Shown: positions 1 through 64,000, counted from the first letter of the stretch. The stretch is 64,000 bases of DNA from an uncultured Poribacteria bacterium (GCA_951828385.1 OX639973.1:4331200-4395199); one strand, 5' to 3'. The notes: generated by a model from the sequence alone, not told the origin. A program made the numbers and translations.

Positions 1-1110
1 CGGTTCTGCACCCGTGACCAAAAAACCTTCTTCGGTTTCAATGAGTTCAAACCGTGCTGACGGTTCCGGTGGTAGTTCTGGTTCTAACGTAATTGTCGTT
101 TCTGCTTCCTTTCGGGCGCGCGTTTCTAAGTATTGCAAGGAGCGGTATGCTTGCTGCATGAGTGGATTCACGCCGTCACCCGTAATTGCAGAGATTGGGA
201 AGATTTTCCGGTTCCCGAAGTATTCCTGTACGCGTGCCAGGTTCGCCTGCGCTTCAGGCATATCTATCTTATTTACGGCAATAATTTGTGGCAGTTTCGT
301 CAGTAATGCGTTGTAATGGTCCAATTCAAGGTTAAGTTGCTCGTAATCCTCAATCGGGTCGCGTCCATCTGTTGCACTCAAGTCGATGACGTGAATGAGC
401 ATTTTGGTACGCTCGATGTGTCGCAGAAATTGGTGTCCTAAACCTGCGCCTTTATGCGCGCCCTCTATCAGTCCCGGGATATCTGCGAGGACGAAATTCT
501 GCTCACGATTGATGCGGACAACGCCGAGATTCGGACGGAGTGTCGTGAACGGGTAGGCGGCGATTTTCGGTGTCGCGGCAGAGGTTCGCGCCAATAGTGT
601 TGATTTTCCAGCGTTGGGGTAACCGACTAACCCGATATCAGCGATGAGTTTGACTTCAAGGCGGATCTCGCGTGCTTCTCCGGGTTCGCCTTTCTCTGCG
701 ACGCGCGGTGCTTGGAAGGTACTGCTTTTAAAGCGCGCATTGCCTTTGCCACCGATACCGCCGCGGGCAACGACAACGGTTTGATCCGGTTCCGTTAGAT
801 CCGCAAGCGTCTCGTCCGTGTCAAAATCTCTGATGATGGTGCCAGCAGGGACCTTAACAACACAATCTACGCCATCAGCACCGTCTCGTTTTTTGCCGGT
901 ACCGTGTCCGCCGTTCTCCGCAACTTGGCGCGGGTTATGGTGCAGGTCGATGAGCGTGCTCATTCCCAAAGTTGCAATGAGGATGATATGTCCACCATTG
1001 CCGCCGTCTCCGCCATCGGGACCGCCGCGCGGGACAAATTTCTCTCGGCGGAAACTGATGCACCCGTTCCCACCGTTACCTGCTTTCACCTGAATTCTTG
1101 CTGTGTCCAT
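1..1110 (-). CDS. obg: Obg family GTPase, 3' end off the window
   Basis: Essential ribosome-associated P-loop GTPase involved in 50S maturation and stress control. The reading frame from ATG at 1110 gives the glycine-rich Obg fold first (GNGGNGC, GGDGGNGG, GGIGGKGN), then the G domain with G1 GYPNAGKST, G3 DIPGLIEG and G4 NKID. It runs off the left edge inside the C-terminal OCT domain, where FLVTGAE is visible. 370 codons are present, so about 60 or more residues are missing if it has normal family length. It lies 33 bp downstream of the metal-binding protein on the same strand, so the four genes 1549 to 1 could be one transcript. No fault is seen in the GTPase motifs. Confidence 0.95.
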   Translation of the reverse strand, partial: MDTARIQVKAGNGGNGCISFRREKFVPRGGPDGGDGGNGGHIILIATLGMSTLIDLHHNPRQVAENGGHGTGKKRDGADGVDCVVKVPAGTIIRDFDTDETLADLTEPDQTVVVARGGIGGKGNARFKSSTFQAPRVAEKGEPGEAREIRLEVKLIADIGLVGYPNAGKSTLLARTSAATPKIAAYPFTTLRPNLGVVRINREQNFVLADIPGLIEGAHKGAGLGHQFLRHIERTKMLIHVIDLSATDGRDPIEDYEQLNLELDHYNALLTKLPQIIAVNKIDMPEAQANLARVQEYFGNRKIFPISAITGDGVNPLMQQAYRSLQYLETRARKEAETTITLEPELPPEPSARFELIETEEGFLVTGAEP

Positions 1111-1143
1111 GTGCTTATACTTTGCCTGAAATTGTGCAGCGGG

Positions 1144-1350
1144 TTACAACGCCTCAAATCCCGCTTGCGTTATTGCATCCCTAAGATTGACAGGGTTGAC
1201 GGACAGTTCATCGAAACGGACAACTGCCTCGCCTTTGCGGAGGTTGACTTTCGCGCTTTGAACGCCCTCAAGTGCTGTCAACGCATCTTTCACTGTTTTG
1301 ACACAATGTTGACAGGACATACCGCTAATTTTTAGTTTCGTTTTTTGCAT
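1144..1350 (-). CDS. Heavy-metal-associated domain protein (copper chaperone-like)
   Basis: Single 68-residue HMA domain. The metal-binding loop is GMSCQHC near residues 10-16, the standard MxCxxC arrangement that binds Cu(I) or a similar ion between two cysteines. The length equals that of CopZ/Atx1-type chaperones, and the ferredoxin-like beta-alpha-beta pattern is plausible. No P-type ATPase is in the window, so the partner is unknown. It starts 4 bp after the stop of the zinc-ribbon membrane protein upstream, and a purine-rich stretch (aaagg) precedes the ATG. Function as a copper chaperone is family inference; mercury or zinc binding is not excluded. Confidence 0.85.
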   Translation of the reverse strand: MQKTKLKISGMSCQHCVKTVKDALTALEGVQSAKVNLRKGEAVVRFDELSVNPVNLRDAITQAGFEAL

Positions 1351-1354
1351 GGTA

Positions 1355-1549
1355 TTATTCCTTTCCGCCTTTACTTTTCGTCAAGAAATTGCGTTTGCAT
1401 GATGGGCAGGTTGATGTATGTGTCTGAATTGCTAATCCACATTCTGGGCAAATGCGTTTTGTCCGAAAGCGTTCGACGAAACGAGAGACAATGATAATTC
1501 CGAAAAAAAGAATGATGACGAACGCAACTTCCCAGAAACCGATAGACAC
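1355..1549 (-). CDS. Small membrane protein with zinc ribbon
   Basis: 64 residues beginning with GTG. One transmembrane helix (residues about 6-24, VAFVIILFFGIIIV) is followed by a basic stretch and then two CxxC pairs (CPEC and CPSC) forming a rubredoxin-like zinc ribbon on the presumed cytoplasmic side. It overlaps nothing and precedes the HMA protein by 4 bp, so the two are probably cotranscribed. The family is not recognised beyond the ribbon. A role in metal sensing or as a subunit of a small membrane complex would be a guess. Confidence 0.7.
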   Translation of the reverse strand: MSIGFWEVAFVIILFFGIIIVSRFVERFRTKRICPECGLAIQTHTSTCPSCKRNFLTKSKGGKE

Positions 1550-1598
1550 ACCTTAATCCCCCGCCATTTTTTATACTTCAATATGGAAAATCTGCCAG

Positions 1599-2438
1599 TT
1601 ACACCTTCAATGCCCGTAAAGTAGAGAGGTTTACCTCGTGCATGGTTTTCATCTCTGGTGTTTCAATGATGAGCGGTATTTCGGCGAAGCGAGAGTCGTT
1701 GAGAATATACACGAATGCGGTTGCGCCGATATTGCCTTCACCAATGTGTTCGTGCCGATCCACGCGGCTTTGATATTCCGATTTTGCGTCGTTGAGATGG
1801 AAGGCTTTTAGGCGGTCAAGCCCGATAACATTGTCAAACTGATTAAATGTTGCTGCACAATCCGATTCGGTTCGCATGTCGTAGCCAGCGGCGAAAACGT
1901 GGCACGTATCCAAACAGACCCCAAACCGATCCGGGTGTTTTGTCATGCCGATGACATCTCGTAAGTGTTCAAAACAGTAGCCAAGATTTGTACCTTGCCC
2001 GGCAGTCGTTTCGAGGAGGGGCATGACATCGGGTGCCTCAGCATTTTCAAACAGGAAATCAAAACTGTCGGCTAACTGTTGTAAACCGAATGTTTCTCCT
2101 TCACCGAGATGCGCGCCGAGGTGTGTGACGATGTAGCGGATACCGAGTCGCTGCGCGAATTCCATCTGTTCACGGAACGCTTGGCGTGATTTGTTCAGTA
2201 CATCTAACTTTGGGGAAGCGAGATTACTCAAGTGGATGTCGTGAACAATTACCTCACCAAGTCTGCCTTCTGACCACGCTGTGGTAAATTTTTCGACTAT
2301 CTCTGAGGTGGGAGGTTTTCCTTGCCACTGGTGTGGATTTCGCAAGAAAATTTGTATCGTGTCGCACTCAAGGTCGGTGCCATTTTTGATGGCGTTGTGT
2401 ATTCCGCCTGAAGTGGATACGTGTGCGCCGAGAATCAT
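1599..2438 (-). CDS. nfo: Deoxyribonuclease IV (endonuclease IV)
   Basis: AP endonuclease of base-excision repair that cleaves 5' of abasic sites using three zinc ions on a TIM barrel. 279 residues, the usual length. It opens with LGAHVSTSGG, and conserved metal-ligand regions are visible as THLGAHLG, LLETTAGQG, CLDTCHVFAAGYD, HLNDAK and HEHIGEGNIG, which cover the expected His, Glu and Asp ligands. ATG at 2438 is preceded by an AAGGAG about 14 bp upstream, slightly far. It is separated by about 100 bp from the dehydrogenase gene upstream and by 49 bp from the zinc-ribbon gene, so it could be a single gene or the head of the obg cluster. Confidence 0.95.
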   Translation of the reverse strand: MILGAHVSTSGGIHNAIKNGTDLECDTIQIFLRNPHQWQGKPPTSEIVEKFTTAWSEGRLGEVIVHDIHLSNLASPKLDVLNKSRQAFREQMEFAQRLGIRYIVTHLGAHLGEGETFGLQQLADSFDFLFENAEAPDVMPLLETTAGQGTNLGYCFEHLRDVIGMTKHPDRFGVCLDTCHVFAAGYDMRTESDCAATFNQFDNVIGLDRLKAFHLNDAKSEYQSRVDRHEHIGEGNIGATAFVYILNDSRFAEIPLIIETPEMKTMHEVNLSTLRALKV

Positions 2439-2538
2439 ATTTCAGTTAATATCTCCTTGTGTGGTGTTCCAGAATCACTTTAAAGATACCACAAAAATAG
2501 AAGAAAGTCAAAGGAAAGGTTGAACAACGGTATATCCA

Positions 2539-3555
2539 TCACGGATGGACTGCTGTCTTAACGCCGCGCTGCGCAGCGGCGTTATCGAATGCATCTAAAC
2601 CGTGTGAGATCGGAAACCGATCGGTTAACAAGGGTTCAAAATTGAGTACCTTCTCTATGAGGAGTTGTTTAGAGGCTTCGAGGCTGGCGCGGGAGAATGC
2701 CCAGGAAGCCATCAGTTTGTGACCCGCATAGTGAAATTCTTCAAGGTTGATGCGGAATTCTTCGCCTTCCGGTGCGAGTCCAAAGAAGTTGAGGCACCCG
2801 CCTCTACGGACAATCTCAAAAGCGAGTGCTATTGCCGAAGCGTTGTTTGTCGTTGCGGAGATGACGGTATCAACGCCGCCGTTGGTGATGTCTCGGAGGT
2901 GCGCTACTGACTCAGGAGACGTATCAAGTGTGAGGTCGGCACCGAGTGTTTCTGCGACAGTTCTACGGTGGGACAGCGGTTCCAGCACATAGGTGGCTAA
3001 GCCTGCGCGTTTTGTCAATTGTGTGAACATCAATCCGATGGGCCCGGCACCGAGGATAGCGACAGAATCCTTAAAAAGCGTTTCTTGCATCGCATTGAGG
3101 CAGCAGCCCAACGGTTCCAGAAATAGCAGTTCTTCGTGCGGTATACTATCGGGTACCCGGATGAGTTTGCCGGTATTGACACCGTGCTTTGGCATCCGCA
3201 TATATTCGGCGTAGCCGCCATCAATATCGTGCCCGATCCCTTCAACGGTATTGCAGTATTTATCGAGGTCGTTCTGGCATTCGGCACATGCGCCGCAAGA
3301 GATCATAGGGTTAACCGTAACCCGTTCACCCACTTTGACATCCGGATGTCGGCTCTCTGCAATCACACCTGCGAGTTCGTGTCCCATCACGACGGGGGGT
3401 GCGTAATCTGAAACATCCCCACGCAGGGCGGCAAGATCGGAAGCGCAGATACCGCAGAGTTCCGTCTGAATGAGTACATCTCCGTCAGTGAGTGCGGGGA
3501 TAGGTTTTTCTTGGATGCTTAATTGCTGAATTTTTTCAAAGACAATAGTTTGCAT
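2539..3555 (-). CDS. Zinc-dependent alcohol dehydrogenase (sorbitol/threonine dehydrogenase type)
   Basis: Medium-chain dehydrogenase that oxidises a secondary alcohol or polyol with NAD(P). The start MQTIVFEK at 3555 matches the usual beginning; the frame stays open upstream to 3600. Catalytic zinc ligands are in CGICASD and GHELAGVI; the structural zinc cysteines are in SCGACAECQNDLDKYC; the Rossmann motif is GAGPIGL. About 338 residues, normal for the family. Substrate cannot be read from sequence. It sits head to tail with a Gfo/Idh/MocA oxidoreductase 100 bp upstream, which suggests sugar or polyol catabolism. No strong ribosome binding site is seen at either candidate start. Confidence 0.9.
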   Translation of the reverse strand: MQTIVFEKIQQLSIQEKPIPALTDGDVLIQTELCGICASDLAALRGDVSDYAPPVVMGHELAGVIAESRHPDVKVGERVTVNPMISCGACAECQNDLDKYCNTVEGIGHDIDGGYAEYMRMPKHGVNTGKLIRVPDSIPHEELLFLEPLGCCLNAMQETLFKDSVAILGAGPIGLMFTQLTKRAGLATYVLEPLSHRRTVAETLGADLTLDTSPESVAHLRDITNGGVDTVISATTNNASAIALAFEIVRRGGCLNFFGLAPEGEEFRINLEEFHYAGHKLMASWAFSRASLEASKQLLIEKVLNFEPLLTDRFPISHGLDAFDNAAAQRGVKTAVHP

Positions 3556-3654
3556 ATATTTTGTTGGGCGAGATAGACGATAGATGGGCTGGGAATGCAT
3601 GTCGCATTTCCAACCCGACTACGCATTGCGGGAATTCAGAAACCAGATTGGTTT

Positions 3655-4686
3655 CTATGATTCAAATTCATAAGGCACCGTTTCTGCCTGATGTGTTTTC
3701 GCCGACTTTTCTGCTAAATCCATGATGGCAACGACGCGGCGAGCGGACTCCGGTGTCACAAGTAACGGCGTGCCGTCGTTTAAATGCGCGACGATATTCT
3801 GATAATAACTCGGTCCAGGTCTACCGTGATGACCGACTTCCTGTTCTTTAGGGTGGCCTTCGACTTCGGATAGGACCTTAAACCCGCCGCCTTGCGAGGT
3901 AATTGCGCCGTGTGAGCCGAGCAGTTTCCAGCGCTCTCCACCGATTTTGGCGATATTAGACATCTGGATGTTTGCCGATGCGCCGTCCGCGACGACCTTT
4001 CCGCCCGCGAAGCGAATAACTGCTTGGACGTGGTCTTCGTTGGTAATATCATCCCAAACGAGGTTCGGTTGATAGAAGCCGGTGACGTTAATCATCGGTG
4101 CTTCGAGCACATTGAGTAGCCAATCGAGGTAGTGCGCACCCCAATCGTAGAATTGTCCGCCGGAGATGGCTTTGACGCTGCGCCACCAATCTGGGTTCGG
4201 TCTACCGTAACCGCCGCCCCACATCTCAATGCTAAAGACTTTGCCGATGATACCGGATTGGACGAGTTCACGCAGCGTCCAGAAATCAGCATCCCATCGT
4301 CGGTTGTGGTGAACAGACAACATGACGTTGTTCTCTTTAGCCGTCGTAATCATTTCTGTGGCTTCTGCGATTGTGACGCACATCGGTTTTTCAACGACAA
4401 CGTGCTTGCCAGCCTTGAGGCTTGCCACCGAGGGCCCACAGTGCAAACTATGCGGTAGAACGTTCGCGACGAGATCGACACCGTCGTCCGCGTTGAGTGC
4501 TTCAACTGAATTATAGGTACGAATGCCGGGAAAATCCTTTTTTGCGGCATCTGTGCGTTCTGGGTCTATGTCACAGACAGCGACGCATTCAATGCCGTCG
4601 GTGTTCTGCATCATATTCGCGTGGGCTCTGCCCATATTAAATGCTGCGCCATATCCAAGTACGGCACCTTTGAGGGTATCTGCCAT
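3655..4686 (-). CDS. Gfo/Idh/MocA family oxidoreductase
   Basis: NAD(P)-dependent sugar or inositol oxidoreductase, 343 residues. The N-terminal Rossmann fold shows GYGAAFNMGRAHA and CDIDPER; the family signature is VVVEKPMC, containing the conserved EKP lysine; the active-site region has GGQFYDWGAHYLDW, with the Asp and His expected for the catalytic pair. GGAG 8 bp before the ATG supports the start. It is probably in one transcript with the alcohol dehydrogenase downstream. The exact substrate is unknown. Confidence 0.9.
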   Translation of the reverse strand: MADTLKGAVLGYGAAFNMGRAHANMMQNTDGIECVAVCDIDPERTDAAKKDFPGIRTYNSVEALNADDGVDLVANVLPHSLHCGPSVASLKAGKHVVVEKPMCVTIAEATEMITTAKENNVMLSVHHNRRWDADFWTLRELVQSGIIGKVFSIEMWGGGYGRPNPDWWRSVKAISGGQFYDWGAHYLDWLLNVLEAPMINVTGFYQPNLVWDDITNEDHVQAVIRFAGGKVVADGASANIQMSNIAKIGGERWKLLGSHGAITSQGGGFKVLSEVEGHPKEQEVGHHGRPGPSYYQNIVAHLNDGTPLLVTPESARRVVAIMDLAEKSAKTHQAETVPYEFES

Positions 4687-4775
4687 TTATTTGGCTCCTT
4701 CTTTTTCTATATGAATGCGTCATTATAGCACAAAGAAGAAAAAATTGTGTAAAAATTCTGTGTGCAGAAAATAGA

Positions 4776-4804
4776 TTGACGTTTCTCAGAATTTGTGATA
4801 AACT
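4776..4804 (+). promoter_or_regulatory. Sigma70-like promoter for the 4926 gene
   Basis: TTGACG, 17 bp, then TAAACT. It lies about 120 bp upstream of the dehydrogenase start and is the only clear promoter in the divergent gap from 4687 to 4925. Confidence 0.55.
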
Positions 4805-4925
4805 CTACCGATTTTCAGTTAGCAGGGTTTGTTGCTGCGGACATTTGCAAGACAGAACGGCAAAGAAGTGCGTTTGGAGAAGCAGCGTGTGTATCAATTC
4901 TGGGCAATATTTTTTGAGGTAATTT

Positions 4926-5819
4926 ATGGCAAAAGTTGGACTCATCGGTGTTGGTAATATGGGGGCGGGCATGTCAAGAAACATCTTGAAAGCCGGACAC
5001 GAATTGACGGTGTATGATGTCCGTCCTGAAGCGATGGAAACGTTGGTAGCAGAAGGCGCGGACGCTGCTGCATCGCCGCGAGCACTCGGTGCCGCCGCAG
5101 ATACGGTTTTTATCATGGTGTTGAATGTTGAACAGGTTAAGGCATCACTCTTGGGTGAAGACGGGCTGCTGGCGGGGCTTAACCCGAATGCTACAGTCAT
5201 CTGTACGGCGACTATTGGACGTTCACAGGTGATAGAGGTCGCCGAACTCGTGACGGCAAAAGGGGTTAACATCGTTGACGCACCTGTGAGTGGTGGGGCA
5301 CCGGGGGCAGCCGCCGGAACGCTTACGATGATGGTAGCAGCAGAAACCGAGATCTTTGCGGCAGCGAAACCGGTGCTTGAAGCGGTCGGCAAGGACATCT
5401 ATCACGTTGGAGAGGAGATCGGTATGGGGCAAACCGTCAAATCTGCCCTCGCGGTACTGATAGGTACGACGTATGCGGGTATCTTTGAGGCGTTAACCCT
5501 CGCGGTGAAAGCGGGTGTAGCACCGGAGACACTTCGGGACGTTGTTAGCACAAGTGTCGTCGGGAATTTCCTTTTCAGAGATACAACGGAAAACATCTTA
5601 TCACGCAACTTCAAAGGACAAAGTAATATCGGTACGATGTATAAAGACCTCAGTTTGGCGAAAAGTATGGCAAACGATTGTGGTGTGCCGCTCTTTGCCG
5701 CGAGTGCTGCGTTTGAACTGTTTCAAGCCGGGAAAGCGGTAAATCCGGATGAGGATAACTGGACGATTATCAAAATTTTGGAAAATATCGCTGGTGTCGA
5801 AATTAAGAAAACAGAATAG
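4926..5819 (+). CDS. 3-hydroxyisobutyrate dehydrogenase family protein
   Basis: NAD(P)-dependent beta-hydroxyacid dehydrogenase, 297 residues, as expected. The nucleotide-binding motif GLIGVGNMGAGM is at residues 5-16, the substrate signature DAPVSGG follows, and the conserved lysine lies in GMGQTVKSA. The usual Asn pair after that lysine is replaced by Ser-Ala, so substrate handling may differ from true 3-hydroxyisobutyrate dehydrogenase; tartronate semialdehyde reductase-like or imine reductase-like relatives are alternatives. It is divergent from the Gfo/Idh/MocA gene and followed after 228 bp, which includes a MITE-like element, by a TIM-barrel isomerase. Confidence 0.88.
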   Translation: MAKVGLIGVGNMGAGMSRNILKAGHELTVYDVRPEAMETLVAEGADAAASPRALGAAADTVFIMVLNVEQVKASLLGEDGLLAGLNPNATVICTATIGRSQVIEVAELVTAKGVNIVDAPVSGGAPGAAAGTLTMMVAAETEIFAAAKPVLEAVGKDIYHVGEEIGMGQTVKSALAVLIGTTYAGIFEALTLAVKAGVAPETLRDVVSTSVVGNFLFRDTTENILSRNFKGQSNIGTMYKDLSLAKSMANDCGVPLFAASAAFELFQAGKAVNPDEDNWTIIKILENIAGVEIKKTE

Positions 5820-5871
5820 TTAAAGATTGGAAGGTTGGAAGGTTGGAAGAATGTGCGGATATCCGTTGTTC

Positions 5872-6004
5872 TATAGTGAATCGTAAAAATAAAGAGACAC
5901 TTTCATCCCCGGTAGGTTCGGTTTTGCGGTGTACTCACCCAAATGCGACCTGCATTCCAACCGAACCGGCGCAGAGTGTCCTATTAATTCTAAACTTTAC
6001 TATA
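5872..6004. mobile_element. MITE-like element, copy A
   Basis: 133 bp with imperfect terminal inverted repeats (29 bp, 20 matching, beginning tatagt). No coding capacity. An inner inverted repeat is built from ggttcggtt and aaccgaacc. A second copy with the same ends lies at 27072-27194. The stretch from 5931 to 5965 also matches about 35 bp at 14825-14860, so the interior is itself made of dispersed repeats. Confidence 0.65.
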
Positions 6005-6047
6005 ATCTTCTAATTGTTTCCTGATAAGAAAATTGAGAGGGTGTTAA

Positions 6048-6899
6048 ATGTTCAAACTCGGAACTATTACGGATGGCATCAGTCGGGATTTTGAATACGC
6101 GCTGGACACGATGGTAGCGACCGGCTTGGAATATGTTGAATTACAATATCTTTGGGAAAAACAGGTTGGAGATTTGACGGACGCTGACATTGAACGGGTT
6201 CGAGGGTTAATTGCGGCTCGGAATTTAAAGGTATCGTGTATCTCGCACCACAATTTATCGGCACTCCCGGTTGATACGGCGGTGGTCGCGCCTGCCTATC
6301 GTGAACACATTACAACGTTACAACGGTGTATTAATGTTGCACAAGCACTCGGTACGAACCTCGTCCGGATTTTCAGTTTCCGAAAAGAGATGGTGCTTTT
6401 CGGTGCGGAACCGGTTATCTCCGAAGGCGCGTGGGCGACGCTCATGAATCGGTTGGAAGAACCGTTGCAAATCGCGGACGCGGCGGGCATCACGCTTGTC
6501 ATGGAGACTGCGATTTCAGGGAACGTGACATCGGCATTCCTTGCGAGAAAGTTAATAGACGCATTAGACGTGCCACATCTGAAAGTACTCTGGGATCCAT
6601 GCAGTTCGCTTTATTGTACAGAAGTCCCGTATCCCGATGGCTATGAAGCGATTCGTGAACATATTGCACATGTACATCTTAAAGATGGCGTTGTCAACCT
6701 ACCCGCGGCAACCTTTGATTTCTGTGCGATGCGTCAAGGGCAGATGGATCCTTACTACAACGACATCGTGGATGCTTTGAAACGGGATGGTTACGAAGGT
6801 GCAATCTCTTTGGAGAGCGTCTATACACCGGTGGGTGGGACGCGTGAGGATGGATTTAGAGCGTCGCTACCGGTCTTTATGGAACTCATGGGACGATAG
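6048..6899 (+). CDS. Sugar phosphate isomerase/epimerase (xylose isomerase-like TIM barrel)
   Basis: 283-residue TIM barrel of the AP_endonuc_2 superfamily. It shows the usual spacing of metal ligands: YVELQYLW near the N-terminus, VMETAISGN mid-barrel, VLWDPCSS, HVHLKD and a closing SLESVY. The start is set by a purine-rich site (gagaggg) just before the ATG. It is the last gene before a bidirectional terminator and is convergent with the secreted protein cluster. The substrate is unknown; proteins of this type act on inositols, tagatose, fructose or related ketoses. Confidence 0.85.
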   Translation: MFKLGTITDGISRDFEYALDTMVATGLEYVELQYLWEKQVGDLTDADIERVRGLIAARNLKVSCISHHNLSALPVDTAVVAPAYREHITTLQRCINVAQALGTNLVRIFSFRKEMVLFGAEPVISEGAWATLMNRLEEPLQIADAAGITLVMETAISGNVTSAFLARKLIDALDVPHLKVLWDPCSSLYCTEVPYPDGYEAIREHIAHVHLKDGVVNLPAATFDFCAMRQGQMDPYYNDIVDALKRDGYEGAISLESVYTPVGGTREDGFRASLPVFMELMGR

Positions 6900-6911
6900 A
6901 TACGCTGCCTG

Positions 6912-6959
6912 AAAAAGAAAAGGACGCAGTTGAAGTGATCAGCTGCGTCCTTTTTCTTT
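6912..6959. terminator. Bidirectional rho-independent terminator
   Basis: A 13-bp stem (aggacgcag paired with ctgcgtcct, plus flanks) with an A-run on one side and a T-run on the other. It sits exactly between two convergent genes ending at 6899 and 6977. Confidence 0.85.
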
Positions 6960-6976
6960 ACGTAGAAACTTAGATA

Positions 6977-8227
6977 TTACTTGGCTTTTAAGCTGCCCCA
7001 AGTTGTCAGCAGTTTACCAGCAGCTTCGACAGCCGTTCCTGCTTCAGCAGGTGCCTTATACATAGCTTCGACAGGGGCGTTAATACCGGCATACATTCCC
7101 CAGCCGCCGCCACGTTCACTGACTTTTATCAGCAGTAGGTTGTCACCTTTTACAAGGTTAACAGCGACCGTATCTTGGAAGGAGTCTGCGCCGCCGCGTC
7201 CACGGTTGACGGGGTTGTTATGAACTTCTTCGCCGTTGAGCCAGACTTTGACGGAGTCATCACTGCTGACACCGAGCATCACGCCTTCCATATCTTCCTC
7301 GGATACGAGTGTGATGAGTGCATAAGAGGTAACGTCGTTGAAATCAGCGTTTTCTGTCACACCGAGTTCGAGGAGCATGGCATTGATGTTCCCGTCGGCG
7401 GGGAGTGCGCCGAGCGTCCATGCGTAATCACCGACCTCGTCGCCTTCTGTTGCGCCTTCAGTTGCGACCATTTCTTCGGTAACATCGTCGTTACTCGCAA
7501 CAGCGAGCGAGTCGATATCGGTAGAATTGGCACCGCCTTCGTTAGCTTCGGTAGGTGCGATCATCCACAGCCATTCGCCTTCAATGTGGACGATAGGCGG
7601 AACCGCATAGATCGCTGAGAGTTCGGCATCAATACCGACGTACTGTCCCCAGCCACCACCGCGTTCACTGACCTTGACCATCAACAGATTAGCACCTGCC
7701 ACCAGATTCACTTCAATCTTATCTTGGTAGCCATCTATATCAGCGGGTGCGCCGCCGCGTCCACGGTTGACGGGGTTGTTATGAACTTCTTCGCCGTTAA
7801 GCCAGACTTTGATAGAATCATCGCTGCTGACGCCGAGCGTTACGCCGGACTGTGCTGTAGCGGATTCAAGTGTGATAACGGAATAAGAGCTCACGTCGTT
7901 GAAATCGGCAACTTCTGTCATGCCTATCTCAACGAGCATAGTGTTAGTGTTACCGTCATCAGGAAGCGTGCCGAGCGTCCATGCGTAGTCACCGACTTGG
8001 TCACCCTCAGTTGCACCGTTTGTTGCGATCATATCTTCGGTGACATCACCACCGCTGGCGACTGAGAGAGAATCGATATCGGTAGAATCGGCACCACCTA
8101 GGTTGGCTTCGGTGGGTGCTATCATCCACAGCCATGGACCTTTAATGGGTTCTTGTGCATCAGCAATGTGCGTCATGAGGAAAATCGCCACGAGGCACGT
8201 TAAACCTACAAAGAGTTTCTTGTACAT
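6977..8227 (-). CDS. Secreted protein with two copies of a beta-sandwich-like domain
   Basis: About 416 residues. A signal peptide (KLFVGLTCLVAIFLMTHIADA) is followed by two tandem domains of about 185 residues. Each begins GPWLWMIAPTEAN or GEWLWMIAPTEAN, passes a DFNDV(S/T)SY segment and ends SSDDSIKVWLNGEEVHN, NRGRGG and VKVSERGGGWG. The DD-x-KVWLNG pattern is typical of small ligand-binding beta-sandwich domains on secreted proteins, but no catalytic residues are visible. ATG at 8227 is chosen because GGAGG lies 6 bp upstream; a second ATG at 8239 lacks this. The C-terminus reads GKLLTTWGSLKAK, shared with three other secreted proteins here. Function unknown. Confidence 0.85.
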   Translation of the reverse strand: MYKKLFVGLTCLVAIFLMTHIADAQEPIKGPWLWMIAPTEANLGGADSTDIDSLSVASGGDVTEDMIATNGATEGDQVGDYAWTLGTLPDDGNTNTMLVEIGMTEVADFNDVSSYSVITLESATAQSGVTLGVSSDDSIKVWLNGEEVHNNPVNRGRGGAPADIDGYQDKIEVNLVAGANLLMVKVSERGGGWGQYVGIDAELSAIYAVPPIVHIEGEWLWMIAPTEANEGGANSTDIDSLAVASNDDVTEEMVATEGATEGDEVGDYAWTLGALPADGNINAMLLELGVTENADFNDVTSYALITLVSEEDMEGVMLGVSSDDSVKVWLNGEEVHNNPVNRGRGGADSFQDTVAVNLVKGDNLLLIKVSERGGGWGMYAGINAPVEAMYKAPAEAGTAVEAAGKLLTTWGSLKAK

Positions 8228-8483
8228 GAAAACCTCCATCTAATTTTTTTGAAAAAATAACTTTTAACTTTGACAGTGCTCATCTATTGCGTTATAGTTT
8301 CTGACGCTTTTTTAAGTTAAGGATGAACAACTATTCGCCATTAGTTTAACAAATAACCACAATTAAATCAAGATTAAAAAGTGGTGTTAGAACAATTTAA
8401 TTTTCATTGCACAGGCAACGTGAAATATTTCTATCCAAATTACTGAAGACTGGCAACGAAATTGCCGGAAATTAAAAGTGGCG
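8228..8483. other. AT-rich gap without genes
   Basis: 256 bp between two minus-strand secreted-protein genes. No coding frame or clear hairpin terminator was seen. It presumably holds the promoter of the 6977-8227 gene, but no convincing -35/-10 pair was found. Confidence 0.4.
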
Positions 8484-9188
8484 TTACTTATGGGCGTTCT
8501 TGATTTGTGCCCATTGTGTCGCCAATTTTCCTGCGGGTTCAACGGGTTGAAACCCGTCAAAATTTATGTGGGGTTCCACATCAGCATCGACACCGACGTA
8601 CTGTCCCCAGCCGCCGCCGCGTTCACTGACCTTGACCAACAACAGGTTAGCACCTTTTTTCAGGTCCACTTCAAACCTATCTTGATAGCCGTTTATATTG
8701 GCGGGCAAACCACCGCGCCCACGGTTCACAGCCATCTTATGAACCTCTTCACCATTAAGCCAGACTTTGAGAGAGTCATCGCTGCTGGTACCCATTGTCA
8801 CACCAGCCTGCTTTTTGCTGGATTCGAGTATGATAAGTGCATAAGACGTAACATCGTTGAAATCGGCGACTTTTGTCATCTTAATATTCACGAGACATAC
8901 GTTGATGTTGCCGTCTGCGGGCAATTCGCCTGGGGTCCATTCATAATCACCGACTTCATCACCTTCTTTGGCACCGTTTTTTGCGACCATCTCTTCGGTG
9001 ACTTTGCCTTTACTTTCCTCATCAAGCGAATCAATATCGGTGGAGGCTTGTCCACCTTGGTTGGCTTCGGTGGGTGCAATCATCCACAGCCAAGGTCCTG
9101 CAATTGGCTCTTCGGCATCAGCGATGTACGTCATAACCGAAACGGACATTAGACATATCAGTCCTATTGCCCATAATTTTTTCTGCAT
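8484..9188 (-). CDS. Secreted single-domain paralogue of the 6977 protein
   Basis: 234 residues: signal peptide, one copy of the same domain (GPWLWMIAPTEANQGG, DFNDVTSY, SSDDSLKVWLNGEEVH, VKVSERGGGWGQYVGVDA) and a tail reading PAGKLATQWAQIKNAHK. It differs from the neighbouring domains by scattered substitutions, so it is a diverged tandem duplicate and not a recent copy. No enzyme motif is present. A role in cell-surface or extracellular carbohydrate binding is inference from the fold-like pattern only. Confidence 0.82.
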   Translation of the reverse strand: MQKKLWAIGLICLMSVSVMTYIADAEEPIAGPWLWMIAPTEANQGGQASTDIDSLDEESKGKVTEEMVAKNGAKEGDEVGDYEWTPGELPADGNINVCLVNIKMTKVADFNDVTSYALIILESSKKQAGVTMGTSSDDSLKVWLNGEEVHKMAVNRGRGGLPANINGYQDRFEVDLKKGANLLLVKVSERGGGWGQYVGVDADVEPHINFDGFQPVEPAGKLATQWAQIKNAHK

Positions 9189-9696
9189 TTGTTTACTTGA
9201 AACCTCCTTTCATTATTGTGTTGTCCCGTTTATTCAACTAACGAGATAGGTTAGCACAAGTTACCAAAAATGTTAAATTAATTTTTCAATTAAATTTTGA
9301 ACTGTTTGGTTGAAACTGATTGCCGTTGTGTAGGACCTATACAAATCTCACAAATCTGTTAAAATGTATTGAAATCTATACAAATCTAACAGAGGTGTTT
9401 GACTGTTGCCATACTTCCTGCTTCAACGTCCACTGCCTCCAAACGAGGGCTTACACGGACTCCACAGGCGTTTATCGTCTCCTCGCAACTCGTGGCGACG
9501 GTATTAAGGTTAGAAAAATTTGAACTACGTCACTACGTCTATTGTGGTGGGGCGGGGTAGAGTGTACCCCTAAGGTTTTCCCACCGACGTAGTCCAGTAA
9601 TTATACTATATCTTTCACCAGAAGTCAAATAAAATATCTATAGATTTGTATAAATTTGACTATATTTGTATAGATTTTTGGCTACTGCAACTTGCC
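9189..9696. other. Intergenic region with IS200/IS605-type remnant and AT-rich inverted repeats
   Basis: 508 bp. Copies of acaaatct and ctatacaaat at 9337-9390 face inverted copies at 9638-9680, so the interior looks bounded by an inverted repeat. The interior carries a tnpB tail on the minus strand (listed separately). No intact gene. Confidence 0.5.
9386..9472 (-). pseudogene. Remnant of TnpB (IS200/IS605 OrfB) C-terminus
   Basis: 29 codons reading NACGVRVSPRLEAV and ending near KHLC with a stop at 9386. The NACG segment followed by a short variable tail is the usual end of IS605-type OrfB/TnpB proteins. The upstream part (TSCEETI) is still recognisable, but the frame is lost before about 9510. 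No transposase tnpA, zinc finger or RuvC motifs remain, so this is a deletion derivative. Confidence 0.55.
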
Positions 9697-10998
9697 CTAA
9701 TGGGCTCGCTTTATTTTTCCCCACTGCGTTAAAAATTTACCTGTGGGTTCAACTGCCAAGATACCTGGTGTGCTGGTGAGAGCGAATTCGGCATCAATGC
9801 CGACGTACTGTCCCCAGCCGCCGCCACGTTCACTGACTTTCACCATCAACAGGTTACTACCGCGTTTGAGGTCAACATCAAACGTATCTTGGAAGGTGTT
9901 TGCATTGCCGCGCCCGCGGTTCACGGCGTTGGTATGAACGACTTCACCGTTGAGCCAAACCTTGATAGAGTCATCACTGTTAACGCCCATCGTAACGTCG
10001 CGCTGCGCTTTCGTCGTTTTAAGCGTAATCAGAGCGTAGGACGTAACATCGTTGAAATCAGTGTCATTCGTCATACCGATGTCAACGAGCATGGCGTTGA
10101 TGTTGCCATCTGCCGGCAGTGTACCGGGAGTCCATTCATAATCACCGACCTTGTCGCCTTTCCTCGCGCCATTCTTTGCGATGTCCTCTTCGGTGACTTT
10201 TCCGTTACTTTCCTCATCGAGCGAATCAACATCGGTAGAAGCCTGTCCGCCTTGGTTGGCATCGGTAGGGGCGATCATCCAGAGCCATGGACCGGTAATG
10301 CGTCTATTTGCGCCCCATGCTGATTCTTGTACGGGGATGGGGTCACCCTTAGCGTCAAATTTAACGTGTTCGTAATCATCAAAGTTTAGGCTGTGCTCGA
10401 AATCAGCGTCGATGCCGACGTTCATGCCCCAACCGCCCCCGCGCTCACTGACTTTGACCATCAAAAGATTCGCCCCTTCTTTGAGGTTAACCTGGAACTC
10501 GTCTTGGAATTCATCGGGGCCTCCACGTCCGCGGTTAACTGCGTTCTTATGAACGACTTCGCCATTGAGCCAGACTTTGATAGAGTCGTCGCTGCTGACG
10601 CCCATCGTCACATTACGTTGTTCTTCGTCGGTTTCGATGATGATAATGGCATAAGACGTGACATCGTTGAAATCAGCGATCTCTGTCATGCCGATGTCAA
10701 CGAGCATAGCGTTGATATTTCCGTCGGCAGGAAGTTCACCGGGTGTCCATCTATAACCGCTGACCGTATCCCCTTCGTTCGCGCCATTTTCTGCGATGTG
10801 TTTTTCGTTGGTTCTGCCTTTGCTGGCTTCATTGAGCGAATCAATATCCGTAGAAGCCTGTCCGCCTTCGTTGACTTCGTTTAGCGCAATCATCCAGAGC
10901 CAAGGACCGCTAATACGTTCTTGTGCGTGGCTAATGTTAGCCATAACCGCAAGGGTAAACAGAGATGCCAATCCTATCAGGCAAATTTTTTTATACAT
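9697..10998 (-). CDS. Secreted two-domain paralogue of the 6977 protein
   Basis: 433 residues: signal peptide (ending near SHAQ), two copies of the shared domain (first GPWLWMIALNEVNEGG, second GPWLWMIAPTDANQGG), a linker of about 40 residues between them, and the tail PTGKFLTQWGKIKRAH. Both domains keep SDDSIKVWLNGEVVH and VKVSERGGGWG. It is third in the minus-strand cluster 6977-10998, which in total holds five domain copies. The start ATG at 10998 gives a normal signal peptide. Function unknown; a ligand-binding or surface role is inferred. Confidence 0.83.
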   Translation of the reverse strand: MYKKICLIGLASLFTLAVMANISHAQERISGPWLWMIALNEVNEGGQASTDIDSLNEASKGRTNEKHIAENGANEGDTVSGYRWTPGELPADGNINAMLVDIGMTEIADFNDVTSYAIIIIETDEEQRNVTMGVSSDDSIKVWLNGEVVHKNAVNRGRGGPDEFQDEFQVNLKEGANLLMVKVSERGGGWGMNVGIDADFEHSLNFDDYEHVKFDAKGDPIPVQESAWGANRRITGPWLWMIAPTDANQGGQASTDVDSLDEESNGKVTEEDIAKNGARKGDKVGDYEWTPGTLPADGNINAMLVDIGMTNDTDFNDVTSYALITLKTTKAQRDVTMGVNSDDSIKVWLNGEVVHTNAVNRGRGNANTFQDTFDVDLKRGSNLLMVKVSERGGGWGQYVGIDAEFALTSTPGILAVEPTGKFLTQWGKIKRAH

Positions 10999-11017
10999 TT
11001 ATTTTTATTTTCCTTAC

Positions 11018-11254
11018 TTAATTGTTGCGTAATTGGTCCAGGGCTGAGGCAGGTAGCGGTGCCGCACCTGAAGTCGCTACGCCGTCGTCAACTTGCGCGG
11101 GAGTCATCATCCCCGGAACAACACAAGAGACGGCCGGGTGTGCCAAGATAAATTTGAGGGCCGCTTGTGGCAGACTTCGCGCCTTGTCTCCGATGATCGC
11201 TTTTACCTGTTCCACGCGCGCCAGATCGGCGAGGAACTTCTCACGTTGCCGCAT
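11018..11254 (-). pseudogene. Aldo/keto reductase, C-terminal fragment
   Basis: About 78 codons match the end of the aldo/keto reductase family: FLADLARVEQVKAI, then ALKFILAHPAVSCVVPG, the strand and loop that contact NADPH, and DQLRNN at the C-terminus. Full proteins are about 320 residues and carry a catalytic Tyr and Lys in the missing N-terminal three quarters. Sequence upstream of 11254 does not continue the family. It ends 20 bp from the secreted protein gene and is probably not functional. Confidence 0.7.
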
Positions 11255-11409
11255 CGTTGTTCCTTCGCAAGACCGTGAGACACGGGACCTTGTGCTTAGA
11301 AAGTGCTTACGATTTGAATTTGTTTGTTATTTTACAATATTTCTAATTATTCGTCAAGGATATTTTATGTTCGGTAGCGGCGGTCTATCTATCTGAGGAC
11401 GAAATTAGA

Positions 11410-11439
11410 TTGACAGACTCCGTCTGTTTCTGATAAGAT
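11410..11439 (+). promoter_or_regulatory. Sigma70-like promoter for the 11473 gene
   Basis: TTGACA, 18 bp, TAAGAT, ending 33 bp before the ATG. It likely drives the three-gene run 11473-14203. Confidence 0.6.
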
Positions 11440-11472
11440 ATATTCATTTGAAGGGAATGAAGGGAAAAATTG

Positions 11473-12195
11473 ATGGCTAAAAAACGCGGCAAGTTTAGGT
11501 TGAACGGTGTTGGCACAAAAGTGGAACAACATGCGGAGCGGGTTTTACGATTGGTAAAGTTGAATTCACCGCATGCGGATCCGCTTGCCTACGCGTCTCT
11601 GTTGTTCCTTAAAAGCCGTGATCCGGAAGGATTTAAGACACTGATGGCGGAGGCGATGGTCGCGGCACTCTATGATCGATTTAAAACCCGTGAGAAGGCA
11701 GCAAAATTAGACACCGCAGCACAACAGGCTCGGCAAAAGCCGAAACGGGGTGAAGTGAGCGCGGAACGGCGGCGGCGCAAACTCGCACTCGACGGTTCAG
11801 GCACACTCAGCGAACAACATATTGATAGGGTGAAACGTCTCTGGTCGGTCCTGTTGGAGAAAAATCATAATATGTATCAATACAAGACGCGCGTCGCTTT
11901 TGCGGAGTCAATGAAGTGGTTGGAAAAGAACGAGCCGAATAGATTTTCAGAACTGCTCGAATCGCTTGAAGATATGTCAAACGGCGATGATGCCTATTTT
12001 ATTTTTCTTCGGCACGAACTCAATCAGATACAAAAACAGGTCGCGGCATCACGTGAGAAAATGGATATGGACATCTTGGCACCGAGGCGACACCGAAAAG
12101 CGGAGACAGGAACACCGGATGATGACACTCCCTCAACTGAAATAGAGTATCCGGATCAGCAGACGCTATTTGACCGCGCAGAAAGGGATTTTTAA
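11473..12195 (+). CDS. Unknown protein with an internal duplication
   Basis: 240 residues, basic and helical, with no signal peptide. Two related halves are visible: LNGVGTKVEQHAERVLRL at the N-terminus and LDGSGTLSEQHIDRVKRL from about residue 110, each followed by a helical segment ending in FKTLM or FSELL. The family is not recognised. ATG at 11473 has a purine-rich site (gaaggga) upstream; a TTG just before it is less likely. The gene ends 3 bp before the RmlB-like dehydratase, so the two are probably cotranscribed. The duplicated helical unit could be a protein- or nucleic-acid-binding module, but nothing in the sequence proves it. Confidence 0.65.
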   Translation: MAKKRGKFRLNGVGTKVEQHAERVLRLVKLNSPHADPLAYASLLFLKSRDPEGFKTLMAEAMVAALYDRFKTREKAAKLDTAAQQARQKPKRGEVSAERRRRKLALDGSGTLSEQHIDRVKRLWSVLLEKNHNMYQYKTRVAFAESMKWLEKNEPNRFSELLESLEDMSNGDDAYFIFLRHELNQIQKQVAASREKMDMDILAPRRHRKAETGTPDDDTPSTEIEYPDQQTLFDRAERDF

Positions 12196-12198
12196 TTA

Positions 12199-13233
12199 AT
12201 GAGACTATTGGTCACTGGGGGTGCGGGATTTATCGGCACCAATTTCATCCGGTACTGGCTAAGGCACCACTCAGACGATGTTATTGTTAACCTTGATCTG
12301 CTGACATACGCTGGGAATATCACCAATTTGACGGATATAGCGGCGCGTTACCCGAAGCGTTACACGTTTGCCCAGGGTGACATTCATGACTCGGTGTTTG
12401 TGGAAAGCGTTTTGAAAAAAGAGATGCCGGATGTCATCGTCAATTTCGCTGCGGAGTCGCACAATAGCCGTGCAATTCTACATCCGCGGCGTTTCTTTGA
12501 GACGAACGTGATGGGGACGCAGGCTTTGTTAGACGCGGCTCGGAAGTATGACGTGCAGCGTTTTCATCATATTTCTACCTGTGAGGTGTACGGTGAACTT
12601 CCATTGGATTCACCCGATGCATTTAGTGAGAACGCGCCCTATCGTCCACAGACACCCTATAACGCTTCCAAAGCGGCAGCCGATCATCTCGTGAACGCCT
12701 ATTTTCACAGTTTCGGTATGCCGATAACGATCTCTAATTGTGCGAACAACTATGGTTCCTACCAGCATCCAGAAAAACTTATTCCGCTCTTCACAACGAA
12801 TGCGATTCAAAATTTACCGCTAACACTCTATCGCAGCAGTCATAATCGCCGAGAGTGGTTACATGTTGAAGACCACTGCCGAGCCGTCGCAGCGGTGATC
12901 AAGCACGGCAAAATCGGGGAAACCTACAATGTCGGGAGCGGGATGGAGAAGAGCATTGAGGAGATTAGCGATTTCATTTTAGATGTGCTTAACAAACCGC
13001 AGGCTCTCAAGACTTATGTGCCAGACAGACCCGGACACGATTGTCGGTATCTGTTGGATTCACGGAAGATTACTGAAGATGTTGGTTGGGAGCCGACGAT
13101 TGCGTTTGAAGATGGCATGCGCGAGACGATTCAGTGGTACGTCGAAAATCAGGAATGGTGGCAGACGATTCAACAGAAAGCGGATAGTGAAGTGGTTCAA
13201 GAGGATAAATGGGAAAAGTTCACAGAGAGGTAA
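12199..13233 (+). CDS. NAD-dependent sugar 4,6-dehydratase, RmlB-like
   Basis: Extended short-chain dehydrogenase of 344 residues close to dTDP-glucose 4,6-dehydratase. It has TGGAGFIG for NAD, LDLLTYAGN for the nucleotide ribose, AAESHNSRAI in place of the usual AAESHVDRSI, and the YxxxK pair in TPYNASK. The dehydratase signature normally reading STDEVYG here reads STCEVYG, so the catalytic Asp is Cys while the neighbouring Glu is kept. Late motifs (REWLHVEDH, YNVGSG, RPGHDCRY) are intact. No rmlA, rmlC or rmlD is next to it. It might act on another NDP-sugar or carry out only oxidation and epimerisation. Confidence 0.85.
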   Translation: MRLLVTGGAGFIGTNFIRYWLRHHSDDVIVNLDLLTYAGNITNLTDIAARYPKRYTFAQGDIHDSVFVESVLKKEMPDVIVNFAAESHNSRAILHPRRFFETNVMGTQALLDAARKYDVQRFHHISTCEVYGELPLDSPDAFSENAPYRPQTPYNASKAAADHLVNAYFHSFGMPITISNCANNYGSYQHPEKLIPLFTTNAIQNLPLTLYRSSHNRREWLHVEDHCRAVAAVIKHGKIGETYNVGSGMEKSIEEISDFILDVLNKPQALKTYVPDRPGHDCRYLLDSRKITEDVGWEPTIAFEDGMRETIQWYVENQEWWQTIQQKADSEVVQEDKWEKFTER

Positions 13234-13237
13234 CCTC

Positions 13238-14203
13238 ATGCAACTGACAACAGCACAACTAACAACGTGGAAACGGGATGGCATCATCGTAGTGCCCAAC
13301 GTGTTTTCACCGGAAGTGATCGCACCCGCACTCGAAGAAATTGAACGAAACGCCTATGATGGGTTGACTTACACCGAATATCACGCGAAATGGAGCGCGC
13401 ACCCCGAAGCGTTAAAAAGTGCATACGAGAAAAACAGCGATATGCAACGACTCGCGGGTCCCTTTGGAAAAGCGGTGCATTTCCCGACAGGCTTGGAAGC
13501 CGTCGATAAACTCATCGAAAACGAGGCATATCTGGCAATCGCACAGCAGTTGTTAGGCACAGAAGAAATTCGACTCGGTTATGGGCAAATATTCTTTCGA
13601 GAAGGTCTCACCGATAGTCGCCATAGTGAGCATCCATGGCAGGGTTATCACATTGACAATGCGACGAACTCGCCTTTGCCACCGCATCCAGATTGGGAAC
13701 GCTACGGATATATTTTGACCGCTATCTTCCCACATGACATCGAATTGGACGGTGCGCCGATGCTTGTCTGCCCAGGTTCACAGAACCGGTTAGATAAAAT
13801 ATGGGCGAAGTATCCGGGCAGAGGCGGTGGCATGGGTATTCCGGATCTCCGTGAGTTTAAAGGAGAACTCGCGGATCCGGTTCCCCTTACGGCGAAAGCG
13901 GGAAGTGTGTCGTTCCGTTCGAGTTACTTGGTTCACGCTGCACAACCGTTTGAGAACAAAAACAGACAACGCGGGTGGATGGGGTATCACTTCCATCGGG
14001 CAGACAATGACGATTGGTGCAAAACGACGCGTCCGGTGCCCGGTTGGGGCAGCCCACAGTATATGAAGTTTGTCACGCAAACCACTCCTGCTGTGCGGCG
14101 CGTCTTAGGGTGGCCCGCGCCTGGGGATGCGTATTATACACCGGAAACCCTCGCACGTCTTGCGCAGGCATATCCGGGGATTGACCTGGAGCCTTATCGG
14201 TAA
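13238..14203 (+). CDS. Phytanoyl-CoA dioxygenase (PhyH) family protein
   Basis: Fe(II)/2-oxoglutarate oxygenase, 321 residues. It starts at ATG 13238, 4 bp after the dehydratase stop; the frame is open further upstream, but that part overlaps the dehydratase. The iron triad is visible: HxD in GYHIDNATN and the distal His in LVHAAQPF, followed by an Arg (RQRGWMGYHF) suited to bind 2-oxoglutarate. LDGAPMLVCPGSQNR is the typical PhyH core. The substrate is unknown. Coupling to the RmlB-like gene suggests modification of a sugar-containing or secondary metabolite. Confidence 0.87.
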   Translation: MQLTTAQLTTWKRDGIIVVPNVFSPEVIAPALEEIERNAYDGLTYTEYHAKWSAHPEALKSAYEKNSDMQRLAGPFGKAVHFPTGLEAVDKLIENEAYLAIAQQLLGTEEIRLGYGQIFFREGLTDSRHSEHPWQGYHIDNATNSPLPPHPDWERYGYILTAIFPHDIELDGAPMLVCPGSQNRLDKIWAKYPGRGGGMGIPDLREFKGELADPVPLTAKAGSVSFRSSYLVHAAQPFENKNRQRGWMGYHFHRADNDDWCKTTRPVPGWGSPQYMKFVTQTTPAVRRVLGWPAPGDAYYTPETLARLAQAYPGIDLEPYR

Positions 14204-14407
14204 ACACTCCTTAATCATAACGTGAGGTTGGTATTAGGATATGCCTCTCGTAGGTTGGGTTGAGCGGTGAAAGGCAAAGTCTCACGGATTTTCTACGGAA
14301 ATTCTGCTTTTTCAATGCGCCAGGGGTTGCGTAGAAAGCGGACTGAAAGTGAGACTGAAGAGATAAAAGCTTCTGACATGTTAGAATAAGGAATTACAGA
14401 AAGGGGA

Positions 14408-14563
14408 AAAAATGCCGCCGCACAACGCCTCATCAAAGCGATGGAAAAACCACCACATCTCACGGACGAAGACATTGAAGCACTGAATCGGTCAATCAAA
14501 GACGGGGAAATACCTATAAATTTTGATTCGATCTTTGAGTCCGATGAACACGAAAAAGAATGA
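14408..14563 (+). pseudogene. Tail of a second STAND or antitoxin gene
   Basis: 52 codons ending TGA at 14561-14563 that match the last 50 residues of the 15003-19346 protein: AQRLIKAMEKPPHL, EDIEAL, IKDGEIPI, FDSIFESDE. An in-frame stop at 14387 bounds it upstream and no start codon fits. Its stop overlaps an ATG (14560) reading MNKDLAQ, which matches the start of the PIN toxin (MNKYLLD) for a few codons and ends at 14600. It is therefore a scar of the same gene junction found intact at 19346. Confidence 0.75.
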
Positions 14564-14590
14564 ATAAGGACCTAGCACAATCAAACACCC

Positions 14591-14619
14591 GTTCGTAGTA
14601 GTGCGATTCATCGCACGTC
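14591..14619 (+). repeat. Left copy of the 29-bp direct repeat
   Basis: Begins gttcgtagtagtgcgattc and contains the palindrome gtgcgattcatcgcac. Identical over 29 bp to 26357-26385 on the other side of the island. The 16 bp before each copy are also similar (gcacaa..caa.cac). Confidence 0.8.
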
Positions 14620-14900
14620 AAAACAATCGCCTCTTACAACAACCCCAACATCTGTTATTTGCATCAATACAACGCAAGTCTGATAGAGCGTGTAAAGTTT
14701 TTGATGCGCGATTAATAAAAATGCGGCCCTGTACCATAGGCTGTTGGTATCCTGTGGCACGCATCATCTGTAGCATAGGCTGTTAGCCTGTGGAGGACCA
14801 GGATTTCCCAATCCGTGATTTTCGGCGTACTCCCCCAAATGCGACCTGCATTCAGACCACAATTGACAAAATAGTTACACACCCTTTTTTGATTTTTAAC

Positions 14901-14929
14901 TTGAAATCTTCCTCACTTAACGCTATACT
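14901..14929 (+). promoter_or_regulatory. Sigma70-like promoter for the STAND gene
   Basis: TTGAAA, 17 bp, TATACT, 73 bp before the ATG at 15003. Confidence 0.6.
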
Positions 14930-15002
14930 TGTTTTAAGTCTTACCGAAGACGAAATAGCCCCAGAATAACCTCAGCATTCCGTTGATAAACCGAGATAAA
15001 CC

Positions 15003-18000
15003 ATGAAAAACAAATCTGCCGACAACACCTCAAACATAGATAGTTTGCCTGAGCGCAATCAAGCACCGATAAAAGCAGATTCCAAACGTCAAGCAACCGA
15101 TTCCATAGAAGGATATCGCTATCAGATCTTGCACAGTGTGAATGCTTGGCTGGACCTTGCTGATAACGATATTCTCTATCTTGAAGTTGTGGAAGATTTT
15201 GATATAGAATTAGATGGTACCTTTACGGCAACGCAAGTCAAACACACCCAAAACAACATAACACTCAGGTCCCAGCAGGTGATTGACGCGGTCAACAATT
15301 ATTGGGAACTGCGGACTAACAATCCAGATCGGCGTGTGAAATTCCGTCTCCTCACAAAATCTAAGATAGGTAAAGAACAAGATGATCTATTTGAAAAAGG
15401 CAAACGAGGTCTTGAAGTGTGGAACCGTTGTTCCGGTGATGAAGCAGCCATCGAAAAAATATCTAATTTTTTACTGACTGACGGAAAAATATCAGAGGCA
15501 GTAAATGATTTTCTGAAGGTGTCATCACCTCAAGAAATTTATGAAAAACTTATAGAACCGATTACTTGGGACACAGAGGGCAAAGATATCGATTCCATAG
15601 AGCAAGAGATAAACGAAAAATTAATTAATCACGGCAAAGAAAACAAAATTTCACCTTCTTATGCCAAGAAAATCTTTGCTCCGCTTCTCACAGAAGCCTT
15701 CGCGGTCGCAACGCGAAAGGATAACCGTAAACTTACTAAAGCACGTTTCCGTGAAATTTTTGAAGAGCAAACGACAGAAAGGGTTTCAACTCAGCATTTG
15801 CGGGACCTGCAAATGCTGGCAACACAGGCCGCAAAGGGTGCTACCGCCAGTGAGGCACCTACGGACGATCCATCTGATGTTACGATTCAATCATATTCAC
15901 CTACACAAACTGTTATCCCTCCGCTTTATCCCAATGTTTTCCGGAGAACAGACCTGCTTACAAGTATCCAAACTAAACTCCAATCAGACGGTATAGTTGT
16001 AATCCAAGGAGGGGTGGACAAAGGTAAAACAACCCTTGCAAAATTGGCTGCAAATGATATAAACGGATCATGGTTATGGCTGAACGTCACAAACGGGGAT
16101 CCATCATCTAAAGACTTTTCATCTCAGGGTGCTCAACTTCTACAGCAACTCGCTATTGCAGTAAGCAATGAATCTGAGCAGGTTAACGTCGTCCTTGACG
16201 ACCTGAACTTAGAACCACAACAGTTGCAGACGTATGAAGAAGACTTGGGTATTGTAGTTTATAGGTTACTGGAACATGGGGCAAAATTGCTGATCACAAG
16301 TCAACACAAACCACCTCCCAATCTCATCCGCAGCCTCGGCGTATCATCTTCCGTAACCATCAATGTTCCTAACTTTACTGAACCTGAAATAAGGCAATTT
16401 GCTGAAGAAATGGGATGTCCTGCTAATGACATAGACACTTGGGTAAAATTAATTCAAGCACATACGGGTGGACATCCGAGACTTGTACATGCTTGGATCA
16501 TCCGATTGCAGGAAGAAGGTTGGACAGAACAAAACATACTCACAAGTATCCTACAACCCCCCGAAGAGGTGAAAGAGGAGCGTGAAGCAGCAAGACTGTT
16601 GCTTACAGATTTGCCAAAAGATCGTCGGGAATTCCTCTATAGGCTTAGCTTGATGTCCATTGGATTTAGGAAAGATTATGCACTAAACGTGGCAGAGATA
16701 CCAGAACCTATATTGCATCCAGGAGATGTTTTCAGTCAACTGGTTGGTCCTTGGATAGATCAAGTTAGTGAAACCTATTATACAGTCTCACTTTTATTGA
16801 CTAACGCAGCCAAAGACGTTTGGTCCGAGAGCAGGATAAAAGATCTCCACGCTTACATTGCAAACGCAATCCTCAAAACAAAGAACCTGAGCATGACAGA
16901 GGCGTGGGCTGTGCTTACACATAGTATGATTGGACAAAACAGAGGGGGATTTATTTCTGTCATCCATGCCCTGATGACTGCTCAAGAGGAGGATTGGGAA
17001 AATCTCTGCCAGGAATTCTCGTGGTTAGTAAGTATTAAAACTGATCCTCATGAAGAATTATTCCCAGGTGATGCCTTTGTAAATCAAATGTTTCGATCAT
17101 TGCAGTATCGAATTGCAGTTGAGGTAAGACCAGAGTTAGTACCAAAGATATTTGAAATTTGGGATAAAGAAACCAAACCTTATGAACCACGTAAGTCATA
17201 TCTGTTATCTCGCCTAATGCTGGCGACACAAGCATTGAGATATAACCAAATACCGCTTCCATCTAAGAAATTGGTAGGCTATCTTAAAGAAATGATCGAC
17301 ATCAAAGATAGCAACAAAGATATTTGGGATATGTATCTTAATTCCATGGGGCAGATAGAAGAACACATCACTGATAATTCTAACTTTTTCAGTTTCCTAT
17401 TTAGTTTCATTTATATGCGTCCTGATATTAACGCTGCTTTCCTCAATGACCTTATTGATGCCCTGGATGAACTTGATCCAAAAACCCGGACTTTATTATT
17501 GGCAGATTTTGAGGGTTACAATATTGACTGTCGTATTTTGATTGAAAGCATCTACTTACATGAAGAAAAACAGGAAAATCCTGATTGGACAAAATGCTTA
17601 CAAGTTTATAACAAAGTAATAGAGAGATCTCTCGATTGGCGTTATCCACATATCGCTGCATTATCAGCAAGAGGTAAAGCAATCATATATGATGAATATT
17701 TAAAGGACCACAACACTGCTCATCAAGTTTATAAAGATATTATGTTAAAAGTGGGGGCGTTACCTGTGATAGAAGAAGGGCAAGCTGTTGTATATTTACG
17801 TCATGAACATTACCAAGAAGCACTTGATATTTACGAACGCATTCTTCCTGAGTGGTATCAAGCGTCAGAACGATTGGGCGTTGGACCTTTGGAAGAATGT
17901 CGTAGAGCCGCTATATGCGCAGCCTATTTGGACGATTGGAAGAAAGCGGGTACCTTTTTTGAAGAAGGAGCAAAGAGAACTCAAGAGGTTGAAAACACCG

Positions 18001-19346
18001 AAAGATACATTGGTTCGTATGCAGACGCGGGATTTTCCTATTTTAAAGCAGGCAATATGTTCAATTGCATAAAGCTGCTGCATCTGGCGTTGCAAAATTT
18101 TGAGAAACTCCCTCAAGATAATACAGATGTCAAGTATTTCACTTTAAAGAAACGCTTAGAGCACACAATAAAATGGATATGGACGATATGGTATAGGAAT
18201 GAAAGTAATTCTTCAAAACCTCTTGAACCCCCTATAGGCTTCTGTAGCGATCCAGAGACAAAAGAAGAATTTTTAACCCTCCCTGATTCTCCGATAGGAT
18301 ATTCTTGGCTCCATCTAGCGGAAATTGAGGACAGATTTGGCCATGAGACGACAGTTCTCCAGCATGCCCTACAGAGCGCAGACCGAGAGGAATATCCGTT
18401 ATTGAATTACCTCCTTTCCTTTCTTGAAGCAAAGTACGAATTTAGAAACAAAACCTTTGATAATTTGCCACAACGTATCTATCAGTTAGCACCGGTGTAT
18501 AGTTCAATGAAGAAGCATCAGCAAAGTAGTAGAGGAGCTGCGGAAAAGGGATCGTACTCTATATCTCACTCCGATCTATCTGATTTCGCCTCTGTTGATA
18601 ACATAATTGCAATTTTTGTTGCCGCACTTATCGCTCTAATGCGGACAAACAGAGGTGAACAGGATATTTTGGCTAAATGGCGCACAAATGCATCTAAACT
18701 ACCTATTAAAGAGAATATATATTCTGCCCTTGATTTAATTGAACCGATATTGTTGGGAGATTATAATAATGCACTTACGATGATGTACACACTTGATGAA
18801 AAACTTGAAAAACAACTTGCAGCATCAATAAAAGTTATCTATAATCAAGAAACCAGTTTAGAAGATCTTCTTTTTGCCCACACAATCATTTCGTCTTTTT
18901 TCATTAATAATCCATGGGAAGATTTTGTAGTGAAAGACTTAGGAGTACTTCTTTCTGCACAATGGGTACAAAAAATAGAATTTCGAGCGAAGTTGAAAAC
19001 ACCAATGCTCACAGTTCCACAAATAGAAAAAGCCTGTAAAAGTAGTGAAACCGGAAAAAAGAAAATCGGTCAGATACTACTCGCGGTACATCAAGCTGTT
19101 TCAGTTAAAGTACCATTATCGCCTAAGTTTTTTGAACAGTTTCGCGCTTGGACAGAATCACCGCCAAAACAGACACAGGAACCAGCAAGAAGAAAAAATC
19201 CGACTGCCCAACGCCTTATCAAAGCGATGGAAAAACCACCACATCTCATGGAGGAAGACATTGAAGCACTGAATCAGTCAATAAAAGAGGGAGAAATACC
19301 GATAAAGTTTGATTCGCCCTTTGATTCGGATGAAAGTAATAAATAA
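15003..19346 (+). CDS. STAND NTPase with N-terminal nuclease domain and TPR-like C-terminus (Avs-like)
   Basis: 1447 residues in three parts. Residues about 28-230 resemble the Cap4/DUF4297-type nuclease: YRYQILHSVNAW, LEVVEDFDIE (about 60-69) and TATQVKH (75-81) give the acidic and Q-x-K residues of a PD-(D/E)xK fold. Residues about 330-520 are the NTPase: Walker A GGVDKGKTT, Walker B NVVLDDLN, and a GGHPRLVHAW motif typical of STAND proteins. From about 850 to 1150 there are TPR-like helices (AVVYLRHEHYQEALDIYERI; AAYLDDWKKAGTFFEEG). The last 48 residues (PTAQRLIKAM to SDESNK) look like a separate antitoxin-type tail. By analogy with antiviral STAND proteins it may sense a phage protein with the TPR part and release the nuclease. 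The gene is AT-rich relative to the flanks and overlaps the PIN gene by one base. Confidence 0.82.
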   Translation: MKNKSADNTSNIDSLPERNQAPIKADSKRQATDSIEGYRYQILHSVNAWLDLADNDILYLEVVEDFDIELDGTFTATQVKHTQNNITLRSQQVIDAVNNYWELRTNNPDRRVKFRLLTKSKIGKEQDDLFEKGKRGLEVWNRCSGDEAAIEKISNFLLTDGKISEAVNDFLKVSSPQEIYEKLIEPITWDTEGKDIDSIEQEINEKLINHGKENKISPSYAKKIFAPLLTEAFAVATRKDNRKLTKARFREIFEEQTTERVSTQHLRDLQMLATQAAKGATASEAPTDDPSDVTIQSYSPTQTVIPPLYPNVFRRTDLLTSIQTKLQSDGIVVIQGGVDKGKTTLAKLAANDINGSWLWLNVTNGDPSSKDFSSQGAQLLQQLAIAVSNESEQVNVVLDDLNLEPQQLQTYEEDLGIVVYRLLEHGAKLLITSQHKPPPNLIRSLGVSSSVTINVPNFTEPEIRQFAEEMGCPANDIDTWVKLIQAHTGGHPRLVHAWIIRLQEEGWTEQNILTSILQPPEEVKEEREAARLLLTDLPKDRREFLYRLSLMSIGFRKDYALNVAEIPEPILHPGDVFSQLVGPWIDQVSETYYTVSLLLTNAAKDVWSESRIKDLHAYIANAILKTKNLSMTEAWAVLTHSMIGQNRGGFISVIHALMTAQEEDWENLCQEFSWLVSIKTDPHEELFPGDAFVNQMFRSLQYRIAVEVRPELVPKIFEIWDKETKPYEPRKSYLLSRLMLATQALRYNQIPLPSKKLVGYLKEMIDIKDSNKDIWDMYLNSMGQIEEHITDNSNFFSFLFSFIYMRPDINAAFLNDLIDALDELDPKTRTLLLADFEGYNIDCRILIESIYLHEEKQENPDWTKCLQVYNKVIERSLDWRYPHIAALSARGKAIIYDEYLKDHNTAHQVYKDIMLKVGALPVIEEGQAVVYLRHEHYQEALDIYERILPEWYQASERLGVGPLEECRRAAICAAYLDDWKKAGTFFEEGAKRTQEVENTERYIGSYADAGFSYFKAGNMFNCIKLLHLALQNFEKLPQDNTDVKYFTLKKRLEHTIKWIWTIWYRNESNSSKPLEPPIGFCSDPETKEEFLTLPDSPIGYSWLHLAEIEDRFGHETTVLQHALQSADREEYPLLNYLLSFLEAKYEFRNKTFDNLPQRIYQLAPVYSSMKKHQQSSRGAAEKGSYSISHSDLSDFASVDNIIAIFVAALIALMRTNRGEQDILAKWRTNASKLPIKENIYSALDLIEPILLGDYNNALTMMYTLDEKLEKQLAASIKVIYNQETSLEDLLFAHTIISSFFINNPWEDFVVKDLGVLLSAQWVQKIEFRAKLKTPMLTVPQIEKACKSSETGKKKIGQILLAVHQAVSVKVPLSPKFFEQFRAWTESPPKQTQEPARRKNPTAQRLIKAMEKPPHLMEEDIEALNQSIKEGEIPIKFDSPFDSDESNK

Positions 19347-19762
19347 TGAATAAGTATCTCTTGGATACATCAACATGTAGTTTGTTGATGCAGGAAAATT
19401 CCAGAGTAAAAGGGCGTTTCGATTCGCTAACCGAGTCGGACTACCATTTTACTTGTCCCATCGTTAAGGGGGAAATTATGTTCGGAATTGTTCGTCTCCC
19501 TGATGGAAAAAGACGACAAGACCTTGAACAAAGAGCAAATGAACTATTTGCTACAGTCCCGTGTGACCCAATTCCAAACACGGTTGGCGAGGTCTATGCA
19601 CAGATAAAAATTGCGTCGCAAGAACAAGGAACGTCTTTAGGCGAATGCGACCTTTGGATTGCTGCTACAGCTTTAGCACTTGATGCAATTCTGGTTGCTT
19701 CCGATTCTGATTATGAAAGGATAATTGGATTAGGGCTCCGTTTGGAAGATTGGAAAAATTAA
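19346..19762 (+). CDS. PIN domain ribonuclease toxin (VapC-like)
   Basis: 138 residues with the PIN acidic set: D7 in YLLDTST, E43 in VKGEIMFG, D102 in ECDLWIAATAL and D120 in LVASDSD. VapC toxins cut RNA, often tRNA, and are held by a partner antitoxin. No separate antitoxin gene lies beside it. Its ATG overlaps the last base of the STAND gene (TAATG), so it depends on translation of that gene, and the end of the STAND protein resembles the missing antitoxin. It is followed after 51 bp by the methyltransferase gene. Confidence 0.88.
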   Translation: MNKYLLDTSTCSLLMQENSRVKGRFDSLTESDYHFTCPIVKGEIMFGIVRLPDGKRRQDLEQRANELFATVPCDPIPNTVGEVYAQIKIASQEQGTSLGECDLWIAATALALDAILVASDSDYERIIGLGLRLEDWKN

Positions 19763-19813
19763 CGAAAGAGATATTTCACGTCAATAACACAGATAAACCG
19801 AAAGGAGTTGCCC

Positions 19814-21466
19814 ATGCCTACACTCGAATTCAACGGAAAACACCATATCTACACCCACCACCTCACCGTTCCCTACCGCCCACTTGAAACTGACAAAAAC
19901 CGCTCCTGCAACCCAACCGGAGAAGACGATAACCTCATTATCCACGGCGATAATCTACATGCACTTAAGGCATTACTGCCGCGCTACACCAACCGTATCA
20001 AGTGTATCTACATCGACCCACCCTATAATACCGGTAATGAAGGTTGGGTCTACAACGACAACGTCAACAGCCCACTGATCAAACAATGGTTCACGGAAAA
20101 CGCACCTGTTGATAACGAAGATCTGGAACGACACGACAAATGGCTCTGTATGATGTGGCCAAGACTGCATTTCCTAAAAGAACTACTTGCGGACGATGGT
20201 GTAATTTTCATCTCTATTGATGATAATGAAGTGCATCATTTGCGGATGCTAATGGATGAAATTTTGGGAGCAGAAAATTTTCTTGCAGACATTATTTGGC
20301 AGCACCGCTATGGTAGAAGTAATAACGCCAAATTATTTTCAAACCAACGTGAGCATATCATCGCCTATAGAAAATCTGATACTGTTTCTCACATTCGTGT
20401 TAAGCGGGATAAAAAACTGAATGAAACATATTCTAATCCTGATGATGACCCACGCGGCAGTTGGGTGTCCAGTTCCTACGTCAACCCCGCGGTGAAAGAA
20501 CAACGTCCAAATTTAGTTTATTCGGTAGTAAACCCGCATACGGGAGAGTCCGTAAATCACCCGACGCATGCTTGGAAATACAGCCAAAGCACTCATGAAG
20601 AACATGTTAGAGAAAACAGACTCTGGTGGGGCATAGATGGGAAATTGCGATATCCTCGCCTTAAAAATTTTCTTAGTGAATCCGAAAAAAAAGGTATTGT
20701 CCCCATAGATCTAATGTTAGCAGATATTGCCGGCACCACAGACGAAGGAACAAAGCAGCTACAATCCGTTTTCCAAAGCACAGCCCTTGAATTCAACAAC
20801 CCTAAACCGACAAGACTGATTGCTAACTTAATAGAAATTGCCGAAGGTGCATCAACAAAAAATGATACTATTATTCTCGACTCATTCGCTGGCAGTGGCA
20901 CAACCGCCCACGCTGTACTTGCCTTGAACAAAGAAGACGGCGGTAACCGTAAATTTATCCTTATTGAGTGCGAAGATTATGCCGATACCACTACTGCCGA
21001 GCGGGTTCGTCGCGTTATCAACGGTGTTCCCGAGGCAAGTGACGAGGCATTGCGCGAAGGATTGGGTGGTTCTTTTACCTACTGCACCTTGGGTGAACCC
21101 ATTGAGATTGAGACGATGCTTACCGGAAAGAAGTTACCAACATACACAGCACTTGCTACGAACCTATTGTTCACTTCTGCAGGGGTTTCTGTTGAGGAGG
21201 ATACGTTAGATCAAAAAAATGATGATGGGCTTTTCTACACTGATGACAAAAACGATTACTATCTGATCTACAAACCTGACCTTGCGTTTTTACGCAGCAA
21301 TAAGGCAATACTAAATCTGGAGCATGCAAAACGTATCCGAGATTCCAGCCAAAATAACGGCAAAAAAGCGATTGTCTACGCGGCAGGCAATTACATCGGA
21401 CAGCGCGAACTCACAAAGATGGGAATTGCATTTTGCCAACTTCCATACTCCATACACGAAAGATAA
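19814..21466 (+). CDS. mod: Type III restriction-modification methyltransferase (Mod), adenine-N6
   Basis: 550 residues. Motif order is that of a beta-class methylase: IDPPYNTG (residues about 67-74) first, then a target-recognition region, then the SAM-binding motif LDSFAGSGTT (354-363). Mod proteins recognise the site and methylate one strand at adenine. ATG at 19814 is preceded by AAAGGAG with 6-7 bp spacing; a TTG two codons earlier is less likely. The stop is followed after 7 bp by a small hairpin (21474-21491), then by the Res gene. Genes are in the usual mod-res order. Confidence 0.92.
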   Translation: MPTLEFNGKHHIYTHHLTVPYRPLETDKNRSCNPTGEDDNLIIHGDNLHALKALLPRYTNRIKCIYIDPPYNTGNEGWVYNDNVNSPLIKQWFTENAPVDNEDLERHDKWLCMMWPRLHFLKELLADDGVIFISIDDNEVHHLRMLMDEILGAENFLADIIWQHRYGRSNNAKLFSNQREHIIAYRKSDTVSHIRVKRDKKLNETYSNPDDDPRGSWVSSSYVNPAVKEQRPNLVYSVVNPHTGESVNHPTHAWKYSQSTHEEHVRENRLWWGIDGKLRYPRLKNFLSESEKKGIVPIDLMLADIAGTTDEGTKQLQSVFQSTALEFNNPKPTRLIANLIEIAEGASTKNDTIILDSFAGSGTTAHAVLALNKEDGGNRKFILIECEDYADTTTAERVRRVINGVPEASDEALREGLGGSFTYCTLGEPIEIETMLTGKKLPTYTALATNLLFTSAGVSVEEDTLDQKNDDGLFYTDDKNDYYLIYKPDLAFLRSNKAILNLEHAKRIRDSSQNNGKKAIVYAAGNYIGQRELTKMGIAFCQLPYSIHER

Positions 21467-21473
21467 AGTAGTA

Positions 21474-21491
21474 GGCACACTCCGCTGTGCC
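21474..21491. repeat. Small palindrome after mod
   Basis: ggcaca, 6-bp loop, tgtgcc. The surrounding word aaagtagtaggcac and the ctccg loop recur at 46034-46060 after another stop codon. Confidence 0.55.
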
Positions 21492-21511
21492 GTAATTAAG
21501 GATATAGGACC

Positions 21512-24094
21512 ATGCTGGAATTAAAAATATATCAACGCGATACACTTGACGCATTTAGCAATTGGTTAGAGGTGCTTAAAGAGGCTCAAAATACCTCAGA
21601 AACACAACTTGAGAAGCTTAAAGAGGTAGGAATTGATATTGATGCGGATCTTGAGAAGGATATCCGCAATTATCCCAAAAAAGCATGGGAAAAATTAGCA
21701 AAGAACGGCGATGTTGCAGTAACTGCAGGCGAATATGTTGATCGTAAAGACGGCGCACATCGATCCATCCCACATATCTGTTTCAAGGTGCCGACAGGTG
21801 GCGGTAAAACTTTACTTGCTGCATCTGCTTTAGAACGGCTGCATCGGCAGCGCGGACTGACCTTGTGGGTTGTACCAACACAGGCTATCTTCGATCAAAC
21901 CAAGGATGCATTGTGGAACAAAGAACACCCCTATCGTAAAGTGTTGGAGCGTGCAAGTGGTGGGCACGTTAAAATGCTGGAGAGAGAGGATTCCTTTAGT
22001 CGGGACGATATTACCAATTACCTATGCGTCATGCTGCTCATGTTGCCAGCAGCAAACAAATCCCCCGATAAAAAACTTAAAGACAAAGCCTACTACCGTA
22101 TGTACCGAAACTCGGGACGCTATTCAAGTTTCTTCCCCGACCATGATGATAATGAGGGCAATGCGCTTATGCGGAAAGAATATCCTGATCTTGATTTTAA
22201 CGCTGAAGGAGACATTCCTATGCAAAGTCTTTTTAACGTAATCAAGGTACTGCGTCCGGTGGTTGTTCTTGACGAGGCACATAAAGCGTATGGCACCAGA
22301 AACGGAAAGGAATTTGCCAGTTCTATTAACCGCCTTGACCCGCAAATGGTTATTGAACTCTCTGCTACACCCAACAGCGGTATTAGCAATCTGCTTGTTG
22401 ATATTGCAGGACCCGATCTGAAAAAAGAGGAAATGATCAAATCACCCGTGCAAGTATCATCGTACTCGGATATGAAGTGGCAAGATACACTGCGCGAGGC
22501 TTCCAAAGAACTTGAGAAACTTGATACCGAAGCAAGATTGCTTGAAAGCAGTACAGACCGGTATATCCGTCCAATTGCTGTCGTGCGTGTTGAACGAACG
22601 GGTAAGGATCAGCAAGATAATAATTATGTTCATGCCGAGGATGTCCGAGATTATCTTACACAGCACTTAAAGGTGCCTCCGGATGCGATACGCGTTAAAT
22701 CTGCCACACAGAACGAACTTCAAGGCGAAGACCTGCTATCCAAGAACTCACAGGTAAAATGGATCATTACAAAAGCAGCACTCATGGAGGGGTGGGACTG
22801 TTCATTTGCCTATTTGTTAGTAGTATTGGACAGGACACGCTCACAGAATGCAATTACGCAACTCGTGGGGCGGGTCATGCGGCAACCACACGCGCAACTC
22901 ACCGGCAGAGAATCACTTGATCAATGCTATGTTTTTTGCAATGACACCGACGTTAATGATGCCGTTAAACAGGTCAAGAAAGGGTTAGAATCGCAAGGAC
23001 TCACTGGCTTAGAAGATAAAATCTTGGGCAAGGGAAATACCCAAGATCAAGCAGATTTCCAAACGGAGACAGTCCGCCGCCGCAAGCCATTTCGGGGTCA
23101 AGAGATTTATCTACCAGTGGTACGCCATAAAGACAGTCAAGAATGGATTCAACTCAATTATCAGGCGCATATTTTACCACATATAGACTGGTCCGAAATT
23201 AAGCCTCTCGATCCGAATGCATCGACACCCGATAGCGCAACATTACGGACCGCGACGGTTAATGTTGGCGATGCACCACCCGTTTTCCATGAAGACCAAA
23301 AACCACACGTTGAGAAAAGTATTAGTGTATCCGAATTTGCAATCTGCCTGTCAGATATTGTGCCAAACCCATGGCAAGCGGCTCGGATTGCAGAAGAATT
23401 GATCGAAGGTCTCAAAACGAGCGGAGAAAACGACGAGAAAATCTACGATAGACGTTCCTACCTCATACCAACGCTGCAGGAACATGTAGCAAATGAAGTA
23501 GAAAATCAGTCAGAGCAAATTTTTCGTGAAAAGTTAGAAAACGGAGAAATCCGATTTGACTTGGAGGTAGGTGAGCCCAATTATAAATTGCGGCAAAGTT
23601 ACAAAATTGAGGTTCACGCCAATCAGAATCTACTTGCCAAATACGGTAAACCCGTCCAGCTCAGTCTGTTTGAACCGATGTATGAGTATCCTTCCGATAA
23701 CGAATTGGAAAAGAATTTTGCCCATTTTCTTGATGGTGAAAAGGCACTGCAATGGTGGCATCGGGTCGTGGCGCGTCAACAAGGCGAGTATTACGTGCAA
23801 GGTTGGAATGAGCAACGTATCTATCCAGACTTTGTTGCCATGGCAAAAGAAGTTGAAGGGATGACGCGCGTCCTAATTTTTGAGACAAAAGGACAACATC
23901 TGGAAGGCAACCGTGATACCCAGTACAAACAAAAAGTCTTGAAAACACTTGAAAAAGCCTTCAACGCCACCAGCGATACGAAAATGCGTGAAACGCCAAC
24001 ACAGACAGGTATTTTTCGATTGGTTTTCAACGCGCAAGAGTTTCCAGAGATTTCCGCCCAGTTGAATGAAGGTAGGTATTCTACGGAAAGTTAG
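21512..24094 (+). CDS. res: Type III restriction enzyme subunit (Res), helicase-nuclease
   Basis: 860 residues. Superfamily 2 helicase motifs: Walker A VPTGGGKTLLAA (about 92-103), DEAH box VVLDEAHK (about 251-258), LSATPN, then ALMEGWDC and QLVGRVMRQP (motifs V and VI). The C-terminal nuclease is a PD-(D/E)xK fold: YPDF near residue 771 and FETKG near 789-793. With the Mod protein it would cleave unmethylated DNA in an ATP-dependent way after translocation. Shorter than the roughly 970 residues of classical EcoP1I-type Res. No frameshift seen. Confidence 0.9.
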   Translation: MLELKIYQRDTLDAFSNWLEVLKEAQNTSETQLEKLKEVGIDIDADLEKDIRNYPKKAWEKLAKNGDVAVTAGEYVDRKDGAHRSIPHICFKVPTGGGKTLLAASALERLHRQRGLTLWVVPTQAIFDQTKDALWNKEHPYRKVLERASGGHVKMLEREDSFSRDDITNYLCVMLLMLPAANKSPDKKLKDKAYYRMYRNSGRYSSFFPDHDDNEGNALMRKEYPDLDFNAEGDIPMQSLFNVIKVLRPVVVLDEAHKAYGTRNGKEFASSINRLDPQMVIELSATPNSGISNLLVDIAGPDLKKEEMIKSPVQVSSYSDMKWQDTLREASKELEKLDTEARLLESSTDRYIRPIAVVRVERTGKDQQDNNYVHAEDVRDYLTQHLKVPPDAIRVKSATQNELQGEDLLSKNSQVKWIITKAALMEGWDCSFAYLLVVLDRTRSQNAITQLVGRVMRQPHAQLTGRESLDQCYVFCNDTDVNDAVKQVKKGLESQGLTGLEDKILGKGNTQDQADFQTETVRRRKPFRGQEIYLPVVRHKDSQEWIQLNYQAHILPHIDWSEIKPLDPNASTPDSATLRTATVNVGDAPPVFHEDQKPHVEKSISVSEFAICLSDIVPNPWQAARIAEELIEGLKTSGENDEKIYDRRSYLIPTLQEHVANEVENQSEQIFREKLENGEIRFDLEVGEPNYKLRQSYKIEVHANQNLLAKYGKPVQLSLFEPMYEYPSDNELEKNFAHFLDGEKALQWWHRVVARQQGEYYVQGWNEQRIYPDFVAMAKEVEGMTRVLIFETKGQHLEGNRDTQYKQKVLKTLEKAFNATSDTKMRETPTQTGIFRLVFNAQEFPEISAQLNEGRYSTES

Positions 24095-24130
24095 TATGGC
24101 GTGACATAGGGTATTCTACCGGTTAACGCT

Positions 24131-24159
24131 TTGCCTTTTCAGGTCAGATGTGCTATTAT
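24131..24159 (+). promoter_or_regulatory. Sigma70-like promoter for the ATPase/DUF4435 pair
   Basis: TTGCCT, 17 bp, TATTAT, 47 bp before ATG 24206. It suggests the pair is transcribed separately from the restriction genes. Confidence 0.55.
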
Positions 24160-24205
24160 TTTAACAATCAGTTGAGAGTTATAGACTCTAAGAGGGAGCC
24201 GAATC

Positions 24206-25504
24206 ATGAGCAGTTATTTCATTGAATCTTTCAAAATAGATAAACTATGGGGCTATCGAGACATCAATCTAACTTTTAACAACGATGTGAATGTCCTGAT
24301 AGGTCCAAATGGTTCAGGCAAAACCACTATTTTAAATCTTCTTCATGCTATCTTATCGGGCGATCTACGAAGTGTTGTAAACTTTAATTTTCAGCAAGCA
24401 AAAATCGGATTGAAAAGTTTCAAAGGTAATTCTATGCGCACGATTAAGGTTGATATTGGAAACGAATCCTTGAAACTCAAGGTAGGACAGAAAGGATATG
24501 AGGCCCCCATAGATATTTTTTCTCGCCGAAGACCAGTTGGATCCCTGATCCGCAATTTTTATGAAAGAGATAACGTTATCACGAACCTGCTATCAGAAGA
24601 AATTGATGGCGAATCAACTCCCATAGTTCCGCTGGTTTGGCTTCCCGTAAGCCGTCATTTACCTATGCCAGAAGATGGGGAAGAAAGGTATAGAAAAAAA
24701 GAACCTTTGGAATTAATAGACTTACGCCTTGAGGATTTATTAGAAGGTCTCTCCCGCTATCATTCCATCTTAAACGCCCAACTTTCTGAGCGTTATAGAC
24801 AATTTGAGCATCAAGTTCTATCTGTGATACTTTATAGTAAAGAACATGACCAACTTAAGTCAATTCGTAATTCAGTATTTCACTCGCTACCAACAGAAAC
24901 CGAGAAGGATCAATTATTAAATGCATTTGAAGCTGCTGGGTTCTTAGACGAATCCATGCAGAGCAGAATTGACGATCATTTCGCTGCATTTGATGCTGCA
25001 AAAAAGGTATTACCACTGATTTACGCTGGAAAAGACATTCCTCTGGAATTTGAAGATACCTTCGTAATTCCACTTATAGGTCGAACAAAAGCTATGGTTA
25101 AATATGCAGGAGAACTTGAAGCGGATAAAGAACGAATTTTTGCCTCTTTACAGCTTTACGAGAAAACAGTTAATTCATTCTTGAATGATAAATCTATTAA
25201 GGTTGATGAGAACGGTATTTTAAACATTAAGGCACCCTCACCATCAGAATTAAACTGGCACCTCCTCTCTTCGGGGGAAAAACAGATTTTGATTTTGCTT
25301 ACGCAAGCTCTCCTTAAATTCGATAAACCAGTAGTTTATATCGCGGATGAACCGGAATTGTCCCTGCATGTCACTTGGCAAGAAAAACTCCTAAAATCTT
25401 TAGTAACGCTTGGTGGACAAATGCAGGTAATCGTCGCAACACACTCCCCCGATATTGTCGGAAACTTTCAGGATAAAGTAATAGATTTGGGGAGGGAAAG
25501 TTGA
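24206..25504 (+). CDS. AAA/ABC-type ATPase, AriA-like
   Basis: 432 residues with an SMC/OLD-like ATPase layout: Walker A GPNGSGKTT at 33-41, signature LSSGEKQ at about 353-359, Walker B VVYIADEPELSLH at about 375-387, and the switch histidine in ATHSPDI. A central insertion of about 200 residues is predicted helical. It is coupled to a DUF4435/TOPRIM gene by a TTGA overlap. ATPase plus DUF4435 of these sizes is the composition of PARIS (AriA and AriB), in which the ATPase senses anti-restriction proteins. The neighbouring type III system fits that role. Other two-gene ATPase-TOPRIM systems are possible. Confidence 0.78.
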   Translation: MSSYFIESFKIDKLWGYRDINLTFNNDVNVLIGPNGSGKTTILNLLHAILSGDLRSVVNFNFQQAKIGLKSFKGNSMRTIKVDIGNESLKLKVGQKGYEAPIDIFSRRRPVGSLIRNFYERDNVITNLLSEEIDGESTPIVPLVWLPVSRHLPMPEDGEERYRKKEPLELIDLRLEDLLEGLSRYHSILNAQLSERYRQFEHQVLSVILYSKEHDQLKSIRNSVFHSLPTETEKDQLLNAFEAAGFLDESMQSRIDDHFAAFDAAKKVLPLIYAGKDIPLEFEDTFVIPLIGRTKAMVKYAGELEADKERIFASLQLYEKTVNSFLNDKSIKVDENGILNIKAPSPSELNWHLLSSGEKQILILLTQALLKFDKPVVYIADEPELSLHVTWQEKLLKSLVTLGGQMQVIVATHSPDIVGNFQDKVIDLGRES

Positions 25505-26364
25505 TTTCGTTTTCTCGAACTCCTCCGGGGTTAGCTGCAGAACATCTTTTTTATTCAGAAATCCTTGTTTATGTTGAGGGGCATACTGACATTCCGTTCT
25601 ATAATGAAGCTCTCCAAAACTATAATTGCCGGATAATATCAAAAAAAGGAAAACCAGAATGCAAGAAATTTGCAACGCTTCTCGAACAAGGCAATTACCC
25701 CTACGTTGTTGTTCTGGATGGGGATTACGAGATTTTAGAGTCTGCTCGAAGTCGACATCGGAGAATTGTTTGGCTTCATAGGCATTCTTGCGAAAACTAT
25801 CTTCTTGAAGAAGAACCAGTAGACAAGTTTCACCATTATCGTGCCCCTTTAGAAGACAGCTTAGATAGGCTACCAAGTAGTTTTAGAGAAATCACTGCAG
25901 ATACAGAACAGAAGTTTAAAGAACTATTAATTTTAGATGTGGCACATCAGCGCGCAAAAACAGGCTGTAAGGTATTTCCCAAGGCACCAGATCAACTTTT
26001 TGCAGGATCAAAGACAGTTGATTTCAACAATAGTGAAATTAAGAAACTACTTAATGAGGCAACTTTAGGAATTGATGAACAAAGTATTGAGAACGCAAGA
26101 AACTTGGTACAAGATTTTTTAAAAAGACATCGTTTCATTGACTTACTTCCAGGGCACTTCGCTTTTGGCATTATAAAGCGTTGGATAAACCACACTGTTA
26201 ATGTGAGGAAAAGAATTTTAGAAGAGGATATCAGGGTGTTCCTTTCAACAGAAGTATGGCGGTCAGTAAACACCCGCGACTATGATAGTTTGAAAAGACG
26301 ATTGCGTAATGCAGTTCGGGAAGCAGAAAAAATACGTCACGCACAACCAAGCACTGGTTCGTAG
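25501..26364 (+). CDS. DUF4435/TOPRIM-type effector, AriB-like
   Basis: 287 residues starting at TTG (25501) inside the TTGA overlap, with GGAGGG just upstream. TOPRIM-like motifs: Glu in VYVEGHTDIPFY (E26), the acidic strand VVVLDGDYE (about 70-78), and HSCENYLLEE (about 92-101), typical of DUF4435. Such proteins act as toxic nucleases released by their partner ATPase; in PARIS the target is tRNA. No restriction target can be read here. The last two codons and the stop (ggt tcg tag) are supplied by the right copy of the 29-bp repeat, so that repeat sets the C-terminus. Confidence 0.78.
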   Translation: MISFSRTPPGLAAEHLFYSEILVYVEGHTDIPFYNEALQNYNCRIISKKGKPECKKFATLLEQGNYPYVVVLDGDYEILESARSRHRRIVWLHRHSCENYLLEEEPVDKFHHYRAPLEDSLDRLPSSFREITADTEQKFKELLILDVAHQRAKTGCKVFPKAPDQLFAGSKTVDFNNSEIKKLLNEATLGIDEQSIENARNLVQDFLKRHRFIDLLPGHFAFGIIKRWINHTVNVRKRILEEDIRVFLSTEVWRSVNTRDYDSLKRRLRNAVREAEKIRHAQPSTGS

Positions 26365-26428
26365 TAGTGCGATTCATCGCACGTCCACCGCTCAGAAACG
26401 GGCAATGAATGGTTTCCCTACTACGAAC
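26357..26428. repeat. Right copy of the 29-bp direct repeat within a 72-bp inverted-repeat element
   Basis: 26357-26385 equals 14591-14619 exactly. The element closes at 26418-26428 with ctactacgaac, the inverted form of its first 11 bp. The left copy lacks this closing arm. Confidence 0.75.
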
Positions 26429-26686
26429 GGGGTTACTCCCAATTTTAGACTGGACAGACCAGTAGAAAAAATAAATTGCTTTTATAAACCAAATATGTTA
26501 TCATATATAATCTATACTAAAATTAATACTAAACACGAGTATCCTATAATCTCGTAAATTCCAGCTCAGACAAACAAAATGTTACACTTTCTACCAAATT
26601 ATTTTTTTCGCAGCAGAACGCCAGCACCGAAAACGCCTCAGAAACCAGACACCACGTAGGTTTACACGGACAAACAAAAAACAGGC

Positions 26687-26830
26687 AATGTTACACTGGT
26701 GTAACATTTTCAGGCATCCACATCAACAAAATGCATCGAGACAAACCGTCGGGGGAAAAAAAGCGGAAATCACGTCACATTCCCACGCCACACGTGGCAT
26801 CTGCACGTCACAGTGACGTTTAAACGTCAC
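26687..26830. promoter_or_regulatory. Palindrome cluster upstream of the CRP-like gene
   Basis: Perfect palindromes: aatgttacactggtgtaacatt-type (26687-26708, arms of 11 bp), gccacacgtggc (26788-26799), acgtcacagtgacgt (26805-26819) and gtgacgtttaaacgtcac (26813-26830). The word cgtcaca or its inverse occurs four times. The half-site GTGA/TCAC is like that of CRP-family regulators, but spacing is not canonical. Operator function is inference. Confidence 0.4.
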
Positions 26831-27071
26831 ATTGCACAAACACAAAATTTACACACACTTCTGCTGACCCAGAATCGAAACCGACAACTGATCACTCTTG
26901 ACTCGCGAAATTTTCATAGCAATTTTCATAGCAGCCTTCATAGTAACCGTTGATGAAAATCGCCTAAAACCCAATCGTGGTAAAGGGTTATAGTCTTTCA
27001 AGAAACATATTGAATTCACAACTTTGCTATGAAAACTGTGAAATTATAGAGTCTGTCTCATATAGGTCATT

Positions 27072-27194
27072 TATAGTGAATCCTAAAAATAAAAAGACAC
27101 TTTCTCCCCCGGTAGGTGCGGTGTTTTTGCTGGGGTGTTTCCCTCCTAACCGCACCGGTTTTGGGATGTCTCATTAATTCTAAAGTCCACTATA
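27072..27194. mobile_element. MITE-like element, copy B
   Basis: 123 bp with the same ends as 5872-6004 (left tatagtgaatcctaaaaat, right an imperfect inverse). The interior has ggtaggtgcggt opposed by aaccgcacc. No coding capacity. Confidence 0.65.
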
Positions 27195-27400
27195 GTTTTA
27201 TATATTCACTTTAATATACCTATGTATGTTTTCTTCTGTAGAACCAAGTGTTTTTGCTTGGGGTGTTTTTTTGGGTGTTTCTGCGTATTTCTGTGGATTT
27301 CTTGTCGCTCGCGATCTTGCGAAAAAACGTTAACATCTGTAAACGAAAATCGAAATCGGAACAGAAAACTAAATAGCTCTGACCAAAACCTCTATTTTCC

Positions 27401-27430
27401 TTGATTTATTGGCAGTATATTTGGTATAAT
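27401..27430 (+). promoter_or_regulatory. Sigma70-like promoter for the CRP-like regulator
   Basis: TTGATT, 18 bp, TATAAT. The implied transcript starts near 27437, about 90 bp before ATG 27530. Confidence 0.55.
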
Positions 27431-27529
27431 TAAGGACAAAGCAGACTGAAATTGTTCGGCGATCGATCACAGTCCATAACCCGAAAAGTACACACGTTTA
27501 ACCAGAAACCGACAGGACACAACCACAAC

Positions 27530-28471
27530 ATGGCGGTACGAGAAGGAACTTTAGAGAGATTTTGGTGTGTTAAACAGATAAATATCTTCCAAGATCTCTC
27601 CGAGACAGATGTAAACGCGCTTGAACGGATAACGACCTTCAAACAACTGAAATATAGCGACACCATTTCTACCGAAGGCGTTTACCTGCTGAAAGAGGGA
27701 CGCGTCAAAATCTATGAAACACCGGTTGAAGGAGAACCTGTCACTTTAGAGGTGCTGGAACCGGGTGAAATCTTTGGGGCAGTCGAATGGGATGACAACG
27801 CAGCACATCGGAATATCACCGCTGAAACACTTACAGAAGCCCTCATCGGTATCGTTAGCGCACAGAACTTCCAATTCTTCCTGAAGCGAAAAACGCATTT
27901 AGCGATCCCGTTCAAACGTCCACTGCTGCAGCGTATCCGATCTGCTATAGATGCTATAAGATGCCGTTTACGGATTTCCGATATTGCAAAATCCAAGTGG
28001 GCATCTGCTAAAGCATCAAACGCTATCGATTTAACCAAGATACGAAAGCCATCGCGAAGCGGAACAGCCAACCCGTTTCCAAACATTGCGTTTCGGAGTC
28101 CCGCATCGCGGCTCGCGCTGTTGTTACACAACTACGCCAGCGCGCCGAAGCAAATTCGCACAACCATCGGGCGCACAACTATCGGGCAGAGTTCGCAATG
28201 CATCTTACGCAAACTTTCGACAAAAAAAATAGCACAGTTAATCGGCTGCACTGCCGAAAGGACAGAAGCACTCCTAAATCAGTTTAAAGCGCACGAAGTC
28301 CTTGAAAAACGGTATCGGCGCATTCAGATATTAGACCCATGGCATTTAAAAAAGATTGCCGACGCAAGAATGGCATCGCTACCGCCAAAAACTATCGAAA
28401 ATCAAGAGAACACCGAAACTTATGAGCAAAACGAACCCTTACTTGCAACTCGACCGACAGATAGTCGGTGA
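27530..28471 (+). CDS. CRP/FNR-like transcription regulator
   Basis: 313 residues from ATG 27530. A TTG at 27452 would add 26 residues but has no better ribosome site. The N-terminal half is a cyclic nucleotide-binding-like beta-barrel (IFQDLSETDVNALERI, VYLLKEGRVKIYET, LEPGEIFGAVEW, TEALIGIVSAQNF). The C-terminal HTH is near LSTKKIAQLIGCTAERTEAL, followed by a wing (EKRYRRIQILDP). Between them is an unusually long basic linker of about 70 residues (RKPSRSGTANPFPNIAFRS), and the cAMP-contact residues of CRP are not evident, so the ligand is unknown. The gene overlaps the M28 peptidase start by 50 bp. Confidence 0.75.
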   Translation: MAVREGTLERFWCVKQINIFQDLSETDVNALERITTFKQLKYSDTISTEGVYLLKEGRVKIYETPVEGEPVTLEVLEPGEIFGAVEWDDNAAHRNITAETLTEALIGIVSAQNFQFFLKRKTHLAIPFKRPLLQRIRSAIDAIRCRLRISDIAKSKWASAKASNAIDLTKIRKPSRSGTANPFPNIAFRSPASRLALLLHNYASAPKQIRTTIGRTTIGQSSQCILRKLSTKKIAQLIGCTAERTEALLNQFKAHEVLEKRYRRIQILDPWHLKKIADARMASLPPKTIENQENTETYEQNEPLLATRPTDSR

Positions 28472-29801
28472 TATCTATACTTCGCAAGAGGTGATGGACA
28501 ACCTGACCGTCTTATGCGATGAATACGGCTCCAGGTTCGCTGGAACGCCTGAAGAGTATGCAGCCGCGAACTTCATTGCAGACTGCTTCAAACGATACGG
28601 ACTCCAGAACGTCAGACTTGAAGATTATCCTTATGCCGGTTGGACGCGTGGCACGGCGACGCTTGAGGTGCTGGAACCTATCCGCCGAACATTGCACTGC
28701 ATCTCGCTCCCTTACTGCCCGGCTGACGACATCACGACCGAATTGGTCTCTGCCGGACACGGCAGCCCCGCGGAATATGAGGCACTCGGTCATACCGCTA
28801 CGAATACCCTTGTTATGGCAAAAAGTTCTTCACCGCCTGACCTCGGAAGATGGGTACATCGCAAGGAGAAGTTTGAACGTGCGGTCCTCGCTGGCGCGAG
28901 CGGGTTCATTTTCGTCAGTGAACACCCAGGTGTTGGGCCCGAAACAGGGAGTCTGCAAAATAATAGACCCGCACCGATCCCGGGTATCTCCGTTTGCAAA
29001 GAGGACGGTGAATTCTTGACGCGGCTTTTGGAACGGAAACAAGGGAAAGTGACACTGAAACTTCAAACCACGGACATTAACGAACCGCGTACATCATGGA
29101 ACGTCGTTGCGGATTTGCCCGGTTCTGAAAACGGTGAGGAGATGGTGGTTGTCGGTTGCCATTACGACGGACATGACATCTCGCAAGGCGCGCATGATCC
29201 TGCCTCAGGCATGGTATCTGTTATAGAAGCCGCCCGTGTCCTATCCGCATACACCGGTGATGCGCTCAAGCGTACCGTCCGGTTCATCGCCTTTGGCACA
29301 GAGGAAATTGGACTCACAGGCGCGTTTCGGTATGTTGACGCGCACGACTCAGAGTTGGATAACATCCGGTTCATGCTAAATATGGATGCCGCGGGGGGAA
29401 CAAGTCGCAAAGGTATCGTCCTACACCATTGGGACGCTTTGGGACCGTTTTTTAACACTGCCCGTGAGCAGATGCATGCCGAAATGCCAGTCGGACAAAA
29501 AGTGCATTCCTACTCCGATCACTTTCCGTTTTTCCTGAAAGGGGTCCCTTCCAGTCACATAGGTGACCCGGAGGCACTACCCTCTGGGAGGGGTTTCGGT
29601 CATACGGCTTATGATACACTGGAAAAGATAAAACTGGAAAATCTACGTGCCGCCAGCGCAGTCGGGGCAAGGATAGCACTTCGATGCGCGAATGCCGACG
29701 ATTTTCCGGCGGAACGGCGGACACCCGAAGCCGTCCAAGAAATCGTTGACACCGATCCGGGGTTAGAGGGATATCGTATCTCTCTGAAGTTAACGCGCTA
29801 A
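28422..29801 (+). CDS. M28 family zinc aminopeptidase
   Basis: 459 residues from ATG 28422, which lies inside the end of the regulator gene. A PA-like insert occupies residues about 90-220. The di-zinc peptidase core follows: GCHYDGHD, DPASGM, FGTEEIGLTGA with the catalytic Glu pair, NMDAAG and YSDHFPF, closing with GHTAYDTLEK. No signal peptide is visible, so it is probably cytoplasmic, although M28 enzymes are often exported. Cleavage specificity is unknown. Next, 36 bp away, is an HtrA-type protease, so the locus handles protein turnover. Confidence 0.88.
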   Translation: MSKTNPYLQLDRQIVGDIYTSQEVMDNLTVLCDEYGSRFAGTPEEYAAANFIADCFKRYGLQNVRLEDYPYAGWTRGTATLEVLEPIRRTLHCISLPYCPADDITTELVSAGHGSPAEYEALGHTATNTLVMAKSSSPPDLGRWVHRKEKFERAVLAGASGFIFVSEHPGVGPETGSLQNNRPAPIPGISVCKEDGEFLTRLLERKQGKVTLKLQTTDINEPRTSWNVVADLPGSENGEEMVVVGCHYDGHDISQGAHDPASGMVSVIEAARVLSAYTGDALKRTVRFIAFGTEEIGLTGAFRYVDAHDSELDNIRFMLNMDAAGGTSRKGIVLHHWDALGPFFNTAREQMHAEMPVGQKVHSYSDHFPFFLKGVPSSHIGDPEALPSGRGFGHTAYDTLEKIKLENLRAASAVGARIALRCANADDFPAERRTPEAVQEIVDTDPGLEGYRISLKLTR

Positions 29802-29837
29802 GTTTTGGCAATCAACCCATTGGCATAAAAGCAGATT

Positions 29838-31280
29838 ATGATATTTTTACGTCGTTACTACAGTTATATTATCCTGCTGTTCCTGTGTCTGTCTGCTATA
29901 TTTGTAGGCACGCTTTTTAACAGAACGCACAGTGCCGAATTCAGCAACACAACCCACAGTGCGGAATTCAGCAAAGAGGCCACACAAAATGCAGTAACCG
30001 CATCACGGCGTACTGCAATCGTTACGGCAGTCGCGAAAGCCAGTCCCGCAGTCGTCAACATCAGTGCTATCCGTGAGAGACAAACGTCATTTGATGAGTG
30101 GTTCTGGGGTGAAATTCCTGCGACGCGCAGGCGTTCTCTCCGAGAAGTCGGCTCCGGAGTTGTTGTTAACAAAAATGGACACATCCTCACAAACCATCAC
30201 GTCATCGAAGGCGCGAATAAAATCACTGTCACTGTCCCGGATGGACGGGAATTTACAGCGCAGGTCGTCGGATACGACTATCTTTCAGACCTCGCGCTTT
30301 TGGAAACAGCCACAGCCACAAACTTACCGGAGATTCAGTGGGGAGATTCAGCATCCCTTTTGATAGGAGAATGGGTGGTCGCTATCGGAAACCCATTCGG
30401 TTTATCAATAGGCGACGCACAACCGACTGTTACCGCTGGTATCGTGAGTGCAACGCAACGCGCACTGACCGTCGAAAACCGCTATCATGAAAACCTGATT
30501 CAGACAGATGCCTCCATTAACCCGGGCAACAGTGGCGGCGCGTTGGTAAACATACACGGTGAACTCATCGGTATAAACACGGTTCTCCGCTCAACCAGTG
30601 GCGGTTCACAAGGTGTCGGTTTCGCTATCCCTGTCAATAAGGCGAAAAAAGTCGTTCAACAGATTACCGAATATGGCAGCGTTATACCGCCTTATCTCGC
30701 TATGGAAGTGCAAACCATAACCGAGGAACTGGCAGAAAAATTGTCAACACCGATGAATATCGGGGTTTTGGTGTCAGGCATAGAGAAACGGAGTCCTATG
30801 GCGAACGCCGGTATTAAACGCGGCGATGTCATTGAAAGCATTTCAGGGCATCGGATCAAGAATGAAGAGGACTTTTACGCACTCACACGTCTGCTCCCGC
30901 TCAATCAACCTATAAGGTGCAAGTTTAACCGTCGCGGTAAAAAGCGACAGACTGAATTCAAACTAAAAACCCGACAATGGAATTATAAACCTCCGGGATG
31001 GGGTATAACATTTGCACAACTTGACAAGGCGATGGCGCGCAAATATCAGAGGCCCGGCATTATTATTACACATGTTGATAAAGAGAGCAGATTGACGCAC
31101 GTGCTTCAGCGCGGGGACCTCATCTATCAAATTGACGACACTAAAATTCATTCGCTTGAGGTCTTTAAAATCGTTGATGAAAATATCCGGTCACAATACA
31201 AGACACTCCTCTATTTTGAGCGAGACGGTGTCCATCAAGCTATCCCTGTCACTTTTAATAGAAACAATCGGCGGAGATAA
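29838..31280 (+). CDS. HtrA/DegP-like serine protease with two PDZ domains
   Basis: 480 residues. An N-terminal membrane anchor (residues about 10-26) is followed by a short repeated HSAEFS stretch. The trypsin-like domain carries the triad H121 (TNHHV), D151 (YLSDLALL) and S232 (GNSGGA). PDZ 1 spans about residues 285-375 (GVLVSGIEKRSPM, GIKRGDVIESI) and PDZ 2 about 385-475 (GIIITHVDKES, LQRGDLIYQID). It should be a periplasmic quality-control protease. Start at ATG 29838 has a weak ribosome site. No fault seen. Confidence 0.93.
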   Translation: MIFLRRYYSYIILLFLCLSAIFVGTLFNRTHSAEFSNTTHSAEFSKEATQNAVTASRRTAIVTAVAKASPAVVNISAIRERQTSFDEWFWGEIPATRRRSLREVGSGVVVNKNGHILTNHHVIEGANKITVTVPDGREFTAQVVGYDYLSDLALLETATATNLPEIQWGDSASLLIGEWVVAIGNPFGLSIGDAQPTVTAGIVSATQRALTVENRYHENLIQTDASINPGNSGGALVNIHGELIGINTVLRSTSGGSQGVGFAIPVNKAKKVVQQITEYGSVIPPYLAMEVQTITEELAEKLSTPMNIGVLVSGIEKRSPMANAGIKRGDVIESISGHRIKNEEDFYALTRLLPLNQPIRCKFNRRGKKRQTEFKLKTRQWNYKPPGWGITFAQLDKAMARKYQRPGIIITHVDKESRLTHVLQRGDLIYQIDDTKIHSLEVFKIVDENIRSQYKTLLYFERDGVHQAIPVTFNRNNRRR

Positions 31281-31298
31281 GTGTTATTATAGTCGTTA

Positions 31299-31326
31299 GT
31301 TAACAGTTTACAGTTTTCAGTTAAGA
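31299..31326. repeat. Heptanucleotide array
   Basis: Four 7-bp units of form GTTNNNA: gttaaca, gtttaca, gttttca, gttaaga. The same unit type recurs at 32166, 35997, 39542, 39665 and, inverted, near 42424. Confidence 0.65.
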
Positions 31327-31413
31327 GGTTTTGATGTAAGCAATTTACCAGTTTTTGGAGTACCCCCAAGTTGGGGTGTTACAGAATGAATCATCAGGGG
31401 GAATAATAAAAAC

Positions 31414-32130
31414 ATGAAATTGCAACTACCCACACTTATTGCTGTCTGCCTTGCTATTCTCCTCATTGGCAGCATCTACTTTTTTGTCGGAGACAAATCG
31501 GAGTTGGGCATCGCTGTCAATTTGGAAAGCGAAGAGTTCAAACAGATTCGCACGCATGCTACAGATGCCTTCAACGCCGGACAATATCAACAAGCCATTG
31601 AACTTTACAGCCAAGCAATGAAGATGCGTCCCGAAAATGCTGAAATCTTTAACGACCTTGGAGCCGTGTACTACCAACAAGGACTTAAATATGCTGGTCC
31701 GAAGTGGCCTTCATGGGAAAAAGAATTGATAGACGAGGGGCCCGACGCAGCAGTGACAGCGCTCAAAGTCGCTATTGATAAAACAATATCAGGCGCGATT
31801 ATGTTCAAAACACGCGATGAAGCCGTCGCTGACGCTATCGAGAATGAGGCGAAACAACTCGGTGGCGAAGTCTACAGGCAACGTTGGGAAAATGAGATTA
31901 CGCTTAACATTCTCATCGGCGAAACAAAAACCTATCTGTTGCGAGCCAGAGACAACTATCTCTATGCCTTAGATTTGAAACCGACACATAGCGTCGCCTA
32001 TCGCAACCTCGGTTCGTTCTTTATGAAGGTCGGTAAAACCGATACGGCACTCGATTACTTTCAAGAAGCATACAAATTGGATCCACGTGACACCGAGTTG
32101 GAAGAATATCTCAACCAATTCAGGAAATAA
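31414..32130 (+). CDS. Membrane-anchored TPR protein
   Basis: 238 residues. One N-terminal transmembrane helix (residues 6-25) acts as an anchor. TPR units: AGQYQQAIELYSQAMKMRPE at about residues 54-73, LGAVYYQQG after it, and a C-terminal unit LGSFFMKVGKTDTALDYFQEAY. It probably projects to the periplasm and serves as a scaffold. No enzyme motif. It sits between HtrA and the cyclase genes and is flanked by heptanucleotide arrays on both sides. Confidence 0.8.
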   Translation: MKLQLPTLIAVCLAILLIGSIYFFVGDKSELGIAVNLESEEFKQIRTHATDAFNAGQYQQAIELYSQAMKMRPENAEIFNDLGAVYYQQGLKYAGPKWPSWEKELIDEGPDAAVTALKVAIDKTISGAIMFKTRDEAVADAIENEAKQLGGEVYRQRWENEITLNILIGETKTYLLRARDNYLYALDLKPTHSVAYRNLGSFFMKVGKTDTALDYFQEAYKLDPRDTELEEYLNQFRK

Positions 32131-32165
32131 AGCACAAAAATTCTCTCTCTGCATCGCAGTTTAGG

Positions 32166-32234
32166 GGTATAAGTTATAAGTTATAAGTTAAGAGCGAAAA
32201 CCGTCTTTGTGAAGTTTACCTCTTAACCAACCAC
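32166..32234. repeat. Heptanucleotide element upstream of the cyclase gene
   Basis: Units ggtataa, gttataa, gttataa, gttaaga lead into gcgaaaaccgtctttg, and the right side is an inverted arm (ctcttaacc). Nearly identical to 35997-36065, so the cyclase gene is bracketed by two direct copies. Confidence 0.7.
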
Positions 32235-32277
32235 TTATAACCTCTTAACCAACAAGTCTAAGAGGGAGGAACGGCTT

Positions 32278-35200
32278 ATGCAGCACAAACTCTGCGCAAA
32301 TTGTGGGTTTCTGAACCCGTCCTTTAAATTTTGCGGTGAATGCGGTACGCCGCTTGATGGCACCTCGCGTTCCCCTGAACTTCCAGCAGCAGATACGGTT
32401 TCTATTGAACAGGCTTTGCCACACGGGGCGGAACGCCGCCAGCTAACCGTCCTTTTTTGTGATATTGTTGACTCCACCGCATTCACCGAAAAACTGGACC
32501 CTGAAGAACTCCGAAATCTCTTAGAAGTATACCGGACATGTATCATGGAGGTGGTTTTAGCACAGAACGGGCACATCGCGCGCTACTTCGGGGACGGTAT
32601 CCTCGTTTATTTCGGCTATCCGATCGCACACGAAGACACAGCACACCGCGCCGTGAGAGCCGCGTTAGGGATCGTCGCCGCTATAGAAACGCTGAATCCG
32701 TATCTCCATAAAACCTTCGGCATAGAGATTAACGTTCGGATTAGCATCGATACAGGACGTGTTGTCGTTTGGCACATCTCAGCACAAGAATCTCCCGAAG
32801 CGATTGATATTGTCGGTAAGACACCGAATCTCGCCGCGAGAATGCAAAAACTGGCAGCCCCCAACAACATTGTGATTGGCGATACAACCCATCAATTGGT
32901 TGAAGGCTTTTTTAAGTGCGACGCACTCGGTGCCTCTGCGCTCCGTGGTATTTCACAGCCTGTGAACATCTACCAAGTGTCAGGTGAAATCCCAGCGCAA
33001 AGCCGACTGGATATCGCCAGTGAGAGCGGATTGACACCCCTTATCGGACGGGAGCGAGAGGTTGAACTTCTCAAACAAGGGTGGGCAGAAGCCCTCGCGG
33101 CCAACGGACAAGCACTCCTTATCCAGGGAGAAGCCGGTATCGGAAAATCGAGATGTGTGCAGCTCATTCAGGAGCATGTTGAGAGCCACCCGGATGCAGT
33201 CACCTTAGAAGGTAGATGCTCACCCTATTACCAGAATAGCCCGCTGTACCCTATCCTTTCACTGTTCCAAGAACACGTCGTACAGTTTACAAGCACAGAT
33301 ACGGCACAGAGAAGACTCGAAAAACTTGAAGATTTGCTGCAGGACTATAACGTTTCGACTGTTGGGCAAGAGGCAGAAGCGCAAGCGCATACGCCGGAAA
33401 CGCTGCCACTCCTCGCTGAATTATTGGACATACCTTTTGAAATACAGCGGCGAACGGAAACCGGCACCGGTCCGGGTTTATATGGTAAACCGGTCAAACA
33501 GGATACATATCCATCCGAATGGCGACGCAGACAGCGACGCCAACAGACCTTGGAAGTACTCGTCCAAGTATTGCTGAAGATGTCAGAACTCAAACCGATA
33601 CTCTTTGTCGTCGAGGACCTCCACTGGATTGACCCGTCCAGTATAGAATTTCTTACACTTTTAATCGAAAGGACCGAAAACGCCAGAATTTTCACAATCT
33701 TGTCCTGGCGATCCGACACACACCCCTCAATCGTATACAAAAACCGGCACAACGTACAATCTAATGAAGATGGAAACTCACAGACGGCTCCTGATGCGAA
33801 CTTTACAAATTCTGCCATAGATAGAGAAATTCTGGAGAAACTCCTGCGACCGGCATGGGCGAAAACACTACCGTTGGAGGTGCTCACACCTCCCGAAGTC
33901 GAAACAATGATTCAGCACGTTGCGGGCGACACGCAACTGCCACCAAATCTATTGACCAAGATCGTCGAAATGACTGAAGGGGTACCTCTGTTTGTTGAGG
34001 AACTGACCCAGATGATGCTGTCTGAAGCACCCCATCCCGATGATCGAGATCGGGCGATTTCAGAAGAAGGCGACGCTCTGACACTTTCTTCTGACGCATT
34101 GGATGCAACGAGCTCACGGTTTCCCCAAACAATGCAGGTGCCTGTGACGCTACAAGATTTGTTGACAGCGCGGCTCGACGAACTCGGCACCGCGAAGGAG
34201 ATCATCCAACTCGGCGCAACACTCGGTCGAGAGTGGACAGCAGAGCTGCTTCACAAAATTGCAGCCGGCGTCGATATCGGGAATAATATCTTCACGGATT
34301 TCTCAGCCTTGAAAGATGAATTGGACAAATTAGTAAACGCATTCATCCTCAATCGCAATGAAACGGCTGACAACCAGTTCCGCTATACCTTTAGGCATCC
34401 GCTGCTGCGTGAGACCGCTTATCAATCGCTGCTAAAAAGCAGACGCCAGCAGTATCATCAACAGATTGCAGAGGTCCTGGAAAGCGCGGACGGTTTTCAA
34501 CCGGAACTCGTCGCTTATCACTACACCGAAGCCGGGCTGCCCGAAAAAGCCGTTGACTATTGGCACAGCGCGGCGCACCGTGCCTTAGAACGCTCCGCAA
34601 ACGTGGAGGGTGTTCGCCACATCATGCAAGGCCTCGCGGCACTCGAAACGCTTTCAACAAATATCGACACACCGGAACTGCGGACGGACGCACGCCATCA
34701 CGATGACAGTGATCGCGTGATGTCCGCAGAAGCCGCTGAACGGCGTGAACTGGAGTTGCAAACAACACTCGGTACCGCACTGATTGCGACCAAAGGATAT
34801 GCATCGCCGGAGGTGGAAGTCGCCTATACACGCGCACGCGAATTGCTGGAAACACTTGAAAAAAGGGAGGAGACCTCTTTAGAGGATGAAACCGATGTCC
34901 TGCTGGATCCGATAAAAGATCTCCGCTTCCCAGTGCTATTCGGGCTGTGGCTCTCTCATCTCGTCCGCGGACGACTCCTCTCCGCACGTGAACTCGGCGA
35001 AGCCTGTGTCGCTATTGCCAAGCAAGCCGAGAATCAAGCGTTTGAAGTCGAGGCACATCGCGCCCTCGGCGCGACACTCTACTATTTGAGCGAATTTAAC
35101 AGTTCATTGGCGCACTTGGAGGCAGGCATTGAACGTTATCAACCGCAGCACCATCCGGTACCCGCGTTTCTCCACTATGTGGCTGAACCCGGAATGACGC

Positions 35201-36003
35201 TTCTCGCCTATTCTTCCCCACTCTTGTGGTGCCTCGGCTATCCGAGCCAAGCGGAAGAACGGATTCATCAGGCGGTGAGCATCGGAAAGAACACGAACCA
35301 TCCCTTTAGTGAGGCGGTATCCCTCCACTTCAAAACCGTGCTTTATCAGTACCGAGGTGAAGCGGAGGAAGTCAACATAGCAGCAACGCAGATGCTACAG
35401 ATATGTCAAGAGCACGGGTTTTCCGCATGGGAAGCCGCAGCGACGGTGCTGAAGGGGTGGGCATCCGCAGCGCAGAACTGCCCTGAAGAAGGCATCGCGA
35501 TGATTCGTGAAGGCATCAACGCTTGGAAAGAGACAAGGGGTGAATTACTCATGCCTCTCTTTCTCGCACTTCTTGGACAGGCGCACCAACGCGCAGGGGA
35601 ATATAAGTTAGCCTTGCAGACACTTGATACTGCTTTGCGTGTCATCACACGTACAGGAGAACGCACCTACGCTGCAGAACTCGCGCGACAGAAGGGCGAA
35701 CTCTGTCTTATCCTTGCTGAGGAAACAGTAGGGGTTGGGTTACCCAACCCCTACGATAAAGAGAATACGCAACCAACCGTTGCACAAGCGGAATCCTATT
35801 TTCAGGAAGCGTTAGCGATCGCACGACAACAGAACGCAAAATCGTGGGAACTCCGAGCTGCACTGAGCTTAAGCGAATTATGGCGGACGCAAAATCGTGG
35901 TGAAGACGCATACAATTTACTTCAACCGATATACGCATGGTTCTCAGAAGGGTTGGATACAGACGACCTTGTGCGTGCTAAAAACCTCCTAAAAAGGTTA
36001 TAA
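32278..36003 (+). CDS. Class III adenylate/guanylate cyclase with zinc ribbon, AAA ATPase and TPR regions
   Basis: 1241 residues. A zinc ribbon uses C6, C9, C19 and C22. The cyclase domain spans about residues 54-240, with metal-binding D62 and D65 (FCDIVDST) and D106 (YFGDGILVYFG). The AAA/STAND part starts near residue 265, with Walker A GEAGIGKS (284-291) and Walker B LFVVEDLHWID. Residues about 740-1241 are TPR-like. GGAGG precedes ATG 32278. Three palindromic insertions sit inside it in frame at 34022, 34685 and 35728. The stop codon lies within a heptanucleotide unit. Such proteins are signal-dependent cyclases; neither the ligand nor the product (cAMP or cGMP) can be decided here. Confidence 0.88.
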   Translation: MQHKLCANCGFLNPSFKFCGECGTPLDGTSRSPELPAADTVSIEQALPHGAERRQLTVLFCDIVDSTAFTEKLDPEELRNLLEVYRTCIMEVVLAQNGHIARYFGDGILVYFGYPIAHEDTAHRAVRAALGIVAAIETLNPYLHKTFGIEINVRISIDTGRVVVWHISAQESPEAIDIVGKTPNLAARMQKLAAPNNIVIGDTTHQLVEGFFKCDALGASALRGISQPVNIYQVSGEIPAQSRLDIASESGLTPLIGREREVELLKQGWAEALAANGQALLIQGEAGIGKSRCVQLIQEHVESHPDAVTLEGRCSPYYQNSPLYPILSLFQEHVVQFTSTDTAQRRLEKLEDLLQDYNVSTVGQEAEAQAHTPETLPLLAELLDIPFEIQRRTETGTGPGLYGKPVKQDTYPSEWRRRQRRQQTLEVLVQVLLKMSELKPILFVVEDLHWIDPSSIEFLTLLIERTENARIFTILSWRSDTHPSIVYKNRHNVQSNEDGNSQTAPDANFTNSAIDREILEKLLRPAWAKTLPLEVLTPPEVETMIQHVAGDTQLPPNLLTKIVEMTEGVPLFVEELTQMMLSEAPHPDDRDRAISEEGDALTLSSDALDATSSRFPQTMQVPVTLQDLLTARLDELGTAKEIIQLGATLGREWTAELLHKIAAGVDIGNNIFTDFSALKDELDKLVNAFILNRNETADNQFRYTFRHPLLRETAYQSLLKSRRQQYHQQIAEVLESADGFQPELVAYHYTEAGLPEKAVDYWHSAAHRALERSANVEGVRHIMQGLAALETLSTNIDTPELRTDARHHDDSDRVMSAEAAERRELELQTTLGTALIATKGYASPEVEVAYTRARELLETLEKREETSLEDETDVLLDPIKDLRFPVLFGLWLSHLVRGRLLSARELGEACVAIAKQAENQAFEVEAHRALGATLYYLSEFNSSLAHLEAGIERYQPQHHPVPAFLHYVAEPGMTLLAYSSPLLWCLGYPSQAEERIHQAVSIGKNTNHPFSEAVSLHFKTVLYQYRGEAEEVNIAATQMLQICQEHGFSAWEAAATVLKGWASAAQNCPEEGIAMIREGINAWKETRGELLMPLFLALLGQAHQRAGEYKLALQTLDTALRVITRTGERTYAAELARQKGELCLILAEETVGVGLPNPYDKENTQPTVAQAESYFQEALAIARQQNAKSWELRAALSLSELWRTQNRGEDAYNLLQPIYAWFSEGLDTDDLVRAKNLLKRL
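34022..34063. repeat. 42-bp in-frame palindrome, cyclase copy 1
   Basis: 42 bp, 14 codons, encoding a segment reading APHPDDRDRA. Terminal arms ctgaa and ttcag pair, and cccgat pairs with atcggg inside. Part of a four-copy family. Confidence 0.75.
34685..34726. repeat. 42-bp in-frame palindrome, cyclase copy 2
   Basis: 42 bp encoding ARHHDDSDRV. Arms cggac and gtccg pair, and catcacgat pairs imperfectly with atcgcgtgatg. Confidence 0.75.
35728..35754. repeat. 27-bp in-frame perfect palindrome in the cyclase gene
   Basis: Two 13-bp arms (gtaggggttgggt and its inverse) around one base. It encodes VGVGLPNPY between TPR-like helices. Confidence 0.8.
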
Positions 36004-36065
36004 GTTATAAGTTATAAGTTAAGAGCGAAAACCGTCTTTGCGAAGTTTAACTCTTAACCAACAAC
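35997..36065. repeat. Heptanucleotide element downstream of the cyclase gene
   Basis: Three gttataa units and one gttaaga, then gcgaaaaccgtctttg and an inverted arm. It supplies the cyclase stop codon (36001-36003). Confidence 0.7.
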
Positions 36066-36084
36066 TACTAAAAAGGAAAAGAAA

Positions 36085-36945
36085 ATGAGACTTGGCGTTG
36101 TTGGACTCTGCGGCGACTTCCGCACTCTTACATCAGATGAAATCGCAAACATTAAGGCTTTGGAATTTACGGGATTAAGCTTCCATTTCCGGAGCGCGGA
36201 AATCCCGTCTGTGCCACCAGATGCTTGCACCCGCTGTGTGCAAATGTTAGAAGCAGCGAAACTCGACCTTGTGCAATTCGGCATAACTTATGACGAATGC
36301 CTCTTTCATCCAGATGCCGCTGTCCGAGAAGCCGCTATTGAAAGCGTCCAACGCGGTATGGAAACCGCTGTCTCTCTTGGGGCGCACCACTATCTGTTCC
36401 GTCCGGGCAGTCTCAATCCCGATGGGGCTTGGACTTCTCACCGAGATAACCATCTCCCAAAATCGATGGAACGGTTGATTGAGACCCTGAAACCGATAGC
36501 AGCACATGCTGAACGACATGAACTGACGCTTGTTATGGAGACGCACGCCGTTTCCATTATGGGGTCACCGGAAATCTGCCGCGAAGTTGTAGAACAGGTC
36601 GGTTCCGATCGACTTCGCATCGTCATGGATTTCGTCAACCACTTTCAAACACTCCGACAGGTCTATGACAGCGAAGACCGTCTGAACCACATTTTCGACG
36701 TAATGGGTCCCGTGGCACCGATGGCGCATATTAAAGACATCAGCGTTCAGAACGGTTTGGTACTCCATCTCAATGAGGAGGTCCCCGGCGAGGGTGAATT
36801 GGCACTCGGTGTAGCACTAAAACGTTTCGACGCGCTCTATCCGGACGGCTATGGATTAATAGAACATCTACCCGCGGAGAAAATTCCGCTCGCGAATACG
36901 AACGTCCGGCGAATTGCCGCCGAAAACGGGGTGAATATCTACTAA
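36085..36945 (+). CDS. Sugar phosphate isomerase/epimerase (TIM barrel)
   Basis: 286-residue AP_endonuc_2-type barrel: FTGLSFHFR near the start, LVMETHAVS mid-barrel, IVMDFVNHFQ, MAHIKDIS and a final GLIEHLPAE, the positions used for metal and proton-transfer ligands. It differs clearly from the 6048 protein, so the two are distant paralogues. AAAAGGAAAAG precedes the ATG. Substrate unknown. It lies between the cyclase and the 851-residue unknown on the same strand. Confidence 0.82.
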   Translation: MRLGVVGLCGDFRTLTSDEIANIKALEFTGLSFHFRSAEIPSVPPDACTRCVQMLEAAKLDLVQFGITYDECLFHPDAAVREAAIESVQRGMETAVSLGAHHYLFRPGSLNPDGAWTSHRDNHLPKSMERLIETLKPIAAHAERHELTLVMETHAVSIMGSPEICREVVEQVGSDRLRIVMDFVNHFQTLRQVYDSEDRLNHIFDVMGPVAPMAHIKDISVQNGLVLHLNEEVPGEGELALGVALKRFDALYPDGYGLIEHLPAEKIPLANTNVRRIAAENGVNIY

Positions 36946-36997
36946 TTTCTCTTCGGAATGGTTAACCGACAACCGATAAGAAAAGGAGAGTTGAACC

Positions 36998-39553
36998 ATG
37001 CTTAAAAACATTAGGATAACACAGCTTCTAAGACATCTCTTCCGATCCTATATACCGACTGCTATTTTTCTTTTGCTTACATTTTTGTCCACGGCGTTCG
37101 GACAAGAGGATTCCATCACCGACACACTCAAGGAAGGCACAGATAGCATTTGGGAGAAGGTACAACTTTACGGCGGCGTGACCTTAGTCATCTTTCTTTT
37201 TACTGCTTTTTTTTATCTCCTCAGACTCTTTCAGAAAGATAAACTCCTGAAGACACTCCTTAACAAATATGTCGTCTTTCAGATGAAGGAGGGGAACAGA
37301 CGCTACCGAGGCGCAATGCGGCTTGAAATCTCAGGCATGGAAATCATCTCCGAGGAATCCCGACAGCGCGGGCATGCCCCGAGTTATATCTTTAAGACCG
37401 AAGAACGTGAAGAACAAATTGTCGCATACATCCGCTACCACGATACGATGAACGAGCGTGAACTACGGGAGCGCACATGGGAACTGGAGCGGGTCTACCA
37501 CCCGCCATTTATCTACAAAATGAGGCGGAAAATTCGGAATATGTTCGTCGCCCTCAGAGAAGCCTCAGCAAATGCTCTCCGTATGGTGCTGCAAAGTGTC
37601 AAGGGTAACGTCGGTGAACGATTTGAAGACTATAATAGAGCATACCAACAAGCGATCGACGGGAAAAAAGGCGAGGCAGATATAACAGGCATCGATAGGT
37701 TAGACGATACCACCGAGCACTTGCAGGAACAGGAGACCTATGAGCGTCTAATCGAACGTCTGGTCGGCACCCGGATCAAAGTCCGCACGCAGACTGGAGA
37801 ATACACCGCTATCCTCAAAGACTATAATAACAAGCATATCGCGTTAATGGATGTCAAAGATGGAGACAACAATGGTTACAAAGATAATTGGGACTATGAA
37901 CACGAATATAAGGGCGATATTAATGCACTGAACCGCCGCGACGACCGCGGCTTACGGGTTCGTGCGGAGGGGGATGACGAAAACGGATATTTTCTCGTCT
38001 TTGAAAACAATACGCCTTACCAAATTCAGCTCGGGCATGTCGTGCTGCACGACGGCCCCCCCCAATGGGCAAGGAACTTTGAATTCAAATACCACATTCA
38101 AGCCTTCAGTGTTCAAAAACTTAAAATTGAACCGATGGCGCAACACAACGTAGGCCCGTTTCAACGGATTAGAGCGCGTGAGCGACTGACGATCAGAAAT
38201 TATAAAAAGATTAAAATCGATTTCCGCTCTTTCAGGGATGCTGATATCATTTTCCCGAAAAAATATTGCACTATTGTCGAAAGCGCAGAGAAATATCAAC
38301 CCGAACTCTTCAGTCTAAGCGGCTTGACCGACACAATTCTGGACATGAGCGATACCGAGGACATCGCCATCGCAGACAAAGAGGGGAAGCCCATCCACGG
38401 CATCAATGTCGTCCACGGATACGTGACAAACGTCAACGAAGAACGCATTGATTTGAAGACAATCGATACCAGCTACAGCCGACGCTGGGATGTTGAAAAC
38501 GCCTTCCGCCGTTTTGATAATAAATTCCGTCACGGATTTCCTATTCACAAAAGGCTCCTACCCATAAATCGCGCCAAGATTACAGCGCACGCCTCTATCG
38601 TTGAGCAGATACACAGTAACGCCGTTCGGCACGAAGCGTTAGCACCGGTCGTTTATCCGGCACGCAGCTTAGATACCGCAGAACAGCGCGCACGCCGCCG
38701 AAAGTTGATACGGAACCGCATCGTCGGCGGCATCAATGCTACCTTTAACACCAAGTTTTGGAAACCGAATGCTGGGGTTCCCAAGACACCCGGTGTCACG
38801 CGCGCAGAAGTCCAGATGGCAATGCCTATCAAACTTATGGCTTTTACGGGTAATACCTCTACAGTCGAATTTCCGGTCCTACAACGTTTTGAATATATTC
38901 AGGAACATCACATGATTTATAGGGAGGTACCGGATCTACGCACCGATCGACTCCCGAAAACCGATATTTTGTGGATCGGCAACGGTGAAATTTACAAAGC
39001 CGGCTATCGACTGAACATTGATGCTGAACACCGGATCAAAAATTTCGTCAGCCAAGGCGGCATCGCCATCGTCTCTGGACAAGACATCAAAACCAGCACC
39101 AAACAGCGCCGTGGAACTGGATGGATACCGGAACCGCTCACCGGCATTGAATGTGACGAAACCTATGAGTTATTTCCCACATCCCGCGGGAAACGTTCAC
39201 GTATCTTCCAATACCCGAATCCACTGAATGGAAACCACCATACCGATCCGGAGGCAATGGAACAACCCCTGATTCGACTCGATGATATGTGGCTCGATCC
39301 ACTTGGGAAATGGACATCTCTCGCTAAAAGCAATACCGCTGCAGCCGGCCTGTCAAGTGACGGGTTTGAAAACGCATCCGCGCTCCTCCTCCTCCCTTTC
39401 CAAAAGGGTTTATATATTGTTACCAGTTTGAAGAATGAGACAGAAGAGGATGTACGCATCAACGACAAAATCATGGAAAACCTGCTCCATTTTTCTGTCA
39501 AATGGCTGGATAAGCAACGTTCCCCGCGCAAGTTGGGAATAGTTAATAGTTAA
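36998..39553 (+). CDS. Large membrane protein of unknown function
   Basis: 851 residues. A signal peptide or anchor (about 17-34) and a second transmembrane helix (about 58-76) are followed by a large soluble part. Around residues 250-275 (LVGTRIKVRTQTGEYTAIL) there is an Sm-like beta pattern, and similar phrases recur later. The last third, near DILWIGNGEIYKAGY and VSQGGIAIVSGQD, resembles the Rossmann-like part of DUF4159 or glutamine amidotransferase-like domains. AAGGAG precedes the ATG. The final codons (GIVNS stop) are read from a heptanucleotide array, so the C-terminus was rewritten by repeat growth. No function can be assigned. Confidence 0.7.
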   Translation: MLKNIRITQLLRHLFRSYIPTAIFLLLTFLSTAFGQEDSITDTLKEGTDSIWEKVQLYGGVTLVIFLFTAFFYLLRLFQKDKLLKTLLNKYVVFQMKEGNRRYRGAMRLEISGMEIISEESRQRGHAPSYIFKTEEREEQIVAYIRYHDTMNERELRERTWELERVYHPPFIYKMRRKIRNMFVALREASANALRMVLQSVKGNVGERFEDYNRAYQQAIDGKKGEADITGIDRLDDTTEHLQEQETYERLIERLVGTRIKVRTQTGEYTAILKDYNNKHIALMDVKDGDNNGYKDNWDYEHEYKGDINALNRRDDRGLRVRAEGDDENGYFLVFENNTPYQIQLGHVVLHDGPPQWARNFEFKYHIQAFSVQKLKIEPMAQHNVGPFQRIRARERLTIRNYKKIKIDFRSFRDADIIFPKKYCTIVESAEKYQPELFSLSGLTDTILDMSDTEDIAIADKEGKPIHGINVVHGYVTNVNEERIDLKTIDTSYSRRWDVENAFRRFDNKFRHGFPIHKRLLPINRAKITAHASIVEQIHSNAVRHEALAPVVYPARSLDTAEQRARRRKLIRNRIVGGINATFNTKFWKPNAGVPKTPGVTRAEVQMAMPIKLMAFTGNTSTVEFPVLQRFEYIQEHHMIYREVPDLRTDRLPKTDILWIGNGEIYKAGYRLNIDAEHRIKNFVSQGGIAIVSGQDIKTSTKQRRGTGWIPEPLTGIECDETYELFPTSRGKRSRIFQYPNPLNGNHHTDPEAMEQPLIRLDDMWLDPLGKWTSLAKSNTAAAGLSSDGFENASALLLLPFQKGLYIVTSLKNETEEDVRINDKIMENLLHFSVKWLDKQRSPRKLGIVNS

Positions 39554-39737
39554 TGGTTAATAGTTAATGGTTTAGGACTTACGCAATTCCCTGGTAGGTG
39601 CGGTTTCCTAACCGCACCTACCACGTCATAACAGATGTAATTCTCCAATTTTGCGTAAGTCCTGGTTAATAGTTAATAGTGCTACTGTCAAGTGGAGAGC
39701 CACTCTTAACTAATAACCAACAACTAACAACCTATAA
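39542..39737. repeat. Heptanucleotide arrays split by a 90-bp element
   Basis: Units gttaata and gttaatg (four, 39542-39569), then an inserted inverted-repeat element, then two more gttaata units (39665-39678), and an inverted arm of AAC-ending heptamers from 39703. It lies between convergent genes and could also act as a hairpin terminator. Confidence 0.6.
39574..39663. mobile_element. 90-bp inverted-repeat element inserted in the array
   Basis: Perfect 13-bp ends aggacttacgcaa and ttgcgtaagtcct. The interior is a 30-bp hairpin (39593-39622) with 13-bp arms beginning ggtaggtgcggtt. No coding capacity. Confidence 0.7.
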
Positions 39738-41048
39738 CTATAAATCCAACAACTCTAAAAGTTTCTCAACGCCTTCGGTAATAACCAACGCGACCTCAAG
39801 CACAAATATCGGCGGAAGCACGCCATCACGATGATCGGGATCGCGTGGCTTCCGAGGAAGGTTCCGGTTTCCTACAAACGCTCCCAATTTTTGCTCATCT
39901 TTTTGCGTTGTGACAATCAGATCCGCCTGCGCAGCTTGAAATACAGTGTCAATCCGCACGAAGTCCGCCTCGGTATAGACGTGATGATCAGGAAATGCCA
40001 ATAACTCTACACTTTCTGCGGAACACTGCATGAGCGTCGTGGCAAACGCGTCTGGATTTCCGATCCCACAAACTGCGAGAAGCCGTTTTCCTTTAACCGC
40101 TTCCGAAGCAGGGTGGAAATCTCTTTCTTCCGCGTTTGGGGGGGATGCTACCGGAAGCGTGCCATCAGGATCGCTTACTGGAGTCGTCCGATCGTGATCA
40201 TCGCGATGGGACGCTCCAGCAGACTTCCGCAAAGGATAGAAATGGACCGGTTGGTGGACACTCTCCAGAATCAGCGCATTCGGTGCCGATTGCCGCAATG
40301 CCGCTTTAGCGTCTCGCAACATGTCAACTGTCCCTGTATGTGTTAATAGGATAACGTCCGCGCGTCGGAGCGCAGTAGACGGTTCGCGCAAGGTCCCTGC
40401 GGGTAGCAATCTCTCTCTGTTTTTAAAAGACACCCGCGGTCGGTGCGGTTTCAAACCGCCCCTACCAGCGAAGGGATATTCTGGTGCCGCTTGTAAGCCA
40501 ACGACTGAGTGCACAGGAACGGTGAGAATATCAACATCACGTGCAAGCTGCCGGTGTTGGAACCCGTCATCCAGAAGTAGGACATCTACACCAAAACGTT
40601 CAAGCGCGACCTGTCCTGCCTGATAGCGTTGACGGCTTACAATAATCGGAATACCGCTGAGATGTTTCGCCATCATGTATGCTTCATCGCCGCTCTCTTT
40701 TAAGGAAGCGCACACCCTTTCACCGTCCGAAACGATTGTTACCTTTTCACGCGATTGACGTTTATAACCGCGCAGCAGGATAGCGACGCGTACCTTCTCT
40801 GTTTGAAGGTGTTTCGCAAGCGCAATCACAGCAGGTGTTTTTCCCGTTCCACCCACAACGATATTACCGACACTGATGACGCGACACGGCAGCGTGAGCA
40901 CTTTAAACAGCCCAAGTGCATAAAGTCGATTCCGTAGCCATACACTCGCACCGTATAGCCAACTCAGTGGGATTAATAAGAAACGTAGGGGGCTGGCAAG
41001 AAGCCTTTTCTGGAACGAGGCAAGATCGAAAGAGTGCGTGAGTTTCAT
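39738..41048 (-). CDS. lpxK: Tetraacyldisaccharide 4'-kinase
   Basis: Inner-membrane kinase that phosphorylates the 4' position of the lipid A precursor. Start at MKLTHSF (41048). A membrane-associated N-terminus is followed by Walker A VVGGTGKTP at about residues 65-72, RGYKRQ, DEAYMMAK, LLDDGFQHR and the late GIGNPDAF and AFPDHHVYTEAD motifs. It has 436 residues, against about 330-380 normally. The excess lies in three repeat-derived insertions: a PHRPRV segment after AGRGG, a SHRDDHDR segment before GKRLLAVCGIGNP, and a RDPDHRDGV segment near the C-terminus. All catalytic motifs are intact, so the protein may still work. Confidence 0.92.
   Translation of the reverse strand: MKLTHSFDLASFQKRLLASPLRFLLIPLSWLYGASVWLRNRLYALGLFKVLTLPCRVISVGNIVVGGTGKTPAVIALAKHLQTEKVRVAILLRGYKRQSREKVTIVSDGERVCASLKESGDEAYMMAKHLSGIPIIVSRQRYQAGQVALERFGVDVLLLDDGFQHRQLARDVDILTVPVHSVVGLQAAPEYPFAGRGGLKPHRPRVSFKNRERLLPAGTLREPSTALRRADVILLTHTGTVDMLRDAKAALRQSAPNALILESVHQPVHFYPLRKSAGASHRDDHDRTTPVSDPDGTLPVASPPNAEERDFHPASEAVKGKRLLAVCGIGNPDAFATTLMQCSAESVELLAFPDHHVYTEADFVRIDTVFQAAQADLIVTTQKDEQKLGAFVGNRNLPRKPRDPDHRDGVLPPIFVLEVALVITEGVEKLLELLDL
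39813..39854. repeat. 42-bp in-frame palindrome, lpxK copy 1
   Basis: 42 bp, arms cggaag and cttccg, encoding PRDPDHRDGV in lpxK, so it is read in the opposite orientation to the cyclase copies. Confidence 0.8.
40152..40229. repeat. Nested 42-bp palindromes in lpxK
   Basis: The inner element, 40178-40219, is 42 bp (arms ctggag and ctccag, encoding ASHRDDHDR). It sits inside an outer element (arms cggaag at 40152 and cttccg at 40224) that is interrupted by it. Confidence 0.65.
40438..40466. repeat. In-frame palindrome of the ggtaggggc type in lpxK
   Basis: Arms of 14 bp (12 matching) around one base, read on the minus strand as ggtaggggcggtttg and beyond. It encodes the GLKPHR region absent from usual LpxK. 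Confidence 0.7.
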
Positions 41049-41127
41049 AGCGTATAAAGTTTGCGAGTGTACTAAAGTCGCGAAGTCTGTAAAGTTGAAA
41101 GAAGGTTTCTTAACAACTTTAGGCACT

Positions 41128-42312
41128 TTAGAGCACTTTACAGACTTTCTGCAGTGCAGCATCTAACACCAATTCAGCAGTACGTTCAGCGGCACCGGCT
41201 GTGCCAAGCTGCGCATAAACTGCTTGAAGTGCCTCTCGTTGTGTTTCCCGTTTTTGTGGATGCTTCAGGAAATCAAGTGCCAACGCCGTCAAGGCAGTCG
41301 GTGTCAATTCCGTCTGTAGCAGCTCGGGGACAATATCGCGTCCAGCAATGAGATTCGGCAGTCCGCTCCGGTTTAAAGGGGTCAACGCCTTGATGATATG
41401 CCAGTTGAGTGCTGCCGTGCGAAAGAGTATAATCATCGGTGCACCGATACAGGTCGCCTCAAGCGTCGCTGTGCCGGAAGTAACCAGCAGCAGGGTTGAT
41501 GCCCGCATTGCCTGATAGGTCTGATTTTCCACAATCTTAATAGACGGAATTTGTAGGGGCGAGGTCACCTCGCCCCTACAGTGTTTTGCAATGAGGTTGC
41601 GTGAAATTCCGGGGGCTAACGGGAGAATCCACTGTGCATTCGGATAGACCTGAGCGATGTTCGCAGCGGCTTTTAGCATGACCGGCAAAATGTGGTGGAT
41701 CTCGGAACGGCGACTCCCCGGCATCAACCCGATAACAGGTGCCTCCGGATCGTCTTCCGTTTCAGATATGTTAAGGCGTTCGCGTGCCGCTTGTGTGCTG
41801 AGCGGTGTCTGTGCGAAATCGACGAGCGGATGTCCTACGAATTCCGCGTTCGCACCTGAGTTTCGGTAAAATTCCGCTTCAAACGGGAAGATCGCCGCGA
41901 CGACGTTTGCCCACTTTGCGAGTTTCCGAGCACGGTTCGCACGCCACGCCCACGCCTTTGGTGGAATGTAATAGACAACGGAGACACCCTGCCGCTGCGC
42001 AAATTTCGCTAACGGCATATTAAACTCAGCAAAATCCACAAGAAGGAGCACATCAGGGCGGTCCTCACGGATACGCCGTTTCAGATACGCCTGTTTCCGT
42101 AGGAACATCGGTAGGACAGTAATGACATCGGCAAAACCCATGACAGCGGAATCTCGGATGTGAAGGTCAAGCTTCACTGATACCGCTTCCATCTGGTCGC
42201 CGCCCATGCCGAAAAGTGTTATATCCGGACACAGTGCCTTGAGTTGCCGAGCAACATGAGAAGCGTGCAAGTCACCAGAAGGTTCCCCAGCAACAATCAT
42301 AACCTTTGGCAC
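41128..42312 (-). CDS. lpxB: Lipid-A-disaccharide synthase
   Basis: GT19 glycosyltransferase that joins UDP-2,3-diacylglucosamine and lipid X. Motifs: VAGEPSGDLHASH at the start, VLLLVDFAEFNMPLAKF, YYIPPKAWAWR, GHPLVD, GLMPGSRRSEI, and SGTATLEATCIGAPM. GTG at 42312 is the likely start, because GGAG lies 8 bp upstream and it puts the protein at 394 residues. The frame is open further upstream through a repeated tract. A perfect palindrome at 41552 adds about 10 residues (HCRGEVTSPLQ). lpxK follows 80 bp downstream on the same strand. Confidence 0.92.
   Translation of the reverse strand: MPKVMIVAGEPSGDLHASHVARQLKALCPDITLFGMGGDQMEAVSVKLDLHIRDSAVMGFADVITVLPMFLRKQAYLKRRIREDRPDVLLLVDFAEFNMPLAKFAQRQGVSVVYYIPPKAWAWRANRARKLAKWANVVAAIFPFEAEFYRNSGANAEFVGHPLVDFAQTPLSTQAARERLNISETEDDPEAPVIGLMPGSRRSEIHHILPVMLKAAANIAQVYPNAQWILPLAPGISRNLIAKHCRGEVTSPLQIPSIKIVENQTYQAMRASTLLLVTSGTATLEATCIGAPMIILFRTAALNWHIIKALTPLNRSGLPNLIAGRDIVPELLQTELTPTALTALALDFLKHPQKRETQREALQAVYAQLGTAGAAERTAELVLDAALQKVCKVL
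41552..41580. repeat. 29-bp in-frame perfect palindrome in lpxB
   Basis: Two 14-bp arms (tgtaggggcgaggt and its inverse) around one base. In frame, encoding CRGEVTSPL. Confidence 0.8.
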
Positions 42313-42465
42313 AATAATCTCCAAATAGTTATCAGTCTGCCTTGCAGTGAGAGTGCGGTTTTTCGCCAAAAAAACCTTCGGTTTGCCTCGCAGTGAGAGA
42401 AGAGACCTTAGGAGTATCAAAAACCTCTTGTAACTCATAACTGATAACTGACAACTGACAACTAT
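42313..42465. repeat. Repeat-bearing gap between argC and lpxB
   Basis: Two direct copies of a 21-bp word (ctctcactgc.aggca.ac on the minus strand) about 50 bp apart, and a heptanucleotide array with units ending in AA near 42424-42462 (ctgataa, ctgacaa, ctgacaa). Confidence 0.5.
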
Positions 42466-43509
42466 TCACGGCATCATCCCCGGTACCTTCAGCCCATCGG
42501 TTTCATTGAAACCGAACATCAGATTGAGATTCTGCACAACAGCACCGGCTGCACCTTTACCGAGGTTATCAATCGCTGCCATCGCGACGACACGGCGGGT
42601 CCGCGTATCCACTTCAAGCCCAACATCGCAGTAATTACTACCAAGCACTGCCTTTGTCTCTGGGTATGTATTTGATGGAAGCACCCGAACAAACGGTTCA
42701 TGCTCATAAAAACCTGAATATATGCCGAGGGCTTCTTGAGTGGACATCTCCTCGGTGAGGCGCATATAAACAGTGCTGAGAATGCCCCGCGTCATCGGAA
42801 CAAGGTGCGGCGTGAACGTCACGCGAATTGGTTCTGATGCAACAGCACTTAATTCCTGTTCAATTTCCGGTGTATGCCGATGCGAACCGATATTATAGGC
42901 GATAACGTTAGACTCTCGATTCGGATAGTGGGTATTTCCGCTCGGTTTCGGACCGGCACCCGAAATGCCGGATTTGGAATCAACAATAATGGAGTCCAAT
43001 TCCACAACACCTTGCGCGACCAAAGGCATCGCCGCAAGTATGGCACTCGTCGGGTAACATCCTGGGTTCGCCACAAGTTGGGCATCCCGAATCTTGGCAC
43101 GATACCGTTCCGGCAAACCGTATGTCGCTTGCGGCATGAGTTCCGCGCTGGTATGTTCAGCATGGTACCACGCTTCGTAGGTTGCGGCATCTCCAAGTCG
43201 GTAGTCCGCACTGAAATCCACGACGCGTAAACCTTGCGCCAGAATTTGTGGCACGAACGCCATCGCGACTTTGTGCGGAACCGCGAGCACAACGACATCT
43301 ACTCTCTCTTTCAGGGAGTCAAGGTCTAACGGTTCAAATGCGGACGAGAGGAACCCGCGAAGGTTCGGGAGCACACTCTCAATACACTGCCCCGCGTAGG
43401 TTTCAGATGTACAGAGTGCGACCTGCAGCCCGCCAGAATGGTTAGCGAGAAAGCGTAACAACTCGCTACCGCTATAGCCTGATGCCCCAACAATTCCAAC
43501 TTTTATCAT
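42466..43509 (-). CDS. argC: N-acetyl-gamma-glutamyl-phosphate reductase
   Basis: NADPH-dependent step of arginine synthesis. 347 residues, normal. Rossmann motif VGIVGASGYSGSEL; catalytic Cys in ANPGCYPTSAI; the substrate region has SGISGAGPKPS and HRHTPEIEQEL, and the C-terminal signature VAAIDNLGKGAAGAVVQN-like segment is present (read as MAAIDNLGKGAAG). No argB, argD or argJ is beside it. It is followed at 153 bp by lpxB. Confidence 0.96.
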   Translation of the reverse strand: MIKVGIVGASGYSGSELLRFLANHSGGLQVALCTSETYAGQCIESVLPNLRGFLSSAFEPLDLDSLKERVDVVVLAVPHKVAMAFVPQILAQGLRVVDFSADYRLGDAATYEAWYHAEHTSAELMPQATYGLPERYRAKIRDAQLVANPGCYPTSAILAAMPLVAQGVVELDSIIVDSKSGISGAGPKPSGNTHYPNRESNVIAYNIGSHRHTPEIEQELSAVASEPIRVTFTPHLVPMTRGILSTVYMRLTEEMSTQEALGIYSGFYEHEPFVRVLPSNTYPETKAVLGSNYCDVGLEVDTRTRRVVAMAAIDNLGKGAAGAVVQNLNLMFGFNETDGLKVPGMMP

Positions 43510-43671
43510 TTATGTTTCACCGTGTGTTTTTTATTTTTTAGCTGCAAATCATGCAGGAATTTTAGCACATTTCGAGGGTAATGTCAAATTACAATGAAAT
43601 ATACAGACCGGAATGTAACCATACCAACACTGCTGATGGCTGCCTGTCAACAACTATTCCAAAGAAATAAA

Positions 43672-43700
43672 TTGACAGACCCTCGTATACACGATAAAAT
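43672..43700 (+). promoter_or_regulatory. Sigma70-like promoter for the FAH gene
   Basis: TTGACA, 17 bp, TAAAAT. The gap 43510-43751 is divergent between argC and this gene. No other feature was seen in it. Confidence 0.7.
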
Positions 43701-43751
43701 ATGACATACCTCGGCTTGTAAACTACGCCGGAAAATTAAAAAGGAGATACT

Positions 43752-44504
43752 ATGAAATTTGTACGATATGAATTAAATGGCACAATCGGTTACGGCACTG
43801 TTTCAGGGGAGAATCTGAACGTACTATCGGGATGCCCGTTTGGTGAATATAGCGAAACAGGCGATACTGTAGCATTAGGGGATGTCAAACTCCTCGCACC
43901 GACAACACCGACAAAAGTGTTAGCTGTCGGCTTGAATTACCGGAGCCATTTAGGCGGAGCCCCAGAACCACAAAACCCTGAGATCTTCATCAAAACGCCT
44001 TCCTGTATCAACGACCCAGGGGGCAATATTGAACTGCCGAACGGTGATGACGAAGTACACGCAGAAGGCGAACTCGTCGTCATTATGAAGAAACAGACAC
44101 GAAAGGCGACACCAGAAGAAGCAGCTGCCAATATTTTAGGCGTGACCTGCGGCAACGATGTCAGCGCACGTACATGGCAAAGCAACGACTTACAGTGGTG
44201 GCGCGCCAAAGCATCGGATACCTTTGGGCCCATAGGTCCCGTCATCGTCACTGACCTTGATTACACCGACGCGCAATTGGAGACCCGCATCAACGGCGAA
44301 GTCGTTCAAAAACAGACAACCGCAGACCTTATTTTCCCTGTAACGACGATTGTCAGTTTCATCTCACAGGCAATAACCCTTGAACCCGGAGATGCAATCT
44401 TTACCGGCACCCCCGGCACAACCACCGCCCTGAAAGCCGGTGATGTCGTTGAAATTGAGATTGAAGGCATCGGCGTTCTGCAAAACAGTGTTGTGGCACA
44501 GTAA
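43752..44504 (+). CDS. Fumarylacetoacetate hydrolase family protein
   Basis: 250 residues. FAH fold with metal-binding Glu in AEGELVVIM and the downstream Asp in GNDVSARTWQ, plus KASDTFGPIGP and TGTPGTTTALKAGD at the C-terminus. It probably acts on a catechol or aromatic ring-cleavage product, or as an acylpyruvase. AAAAAGGAG precedes the ATG. It is transcribed from its own promoter. Confidence 0.9.
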   Translation: MKFVRYELNGTIGYGTVSGENLNVLSGCPFGEYSETGDTVALGDVKLLAPTTPTKVLAVGLNYRSHLGGAPEPQNPEIFIKTPSCINDPGGNIELPNGDDEVHAEGELVVIMKKQTRKATPEEAAANILGVTCGNDVSARTWQSNDLQWWRAKASDTFGPIGPVIVTDLDYTDAQLETRINGEVVQKQTTADLIFPVTTIVSFISQAITLEPGDAIFTGTPGTTTALKAGDVVEIEIEGIGVLQNSVVAQ

Positions 44505-44527
44505 TTCTTTTGTAGGCGCGCTTTCCA

Positions 44528-45181
44528 ATGACAAAATTGTTTAGAAACTTCATATTATTACTGGCAGGTTTGCTCGCTGTTTCAATGCTCGCGGGCTGCG
44601 GCGATGTCAATGACGATGACTCAGAGATACCTGGTCCATCTTTCCTCAGTGTAACCCCACCGTCGGGTGTTGCCATTCCAGCAAATGAGACGATTACGGT
44701 TAGCTTTGACCATAAGCCCGCTGATGTCACGGTAAGTCCTGGTACTGTCAGAGTCCCAGGCAAAACCGCGATTATTACGGGGCCATTTCACCCTGGCGCG
44801 CTCACATTGATAATTACTTGGGCTGATGGCACTTATACACTGCACTATACAGTTACTGGACCAGACTGAACCGATCTGCGTGTCACGGGTGGCACTGTCA
44901 TGGACGGGGATAAGGATGTCAAGGCCGAATCTATCAACAGCGACGGGTGGATCGAGATTCTTTTCAGTGAAGAGGTAACCGGAAACATCGCACTTCAAAC
45001 CGAAGATGGTGCTGATGTCGGTTGGCTTGGCAAAGTCGAAGGCTACACAGCAACACTTGAACTTGTCAAGGGCAAAGAGCTGACCAACGAAACCGTCTAC
45101 GTCGTTGTTGGTAAAGTCTCTACTGCCGATGGCACCGAGGCAGAGATTAAAATCACCTTTTCAACCAAGGGTAAAGCGTAA
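44528..45181 (+). pseudogene. Ig-like lipoprotein gene with an in-frame TGA
   Basis: A single reading frame from ATG 44528 to TAA 45181 interrupted by TGA at 44867-44869. Part 1 (113 residues) has a lipobox (SMLAGC, C24) and a beta-rich Ig-like region (FLSVTPPSGVAI, ITVSFDHKP). Part 2 (from 44870) continues in the same frame with TDLRVTGGTVMDGDKDV, IEILFSEEV and VGKVSTADG. Both parts read as adjoining Ig-like domains of a surface protein, so the stop looks like a point mutation. A new ATG at 44900 could start part 2 alone but without a signal peptide. Confidence 0.7.
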
Positions 45182-45247
45182 ATTCAAATCCTACTTTGAC
45201 TTATGTTGGCGAGACTCCAAACCTTGCCGCTTCAATAAGGAGGAAAT

Positions 45248-46027
45248 ATGATTTTCACACATCTATCCGTTTTTCAAGGCAGACGCGTTTTCCTAAAGAC
45301 AAAATTTGCTCTTAAAATTGTCGTCTCCTTGCTGTGCCTCGGCATAGCGACGCAAGCATCAGCAGAACTGCTGTTTCACGACGATTTTGAGAAAGATAAT
45401 ATCGGGGATGAACCGAGCAAATGGGAAGTCGGATTCGACGGCGCAACAACCGCTAAAGTCGTCGCCGACCCGAAAAAAGGGAGCAACAAAGTTCTGCTAA
45501 CCGCCGACAAAGGATCTAATCAGTCACGGCACGATGTCGGCGGCTCCATCTATGTCGTCGGTGACGCAGGTTGGGACGATTACGTCGCCGAATGGGATAT
45601 GATGTTCCCCGATGACTTCTACATGGGTGTTGTTTTCCGTTTTCAGGATGGCGAAAAATTCTATCTCAGCGACCGGCGGCAAGGTGGTAGAGATTACCAT
45701 TTCTACAAACGGCAAGGCGGTTGGGCACAAGTCCAAGCCGGACTGGTGGAAAACGAACCCGAAGTCTGGTATCGCGCACAACTCATTCTCGAAGGCGACA
45801 AATTCACCTTCAAATTAAAAGAGCGAAAGGACAACCGTTCGTTTGACAAAATCGATCCCGCGACTGAAGGCGGAGACGGAAACTTCAAGACCGGTCAGTT
45901 TGGCAACTACGGACTCGTCTATATTGACAACATCTTTATCGGCGATTCCGTCGAAGACCTCGTCCTACCCGTCGAACCACAAGACAAGTTAAGCACGACA
46001 TGGGGCACCCTCAAAGCCTCTTATTAA
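45248..46027 (+). CDS. Secreted protein with LamG/DUF1080-like domain
   Basis: 259 residues. A signal peptide (VVSLLCLGIATQASA) is followed by one beta-jellyroll-like domain (LLFHDDFEKD, YVAEWDMMF, GVVFRFQDGEKFYLSD, WYRAQLILEGDKF, GLVYIDNIFIGD), as found in laminin-G-like and sugar-binding proteins. Start is well supported by GGAGG 6 bp before ATG 45248. The end VEPQDKLSTTWGTLKASY has the same W-G-x-(L/I)-K signature as three proteins at 6977-10998. No catalytic residues are obvious. Confidence 0.85.
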   Translation: MIFTHLSVFQGRRVFLKTKFALKIVVSLLCLGIATQASAELLFHDDFEKDNIGDEPSKWEVGFDGATTAKVVADPKKGSNKVLLTADKGSNQSRHDVGGSIYVVGDAGWDDYVAEWDMMFPDDFYMGVVFRFQDGEKFYLSDRRQGGRDYHFYKRQGGWAQVQAGLVENEPEVWYRAQLILEGDKFTFKLKERKDNRSFDKIDPATEGGDGNFKTGQFGNYGLVYIDNIFIGDSVEDLVLPVEPQDKLSTTWGTLKASY

Positions 46028-46043
46028 TTCAGACAAAGTAGTA

Positions 46044-46060
46044 GGCACGCTCCGCGTGCC
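46044..46060. repeat. Small palindrome after the secreted protein gene
   Basis: ggcacg, loop ctccg, cgtgcc. Same flanking word (caaagtagtaggcac) as at 21474. The partner arm gccactac at 46093-46100 faces gtagtagg, giving a larger imperfect hairpin. Confidence 0.5.
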
Positions 46061-46162
46061 GTGAACAATTTAAAACAGTACGCGAAGCGCGCCACTACCT
46101 ATGCTGCCACGCTAAACAATCACGCAAATCCTTCACGTCAACAGACAACGGGAACCACAATT

Positions 46163-47458
46163 ATGGCGACCTATACTGCCCGCGGTGGCAAAGACACCGT
46201 CATCACATCCGACCAAAAACGCGCACTGCTACACGAAGCACTCCTCAAATTGGGCGGCATCCCGAAAAAGATTTTGGTTGTTCCGCCGGATATAACACGC
46301 CTCCACTCGAACGCCGGCGAACTCACCCAAATTCTCTACGAGTTATGGGACACCGCAAACGGCACTACCTTTGATATATTGCCCGCTATCGGCACGCACG
46401 CACCGATGACCGAATCCCAGATTGCTGAGATGTATGGCGATCTGCCCAAGGCGACATACCACGTCCACAACTGGCGGACCGGACTACACCACTTCGGTGA
46501 AGTGCCATCTGAACTCGTCCAAGAGGTGTCGGGCGGCAAACTCGATTATAGCATACCTGTTGCCGTAAACCGCCGTCTTATAGGGGAAACCGGGTTACCC
46601 GGTTCCCCCTACGAACTTATCATCTCCGTCGGACAGGTAATCCCGCACGAAGTCATCGGCATCGCGAACGGATTTAAGAATGTCCTTGTCGGGACAGGCG
46701 GCGTTGAGATGATTAACAAATCTCATTTCCTCGGTGCCGTAGACGGCATGGAACGCCTCATGGGCCGCACCGATACCTCTGTCAGGAGAGTCCTAAATTA
46801 CGCGCATGCAAACTACTTGAAACAACTCGGTATTTTGTATGTCATGAGTGTCATGGATGCCGATGCCTCTGGGGAGCGCGTGATGCGCGGGCTTTACATC
46901 GGCGACGATGCCCGGACCTTTGAAACCGCTGCGGAATTAAGCAGAGCCGTTAATATGACGTTCTTGGATGCTCCCTTATCGAAAGTAGTCGTTTATTTGG
47001 ATCCGAGGGAGTTTAAAAGCACATGGCTCGGTAACAAAGCAATCTATCGCACCCGGATGGCAATGGCGGACGACGGTGAACTGATTATCATCGCGCCGGG
47101 ATTACGTGAATTCGGTGAGGACGCAGAAATCGATCGCCTTATCCGAAAATACGGCTACCGCGGCACACCTACAACACTCAACGCTGTCTCGGAAAATCCA
47201 GAGTTGCAAGAAAACCTCTCAGCGGCTGCGCACCTGATTCACGGCAGCACCGAAGGACGCTTCAAGGTCACCTACGCAACCGGACACCTCACCCAAACCG
47301 AAATCGAATCGGTCGGCTACCAATGGGCACCGCTCAACGAAGTGATTGCCAAATACAACCCCGAAACGCTTGCCGATGGCTTCAACGACAATGGATTTTT
47401 CTACATCAGTGAACCCGGACAAGGGTTGTGGGCACTTCGCTCGCGGTTTAGTGAGTAG
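46163..47458 (+). CDS. LarA-like (nickel-pincer lactate racemase family) protein
   Basis: 431 residues from ATG 46163; an open frame extends upstream through a repeat. The family core is seen in VVPPDITRLHS, PAIGTHAPMTESQ, YHVHNW, and SVGQVIPHEVIGIANG. LarA uses a nickel-pincer cofactor to racemise alpha-hydroxy acids. No larB, larC or larE is in the window, so the cofactor source is elsewhere or the protein acts differently. A near-perfect palindrome (46580-46612) adds residues RLIGETGLPGSPY in frame. Confidence 0.85.
   Translation: MATYTARGGKDTVITSDQKRALLHEALLKLGGIPKKILVVPPDITRLHSNAGELTQILYELWDTANGTTFDILPAIGTHAPMTESQIAEMYGDLPKATYHVHNWRTGLHHFGEVPSELVQEVSGGKLDYSIPVAVNRRLIGETGLPGSPYELIISVGQVIPHEVIGIANGFKNVLVGTGGVEMINKSHFLGAVDGMERLMGRTDTSVRRVLNYAHANYLKQLGILYVMSVMDADASGERVMRGLYIGDDARTFETAAELSRAVNMTFLDAPLSKVVVYLDPREFKSTWLGNKAIYRTRMAMADDGELIIIAPGLREFGEDAEIDRLIRKYGYRGTPTTLNAVSENPELQENLSAAAHLIHGSTEGRFKVTYATGHLTQTEIESVGYQWAPLNEVIAKYNPETLADGFNDNGFFYISEPGQGLWALRSRFSE
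46580..46612. repeat. 33-bp in-frame palindrome in the LarA-like gene
   Basis: Two 16-bp arms (14 matching) around one base, beginning ataggggaaaccgggt. It lies in a loop before the conserved VGQVIPHEV. Confidence 0.7.
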
Positions 47459-47489
47459 ATGAACTTTCATAAAAAGTAAGGAGAACAGC

Positions 47490-47708
47490 ATGCAACCGTT
47501 CAAGATTATCATTGAAAAACATCCTGATGGTTATGTCGCCTACCCACTTGGCTTGAAAGGTGTTGTCATAGGACAAGGCGATACTTATGAAGAAAGTGTT
47601 GCGGACGTGACCTCTGCGATTCGGTTTTATATTGAGACCTTTGGAAAAGAAGAACTCGAAACCGAAGAACCCGCCTTGGACGTTTTCCTAACTGAAGTGA
47701 GGATCTGA
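47490..47708 (+). CDS. HicB-like antitoxin
   Basis: 72 residues: KIIIEKHPDGYVAYPLGLKG, then VVIGQGDTYEESVADV, the standard HicB partial RNase H-like fold. No HTH domain follows and no hicA toxin lies next to it, so it is an orphan. AAGGAG precedes the ATG. A degraded, frameshifted copy lies at 50474-50538. Confidence 0.82.
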   Translation: MQPFKIIIEKHPDGYVAYPLGLKGVVIGQGDTYEESVADVTSAIRFYIETFGKEELETEEPALDVFLTEVRI

Positions 47709-47747
47709 GCGACGCGGAAAATGTTGATTCGGAAGTAGGAAGGTAAG

Positions 47748-49721
47748 ATGAATGCAGATGTCACCACTTGGGCGCTCCCAGAAGGGGCAATTGCCCGATT
47801 AGGACGCGGGATAGCAGGTCCGCTTGAATTTTCCCCAGATGGAAAATATCTTGCCGTCGGAACAAAGATTGGACTCTGGTGGTATGAGCTTGCTAAGATG
47901 AAACCCGTCGCGCTATGGGAAACAGAACGCGGGATGATTTCCGCCCTTAAATTTTCATCGGAGGGTGCGCTGCTTGCCACTGGCAATTCGGACGGTGGGA
48001 TTAAAATTTGGGATGTGCCGAATCACCGTTGCCTTGCGAAAATGCAACGGATGGGTCAATTTGACCGAGTTACTGAGCTCGTTTTTTCACCCGATGGGCA
48101 ATGCTTAGCCTCCTCTGGCGGAAGATACGATGCCCTTTACGTCTGGCACCTCAAAACCGGTGAACAGATCGCAAAGTTTACCGTTGACGAAGAACTACAG
48201 TCCCGCCATCGGCCTCCCGCCATTCCTCTTGTTTTTTCTCCAGATGGAAAGAGCCTCATAGGTGCAACCCCCGAAAATACCTTTTCAGTCTGGGATATCG
48301 AAACAGGTGAACGTCTTGCCCACCTCACCGGACATTCAGCCTTAGTGATTTACCTGCTTTTTTCACCGTGCGGCGAGTTCCTAACCTCGGTGGATTGGGA
48401 TGGCGGTCTCCACAAATGGGAAGTTGACAAACTCACCACTAAAGACCCACAACCTATTATCACATCAATGCCGGAAGCGACAAGATTCGTGTTGTACACC
48501 TATTCAGATGACGGTATCTTACTTGCTGCGACGGCCTCTGGAACGACTCTTACCGTTTGGGATGTGGAACGTAGCAGAAAGATAGCAACCTTAACGTATA
48601 AAGAAATCGTTCAGGGATTCTGTTTTTCACAGACAGGTTCGCAGTTAGTTATCTGCGGTACAGACACATTTCAAACTTGGAACATCGGGGATCCCGCGCC
48701 CCAACCTCCTGCTATCCGGGATCATGATTCTGTGTGCGGCTCCGTAAAATTCTCACCGGATGGGCAGACGCTGGCTGCAGGATATTGGTCAGGTGAGATT
48801 CATCTGCGGGACGTTCAGGAATTAAAACTGCAAACAACATTCAGGTGCGAAGGTCTTAAAACGATCCGCTCTATTGATTTTTCACCCTGTGGCAACAAAC
48901 TGGCTGCTACTTCCTATGATAAGACTGTGAGAGTGTGGGATCTTGGAAAACCAAAAGCACCGCCTGCTGAACTCACGGGACATCAAGCGGTCCTTTATGC
49001 TGTCGCATTTTCTCCGAAAGGCGACCTGCTGGTGAGTGCGGACGCTAATGGTGTTCTGGGCGTATGGGATGTGGAACACGACTACAAACTCCAAATATTT
49101 ACGGAAGAGACAGATTGGATCTGGTCAATCGCCTTTTCACCTGACGGAAAGCACCTTGTAAGTGCGCATCAAAAAGAAAAAGCACAGTTATGGGATATTG
49201 AGAACGGTGAGCAAATTACGGAACTCTCCTCAAACCGCCCCCGAGATGCTATGAAATATAAAGGCAACGATCACCAAATTCAGAGGATACTCCGACACTT
49301 GGAGAAAGGTTCGGTGGATAAGCGTACCCCAAAAGCAATTGCCTTTTCTCCCGATGGCGACCTGATTGCAGGCGATGTATTGGGGCAAATTCGGTTGTGG
49401 GATACTACAACTTATGAGATCCGTATGGTGATATGTTTGCCATTCGGATGCGGGAGAGCTGAAGCGTTAACCTTTTCTCCGTGTGGACGGTATTTGGTCT
49501 CAGGCGCATCGTGGTTAGGAGGCACTGGCACTGATAAAGTGTCCATCCGTTTGTGGGATGTTGCTACCGGTGAAAATATCGCTACCTTCTGGAGCCATCC
49601 CACCGATATTCAGTCACTTGCTTTTTCACCGGATGGCACCCTATTGGCGAGTGGCAGCTACGATGGCACTATTCTATTATGGGACATGAAGCCTTACATC
49701 TTCCCTATTGACACACACTAA
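47748..49721 (+). CDS. WD40 repeat protein
   Basis: 657 residues built almost entirely of WD40 repeats, about 13-14, giving two seven-bladed propellers. Typical units: LEFSPDGKYLAVGT, LKFSSEGALLATGN, LVFSPDGQCLASSGG, VKFSPDGQTLAAG, IAFSPDGKHLVSA, LAFSPDGTLLASGS, each with an IKIWD or VRVWD-type end. There is no signal peptide or enzymatic domain, so it is a scaffold or interaction protein. GGAAGG lies upstream of the ATG. Confidence 0.9.
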   Translation: MNADVTTWALPEGAIARLGRGIAGPLEFSPDGKYLAVGTKIGLWWYELAKMKPVALWETERGMISALKFSSEGALLATGNSDGGIKIWDVPNHRCLAKMQRMGQFDRVTELVFSPDGQCLASSGGRYDALYVWHLKTGEQIAKFTVDEELQSRHRPPAIPLVFSPDGKSLIGATPENTFSVWDIETGERLAHLTGHSALVIYLLFSPCGEFLTSVDWDGGLHKWEVDKLTTKDPQPIITSMPEATRFVLYTYSDDGILLAATASGTTLTVWDVERSRKIATLTYKEIVQGFCFSQTGSQLVICGTDTFQTWNIGDPAPQPPAIRDHDSVCGSVKFSPDGQTLAAGYWSGEIHLRDVQELKLQTTFRCEGLKTIRSIDFSPCGNKLAATSYDKTVRVWDLGKPKAPPAELTGHQAVLYAVAFSPKGDLLVSADANGVLGVWDVEHDYKLQIFTEETDWIWSIAFSPDGKHLVSAHQKEKAQLWDIENGEQITELSSNRPRDAMKYKGNDHQIQRILRHLEKGSVDKRTPKAIAFSPDGDLIAGDVLGQIRLWDTTTYEIRMVICLPFGCGRAEALTFSPCGRYLVSGASWLGGTGTDKVSIRLWDVATGENIATFWSHPTDIQSLAFSPDGTLLASGSYDGTILLWDMKPYIFPIDTH

Positions 49722-49789
49722 GTCTGAGTAAAGGTTGTGGGCGTTACGTTCACGATTTAGGAAATAGATTTGCCAAAATCCCTATTTTT

Positions 49790-50476
49790 ATGTTACACTA
49801 TGCAGCAGAAAAACCGAAAGTTTATCTTGAAACCACAGTAGTCAGCTATCTGGTAGCACGCCCCAGTAACGATGTAACGGTATCTGATCGACAACAACCA
49901 ACTCGGCAGCTGTGGGAGGAATATTCCGATGCTTTTGAGTTTGTCACTTCGGAGATAGTTCTCGGTGAAGCTGAACGTGGCGATCCAAGAGAAGCCGAAC
50001 GTCGGAGCGGAATGTTAGACAACCTAACGGAATTGCGTTTGTCGCCGGAGGCGACTGCTCTCGCACATAAATTAATAGACGCTGGTGCCGTGCCACTGCA
50101 ATCTCTATCGGACGCGCAACATATCGCGATTGCTGTGGTCCATAACGTTGAGTATCTCGTTTCTTGGAATTACAAGCATATTGTTAATGAAACCAAGCGG
50201 CAGCATATCAAGGACGTTTGTCTCGTCGCTGGATATCAACCAACTACCCTCTGTACACCTGAGGCGTTGATGGAGGAGATACAGATGAAAGAGCATCTTG
50301 AACCGCAGACTGATCCTATCTTGGAAGAATGTTATCGAATGAAAGCAGAATTTTCTGCCCAATTTAATTCTATAGAGGAACTTTACAACTATTTGAAAGC
50401 AAGAGAGAAAGAGGGTGAAGCCCAAGGTAGGGTATATATAGACCCGCCTCCACCTCCCGCAGAACGGCGCAAGTAG
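49790..50476 (+). CDS. PIN toxin fused to its antitoxin
   Basis: 228 residues in two parts. Residues 1-165 are a PIN domain: YLETTVVSYLVARPS (E14), SEIVLGEAE (E60), SLSDAQHIAIA and YLVSWNYKHI, the form usually called VapC-like. Residues 166-228 (DPILEECYRMKAEF, IEELYNYLKAREKE, then a Pro-rich tail) match the small partner that normally follows such a toxin as a separate gene. GGAGGAG lies 5-7 bp before the in-frame ATG at 50285, so the 63-residue part can probably also be made alone. Confidence 0.8.
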   Translation: MLHYAAEKPKVYLETTVVSYLVARPSNDVTVSDRQQPTRQLWEEYSDAFEFVTSEIVLGEAERGDPREAERRSGMLDNLTELRLSPEATALAHKLIDAGAVPLQSLSDAQHIAIAVVHNVEYLVSWNYKHIVNETKRQHIKDVCLVAGYQPTTLCTPEALMEEIQMKEHLEPQTDPILEECYRMKAEFSAQFNSIEELYNYLKAREKEGEAQGRVYIDPPPPPAERRK

Positions 50477-50538
50477 GGTTGAAAGGTGCCGTTATGACAA
50501 GGCGACACATACCAAGAAAGTGTTGAGGACGTAACCTC
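50474..50538 (+). pseudogene. Degraded HicB fragment
   Basis: About 65 bp similar to 47546-47612 (ttgaaaggtg, gacaaggcga.ac, gaaagtgttg.ggacgt). One deleted base breaks the frame. No toxin adjacent. Confidence 0.5.
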
Positions 50539-50580
50539 AAAAAACAGAGTTATTCGTTTGATAGAAAGAAAGAGAACAGC

Positions 50581-51318
50581 ATGCAACTCCTCAAAAGTAT
50601 CGCCAACTGGACACCTAAAATGTGGTTACCGTTGGCAATTGTTCTGTTGAACGGTGTAATTAACTTTTCGGAGAAGTTATATTTTTTCGTATATTTGGAT
50701 TTATTCGGATTGGATTTGTTGAAAGCCACGCATACTAAGGTTCTCAGCGGATTTTTCACTATCGCTGGGGCATTGATCGATTGGATCCTGATAAGCGTTC
50801 TCCTCTTTTTTGCGTGTCGGTTATTTTTTAATGGCGAAGGTGTCTTCCGAAATTTCTTTAAAATTATAGGTCTATGCCATCTCGTTGGCGAAGGTGTCTT
50901 CCGAAATTTTTTTAAAATTATAGGTCTATGCCATCTCGTTCTGTTAGTTGCCACATTAGGTCATTTCATTTTCATTTCAATCAGTTTGCCTCCTGATCTC
51001 ACAACGCTCAAATATAACAACACTACAAGTTCACAAGAGCGATCAGAAGCAATTACTGAAGCGTGGGCTTCACTTGAACTGCCAGTCCAACTGATTAACA
51101 TTGCAGGTCACATCTGTTTCGTGCTTATCCTCGTAGCAGTGGTTCAAACTTTTTTTGAAATTAGGTGGGTCCAGGCTCTTTGTATCACATGTATCTCTTA
51201 TGCTATCTATTGGGTTTTGAACGAAGCCTTGTGGTCCATTTTTTTCCATGTGTTTTCGTTTTTTTTCTCCCAATTCTTTGTTCCGAGTTGGCAGCCGGGC
51301 GACCCGATTCGACCGTAA
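50581..51318 (+). CDS. YIP1-like multi-pass membrane protein with internal duplication
   Basis: 245 residues, about five transmembrane helices (LPLAIVLLNGVINF, LIDWILISVLLFFACRLFF, LLVATLGHFIFISISL, FVLILVAVVQTF, YAIYWVLNEALW). The GEGVFRNFFKIIGLCHLV segment is the YIP1-type loop and occurs twice in a row, because 54 bp at 50833-50886 are duplicated at 50887-50940 with one silent change. The leader before its ATG (agaacagcatgcaac) resembles that of the HicB gene. Function unknown. Confidence 0.7.
   Translation: MQLLKSIANWTPKMWLPLAIVLLNGVINFSEKLYFFVYLDLFGLDLLKATHTKVLSGFFTIAGALIDWILISVLLFFACRLFFNGEGVFRNFFKIIGLCHLVGEGVFRNFFKIIGLCHLVLLVATLGHFIFISISLPPDLTTLKYNNTTSSQERSEAITEAWASLELPVQLINIAGHICFVLILVAVVQTFFEIRWVQALCITCISYAIYWVLNEALWSIFFHVFSFFFSQFFVPSWQPGDPIRP
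50833..50940 (+). repeat. 54-bp tandem duplication
   Basis: Two 54-bp units differing at one position (ttc versus ttt), each 18 codons, so the frame is preserved. Confidence 0.9.
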
Positions 51319-51319
51319 C

Positions 51320-52027
51320 CTAATGTGGTATCAGCATTTCAGGCAATTCAGTGAGGTTTTGAATCGTTTCACTCCATCTGCCAGCTTGAGTGCCGTCTCG
51401 GTCAAGCAGTATCGGACGAATCCTTACATTTCGCGCCCCAACAATATCCGCCTGGTATGTATCCCCTACATGGACAGCTTCTTCTGCCGAAACGCCAACT
51501 GCTGCAAGCGCGTAGTTGAATATATGTGGATCCGGCTTCTCGGATCGAACACGCGCATCATGCGAGGCAACGATGGCGTCAAAATAGTCGGAGATACCCA
51601 ACCGCTCAGTCAGTGGATCTAAGGGCGTATCCCAATTGGAAACAATCGCTAACTTGAAGCCCGCGTCTCGCAAACGCTGAAGGGTCGGAACGGCATCGTC
51701 GTAGAGCATAGCACTATTCGCAGCAAAGAGGTAGTGCCCAGATTGTAACAGTTCCCACGCAATCTGTTCTACATGATTCTCAATGCCGACTTCTCTTATA
51801 AATTCGCATTCTCGCCTCATCACGGTTATCGACGATTCCAGCAGAGAATAATGGGTAGTAGGGGCGGGTGCCGATGTGCCAGCAAAAAGACTTTTCAATG
51901 CTGTTTCACAGCGTTCCCAATTGACCTCAACACCATATCTTTCAGCGATTCTTTTAAGGTTTTCCTCAAGTGAATGCCTATGAAAACACAATGTTTCGTA
52001 AAAATCAAAGAAAACAGCTCTTACCAA
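51320..52027 (-). CDS. HAD family hydrolase, paralogue 1
   Basis: 235 residues, TTG start with AAGGAAA upstream, matching the position of the paralogue's start. HAD motifs: I FFDFYETL (nucleophile D8, usual second Asp is Tyr), II VSNWDTP, III KPDPHIF, IV HVGDTYQADIVGA. The DxY form of motif I is known in several HAD branches. A helical cap lies between I and II. Substrate unknown. Tandem with the paralogue at 52132-52839. Confidence 0.88.
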   Translation of the reverse strand: MVRAVFFDFYETLCFHRHSLEENLKRIAERYGVEVNWERCETALKSLFAGTSAPAPTTHYSLLESSITVMRRECEFIREVGIENHVEQIAWELLQSGHYLFAANSAMLYDDAVPTLQRLRDAGFKLAIVSNWDTPLDPLTERLGISDYFDAIVASHDARVRSEKPDPHIFNYALAAVGVSAEEAVHVGDTYQADIVGARNVRIRPILLDRDGTQAGRWSETIQNLTELPEMLIPH

Positions 52028-52131
52028 TTTTTAATTTTCCTTGCGGGGGAACGACGGGCGTTAAGATTTTTCCGTGCGTTTCCGAAATCCGCCTGCGCCG
52101 TTGTTGCAGGCTACAGGTTTTGTTTGCGACA

Positions 52132-52839
52132 TTAGTCGCGACCAGAAAGCAGTTTTGGTAATTCAGAAAGGCTTTGGATTGTTTCATCCCATTTGCCGGT
52201 TTGGGTGCCGTCTCGGTCAATGAGTATTGGACGAATGCCGACATTTTCTGCCCCCACAATATCCGCCTCATAAGTATCGCCAACATGCACGGCTTCCGCT
52301 GCTGAAACGCCGACGGCTGCGAGCGTGTAGTTGAAGATGTGTGGATCCGGCTTTGCAGACAGGACACGCATATCGTGTGAGGCAACAATTATGTCGAAAT
52401 AGTGCGCAATACCGAGCCTCTCGGTGAGTGGGTCCAACGGTGTATCCCAATTGGAAACAATCGCTAACTTGAAACCGGCATCTCGTAAATGCTCAAGTGT
52501 CGGGACAGTGTCATCGTAGAGCGTAGCAGCACTGGCGGCAAAGAGTGAATGTTCAGATTGCAACAGTTCCCACGTCACCTGTTCTACATGTTCCTGAACA
52601 CCGAGTTCTCGGACAAATTCACAATAACTCTCAATAATTTCTTGCATTGTTCCAAGAAGAGAGTGCGTCGTCGGATCAGAACCTGACGCGTCGGCATAGA
52701 GATGCTCGCGCGCTGTGTCATAGCGTTCCCAATCAATTTCACACCCATACCGGTCAGTGATTTTTTGGAGTCTGGGTCTCAGCGATTCTCCCCAAACGCC
52801 CAACGTCTGGTAAAAATCAAAGAAAACGGCTTTTATCAT
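52132..52839 (-). CDS. HAD family hydrolase, paralogue 2
   Basis: 235 residues with the same motif set (FFDFYQTL, VSNWDTP, KPDPHIF, HVGDTYEADIVGA). Much of the region from motif II on is identical to paralogue 1, while the caps differ more, so the pair arose by tandem duplication and may differ in substrate. It lies 18 bp upstream of the queC stop on the same strand. Confidence 0.88.
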   Translation of the reverse strand: MIKAVFFDFYQTLGVWGESLRPRLQKITDRYGCEIDWERYDTAREHLYADASGSDPTTHSLLGTMQEIIESYCEFVRELGVQEHVEQVTWELLQSEHSLFAASAATLYDDTVPTLEHLRDAGFKLAIVSNWDTPLDPLTERLGIAHYFDIIVASHDMRVLSAKPDPHIFNYTLAAVGVSAAEAVHVGDTYEADIVGAENVGIRPILIDRDGTQTGKWDETIQSLSELPKLLSGRD

Positions 52840-52857
52840 AGTTTTGCGTCCTCATCT

Positions 52858-53544
52858 TTAGATATAGCGGGTCGGATCGGGGATACCTGCCGCTTTAAAG
52901 CCTTTTCTTCGGAGCAAGCAACTATCACATCCACCACACGCTCTACCCTCGGCATCCGGATCGTAGCAACTGAAGGTGAGGCTATAATCGACACCCAGTG
53001 CTACGCCAATTCGGATGATCTCCGCCTTCGTTTTATCCATCAGTGGTGCGCGGATTTTCAGTTTTGTTTTCCCTTCAACACCAGCTTGTGTCGCAAGGTT
53101 CGCCATCGTTTGATAGGCATTTATATATTCAGGACGACAATCCGGATAACCGCTGTAATCCATAGCGTTGACACCGATAAAAATGGTATCCGCGACGAGG
53201 ACTTCAGCATAAGCGAGGGCATAGGAGAGAAAAATTGTGTTTCGGGCAGGGACGTAAGTGATCGGTATGTCATCCTCCATTTCCGCATCAGATCTATCCT
53301 TGGGGACTTCAATATCTGCCGTCAATGCGGATCCGCCAAAGGTCCGAAGGTCGATGTCAACGACTATGTGCTGTTTCACACTTAGTGCCTTTGCGACGTT
53401 TTTTGCGCACTGTAGTTCTACAGCGTGTCGTTGACCATATCGGAAGCTCATCGCGTAAGTCTCGTAACCTTCATCGCGCGCGATAGCGAGGGTTGTTGTT
53501 GAATCTAAGCCGCCACTCAGTAGGACGACTGCTTTCTTAAACAC
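52858..53544 (-). CDS. queC: 7-cyano-7-deazaguanine synthase
   Basis: Converts 7-carboxy-7-deazaguanine to preQ0 with ATP and ammonia, for queuosine in tRNA or DNA 7-deazaguanines. 228 residues from GTG 53544, supported by AAGGAA upstream. PP-loop [10 protein letters not shown] near the start; C-terminal zinc site with four cysteines in [18 protein letters not shown] and the following SC. No queD, queE or queF is in the window. Confidence 0.95.
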
Positions 53545-53696
53545 CGATTTCCTTCCAAAAAGAAGATAGCCAAAAATTGGAAGGTTGAAAGCGTGGAAGT
53601 TTTTCCAACCTTCCACGCTTCCATACTTCCAACCAAGTATTACCTCTGTTTCCATCCCTTAAACTGTTAACACCTGGTAATAGGACAAAAACCTGC

Positions 53697-54224
53697 CTAC
53701 TCCGCCTCAAATTCCAATTTCGCAAAACGGAGAAAAATACCGCCACCCGGTCTGGCGAGGGGACCGTTGATCGCCAAACACGCGATGACATGTTTTGCAC
53801 CCGGTTCCGCGCTTTCGGTGACAACGACGCGTTGGGGGGTGTTGAAACCAGACGCAGCACCACGTCCCGACTCCCCGAAGGCCAGGTCAATTTCGCCATC
53901 GACCCAAACCTCACCATAATCGTCAATGCATGTGTGGAACCATACCTGCGAACCGGCAACCGAAGTCCCATCAACTTCTTCAGGAATCGTAACAGTAATC
54001 CGATACCAACCGAAGCAGAGTCCTTCTAAAACGACTTCTTGGATGTTCTCACAAATTCCCCAACCTGAATCGTCATAATCAGCGAAGCGGGCGGGTGACT
54101 CTTTCATCAGATTAACCAAACCCCCATTGGGTTCACCGGGAACGAGTCCATCGGCATAACGCCACTCGGAATCGGTGAGTTCACGATGATCAGCATTTTC
54201 TAAATCGAGTTCTGCAATAATCAT
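53697..54224 (-). CDS. Beta-sandwich (sugar-binding-like) protein
   Basis: 175 residues from ATG 54224, chosen because AAGGAAGG lies about 6-7 bp upstream. No signal peptide. It resembles the sugar-binding beta-sandwich of GH2-type proteins: YRITVTIPEEV, WFHTCIDDYGEVWVDG, and GGGIFLRFAKLEFEAE at the end, without catalytic domain. Probably a stand-alone ligand-binding module. It is followed by the transporter gene upstream on the same strand (54262). Confidence 0.7.
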   Translation of the reverse strand: MIIAELDLENADHRELTDSEWRYADGLVPGEPNGGLVNLMKESPARFADYDDSGWGICENIQEVVLEGLCFGWYRITVTIPEEVDGTSVAGSQVWFHTCIDDYGEVWVDGEIDLAFGESGRGAASGFNTPQRVVVTESAEPGAKHVIACLAINGPLARPGGGIFLRFAKLEFEAE

Positions 54225-54261
54225 TAGCATTCCTTCCTTAGTTTGAAAGTAGCACACACTG

Positions 54262-55452
54262 TTAGTTTGTGCTACCAATATTGGTATACCAGAGTCTATA
54301 AGCAATACCTGTCGAAAAAATCAGTGAAATTCCTGCGACAATAAATGGAACATGAACAGAGATGTTAACCAGAAAGCCGCTTGCAACGTAACCGAGAAGA
54401 AATCCGGTGCTCCACGCCAAGTGCGTGAGTCCGACACCGTGTCCCTTCTCATCAGGTTCAGTAAATTCATTGATAAATCGCGGGATAGTCGTCGAAAGTG
54501 CCCACGCAGCACCCGCCCCGAGTATCCAAAAAACGCCCAGCGCGATCGAAGACGTATGAAAAAACGCCATACCAAAAGCGAGAAGCGTAACAATTGCATT
54601 CGCTACGAGAGCAGGCGCGCGGTGTCCAACGACATCACATATCCGCCCGACAGCCAGCTGGCATCCGAAAGCAAACAGCAGACTGATCGCACTGTAATAG
54701 CCTGTTGCTTTCACCCCGACGAAACGCTCAATCAAGATCGGCATCAGCAAGTTCACGGAGCCCCAATAGTAAGTCGGGAAAACACGTAAACCGATCAGCA
54801 TCCGCATTTCCGGCCGTCGACTCAGGTTGAGGTACGCCGCAACGTTAAGCGTTGATTTCCATATTCCACCCCGTTCCCGTTCAGTATCAGAAGACCATTG
54901 CCGTGCCAACCGCGGCAAAAAGAGGCACGCCCCGACAAACAACACGCCTGCCAGCACCACAGCCCCGGTTCCAAAAACGTTATACCCCGTACGGCTGATG
55001 ACTTCGCCCGCGACAGCGCTCCCGACAGCACTCCCGACAGTGCTGCTGATAAAGTAGAGGCCTGTTGCCCACCCCAACCGATGCGGTGGCACGGCACTGA
55101 TGAGATAGGTCTGCCCGCCTGCAGTTTTGAAACCGGAAGCGATACCCTCATAACAGAGGATACCCCAAAGGAACAACGGTGTCTTTGTCGTGAAAAGCGC
55201 GCCGACAACCACTGCCCCCGTCATTCCGATGAGCACCGTCGGTTTCCGTCCGAACCGGTCGCAGAGTGTCCCGCCAATCAGTGCTGAGATGCCACCGAGT
55301 CCGATAGGCAGTGCGCGTAACAACGCTGCGAATAGCGCAGTCTCTTCTAAAATCGTCTCCGCGTAGACCGGAAACAGCATCTGAATCGGTCCTGTTACCA
55401 AACCGACAACAAACACGATGGCGCAAAGAAGAATAAACCCGCGACTCCACAT
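54262..55452 (-). CDS. Major facilitator superfamily transporter
   Basis: 396 residues from ATG 55452, 5 bp after the NuoE-NuoF fusion stop, so translation may be coupled. About 12 transmembrane helices with the MFS loop GGTLCDRFGRKPTVLIG after helix 2 and a related loop VGRICDVVGHRAP in the second half. No substrate signature. The frame is open upstream but overlaps the neighbouring gene, so the shorter start is used. Confidence 0.85.
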   Translation of the reverse strand: MWSRGFILLCAIVFVVGLVTGPIQMLFPVYAETILEETALFAALLRALPIGLGGISALIGGTLCDRFGRKPTVLIGMTGAVVVGALFTTKTPLFLWGILCYEGIASGFKTAGGQTYLISAVPPHRLGWATGLYFISSTVGSAVGSAVAGEVISRTGYNVFGTGAVVLAGVLFVGACLFLPRLARQWSSDTERERGGIWKSTLNVAAYLNLSRRPEMRMLIGLRVFPTYYWGSVNLLMPILIERFVGVKATGYYSAISLLFAFGCQLAVGRICDVVGHRAPALVANAIVTLLAFGMAFFHTSSIALGVFWILGAGAAWALSTTIPRFINEFTEPDEKGHGVGLTHLAWSTGFLLGYVASGFLVNISVHVPFIVAGISLIFSTGIAYRLWYTNIGSTN

Positions 55453-55457
55453 TTTTG

Positions 55458-57089
55458 TCAAAAGTAGCGCATCAGACTGTCCGTAATGTTTGGCGCAGCG
55501 GTACCGAGTCCACACGCGCTCGTTGCCTTCATGACCGCTCCAATTTCCGAGATAAGCCTTTCCGAATTCGGATTCAATGGCACGGACAAAAGTTCCGTCA
55601 ACCGATGAGTGCCGATCCGACATGGGAAACATTTTCCACAAGATTCTTCAGCAAAAAATTCCATTGCGTTACGGGCGACATCAAGCATATCTCGCGTATC
55701 ATCAAACACCATAATCCCTGCTGCGCCAAGCATCGCACCCACTTTTTGAAAACTCGGTTCATCAATCGTAATGTCCAGATCGTCGCCAGCGATAAATCCA
55801 CCAGAAATCCCCGCTGTCGTAATCGCTTGAATCTCGCGTCCGTCTGTAGGACCACCCGCCCACTCATAGAGAAGCGTCTTTAATGGCAGTCCAAACGGGA
55901 CCTCATAATTCCCTGGTCTCCGAACGTCACCAGACAGGCTAATAATCTTTGTCCCTGCTAAATTTTCGTCATAGCTGAGGTTCTTATACCATGCTGCACC
56001 GTGCCGTAGAATTTGGACAGCAGCGGCAAGTGTCTCCACATTGTTTACAGCAGTGGGCAAATCCTCAAACCCATGCGTCACCGGATAGGGTGGGCGGTTC
56101 CTTGGAAACGGATGCTTCCCCTCAAGGCTATTCAATAACGACCCTTCCTCGCCGCAGACGTAAGCACCCGCGCCGCGTCGGATATAGATGTGAAAATTAA
56201 AGTCTTCATTGAGGATAGCATCGCCGAGTAATCCCGCTGCCTCTGCCTCCGCAAGTGCCTGTTCGAGTATTTTTACGGTTTCTGGGTACTCATATCGGAG
56301 ATAGATAAAGCCGCGCGTCGCGCCTGTCGCGTAGGCAGCGAGTGTCATCCCTTCAATCACAGCGTGCGGCGCATAATCAAGAATAACCCGATCTTTGAAG
56401 CAGCCCGGTTCGCCTTCATCTGCGTTGCAGACGATCGTTTTCGGCTCGCCAGGGGCATTCAAAACCGATTCCCATTTCATGCCTGTTGGAAATCCCGCAC
56501 CACCTCTACCTGTGAGTTGGCTCTCCTTGAGCGTGTCAATCACATCTGTTGGTGCAAGCGTTGTTACCGCACGCGTCAACGCTTCATAGCCACCGGTGCG
56601 CTGATAACCTGTCAACGTCCTGCGCTCGGGTTCACGAATCTCAGCGAAGATACACTCTTCACCATCACCCGGATATGGCGGGGGTAAAGGGGAGGGCTGT
56701 ACAGAAAGGGTCTCTGCTTGCTTTCCAACGAATACCTCATGTCCTTTCAGTACAGGTACACAATCGTCACACCTGCCAGCACACGGCATCTCGGTCGCGC
56801 CCTCGTCTTTGAGTGCCTCAAGAATTTCCAATCCGCCTTGTAACCGACAGACAGGCCCGGTACAGACTCGCGGTGCGTTTTGTCCCGGTGCCTCACGTGC
56901 AAAATGGTGGTAAAATGTTAGCGTGCCAAAAAGTTCAGCGAGCGGGATCCGAAGCCCGACTGCGATATCGCGAAGAGCTGCCTCCGAAATAAATCCGTCT
57001 CGGTCATGGAATGCGTGTAGCAATGACAGCAGCGGGGCGGGTTCATCGCGCCACTGGGCAATTACTTCTCGATTTGTCGGGACTGCCAT
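55458..57089 (-). CDS. NuoE-NuoF fusion (NAD-dependent diaphorase subunit)
   Basis: 543 residues. Residues about 1-125 are a thioredoxin-like [2Fe-2S] domain with C76, C81, C103 and C107. The rest is NuoF: FMN/NAD-binding GRGGAGFPTGMKW (194-206), NADEGEPGCFKDR, AYVCGEEG, and the [4Fe-4S] ligands in ESCGKCFPCRIG plus a late Cys (SACGLG). Fusions of this kind occur as HoxF or FdsB-type subunits of bidirectional hydrogenases and formate dehydrogenases. No hydrogenase, formate dehydrogenase or other nuo gene is present here, so its partner is elsewhere. Confidence 0.9.
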   Translation of the reverse strand: MAVPTNREVIAQWRDEPAPLLSLLHAFHDRDGFISEAALRDIAVGLRIPLAELFGTLTFYHHFAREAPGQNAPRVCTGPVCRLQGGLEILEALKDEGATEMPCAGRCDDCVPVLKGHEVFVGKQAETLSVQPSPLPPPYPGDGEECIFAEIREPERRTLTGYQRTGGYEALTRAVTTLAPTDVIDTLKESQLTGRGGAGFPTGMKWESVLNAPGEPKTIVCNADEGEPGCFKDRVILDYAPHAVIEGMTLAAYATGATRGFIYLRYEYPETVKILEQALAEAEAAGLLGDAILNEDFNFHIYIRRGAGAYVCGEEGSLLNSLEGKHPFPRNRPPYPVTHGFEDLPTAVNNVETLAAAVQILRHGAAWYKNLSYDENLAGTKIISLSGDVRRPGNYEVPFGLPLKTLLYEWAGGPTDGREIQAITTAGISGGFIAGDDLDITIDEPSFQKVGAMLGAAGIMVFDDTRDMLDVARNAMEFFAEESCGKCFPCRIGTHRLTELLSVPLNPNSERLISEIGAVMKATSACGLGTAAPNITDSLMRYF

Positions 57090-57198
57090 CCATCTCTCCA
57101 GTACGGGAAAACAAAGAATAATTTCTCTGTGTATCTTATCAATTTTCCGACTTCAGGTCAACGCTTTTCTGAAATTTTGCTGCGTATACGTAGATCGC

Positions 57199-58017
57199 TT
57201 ATTCTGGCACGTCCACTTTAAACGGATCTATGAGCTCATTTAACGCCTTCCGCTGTCCATGGTCGCGGCTTTCAAGCTCGTGAAGAGCTTCTGGGATTTC
57301 GTCTTTATGGGCATCAAACGGAAACCACCGAGACGCATCGACGTGATGAAACTGTTTCGAATAGATCCAGCGTAAGAACACCGTCATTCGCGGATAGACT
57401 TCGTGGGTCCAGCGTCGTCCGGCGTGCCGCAGGTTCGGCAGAAACACGATGAAATCGCCAGCGTTCACTGAAACGTTGTGAACTGTCGGCGGCGGATCGT
57501 CCATCGTGATGTGTTCAGGATACTGGAAGTTGGATTTATGGCTTCCCGGAATGCAGGCAAATCCGTTGCCGGGCGGGACATCCACTAACGAAACGGAGAG
57601 ATTAAAGAAACTCGCGAAGACCTCATCGTTAGCGACTTGGTATTGATGATACGGACCTCGGAACCAACCCTTATGCCCGCCATGCAGTTCCAAACCGTCT
57701 GCATTGGGATAGCAAATATTCGCCACAACATCAAAGACTCGCGGGTGGTTCCATGTCAACGCAGTTGCTACGCGCAAGATTTCTGGGTTCAAAATAAGTC
57801 GTTGGAACGCCGCATGTCCGTAATGCATGTTATAGACCCACCACGGTTTGCCCTCCGGCGCGTTGAGTCGCATGGGCGGCTTGAAATCTGCCTCATCCCA
57901 TTCGTACCACGCAAACATCTGCGCTTTCATCAATTCGACATCCGCCTTCGGTACGGCGTTTCGGACTACAAAATAACCGAGTAGATCGAGGTACCATTTT
58001 TCTTCCTGTGTTAGCAT
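57199..58017 (-). CDS. PhyH family protein with a His-x-Gly iron site
   Basis: 272 residues. PhyH core: VSLVDVPPGNGFACIPGSHKSN and a distal His in LPNLRHAGRRW (H198). The proximal motif that should read HxD reads H112-G113-G114 in LELHGGHKGWFRGP, so the iron-binding Asp is replaced by Gly. In this superfamily that exchange (HxG or HxA) is seen in Fe(II)/2-oxoglutarate halogenases, where it makes room for a halide. LHGG-type proteins also occur without known function. The gene overlaps the end of the HxD paralogue at 58011. GGAGGAGAGG precedes its ATG. Confidence 0.85.
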   Translation of the reverse strand: MLTQEEKWYLDLLGYFVVRNAVPKADVELMKAQMFAWYEWDEADFKPPMRLNAPEGKPWWVYNMHYGHAAFQRLILNPEILRVATALTWNHPRVFDVVANICYPNADGLELHGGHKGWFRGPYHQYQVANDEVFASFFNLSVSLVDVPPGNGFACIPGSHKSNFQYPEHITMDDPPPTVHNVSVNAGDFIVFLPNLRHAGRRWTHEVYPRMTVFLRWIYSKQFHHVDASRWFPFDAHKDEIPEALHELESRDHGQRKALNELIDPFKVDVPE

Positions 58018-58883
58018 AGTTCCTCTCCTCCATCGAGTTTTTTGAGAATCCGCTTGGCAAATTCCTTTTCGCTTCGTTGGACCGATTCCAATTCGTATTG
58101 ATCGTCAGAAACGCAGTGCCGGTGTGCTTCTATAGGGAGGTTATAGTTCTCATTGAAGTAGAAACTGAATTGATACCGATTGAAAACGACGCGACGCGGA
58201 TACTCTTCTTTCCAAAACTTTGCGCCGTGCATCAGTCGTGATGAGAAAATGAGGCAATCGCCTGCCTTTAACTCAAAAGTAATTGCAGGTGCCAACGCGT
58301 TATCAATGTCAAGCGTTGTGGGTAGTTTGATCTGCGATTTATGGGTGCCGGGGATGCATATAAAACCGTTATCCTGTGGCACATCAACGAGCGTTATGGC
58401 GGTGTTGACATAATTGCAGTAGATCTGACCATTACCGGCTTGGTAATCGTTATGCGGGTTATAGAACCCGTCGGGAAAGTCAAAACCACTCGTGTCGCGG
58501 TGAAGTCTCTCCTTTTCGCCTTCAGGGATAGGACGTTGCTTCTGCAAGACGAGTGCGCAATTGAAAAGTCTCGGACGGTTCCACATCAACCCCATCACAA
58601 TCCGTAAGGCTTTCTCGTTGAGCGATAACCGCTCGAAAATCCGATCACCGTACTGAACATTATTCAGCACGCCGCTGTATTCGTCTTGGGTGACGTTCAC
58701 AGGTTTAGGCACGGTTTCAGGGTGCGCAAACCATCCATTTGCAATTTCAAGCATCTGTTCTACTTCTGCTGGCGACACCACCTGCCGAAGCACTAAATAG
58801 CCAAATAGATCATAGTGCCACTTCTCCGCTTCTGTTAGCGTAGAGGGGAGATCAATAGCACTGTCTTCACCGCGAATTAGCAT
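58011..58883 (-). CDS. PhyH family dioxygenase
   Basis: 290 residues with a complete iron triad: H128-R129-D130 (ERLHRDTSGF) and H219 (SSRLMHGAKFW). It also has ITLVDVPQDNGFICIPGTHKS and a 2-oxoglutarate Arg in YPRRVVFNRY. TAGGAGAGAG before ATG 58883 supports the start. It overlaps the 57199 gene by 7 bp, so the two form a translationally coupled pair of dioxygenase and HxG homologue, likely acting on one pathway. Confidence 0.9.
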   Translation of the reverse strand: MLIRGEDSAIDLPSTLTEAEKWHYDLFGYLVLRQVVSPAEVEQMLEIANGWFAHPETVPKPVNVTQDEYSGVLNNVQYGDRIFERLSLNEKALRIVMGLMWNRPRLFNCALVLQKQRPIPEGEKERLHRDTSGFDFPDGFYNPHNDYQAGNGQIYCNYVNTAITLVDVPQDNGFICIPGTHKSQIKLPTTLDIDNALAPAITFELKAGDCLIFSSRLMHGAKFWKEEYPRRVVFNRYQFSFYFNENYNLPIEAHRHCVSDDQYELESVQRSEKEFAKRILKKLDGGEELC

Positions 58884-59339
58884 ACTCTCTCCTATTCTAA
58901 TTCAAATAAAATCTACTACAAATTGCCTAAGCGATGCTTTCACTTCATTAGGCTTTTCTACCCACGGATAGTGCCCCGATTCGGGAATCGATGCAAAGGT
59001 GCCACGCGGTAGTTTAGCGGCAAGCGTCTCTATAAAGTGACTCGGACGAGGGTCACAAACCCCATGAAGAAAAAGCACAGGCATGGATAGATTGTAAACG
59101 GATTGATGAAATTTTGCATCTGTCGTGTAACTTTTCCAGTCCGCGCCGACCTTTTCGTTCGCTTCGCTGCTCACAGGATATTCATCAAAATTTGGAAGAT
59201 CGTTAACTCGATTTGGGTCAAATACATCTGTCCTGCGACTCAAAGTACGAAGTCTGTTTAACACCTCTTCCTTCTCAGCCCCCGTAATGTGATCCCTTTG
59301 TGCGCGCAGACGTTGATATTCTTCACGTTCTGATTCATT

Positions 59340-60388
59340 AGACATTATAATGATTTAGTTGTAAGTTTTAGTTGGTCTATGATAGACTGAGAAAAAATAA
59401 CCGATAGGAGACCAACTGATGATACGTTATGAAGTTCTCAAGGAGAAACCGAAACAACTTCTGTCGCTGACAGGTTTTACGCCTGAAGAGTTCTCAACAC
59501 TCCTGCCAGCCTTTTCCAAGTGCTTCTCAGTGTTTGTTACAACAAAGACGCTTGATGGTAAAGATCGAAAGAAACGACAGTATTCGCTGTATAAAAATAG
59601 TTGCTTTTCGAGTGTTGAAGACATGTTGGTCTTTATTCTCATTTACCTGCGAAAAGCTATGACGCAAGATGTTCTCGGTGCTGTTTTCGGGATAGATCAA
59701 CCTGTTGCGAACAAGTGGATTCATTTGCTTTTACCCATCGTCAATGAGGCGTTGGGAGCCCTTGGCGAACTCCCTGCTCGCAAACCGAGTGAACCCGAAG
59801 TTTCTGATGAAGTTTCGCAAACGGGTCGGGTAGACGCACCCGTTTCAGATCATTTTTTTTCATGATGGCATAGAACGTCCGATTCAGCGATCAAAAGATG
59901 TAGAAATCCAACAGGCACATTACAGTGGTAAAAAGAAGCGACATACCGTCAAGAACAATGTCCTCACTAATGCTGAGAGTAAAGTTGTGTTTCTTACCCC
60001 GACGTATCAAGGGCGCATTCATGACAAGCGCATTGCTGACATAGCAGGCTATGCGCCACCTCCCGGGAGTGTTTTGTATCAAGATACAGGTTTCCAAGGT
60101 TTTAGCGTTCCAGATGTCAAGATCATTCAACCGAAAAAGAAACCGAAAGGTCAAGACTTGATGCCAGAAGAAAAAGTCGAGAATCGCAAGATTTCGTCCA
60201 TACGTGTCCGCGTTGAACACGCTATTGCTGGTATCAAAAGGTTTCGCATCGTCAAAGATACGTTGCGCAACACTAAGAAAGGATTCGCTGATCTCGTCAT
60301 GGAAACCTGCTGTGGCTTACACAACTTTAGATTAAACTTCAGACCTTGGGTGTATCCTACACATCAAGATTAAATTAATATAATGTCT
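59340..60388 (+). mobile_element. IS5-like insertion sequence, 1049 bp
   Basis: Ends agacattata and tataatgtct are perfect inverse repeats over 10 bp (about 17 of 20 overall), and the target ATT is duplicated (59337-59339 and 60389-60391). One transposase gene in two frames lies inside. Confidence 0.9.
59419..60373 (+). CDS. IS5-like transposase, two frames joined by a T8 run
   Basis: Part 1, 59419-59865, has a helix-turn-helix region (MTQDVLGAVFGIDQPVANKW). Part 2 (59852-60373) holds the DDE catalytic domain: D in FFHDGIERP, D in YQDTGFQG, E in RVEHAIAGIKRF. Part 2 is in frame +1 relative to part 1, and the run of eight T at 59853-59860 lies at the junction. Loss of one T in mRNA or DNA, or +1 slippage, would join them into about 317 residues. 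It may be programmed or a mutation. Confidence 0.85.
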
Positions 60389-60808
60389 ATTCAGAACGTT
60401 TAACCTATTTTTTCTATATTCGTCGTGCCATCGGGGGTCAATACCGGTGCCTGCAATGTGAAGAACGGCTATCGTCCGAGCCGGAAACCTGACTGCATAA
60501 GCCAAAGCAAGTCCCGCTCCCCACGAATGCCCGCCAACAACCCAACGTTCAAAGTTGAAATATTTTCTCAATCCCTCCAAATCATCAACAAACGTAGATA
60601 CATCGTAGGGACCTACCGGTTGTGAGCGTCCACTCCCACGTTGGTCATACCGAACGACTTGACACCAATCAGAAACCATGTCGGCAACTGGAGCAAGATA
60701 GTCGTAGCCACCAGGACCGCCATGGCAAAGCACCATCGGGTGTCCTTTGCCTTGAACGGCTGTCCAAAGCTGAACATCATTAATCGAAAGTATCTGTTCT
60801 TGGTACAT

Positions 60809-61303
60809 TTCTCCTCAATGCTAAGCGAAATTGGTTTATCCGAGTTTGATGCTGCCTCAAGTTTCGGTTCACGATTCCATCAAATCGGATAGATTGCAAT
60901 TGGTGTAACTATATTATCTGATTGAATCCTTGTCAACTGAAATTTATGGTACCGTCGGAAACGTTTATGATAATTATCTAAGGCTTCGTTAAGTAAAGAC
61001 ATTCCTTGATTTTTTTTCCGAAATATTTTACTATTTTAGCAATCAATTGTGGTAATCCGTAGGTTGGGTTGAATTGAGGCAGAAATTGCCCGATCTGTTC
61101 CCGACAGAACATCTCGTGTGATGCGCTACCAACTGACCGATATGCCAGCGAATTTTACGGTAGAGGACTTCATTCAAAGCTGGTAGAAATGTAGTACAAC
61201 TTTTAAACGAATTGCGTCAATCAGATGCGTCCATCGCACAAAAGGTGTGAGATTTGCACTGGAAGATTGAACAATTTCACCGCGAAGCAACAGGAGTTAA
61301 TCA
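60809..61303. other. Gene-free gap
   Basis: 495 bp. The word cgtaggttgggttga (61061-61077) matches 14250. A short open stretch (RYQLTDMPANFTVEDFIQSW, near 61120-61185) is too short to assign. It precedes the DUF6807 gene. Confidence 0.45.
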
Positions 61304-62449
61304 TTGACAGAAAATCAAAGTGTAATCATCAAAATTGAGGCGGGTTCGGTCAAGCGGCACAATGACCTCGTCTGCTTGCGTTTCAAGCCGAAACGTTATT
61401 TTCCCGATTGGCAAGAAGGAATCTCCGGGCTGGCGATGTCCATAACTGATGCAGACGGTCATGACTCCGGTGAGGATGTCCGCTGTCAATTCGAGCCGAC
61501 ACTCCGCGAACTTGCATGGCAGACAGGCGAACTTCCGGCGGGGACATCGGCACATTACGCGATCCGACACATCAATGGACCACCGCCCAAAGCGCGTTAT
61601 CAAATCGAACAGAAACCCGCGCATCTGCTCATTTCTGCCGATGACGCGTTATTCGCACGATACAACTTTCTCGGTGTCTGGAAGCCTTACTTTTGGCCCC
61701 TCAACGGGAATCATGGGACTGTGGTCCGCGGGGCTGGCGGCGGCGATCATCCGCATCACACGGGGCTTTACCTCGCCTACGGGGGGCATGGTGAAGGTGG
61801 GTCCGCGAACATCTGGTCTGATTGGGATGAACCGCCTTATGGTCCCTGCGGGAAGATGTTGCACCAACGCTTTGTCCGAATCACTGCAGGAAACATCTAC
61901 GCTGAATTTGTCGAAGACCTGATCCATGTCACAGGAGATGGTGAAGTTATCATGACAGAAACGCGGACCGCTCGGGCATGGTATGCCGACGATACGCGAA
62001 GGTTTCTGGAAATTACGCACGAAACGACACCACCCCTGGACATCGGCGATCGGCAATTCCTTTGTGTTGCACGTTTGAATCCGTCAATGGGTATCCCGGA
62101 GAAAGGGCACGTTGAAAATTCTGAAGGGCAGATTGGCAGAACAGCGGTGCATCATCAACGCGCGCGGTGGTGCGATTTAGGCGGCACAGTCGGAGATGGC
62201 GTGGCCGGTATCGCGCTGTTTGATCACCCAGAAAACGTTGAGCATCCCGGATTTTTTGGGGAAATCGCTGTGCCGGAACAGATGAGCATCCTCCACCATC
62301 CGCCTGATGAGCTGGAAGATGACCACTTCCGTCTGCGATTTGGGGTTTATGTCCACGCAGATGTTACACCGGCGGCAGATGTCGAACGGCATTATCAGTG
62401 CTACGTAAATCCGGTGCAGGCGAAGGTTGTGAAGGACTTAGAACTTTAG
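61304..62449 (+). CDS. DUF6807 (PmoA-like) family protein
   Basis: 381 residues starting at TTG 61304, supported by CAGGAG 8 bp upstream. The family pattern is visible: WKPYFWPLNG, then GGGDHPHHTGLYLAYGGHG, and later HPENVEHPGFF. The fold resembles galactose mutarotase-like beta-sandwiches and the proteins are found in sugar utilisation loci; the catalytic role is not settled. No other start with a ribosome site was seen. It is convergent with the PhyH gene at 62482, with only 32 bp between stops. Confidence 0.85.
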   Translation: MTENQSVIIKIEAGSVKRHNDLVCLRFKPKRYFPDWQEGISGLAMSITDADGHDSGEDVRCQFEPTLRELAWQTGELPAGTSAHYAIRHINGPPPKARYQIEQKPAHLLISADDALFARYNFLGVWKPYFWPLNGNHGTVVRGAGGGDHPHHTGLYLAYGGHGEGGSANIWSDWDEPPYGPCGKMLHQRFVRITAGNIYAEFVEDLIHVTGDGEVIMTETRTARAWYADDTRRFLEITHETTPPLDIGDRQFLCVARLNPSMGIPEKGHVENSEGQIGRTAVHHQRARWCDLGGTVGDGVAGIALFDHPENVEHPGFFGEIAVPEQMSILHHPPDELEDDHFRLRFGVYVHADVTPAADVERHYQCYVNPVQAKVVKDLEL

Positions 62450-62481
62450 GCGATAAGCGTACCAATCAAACCATCGCCAAT

Positions 62482-63300
62482 TCACTCCGGCCGCTTGCGG
62501 TGCTTGACGTCCAGTTCGCGAAGGAGTGCCAAAGTGTCCTCAAACGACAGTTCACCGGTTGAAGCTGTATGTTCGAGGTAATCGCGCGTCTTATCGTTGA
62601 GCACACCATAAAAGGCGCGCACCTCCGGGTCCGGATGGTCTCGCCAAAGTTCGACAGGTATGATCGAATCCTCGCTCAAGTACTGACGGTCCGGATGCCC
62701 GTAATAGACTTGCACCGTCTTCCGTTCTGCCTGAGTCGGACGGGTCGTAGCGGTGTGTAAAACACCGATGTTGAATAGCACGGCTGTCCCAGCGGGTCCG
62801 TACAAATCGACAATGCCGCCACGTTCCAACTGCGCGTCTGTTTCGAGAATCTCAGCGTCCACCGATTCCGGCGATAAGGAGAAACAGTGCGTCGTTTCAT
62901 CAACATCGGTCAGATACAGCATCAACTGGACGAACCCGATGCGCAACGGATGTTCAAGCCAGTGCCTCGGGCCATCTCGATGCCAGCCGCGATTCAGTTC
63001 ACCGTTGTACGCTGCCATGTGCCGGATGCAGATTTCTGAAAAGCAAGGGGCATTGCCCATCAGTGTGTATAGGCAATCCATGACGATCGGATGCCGAATC
63101 ACAGTGTCGATTTCAGGTGAAGTCAGAAGTGCATCGCAATTCGCGGTCTGGTAATATCCAATACGATACCAATGATCTTCAACTTCAGTGCGGTCCCGGT
63201 CAAAGATATGAACAAAATGCGCAACCTCGGCATCGCTCAGAATCTTACCGAGTGAGATATAGCCATTTTCTTTAAAAAACGCATAATCTGCTGGCTTCAT
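62482..63300 (-). CDS. PhyH family dioxygenase
   Basis: 272 residues from ATG 63300, with GAGGCGAGG upstream. Complete iron triad: HxD in RGWHRDGPRH and distal His in GVLHTATTRP. Core phrases LMLYLTDVDETTHCFSLSP and AGTAVLFNIG fit the family. An Arg or Lys (ERKTVQVYYGHP) lies where 2-oxoglutarate binds. Substrate unknown. Its upstream region carries a palindrome at 63332-63347 (gcggtc and gaccgc). Confidence 0.88.
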   Translation of the reverse strand: MKPADYAFFKENGYISLGKILSDAEVAHFVHIFDRDRTEVEDHWYRIGYYQTANCDALLTSPEIDTVIRHPIVMDCLYTLMGNAPCFSEICIRHMAAYNGELNRGWHRDGPRHWLEHPLRIGFVQLMLYLTDVDETTHCFSLSPESVDAEILETDAQLERGGIVDLYGPAGTAVLFNIGVLHTATTRPTQAERKTVQVYYGHPDRQYLSEDSIIPVELWRDHPDPEVRAFYGVLNDKTRDYLEHTASTGELSFEDTLALLRELDVKHRKRPE

Positions 63301-63331
63301 GTTATTTTCCTCGCCTCGATTCGCTGCGGTC

Positions 63332-63347
63332 GCGGTCGGGAGACCGC
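63332..63347. repeat. Palindrome upstream of the PhyH gene
   Basis: gcggtc, ggga, gaccgc. Together with the flanking ctcctata (taggag inverted) it looks like a member of the gtaggggc palindrome family. Confidence 0.5.
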
Positions 63348-63406
63348 TCCTATAACAGTCAGTCGGTTCATTTTCTTGAAGTTTTGTAGCACATCCACGG
63401 CTTTCA

Positions 63407-64000
63407 CTAACGCGACTGCATACGCCGGACTCGGGCAGGTGTGTCGTCACCGTGAATCTCTGAGGAGAGAATCTGGAGGCTTCGGTCTTCAATCGGCAGT
63501 TCAACTTTTACACAGCCACGACGATGCGATTCTCGGAGCGCAACCGCTATTTCTAACGCTTCGCGTCCATCTTCACCCGAACACTTCGGCGAACCTCCGT
63601 TCTCAATGGCGTTAATAAGATCCTCAACAATCGTCAATCCCATACCCTGCATCCGCACGGGCCACGGGAACGGACATTGTGCAGGCACGCCGCGCCCGCG
63701 CCGTCCGCCGGGAACCATGCGAATCAACTCAAACGTTTCGGCATTGTTGACAGAACGGATACGCCCTGTTGTACCGATGACATCAACCTCCCACGGTGCC
63801 GCACCGCAAGCCGTACTCCTCAGATAGGCACGAACCCCATTATCAAAGACAAGATAGCCGTTTCCCTGCAGGTCACCTTCACCCGCGGCGGCGGCATCGG
63901 ATTGCATCTCACCGAAAACCCACTCGACGTTTCCACCTGCCATATACCGCAGAATGTCAATCGCATGGCTGCCGTTATGCGAGAGTCCGCATTGCGCATA
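63407..64000 (-). CDS. Gfo/Idh/MocA family oxidoreductase, 5' end off the window
   Basis: C-terminal half of a sugar or inositol oxidoreductase; the frame is open to the right edge. The visible part begins CGLSHNGSHAIDILRYMAGG, with the SHAIDILRY segment that holds the conserved Asp of the active site, then GYLVFDNGVRAYL, and closes GEDGREALEIAVALRESHRRG, the usual end of the family. About 198 codons are present, so roughly 150-180 are missing. It is the next gene upstream of a PhyH gene on the same strand, 106 bp away. Confidence 0.85.
   Translation of the reverse strand, partial: YAQCGLSHNGSHAIDILRYMAGGNVEWVFGEMQSDAAAAGEGDLQGNGYLVFDNGVRAYLRSTACGAAPWEVDVIGTTGRIRSVNNAETFELIRMVPGGRRGRGVPAQCPFPWPVRMQGMGLTIVEDLINAIENGGSPKCSGEDGREALEIAVALRESHRRGCVKVELPIEDRSLQILSSEIHGDDTPARVRRMQSR

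Follow-up and report, generated by a model that had tools for sequence, protein, structure and literature searches.

The best-known palindromic elements inserted in frame within protein genes are those of Rickettsia and Wolbachia. The insertion of IS605 is another process of relevance here, and it takes place without duplication of the target. The Rickettsia palindromic elements (RPEs) are 105–146 bp in length and are found in frame within genes (PMC2229807, PMC3767692); they have been described as losing their repeat identity with time (PMC6649704). REP sequences comprise two described superfamilies, the GTAG and the CGTC repeats, and the latter includes some RPEs, with RPE-6 and RPE-4 classed as CGTC repeats (PMC3733652). 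CGTC repeats display a CGTC/TGTC/CCTC tag, stems of 8–9 bp, loops of 4–5 nt and a CCA-like tail (PMC3733652, Di Nocera et al. 2013). In E. coli, TnpA_REP requires an unpaired bulge in the hairpin and cleaves at a CT dinucleotide (PMC8266576). Palindromes are also present in coding sequences of Nematomorpha mitochondria, where they are perfect and seemingly actively maintained (PMC6649704).

The locus described here is part of a genome of the sponge-dwelling Poribacteria. The window analysed is a 64-kb stretch at positions 4,331,200–4,395,199 of a single contig of 6,656,312 bases. It carries copies of a short hairpin that, like the RPEs and the Wolbachia palindromic elements, is palindromic, dispersed, and in frame in unrelated and often conserved genes; as with those elements, no transposase is known to move it. 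A sequence-only reading of the window had proposed a mobile in-frame palindrome that behaves like the RPEs but appears to differ from them in length and sequence. The proposed behaviour is supported, as orthologues, some of them >90% identical, are without the inserted residues, and the length does differ, the unit being 45 bp as opposed to 105–146 bp. The phylum is also a different one, and the Poribacteria element is without the CGTC tag, unlike RPE-6 and RPE-4, which belong to the CGTC class. In its behaviour it resembles the RPEs and the REPs, but the definitions of the GTAG and CGTC families applied here do not fit it, and its size is not that of the RPEs. No Rfam family matches the region, and the titles and abstracts of the open-access papers searched on Poribacteria palindromes describe no such element. 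Among in-frame palindromic mobile elements, the 45-bp hairpin is filed here as a new family.

Copies in the window and the size of the unit

The four 42-nt copies first noticed from the sequence alone are borne out by a direct check of the window (Table 1). They match the consensus at 28–42 of 42 positions, and the best other place in the 64 kb, with the copies on either strand set aside, has 25/42 matches.

Table 1. Copies of the hairpin and their host genes, in window coordinates
Feature	Position	Strand	Description
Copy 1	34022–34063	+	42-nt hairpin, arms CTGAAG/TTTCAG, peptide (S)EAPHPDDRDRAISE in adenylate-cyclase/AAA ATPase gene
Copy 2	34684–34728	+	unit A-42-CA, hairpin 34685–34726, peptide TDARHHDDSDRVMSA, same ATPase gene as copy 1
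Copy 3	39811–39855	+	unit GG-42-A, hairpin 39813–39854, antisense to lpxK, peptide RKPRDPDHRDGVLP
Copy 4	40177–40221	-	unit TG-42-T, hairpin 40178–40219, variable region of lpxK, peptide GASHRDDHDRTTPV
Decayed fifth copy, larger piece	40152–40176	+	9 nt lost at apex; split by copy 4
Decayed fifth copy, smaller piece	40222–40229	+	GACTTCCG; adjoins TC (opposite strand) targeted by copy 4
Gene carrying copies 1 and 2	32278–36003	+	Guanylate_cyc + AAA_16 + TPR protein, 1241 aa
Gene carrying copies 3 and 4	39738–41162	-	lpxK (tetraacyldisaccharide 4'-kinase)

Comparison of filled and empty orthologous sites shows that the unit inserted is exactly 45 bp, i.e. the 42-nt hairpin plus 3 nt, or 15 codons. 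Its layout is TG or a similar dinucleotide, the 42-nt imperfect hairpin, and 1 nt. The original description of a 42-bp, 14-codon insert was thus right as to insertion in frame and wrong as to size. Every full-length filled/empty case adds exactly 45 bp.

The 45-bp unit of copy 1 takes in 3 flanking nt (net +45), and its site is filled also in two relatives (L104 and L105) and empty in about 20 other Poribacteria. The copy 2 site is private to the source genome, with all aligned relatives empty, L104 and L105 included (net +45), and its boundaries are unambiguous. A third site in the ATPase gene is filled in L104/L105 and empty in the source genome. The site of copy 3 is empty in 15 relatives, with a net gain of 45 bp relative to L105 and a boundary uncertain by 1–2 nt. 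The lpxK orthologues in named genomes are all from Candidatus Poribacteria.

Copy 4 is nested within an older, decayed fifth copy, after the TC of the latter. The fifth copy has 33 of its 42 nt left, and its two pieces joined read CGGAAGCGTGCCATCAGGATCGCTTGACTTCCG. Because the site lies in a hypervariable stretch of lpxK, it is the nesting, rather than an empty orthologue, that defines the boundaries of copy 4. The AlphaFold2 model of LpxK places both inserts in low-confidence coil flanked by confident elements, and copy 4 is in or beside a segment with pLDDT below 50. The true start of lpxK is probably the Met at 41048.

Palindromes of other kinds are also found in the window. A second kind (GTAGGGGTTGGGTTACCCAACCCCTAC, positions 35728–35754) is in frame in the ATPase gene of copies 1 and 2 (ETVGVGLPNPYD); nearly all of the relatives aligned are without it, and in one of the loci (L138) a longer GTAG insert occupies roughly this position. 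A GTAG palindrome at 41553–41579 is in frame in an lpxB-like gene, around HCRGEVTSPL, and this stretch in L104 and L105 displays related but different GTAG palindromes. Two further GTAG-type palindromes are at 40437–40468, seemingly in frame in lpxK (GGLKPHRPRVSF), and at 39594–39621, between genes.

Distribution, junctions and target

A search of the 6.66-Mb genome with the core pattern (up to 3 mismatches) yields 21 matches, and the reversed-pattern control yields 0. With a covariance model, 23 full-length copies are recovered from the same genome at scores of 53–73 bits, together with four weaker or shortened ones; two of these four are only 27 nt long, having lost 15 nt internally. Variant copies (CGAAAG...CTTTCG) are present downstream of two paralogous secreted-protein genes (L056 and L057, genome positions 3791845 and 3895278), whose surroundings are 83% identical over 1.5 kb.

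Copies were detected in 21 of 60 genomes in a first survey, every one of the same genus. A survey of the phylum (85 genomes, E-value up to 1e-4) shows copies in 20 of the 38 genomes of the genus and in 0 of the 47 Poribacteria genomes of other genera. All genomes compared are metagenome assemblies. The number of matches per species of the genus varies widely, from 0 to 58; copies are fewer than matches, since many copies match on both strands. This high variability in presence and copy number inside one genus is counted as a sign of mobility, as is a copy carried by a phage contig.

Among virus contigs, one carries a copy (L353, positions 7624–7665; IMGVR_UViG_2744054414_000001, 45.8 kb). The copy is intergenic and has different arms, GGGTG/CACCC. 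A terminase-like gene is also found on the contig, as is a TnpB of the IS605 type that closely resembles the one of the Poribacteria genome; because this TnpB is shared, the phage presumably infects Poribacteria. Records of known phages gave no match to the element, and plasmid records gave only weak partial matches that look fortuitous.

The host genes include rpoC (named from sequence), priA, pdxA, lpxK, an inositol-phosphatase-family gene and a transglutaminase-like gene. The copies had been portrayed as residents of protein genes, which is correct for the majority, but about a third of the examined copies lie between genes. That the residues are ordinary protein sequence, for which nothing speaks beyond the open reading frames themselves, is already refuted: the same DNA is present in many unrelated genes, in both orientations and intergenically, further copies are numerous in the genome, and orthologues are without the residues.

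Several examples show the nature of the junctions. In priA the site is filled in three genomes (G000, G029 and G010) and empty in the other aligned relatives (net +45). The rpoC insertion is private to the source genome, with 29 relatives empty (net +45). In a gene of 700 aa the site is filled in four genomes and empty in 25 (net +45), and the junction TTC/TG-42-A/GA (slashes mark the ends of the unit) is unambiguous. Several junctions are ambiguous by 1–2 nt. A target-site duplication is not found at any resolved junction (priA, lpxK, ATPase gene, 700-aa gene, rpoC). A MITE moved by a DDE transposase, with terminal inverted repeats and a target duplication, would also be short, palindromic, multicopy and itself non-coding; the gain of exactly 45 bp without duplicated target bases at all resolved junctions, including the unambiguous one in the 700-aa gene, makes this origin highly improbable.

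Insertions occur in either orientation. Over 90 independent sites the conserved flanking positions are T at -4, C at -3, G or T at -1 and A at +1. TC is at -4/-3 in 36 of 82 sites, as compared with a background of 6.6%. The remaining eight sites fit TC/TG when reversed, and have T in 6/8 and C in 6/8 at -4/-3; it should be noted that their -2/-1 bases follow from the selection procedure, while T and C at -4/-3 do not. At most empty sites the TC is already in place, and it is therefore the target and not part of the element. TC is found at only 44% of sites, which counts against the process proposed below; the target may be a loose one, or the TC may have decayed at the other sites. With IS200/IS605-type elements the hairpin shares its insertion, free of duplication, on the 3' side of a short preferred target.

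In pdxA there is a copy within a copy (42 + 45 = 87 nt), and one relative (G029, locus L214) has an un-nested orthologous copy at this place. At three loci (L047, L051 and L063, at genome positions 1795185, 2983807 and 6619891) one copy is nested in another, and in all three the inner copy interrupts the outer one at an identical point. The explanation is either spread of the composite as a unit or a preference for the TC at that point.

Fold, reading frames and covariation

The fold was derived from a first alignment of 21 sequences of the genome. Going from the outer end to the apex, a helix of 6 bp is followed by an A bulged out of the 3' strand, a second helix of 5 bp, a C.C mismatch, a third helix of 6 bp and a loop of 5 nt. 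Complementary, covarying arms had been proposed from the window copies, and the alignment confirms them: 93.2% of stem cells are standard pairs, two-sided changes are found at 8 of 17 pairs, and 0 of 500 shuffles attain the pairing fraction or the two-sided count. The C12.C30 mismatch and the bulged A36 are each retained at 83 of the 90 independent sites, and the element tail at these sites is A(A/G). The loop, ATGAT, is conserved among the spreading lineages together with the mismatch and the bulge.

The length of the unit is a multiple of three, and four of the six frames of the hairpin contain no stop codon, which allows it to land in genes without breaking them. Copies are within long open reading frames in 73 of 114 cases (64%; 82% for random places in the same loci), and two frames account for 69 of the 73. 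Open reading frames were recognised heuristically, by length, and of the four copies in other frames three are in short, doubtful ones. The + strand has a single stop-free frame, hence the preference there is forced. The - strand has three open frames, and one is used by 32 of 36 copies (p ~7e-12 if equally likely). The two favoured frames yield hydrophilic coil peptides, AEARHHDDRDRVTSE or LRKSRDHDHRDGVLP, and the two little-used frames of the - strand encode a basic or a hydrophobic peptide. The - strand bias is read as a filter on tolerated peptides.

Between independent sites there are 7058 two-sided pair changes against 2129 expected; this is a contrast and not a statistical test, because the pairs of copies are not mutually independent. 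A different result is given by 17 sites shared between species (L104 and L223, which are the same, are counted once, as are L105 and L217). Changes after insertion are pair-breaking in 55 cases and pair-keeping in 16, and two-sided changes number 5, with 3.7 expected by chance. Compensatory maintenance of the hairpin after insertion is thus not seen at the 17 shared sites. In this the hairpins differ from the Nematomorpha mitochondrial palindromes, which they resemble in being located within coding sequence: the Poribacteria hairpins decay after insertion.

Since the arms covary across insertions and decay uncompensated at shared sites, the hairpin appears to be needed for spreading and not at the place where it has landed. 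That the hairpin is selected in the spreading copies and not in the recipient gene is the main inference of the analysis. Selection of this type counts against a function in the host gene, whether as an mRNA structure or as a selected peptide. The stability of the hairpin and the nearly constant use of the same two frames inside genes would agree with such a function; the excess of pair-breaking changes in shared copies, the unrelated host genes, the presence of both orientations, the close orthologues that have no copy and the lack of an Rfam match leave it with very little probability.

A proposed mode of mobilisation

The following process is proposed. As the filled and empty sites show, a fixed 45-bp unit is inserted preferentially 3' of a pre-existing TC, in either orientation and with no target bases duplicated. 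An enzyme acting in trans would recognise the folded, single-stranded hairpin and join it beside the TC, in a manner modelled on the HUH (Y1) enzymes that act on IS200/IS605 and REP elements. The survivors in genes are mostly those that are read in two frames giving hydrophilic coil peptides. The fixed length, the TC target, the lack of duplication and the conserved unpaired bases resemble HUH single-strand transposition, for which the bulge requirement and CT cleavage of E. coli TnpA_REP serve as an analogy. The element is likely to be a non-autonomous, mobile, single hairpin of 45 bp that spreads in one Poribacteria genus with the aid of such an enzyme.

A RAYT-like or other transposase of matching specificity had been suggested as something to look for, and the search found no matching RAYT-like transposase. 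Among the genomes of the genus, no Y1/HUH transposase is co-distributed with the element. The relative with the most matches (G030) has one Y1 gene, of 143 aa and IS200/IS605 type, and in another genome (G012, 89% complete) no Y1 gene was detected. Since no Y1 gene fits, the enzyme has to be postulated. Many insertions are shared between species and hence old, which weakens a test based on present-day correlation. The mobilising enzyme may have been lost from many genomes, or may be carried intermittently, e.g. by phages. Among the neighbours of copies no transposase-like gene family recurs; a hitch-hiking gene was rejected, as nothing is found repeatedly beside copies apart from an ABC protein family and two shared loci.

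Mobilisation as a REP element by a resident RAYT (TnpA_REP) has to be considered at this point. The source genome does have RAYT-like genes, and the mismatch and bulge in the hairpin, the insertion adjacent to a dinucleotide and the lack of target duplication are as this origin would have them. The hairpin foot, however, is without GTAG, and the presence of the RAYT does not follow that of the element. The RAYT at 476481–477080 is flanked by its own GTAG repeat arrays and by no copy of the element; it is present in two element-free genomes (G011 and G031) and has no match in the copy-rich G030. The Y1 gene at 3790471 was also rejected: one copy of the element is about 1 kb away, but the gene is set in other palindromes (CACCCCTACGGGGTG), and element-free genomes have Y1 genes that are comparable in score and length. 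A resident RAYT is accordingly an improbable mobiliser. The GTAG arrays around the RAYT (gene and arrays at L103, 1035–2375, near 476 kb of the genome) display a spacing of 86–87 nt and both orientations, and are REPIN-like.

The element can also be compared with the repeats themselves. With the GTAG REP/RAYT system it shares a small hairpin, unpaired bases (conserved in some groups of those repeats), cleavage or insertion adjacent to a dinucleotide, and an occasional intragenic location. It differs in its flanks, whose consensus over the 90 independent sites is T C N G and not a GTAG foot, in having no Y1 gene of fitting distribution, and in that separate GTAG repeats surround the RAYT of the same genome. 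Like the CGTC REPs, it has no dedicated transposase and can sit in genes. Unlike them, it has no fixed tetranucleotide at -6 to -3 (the TC belongs to the target), its stem consists of 6+5+6 bp interrupted by a bulge and a mismatch, and its tail is A(A/G). The IS200/IS605 elements of the same genomes similarly have hairpin ends and insert beside a fixed short target, but their end hairpins are around GCTTTAGC and they are preceded at the left end by sequences such as TTAAC. These end hairpins were rejected as a source of the element, as both sequence and target differ.

Spread in the absence of a dedicated enzyme, e.g. by template switching or hairpin-primed repair in replication, would explain why no transposase is co-distributed, and CGTC REPs, RPEs among them, are also without a dedicated transposase (PMC3733652). 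The fixed length of 45 bp, the preference for TC and the conserved mismatch and bulge suggest instead an enzyme that recognises the hairpin, and spread without a dedicated one is considered unlikely. A broader form of the enzyme proposal, which is tentative and may well prove wrong, is that the element represents a new class of single-hairpin mobile DNA of fixed, codon-multiple length, inserted after TC by an enzyme that recognises the mismatch and bulge or by a phage-borne function, and routinely adding 15 residues to proteins, essential ones included.

The movement of the in-frame palindromes of Rickettsia and Wolbachia has long been an open question. The Poribacteria element belongs to a separate family from another phylum and is much smaller; its empty sites are clean, its boundaries are defined, it favours a particular target, and its hairpin appears to matter for spread rather than for the host gene. 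Judged from sequence, it enters even essential genes, e.g. that of RNA polymerase, and each in-frame copy would add 15 amino acids; peptides of the EARHHDDRDRVTS type are those expected in RpoC, PriA or LpxK if the inserts are translated. Dozens of related genomes can be compared, some carrying copies and some not, and this makes both the search for the enzyme and the entry of these peptides into essential proteins such as RNA polymerase beta' directly testable.
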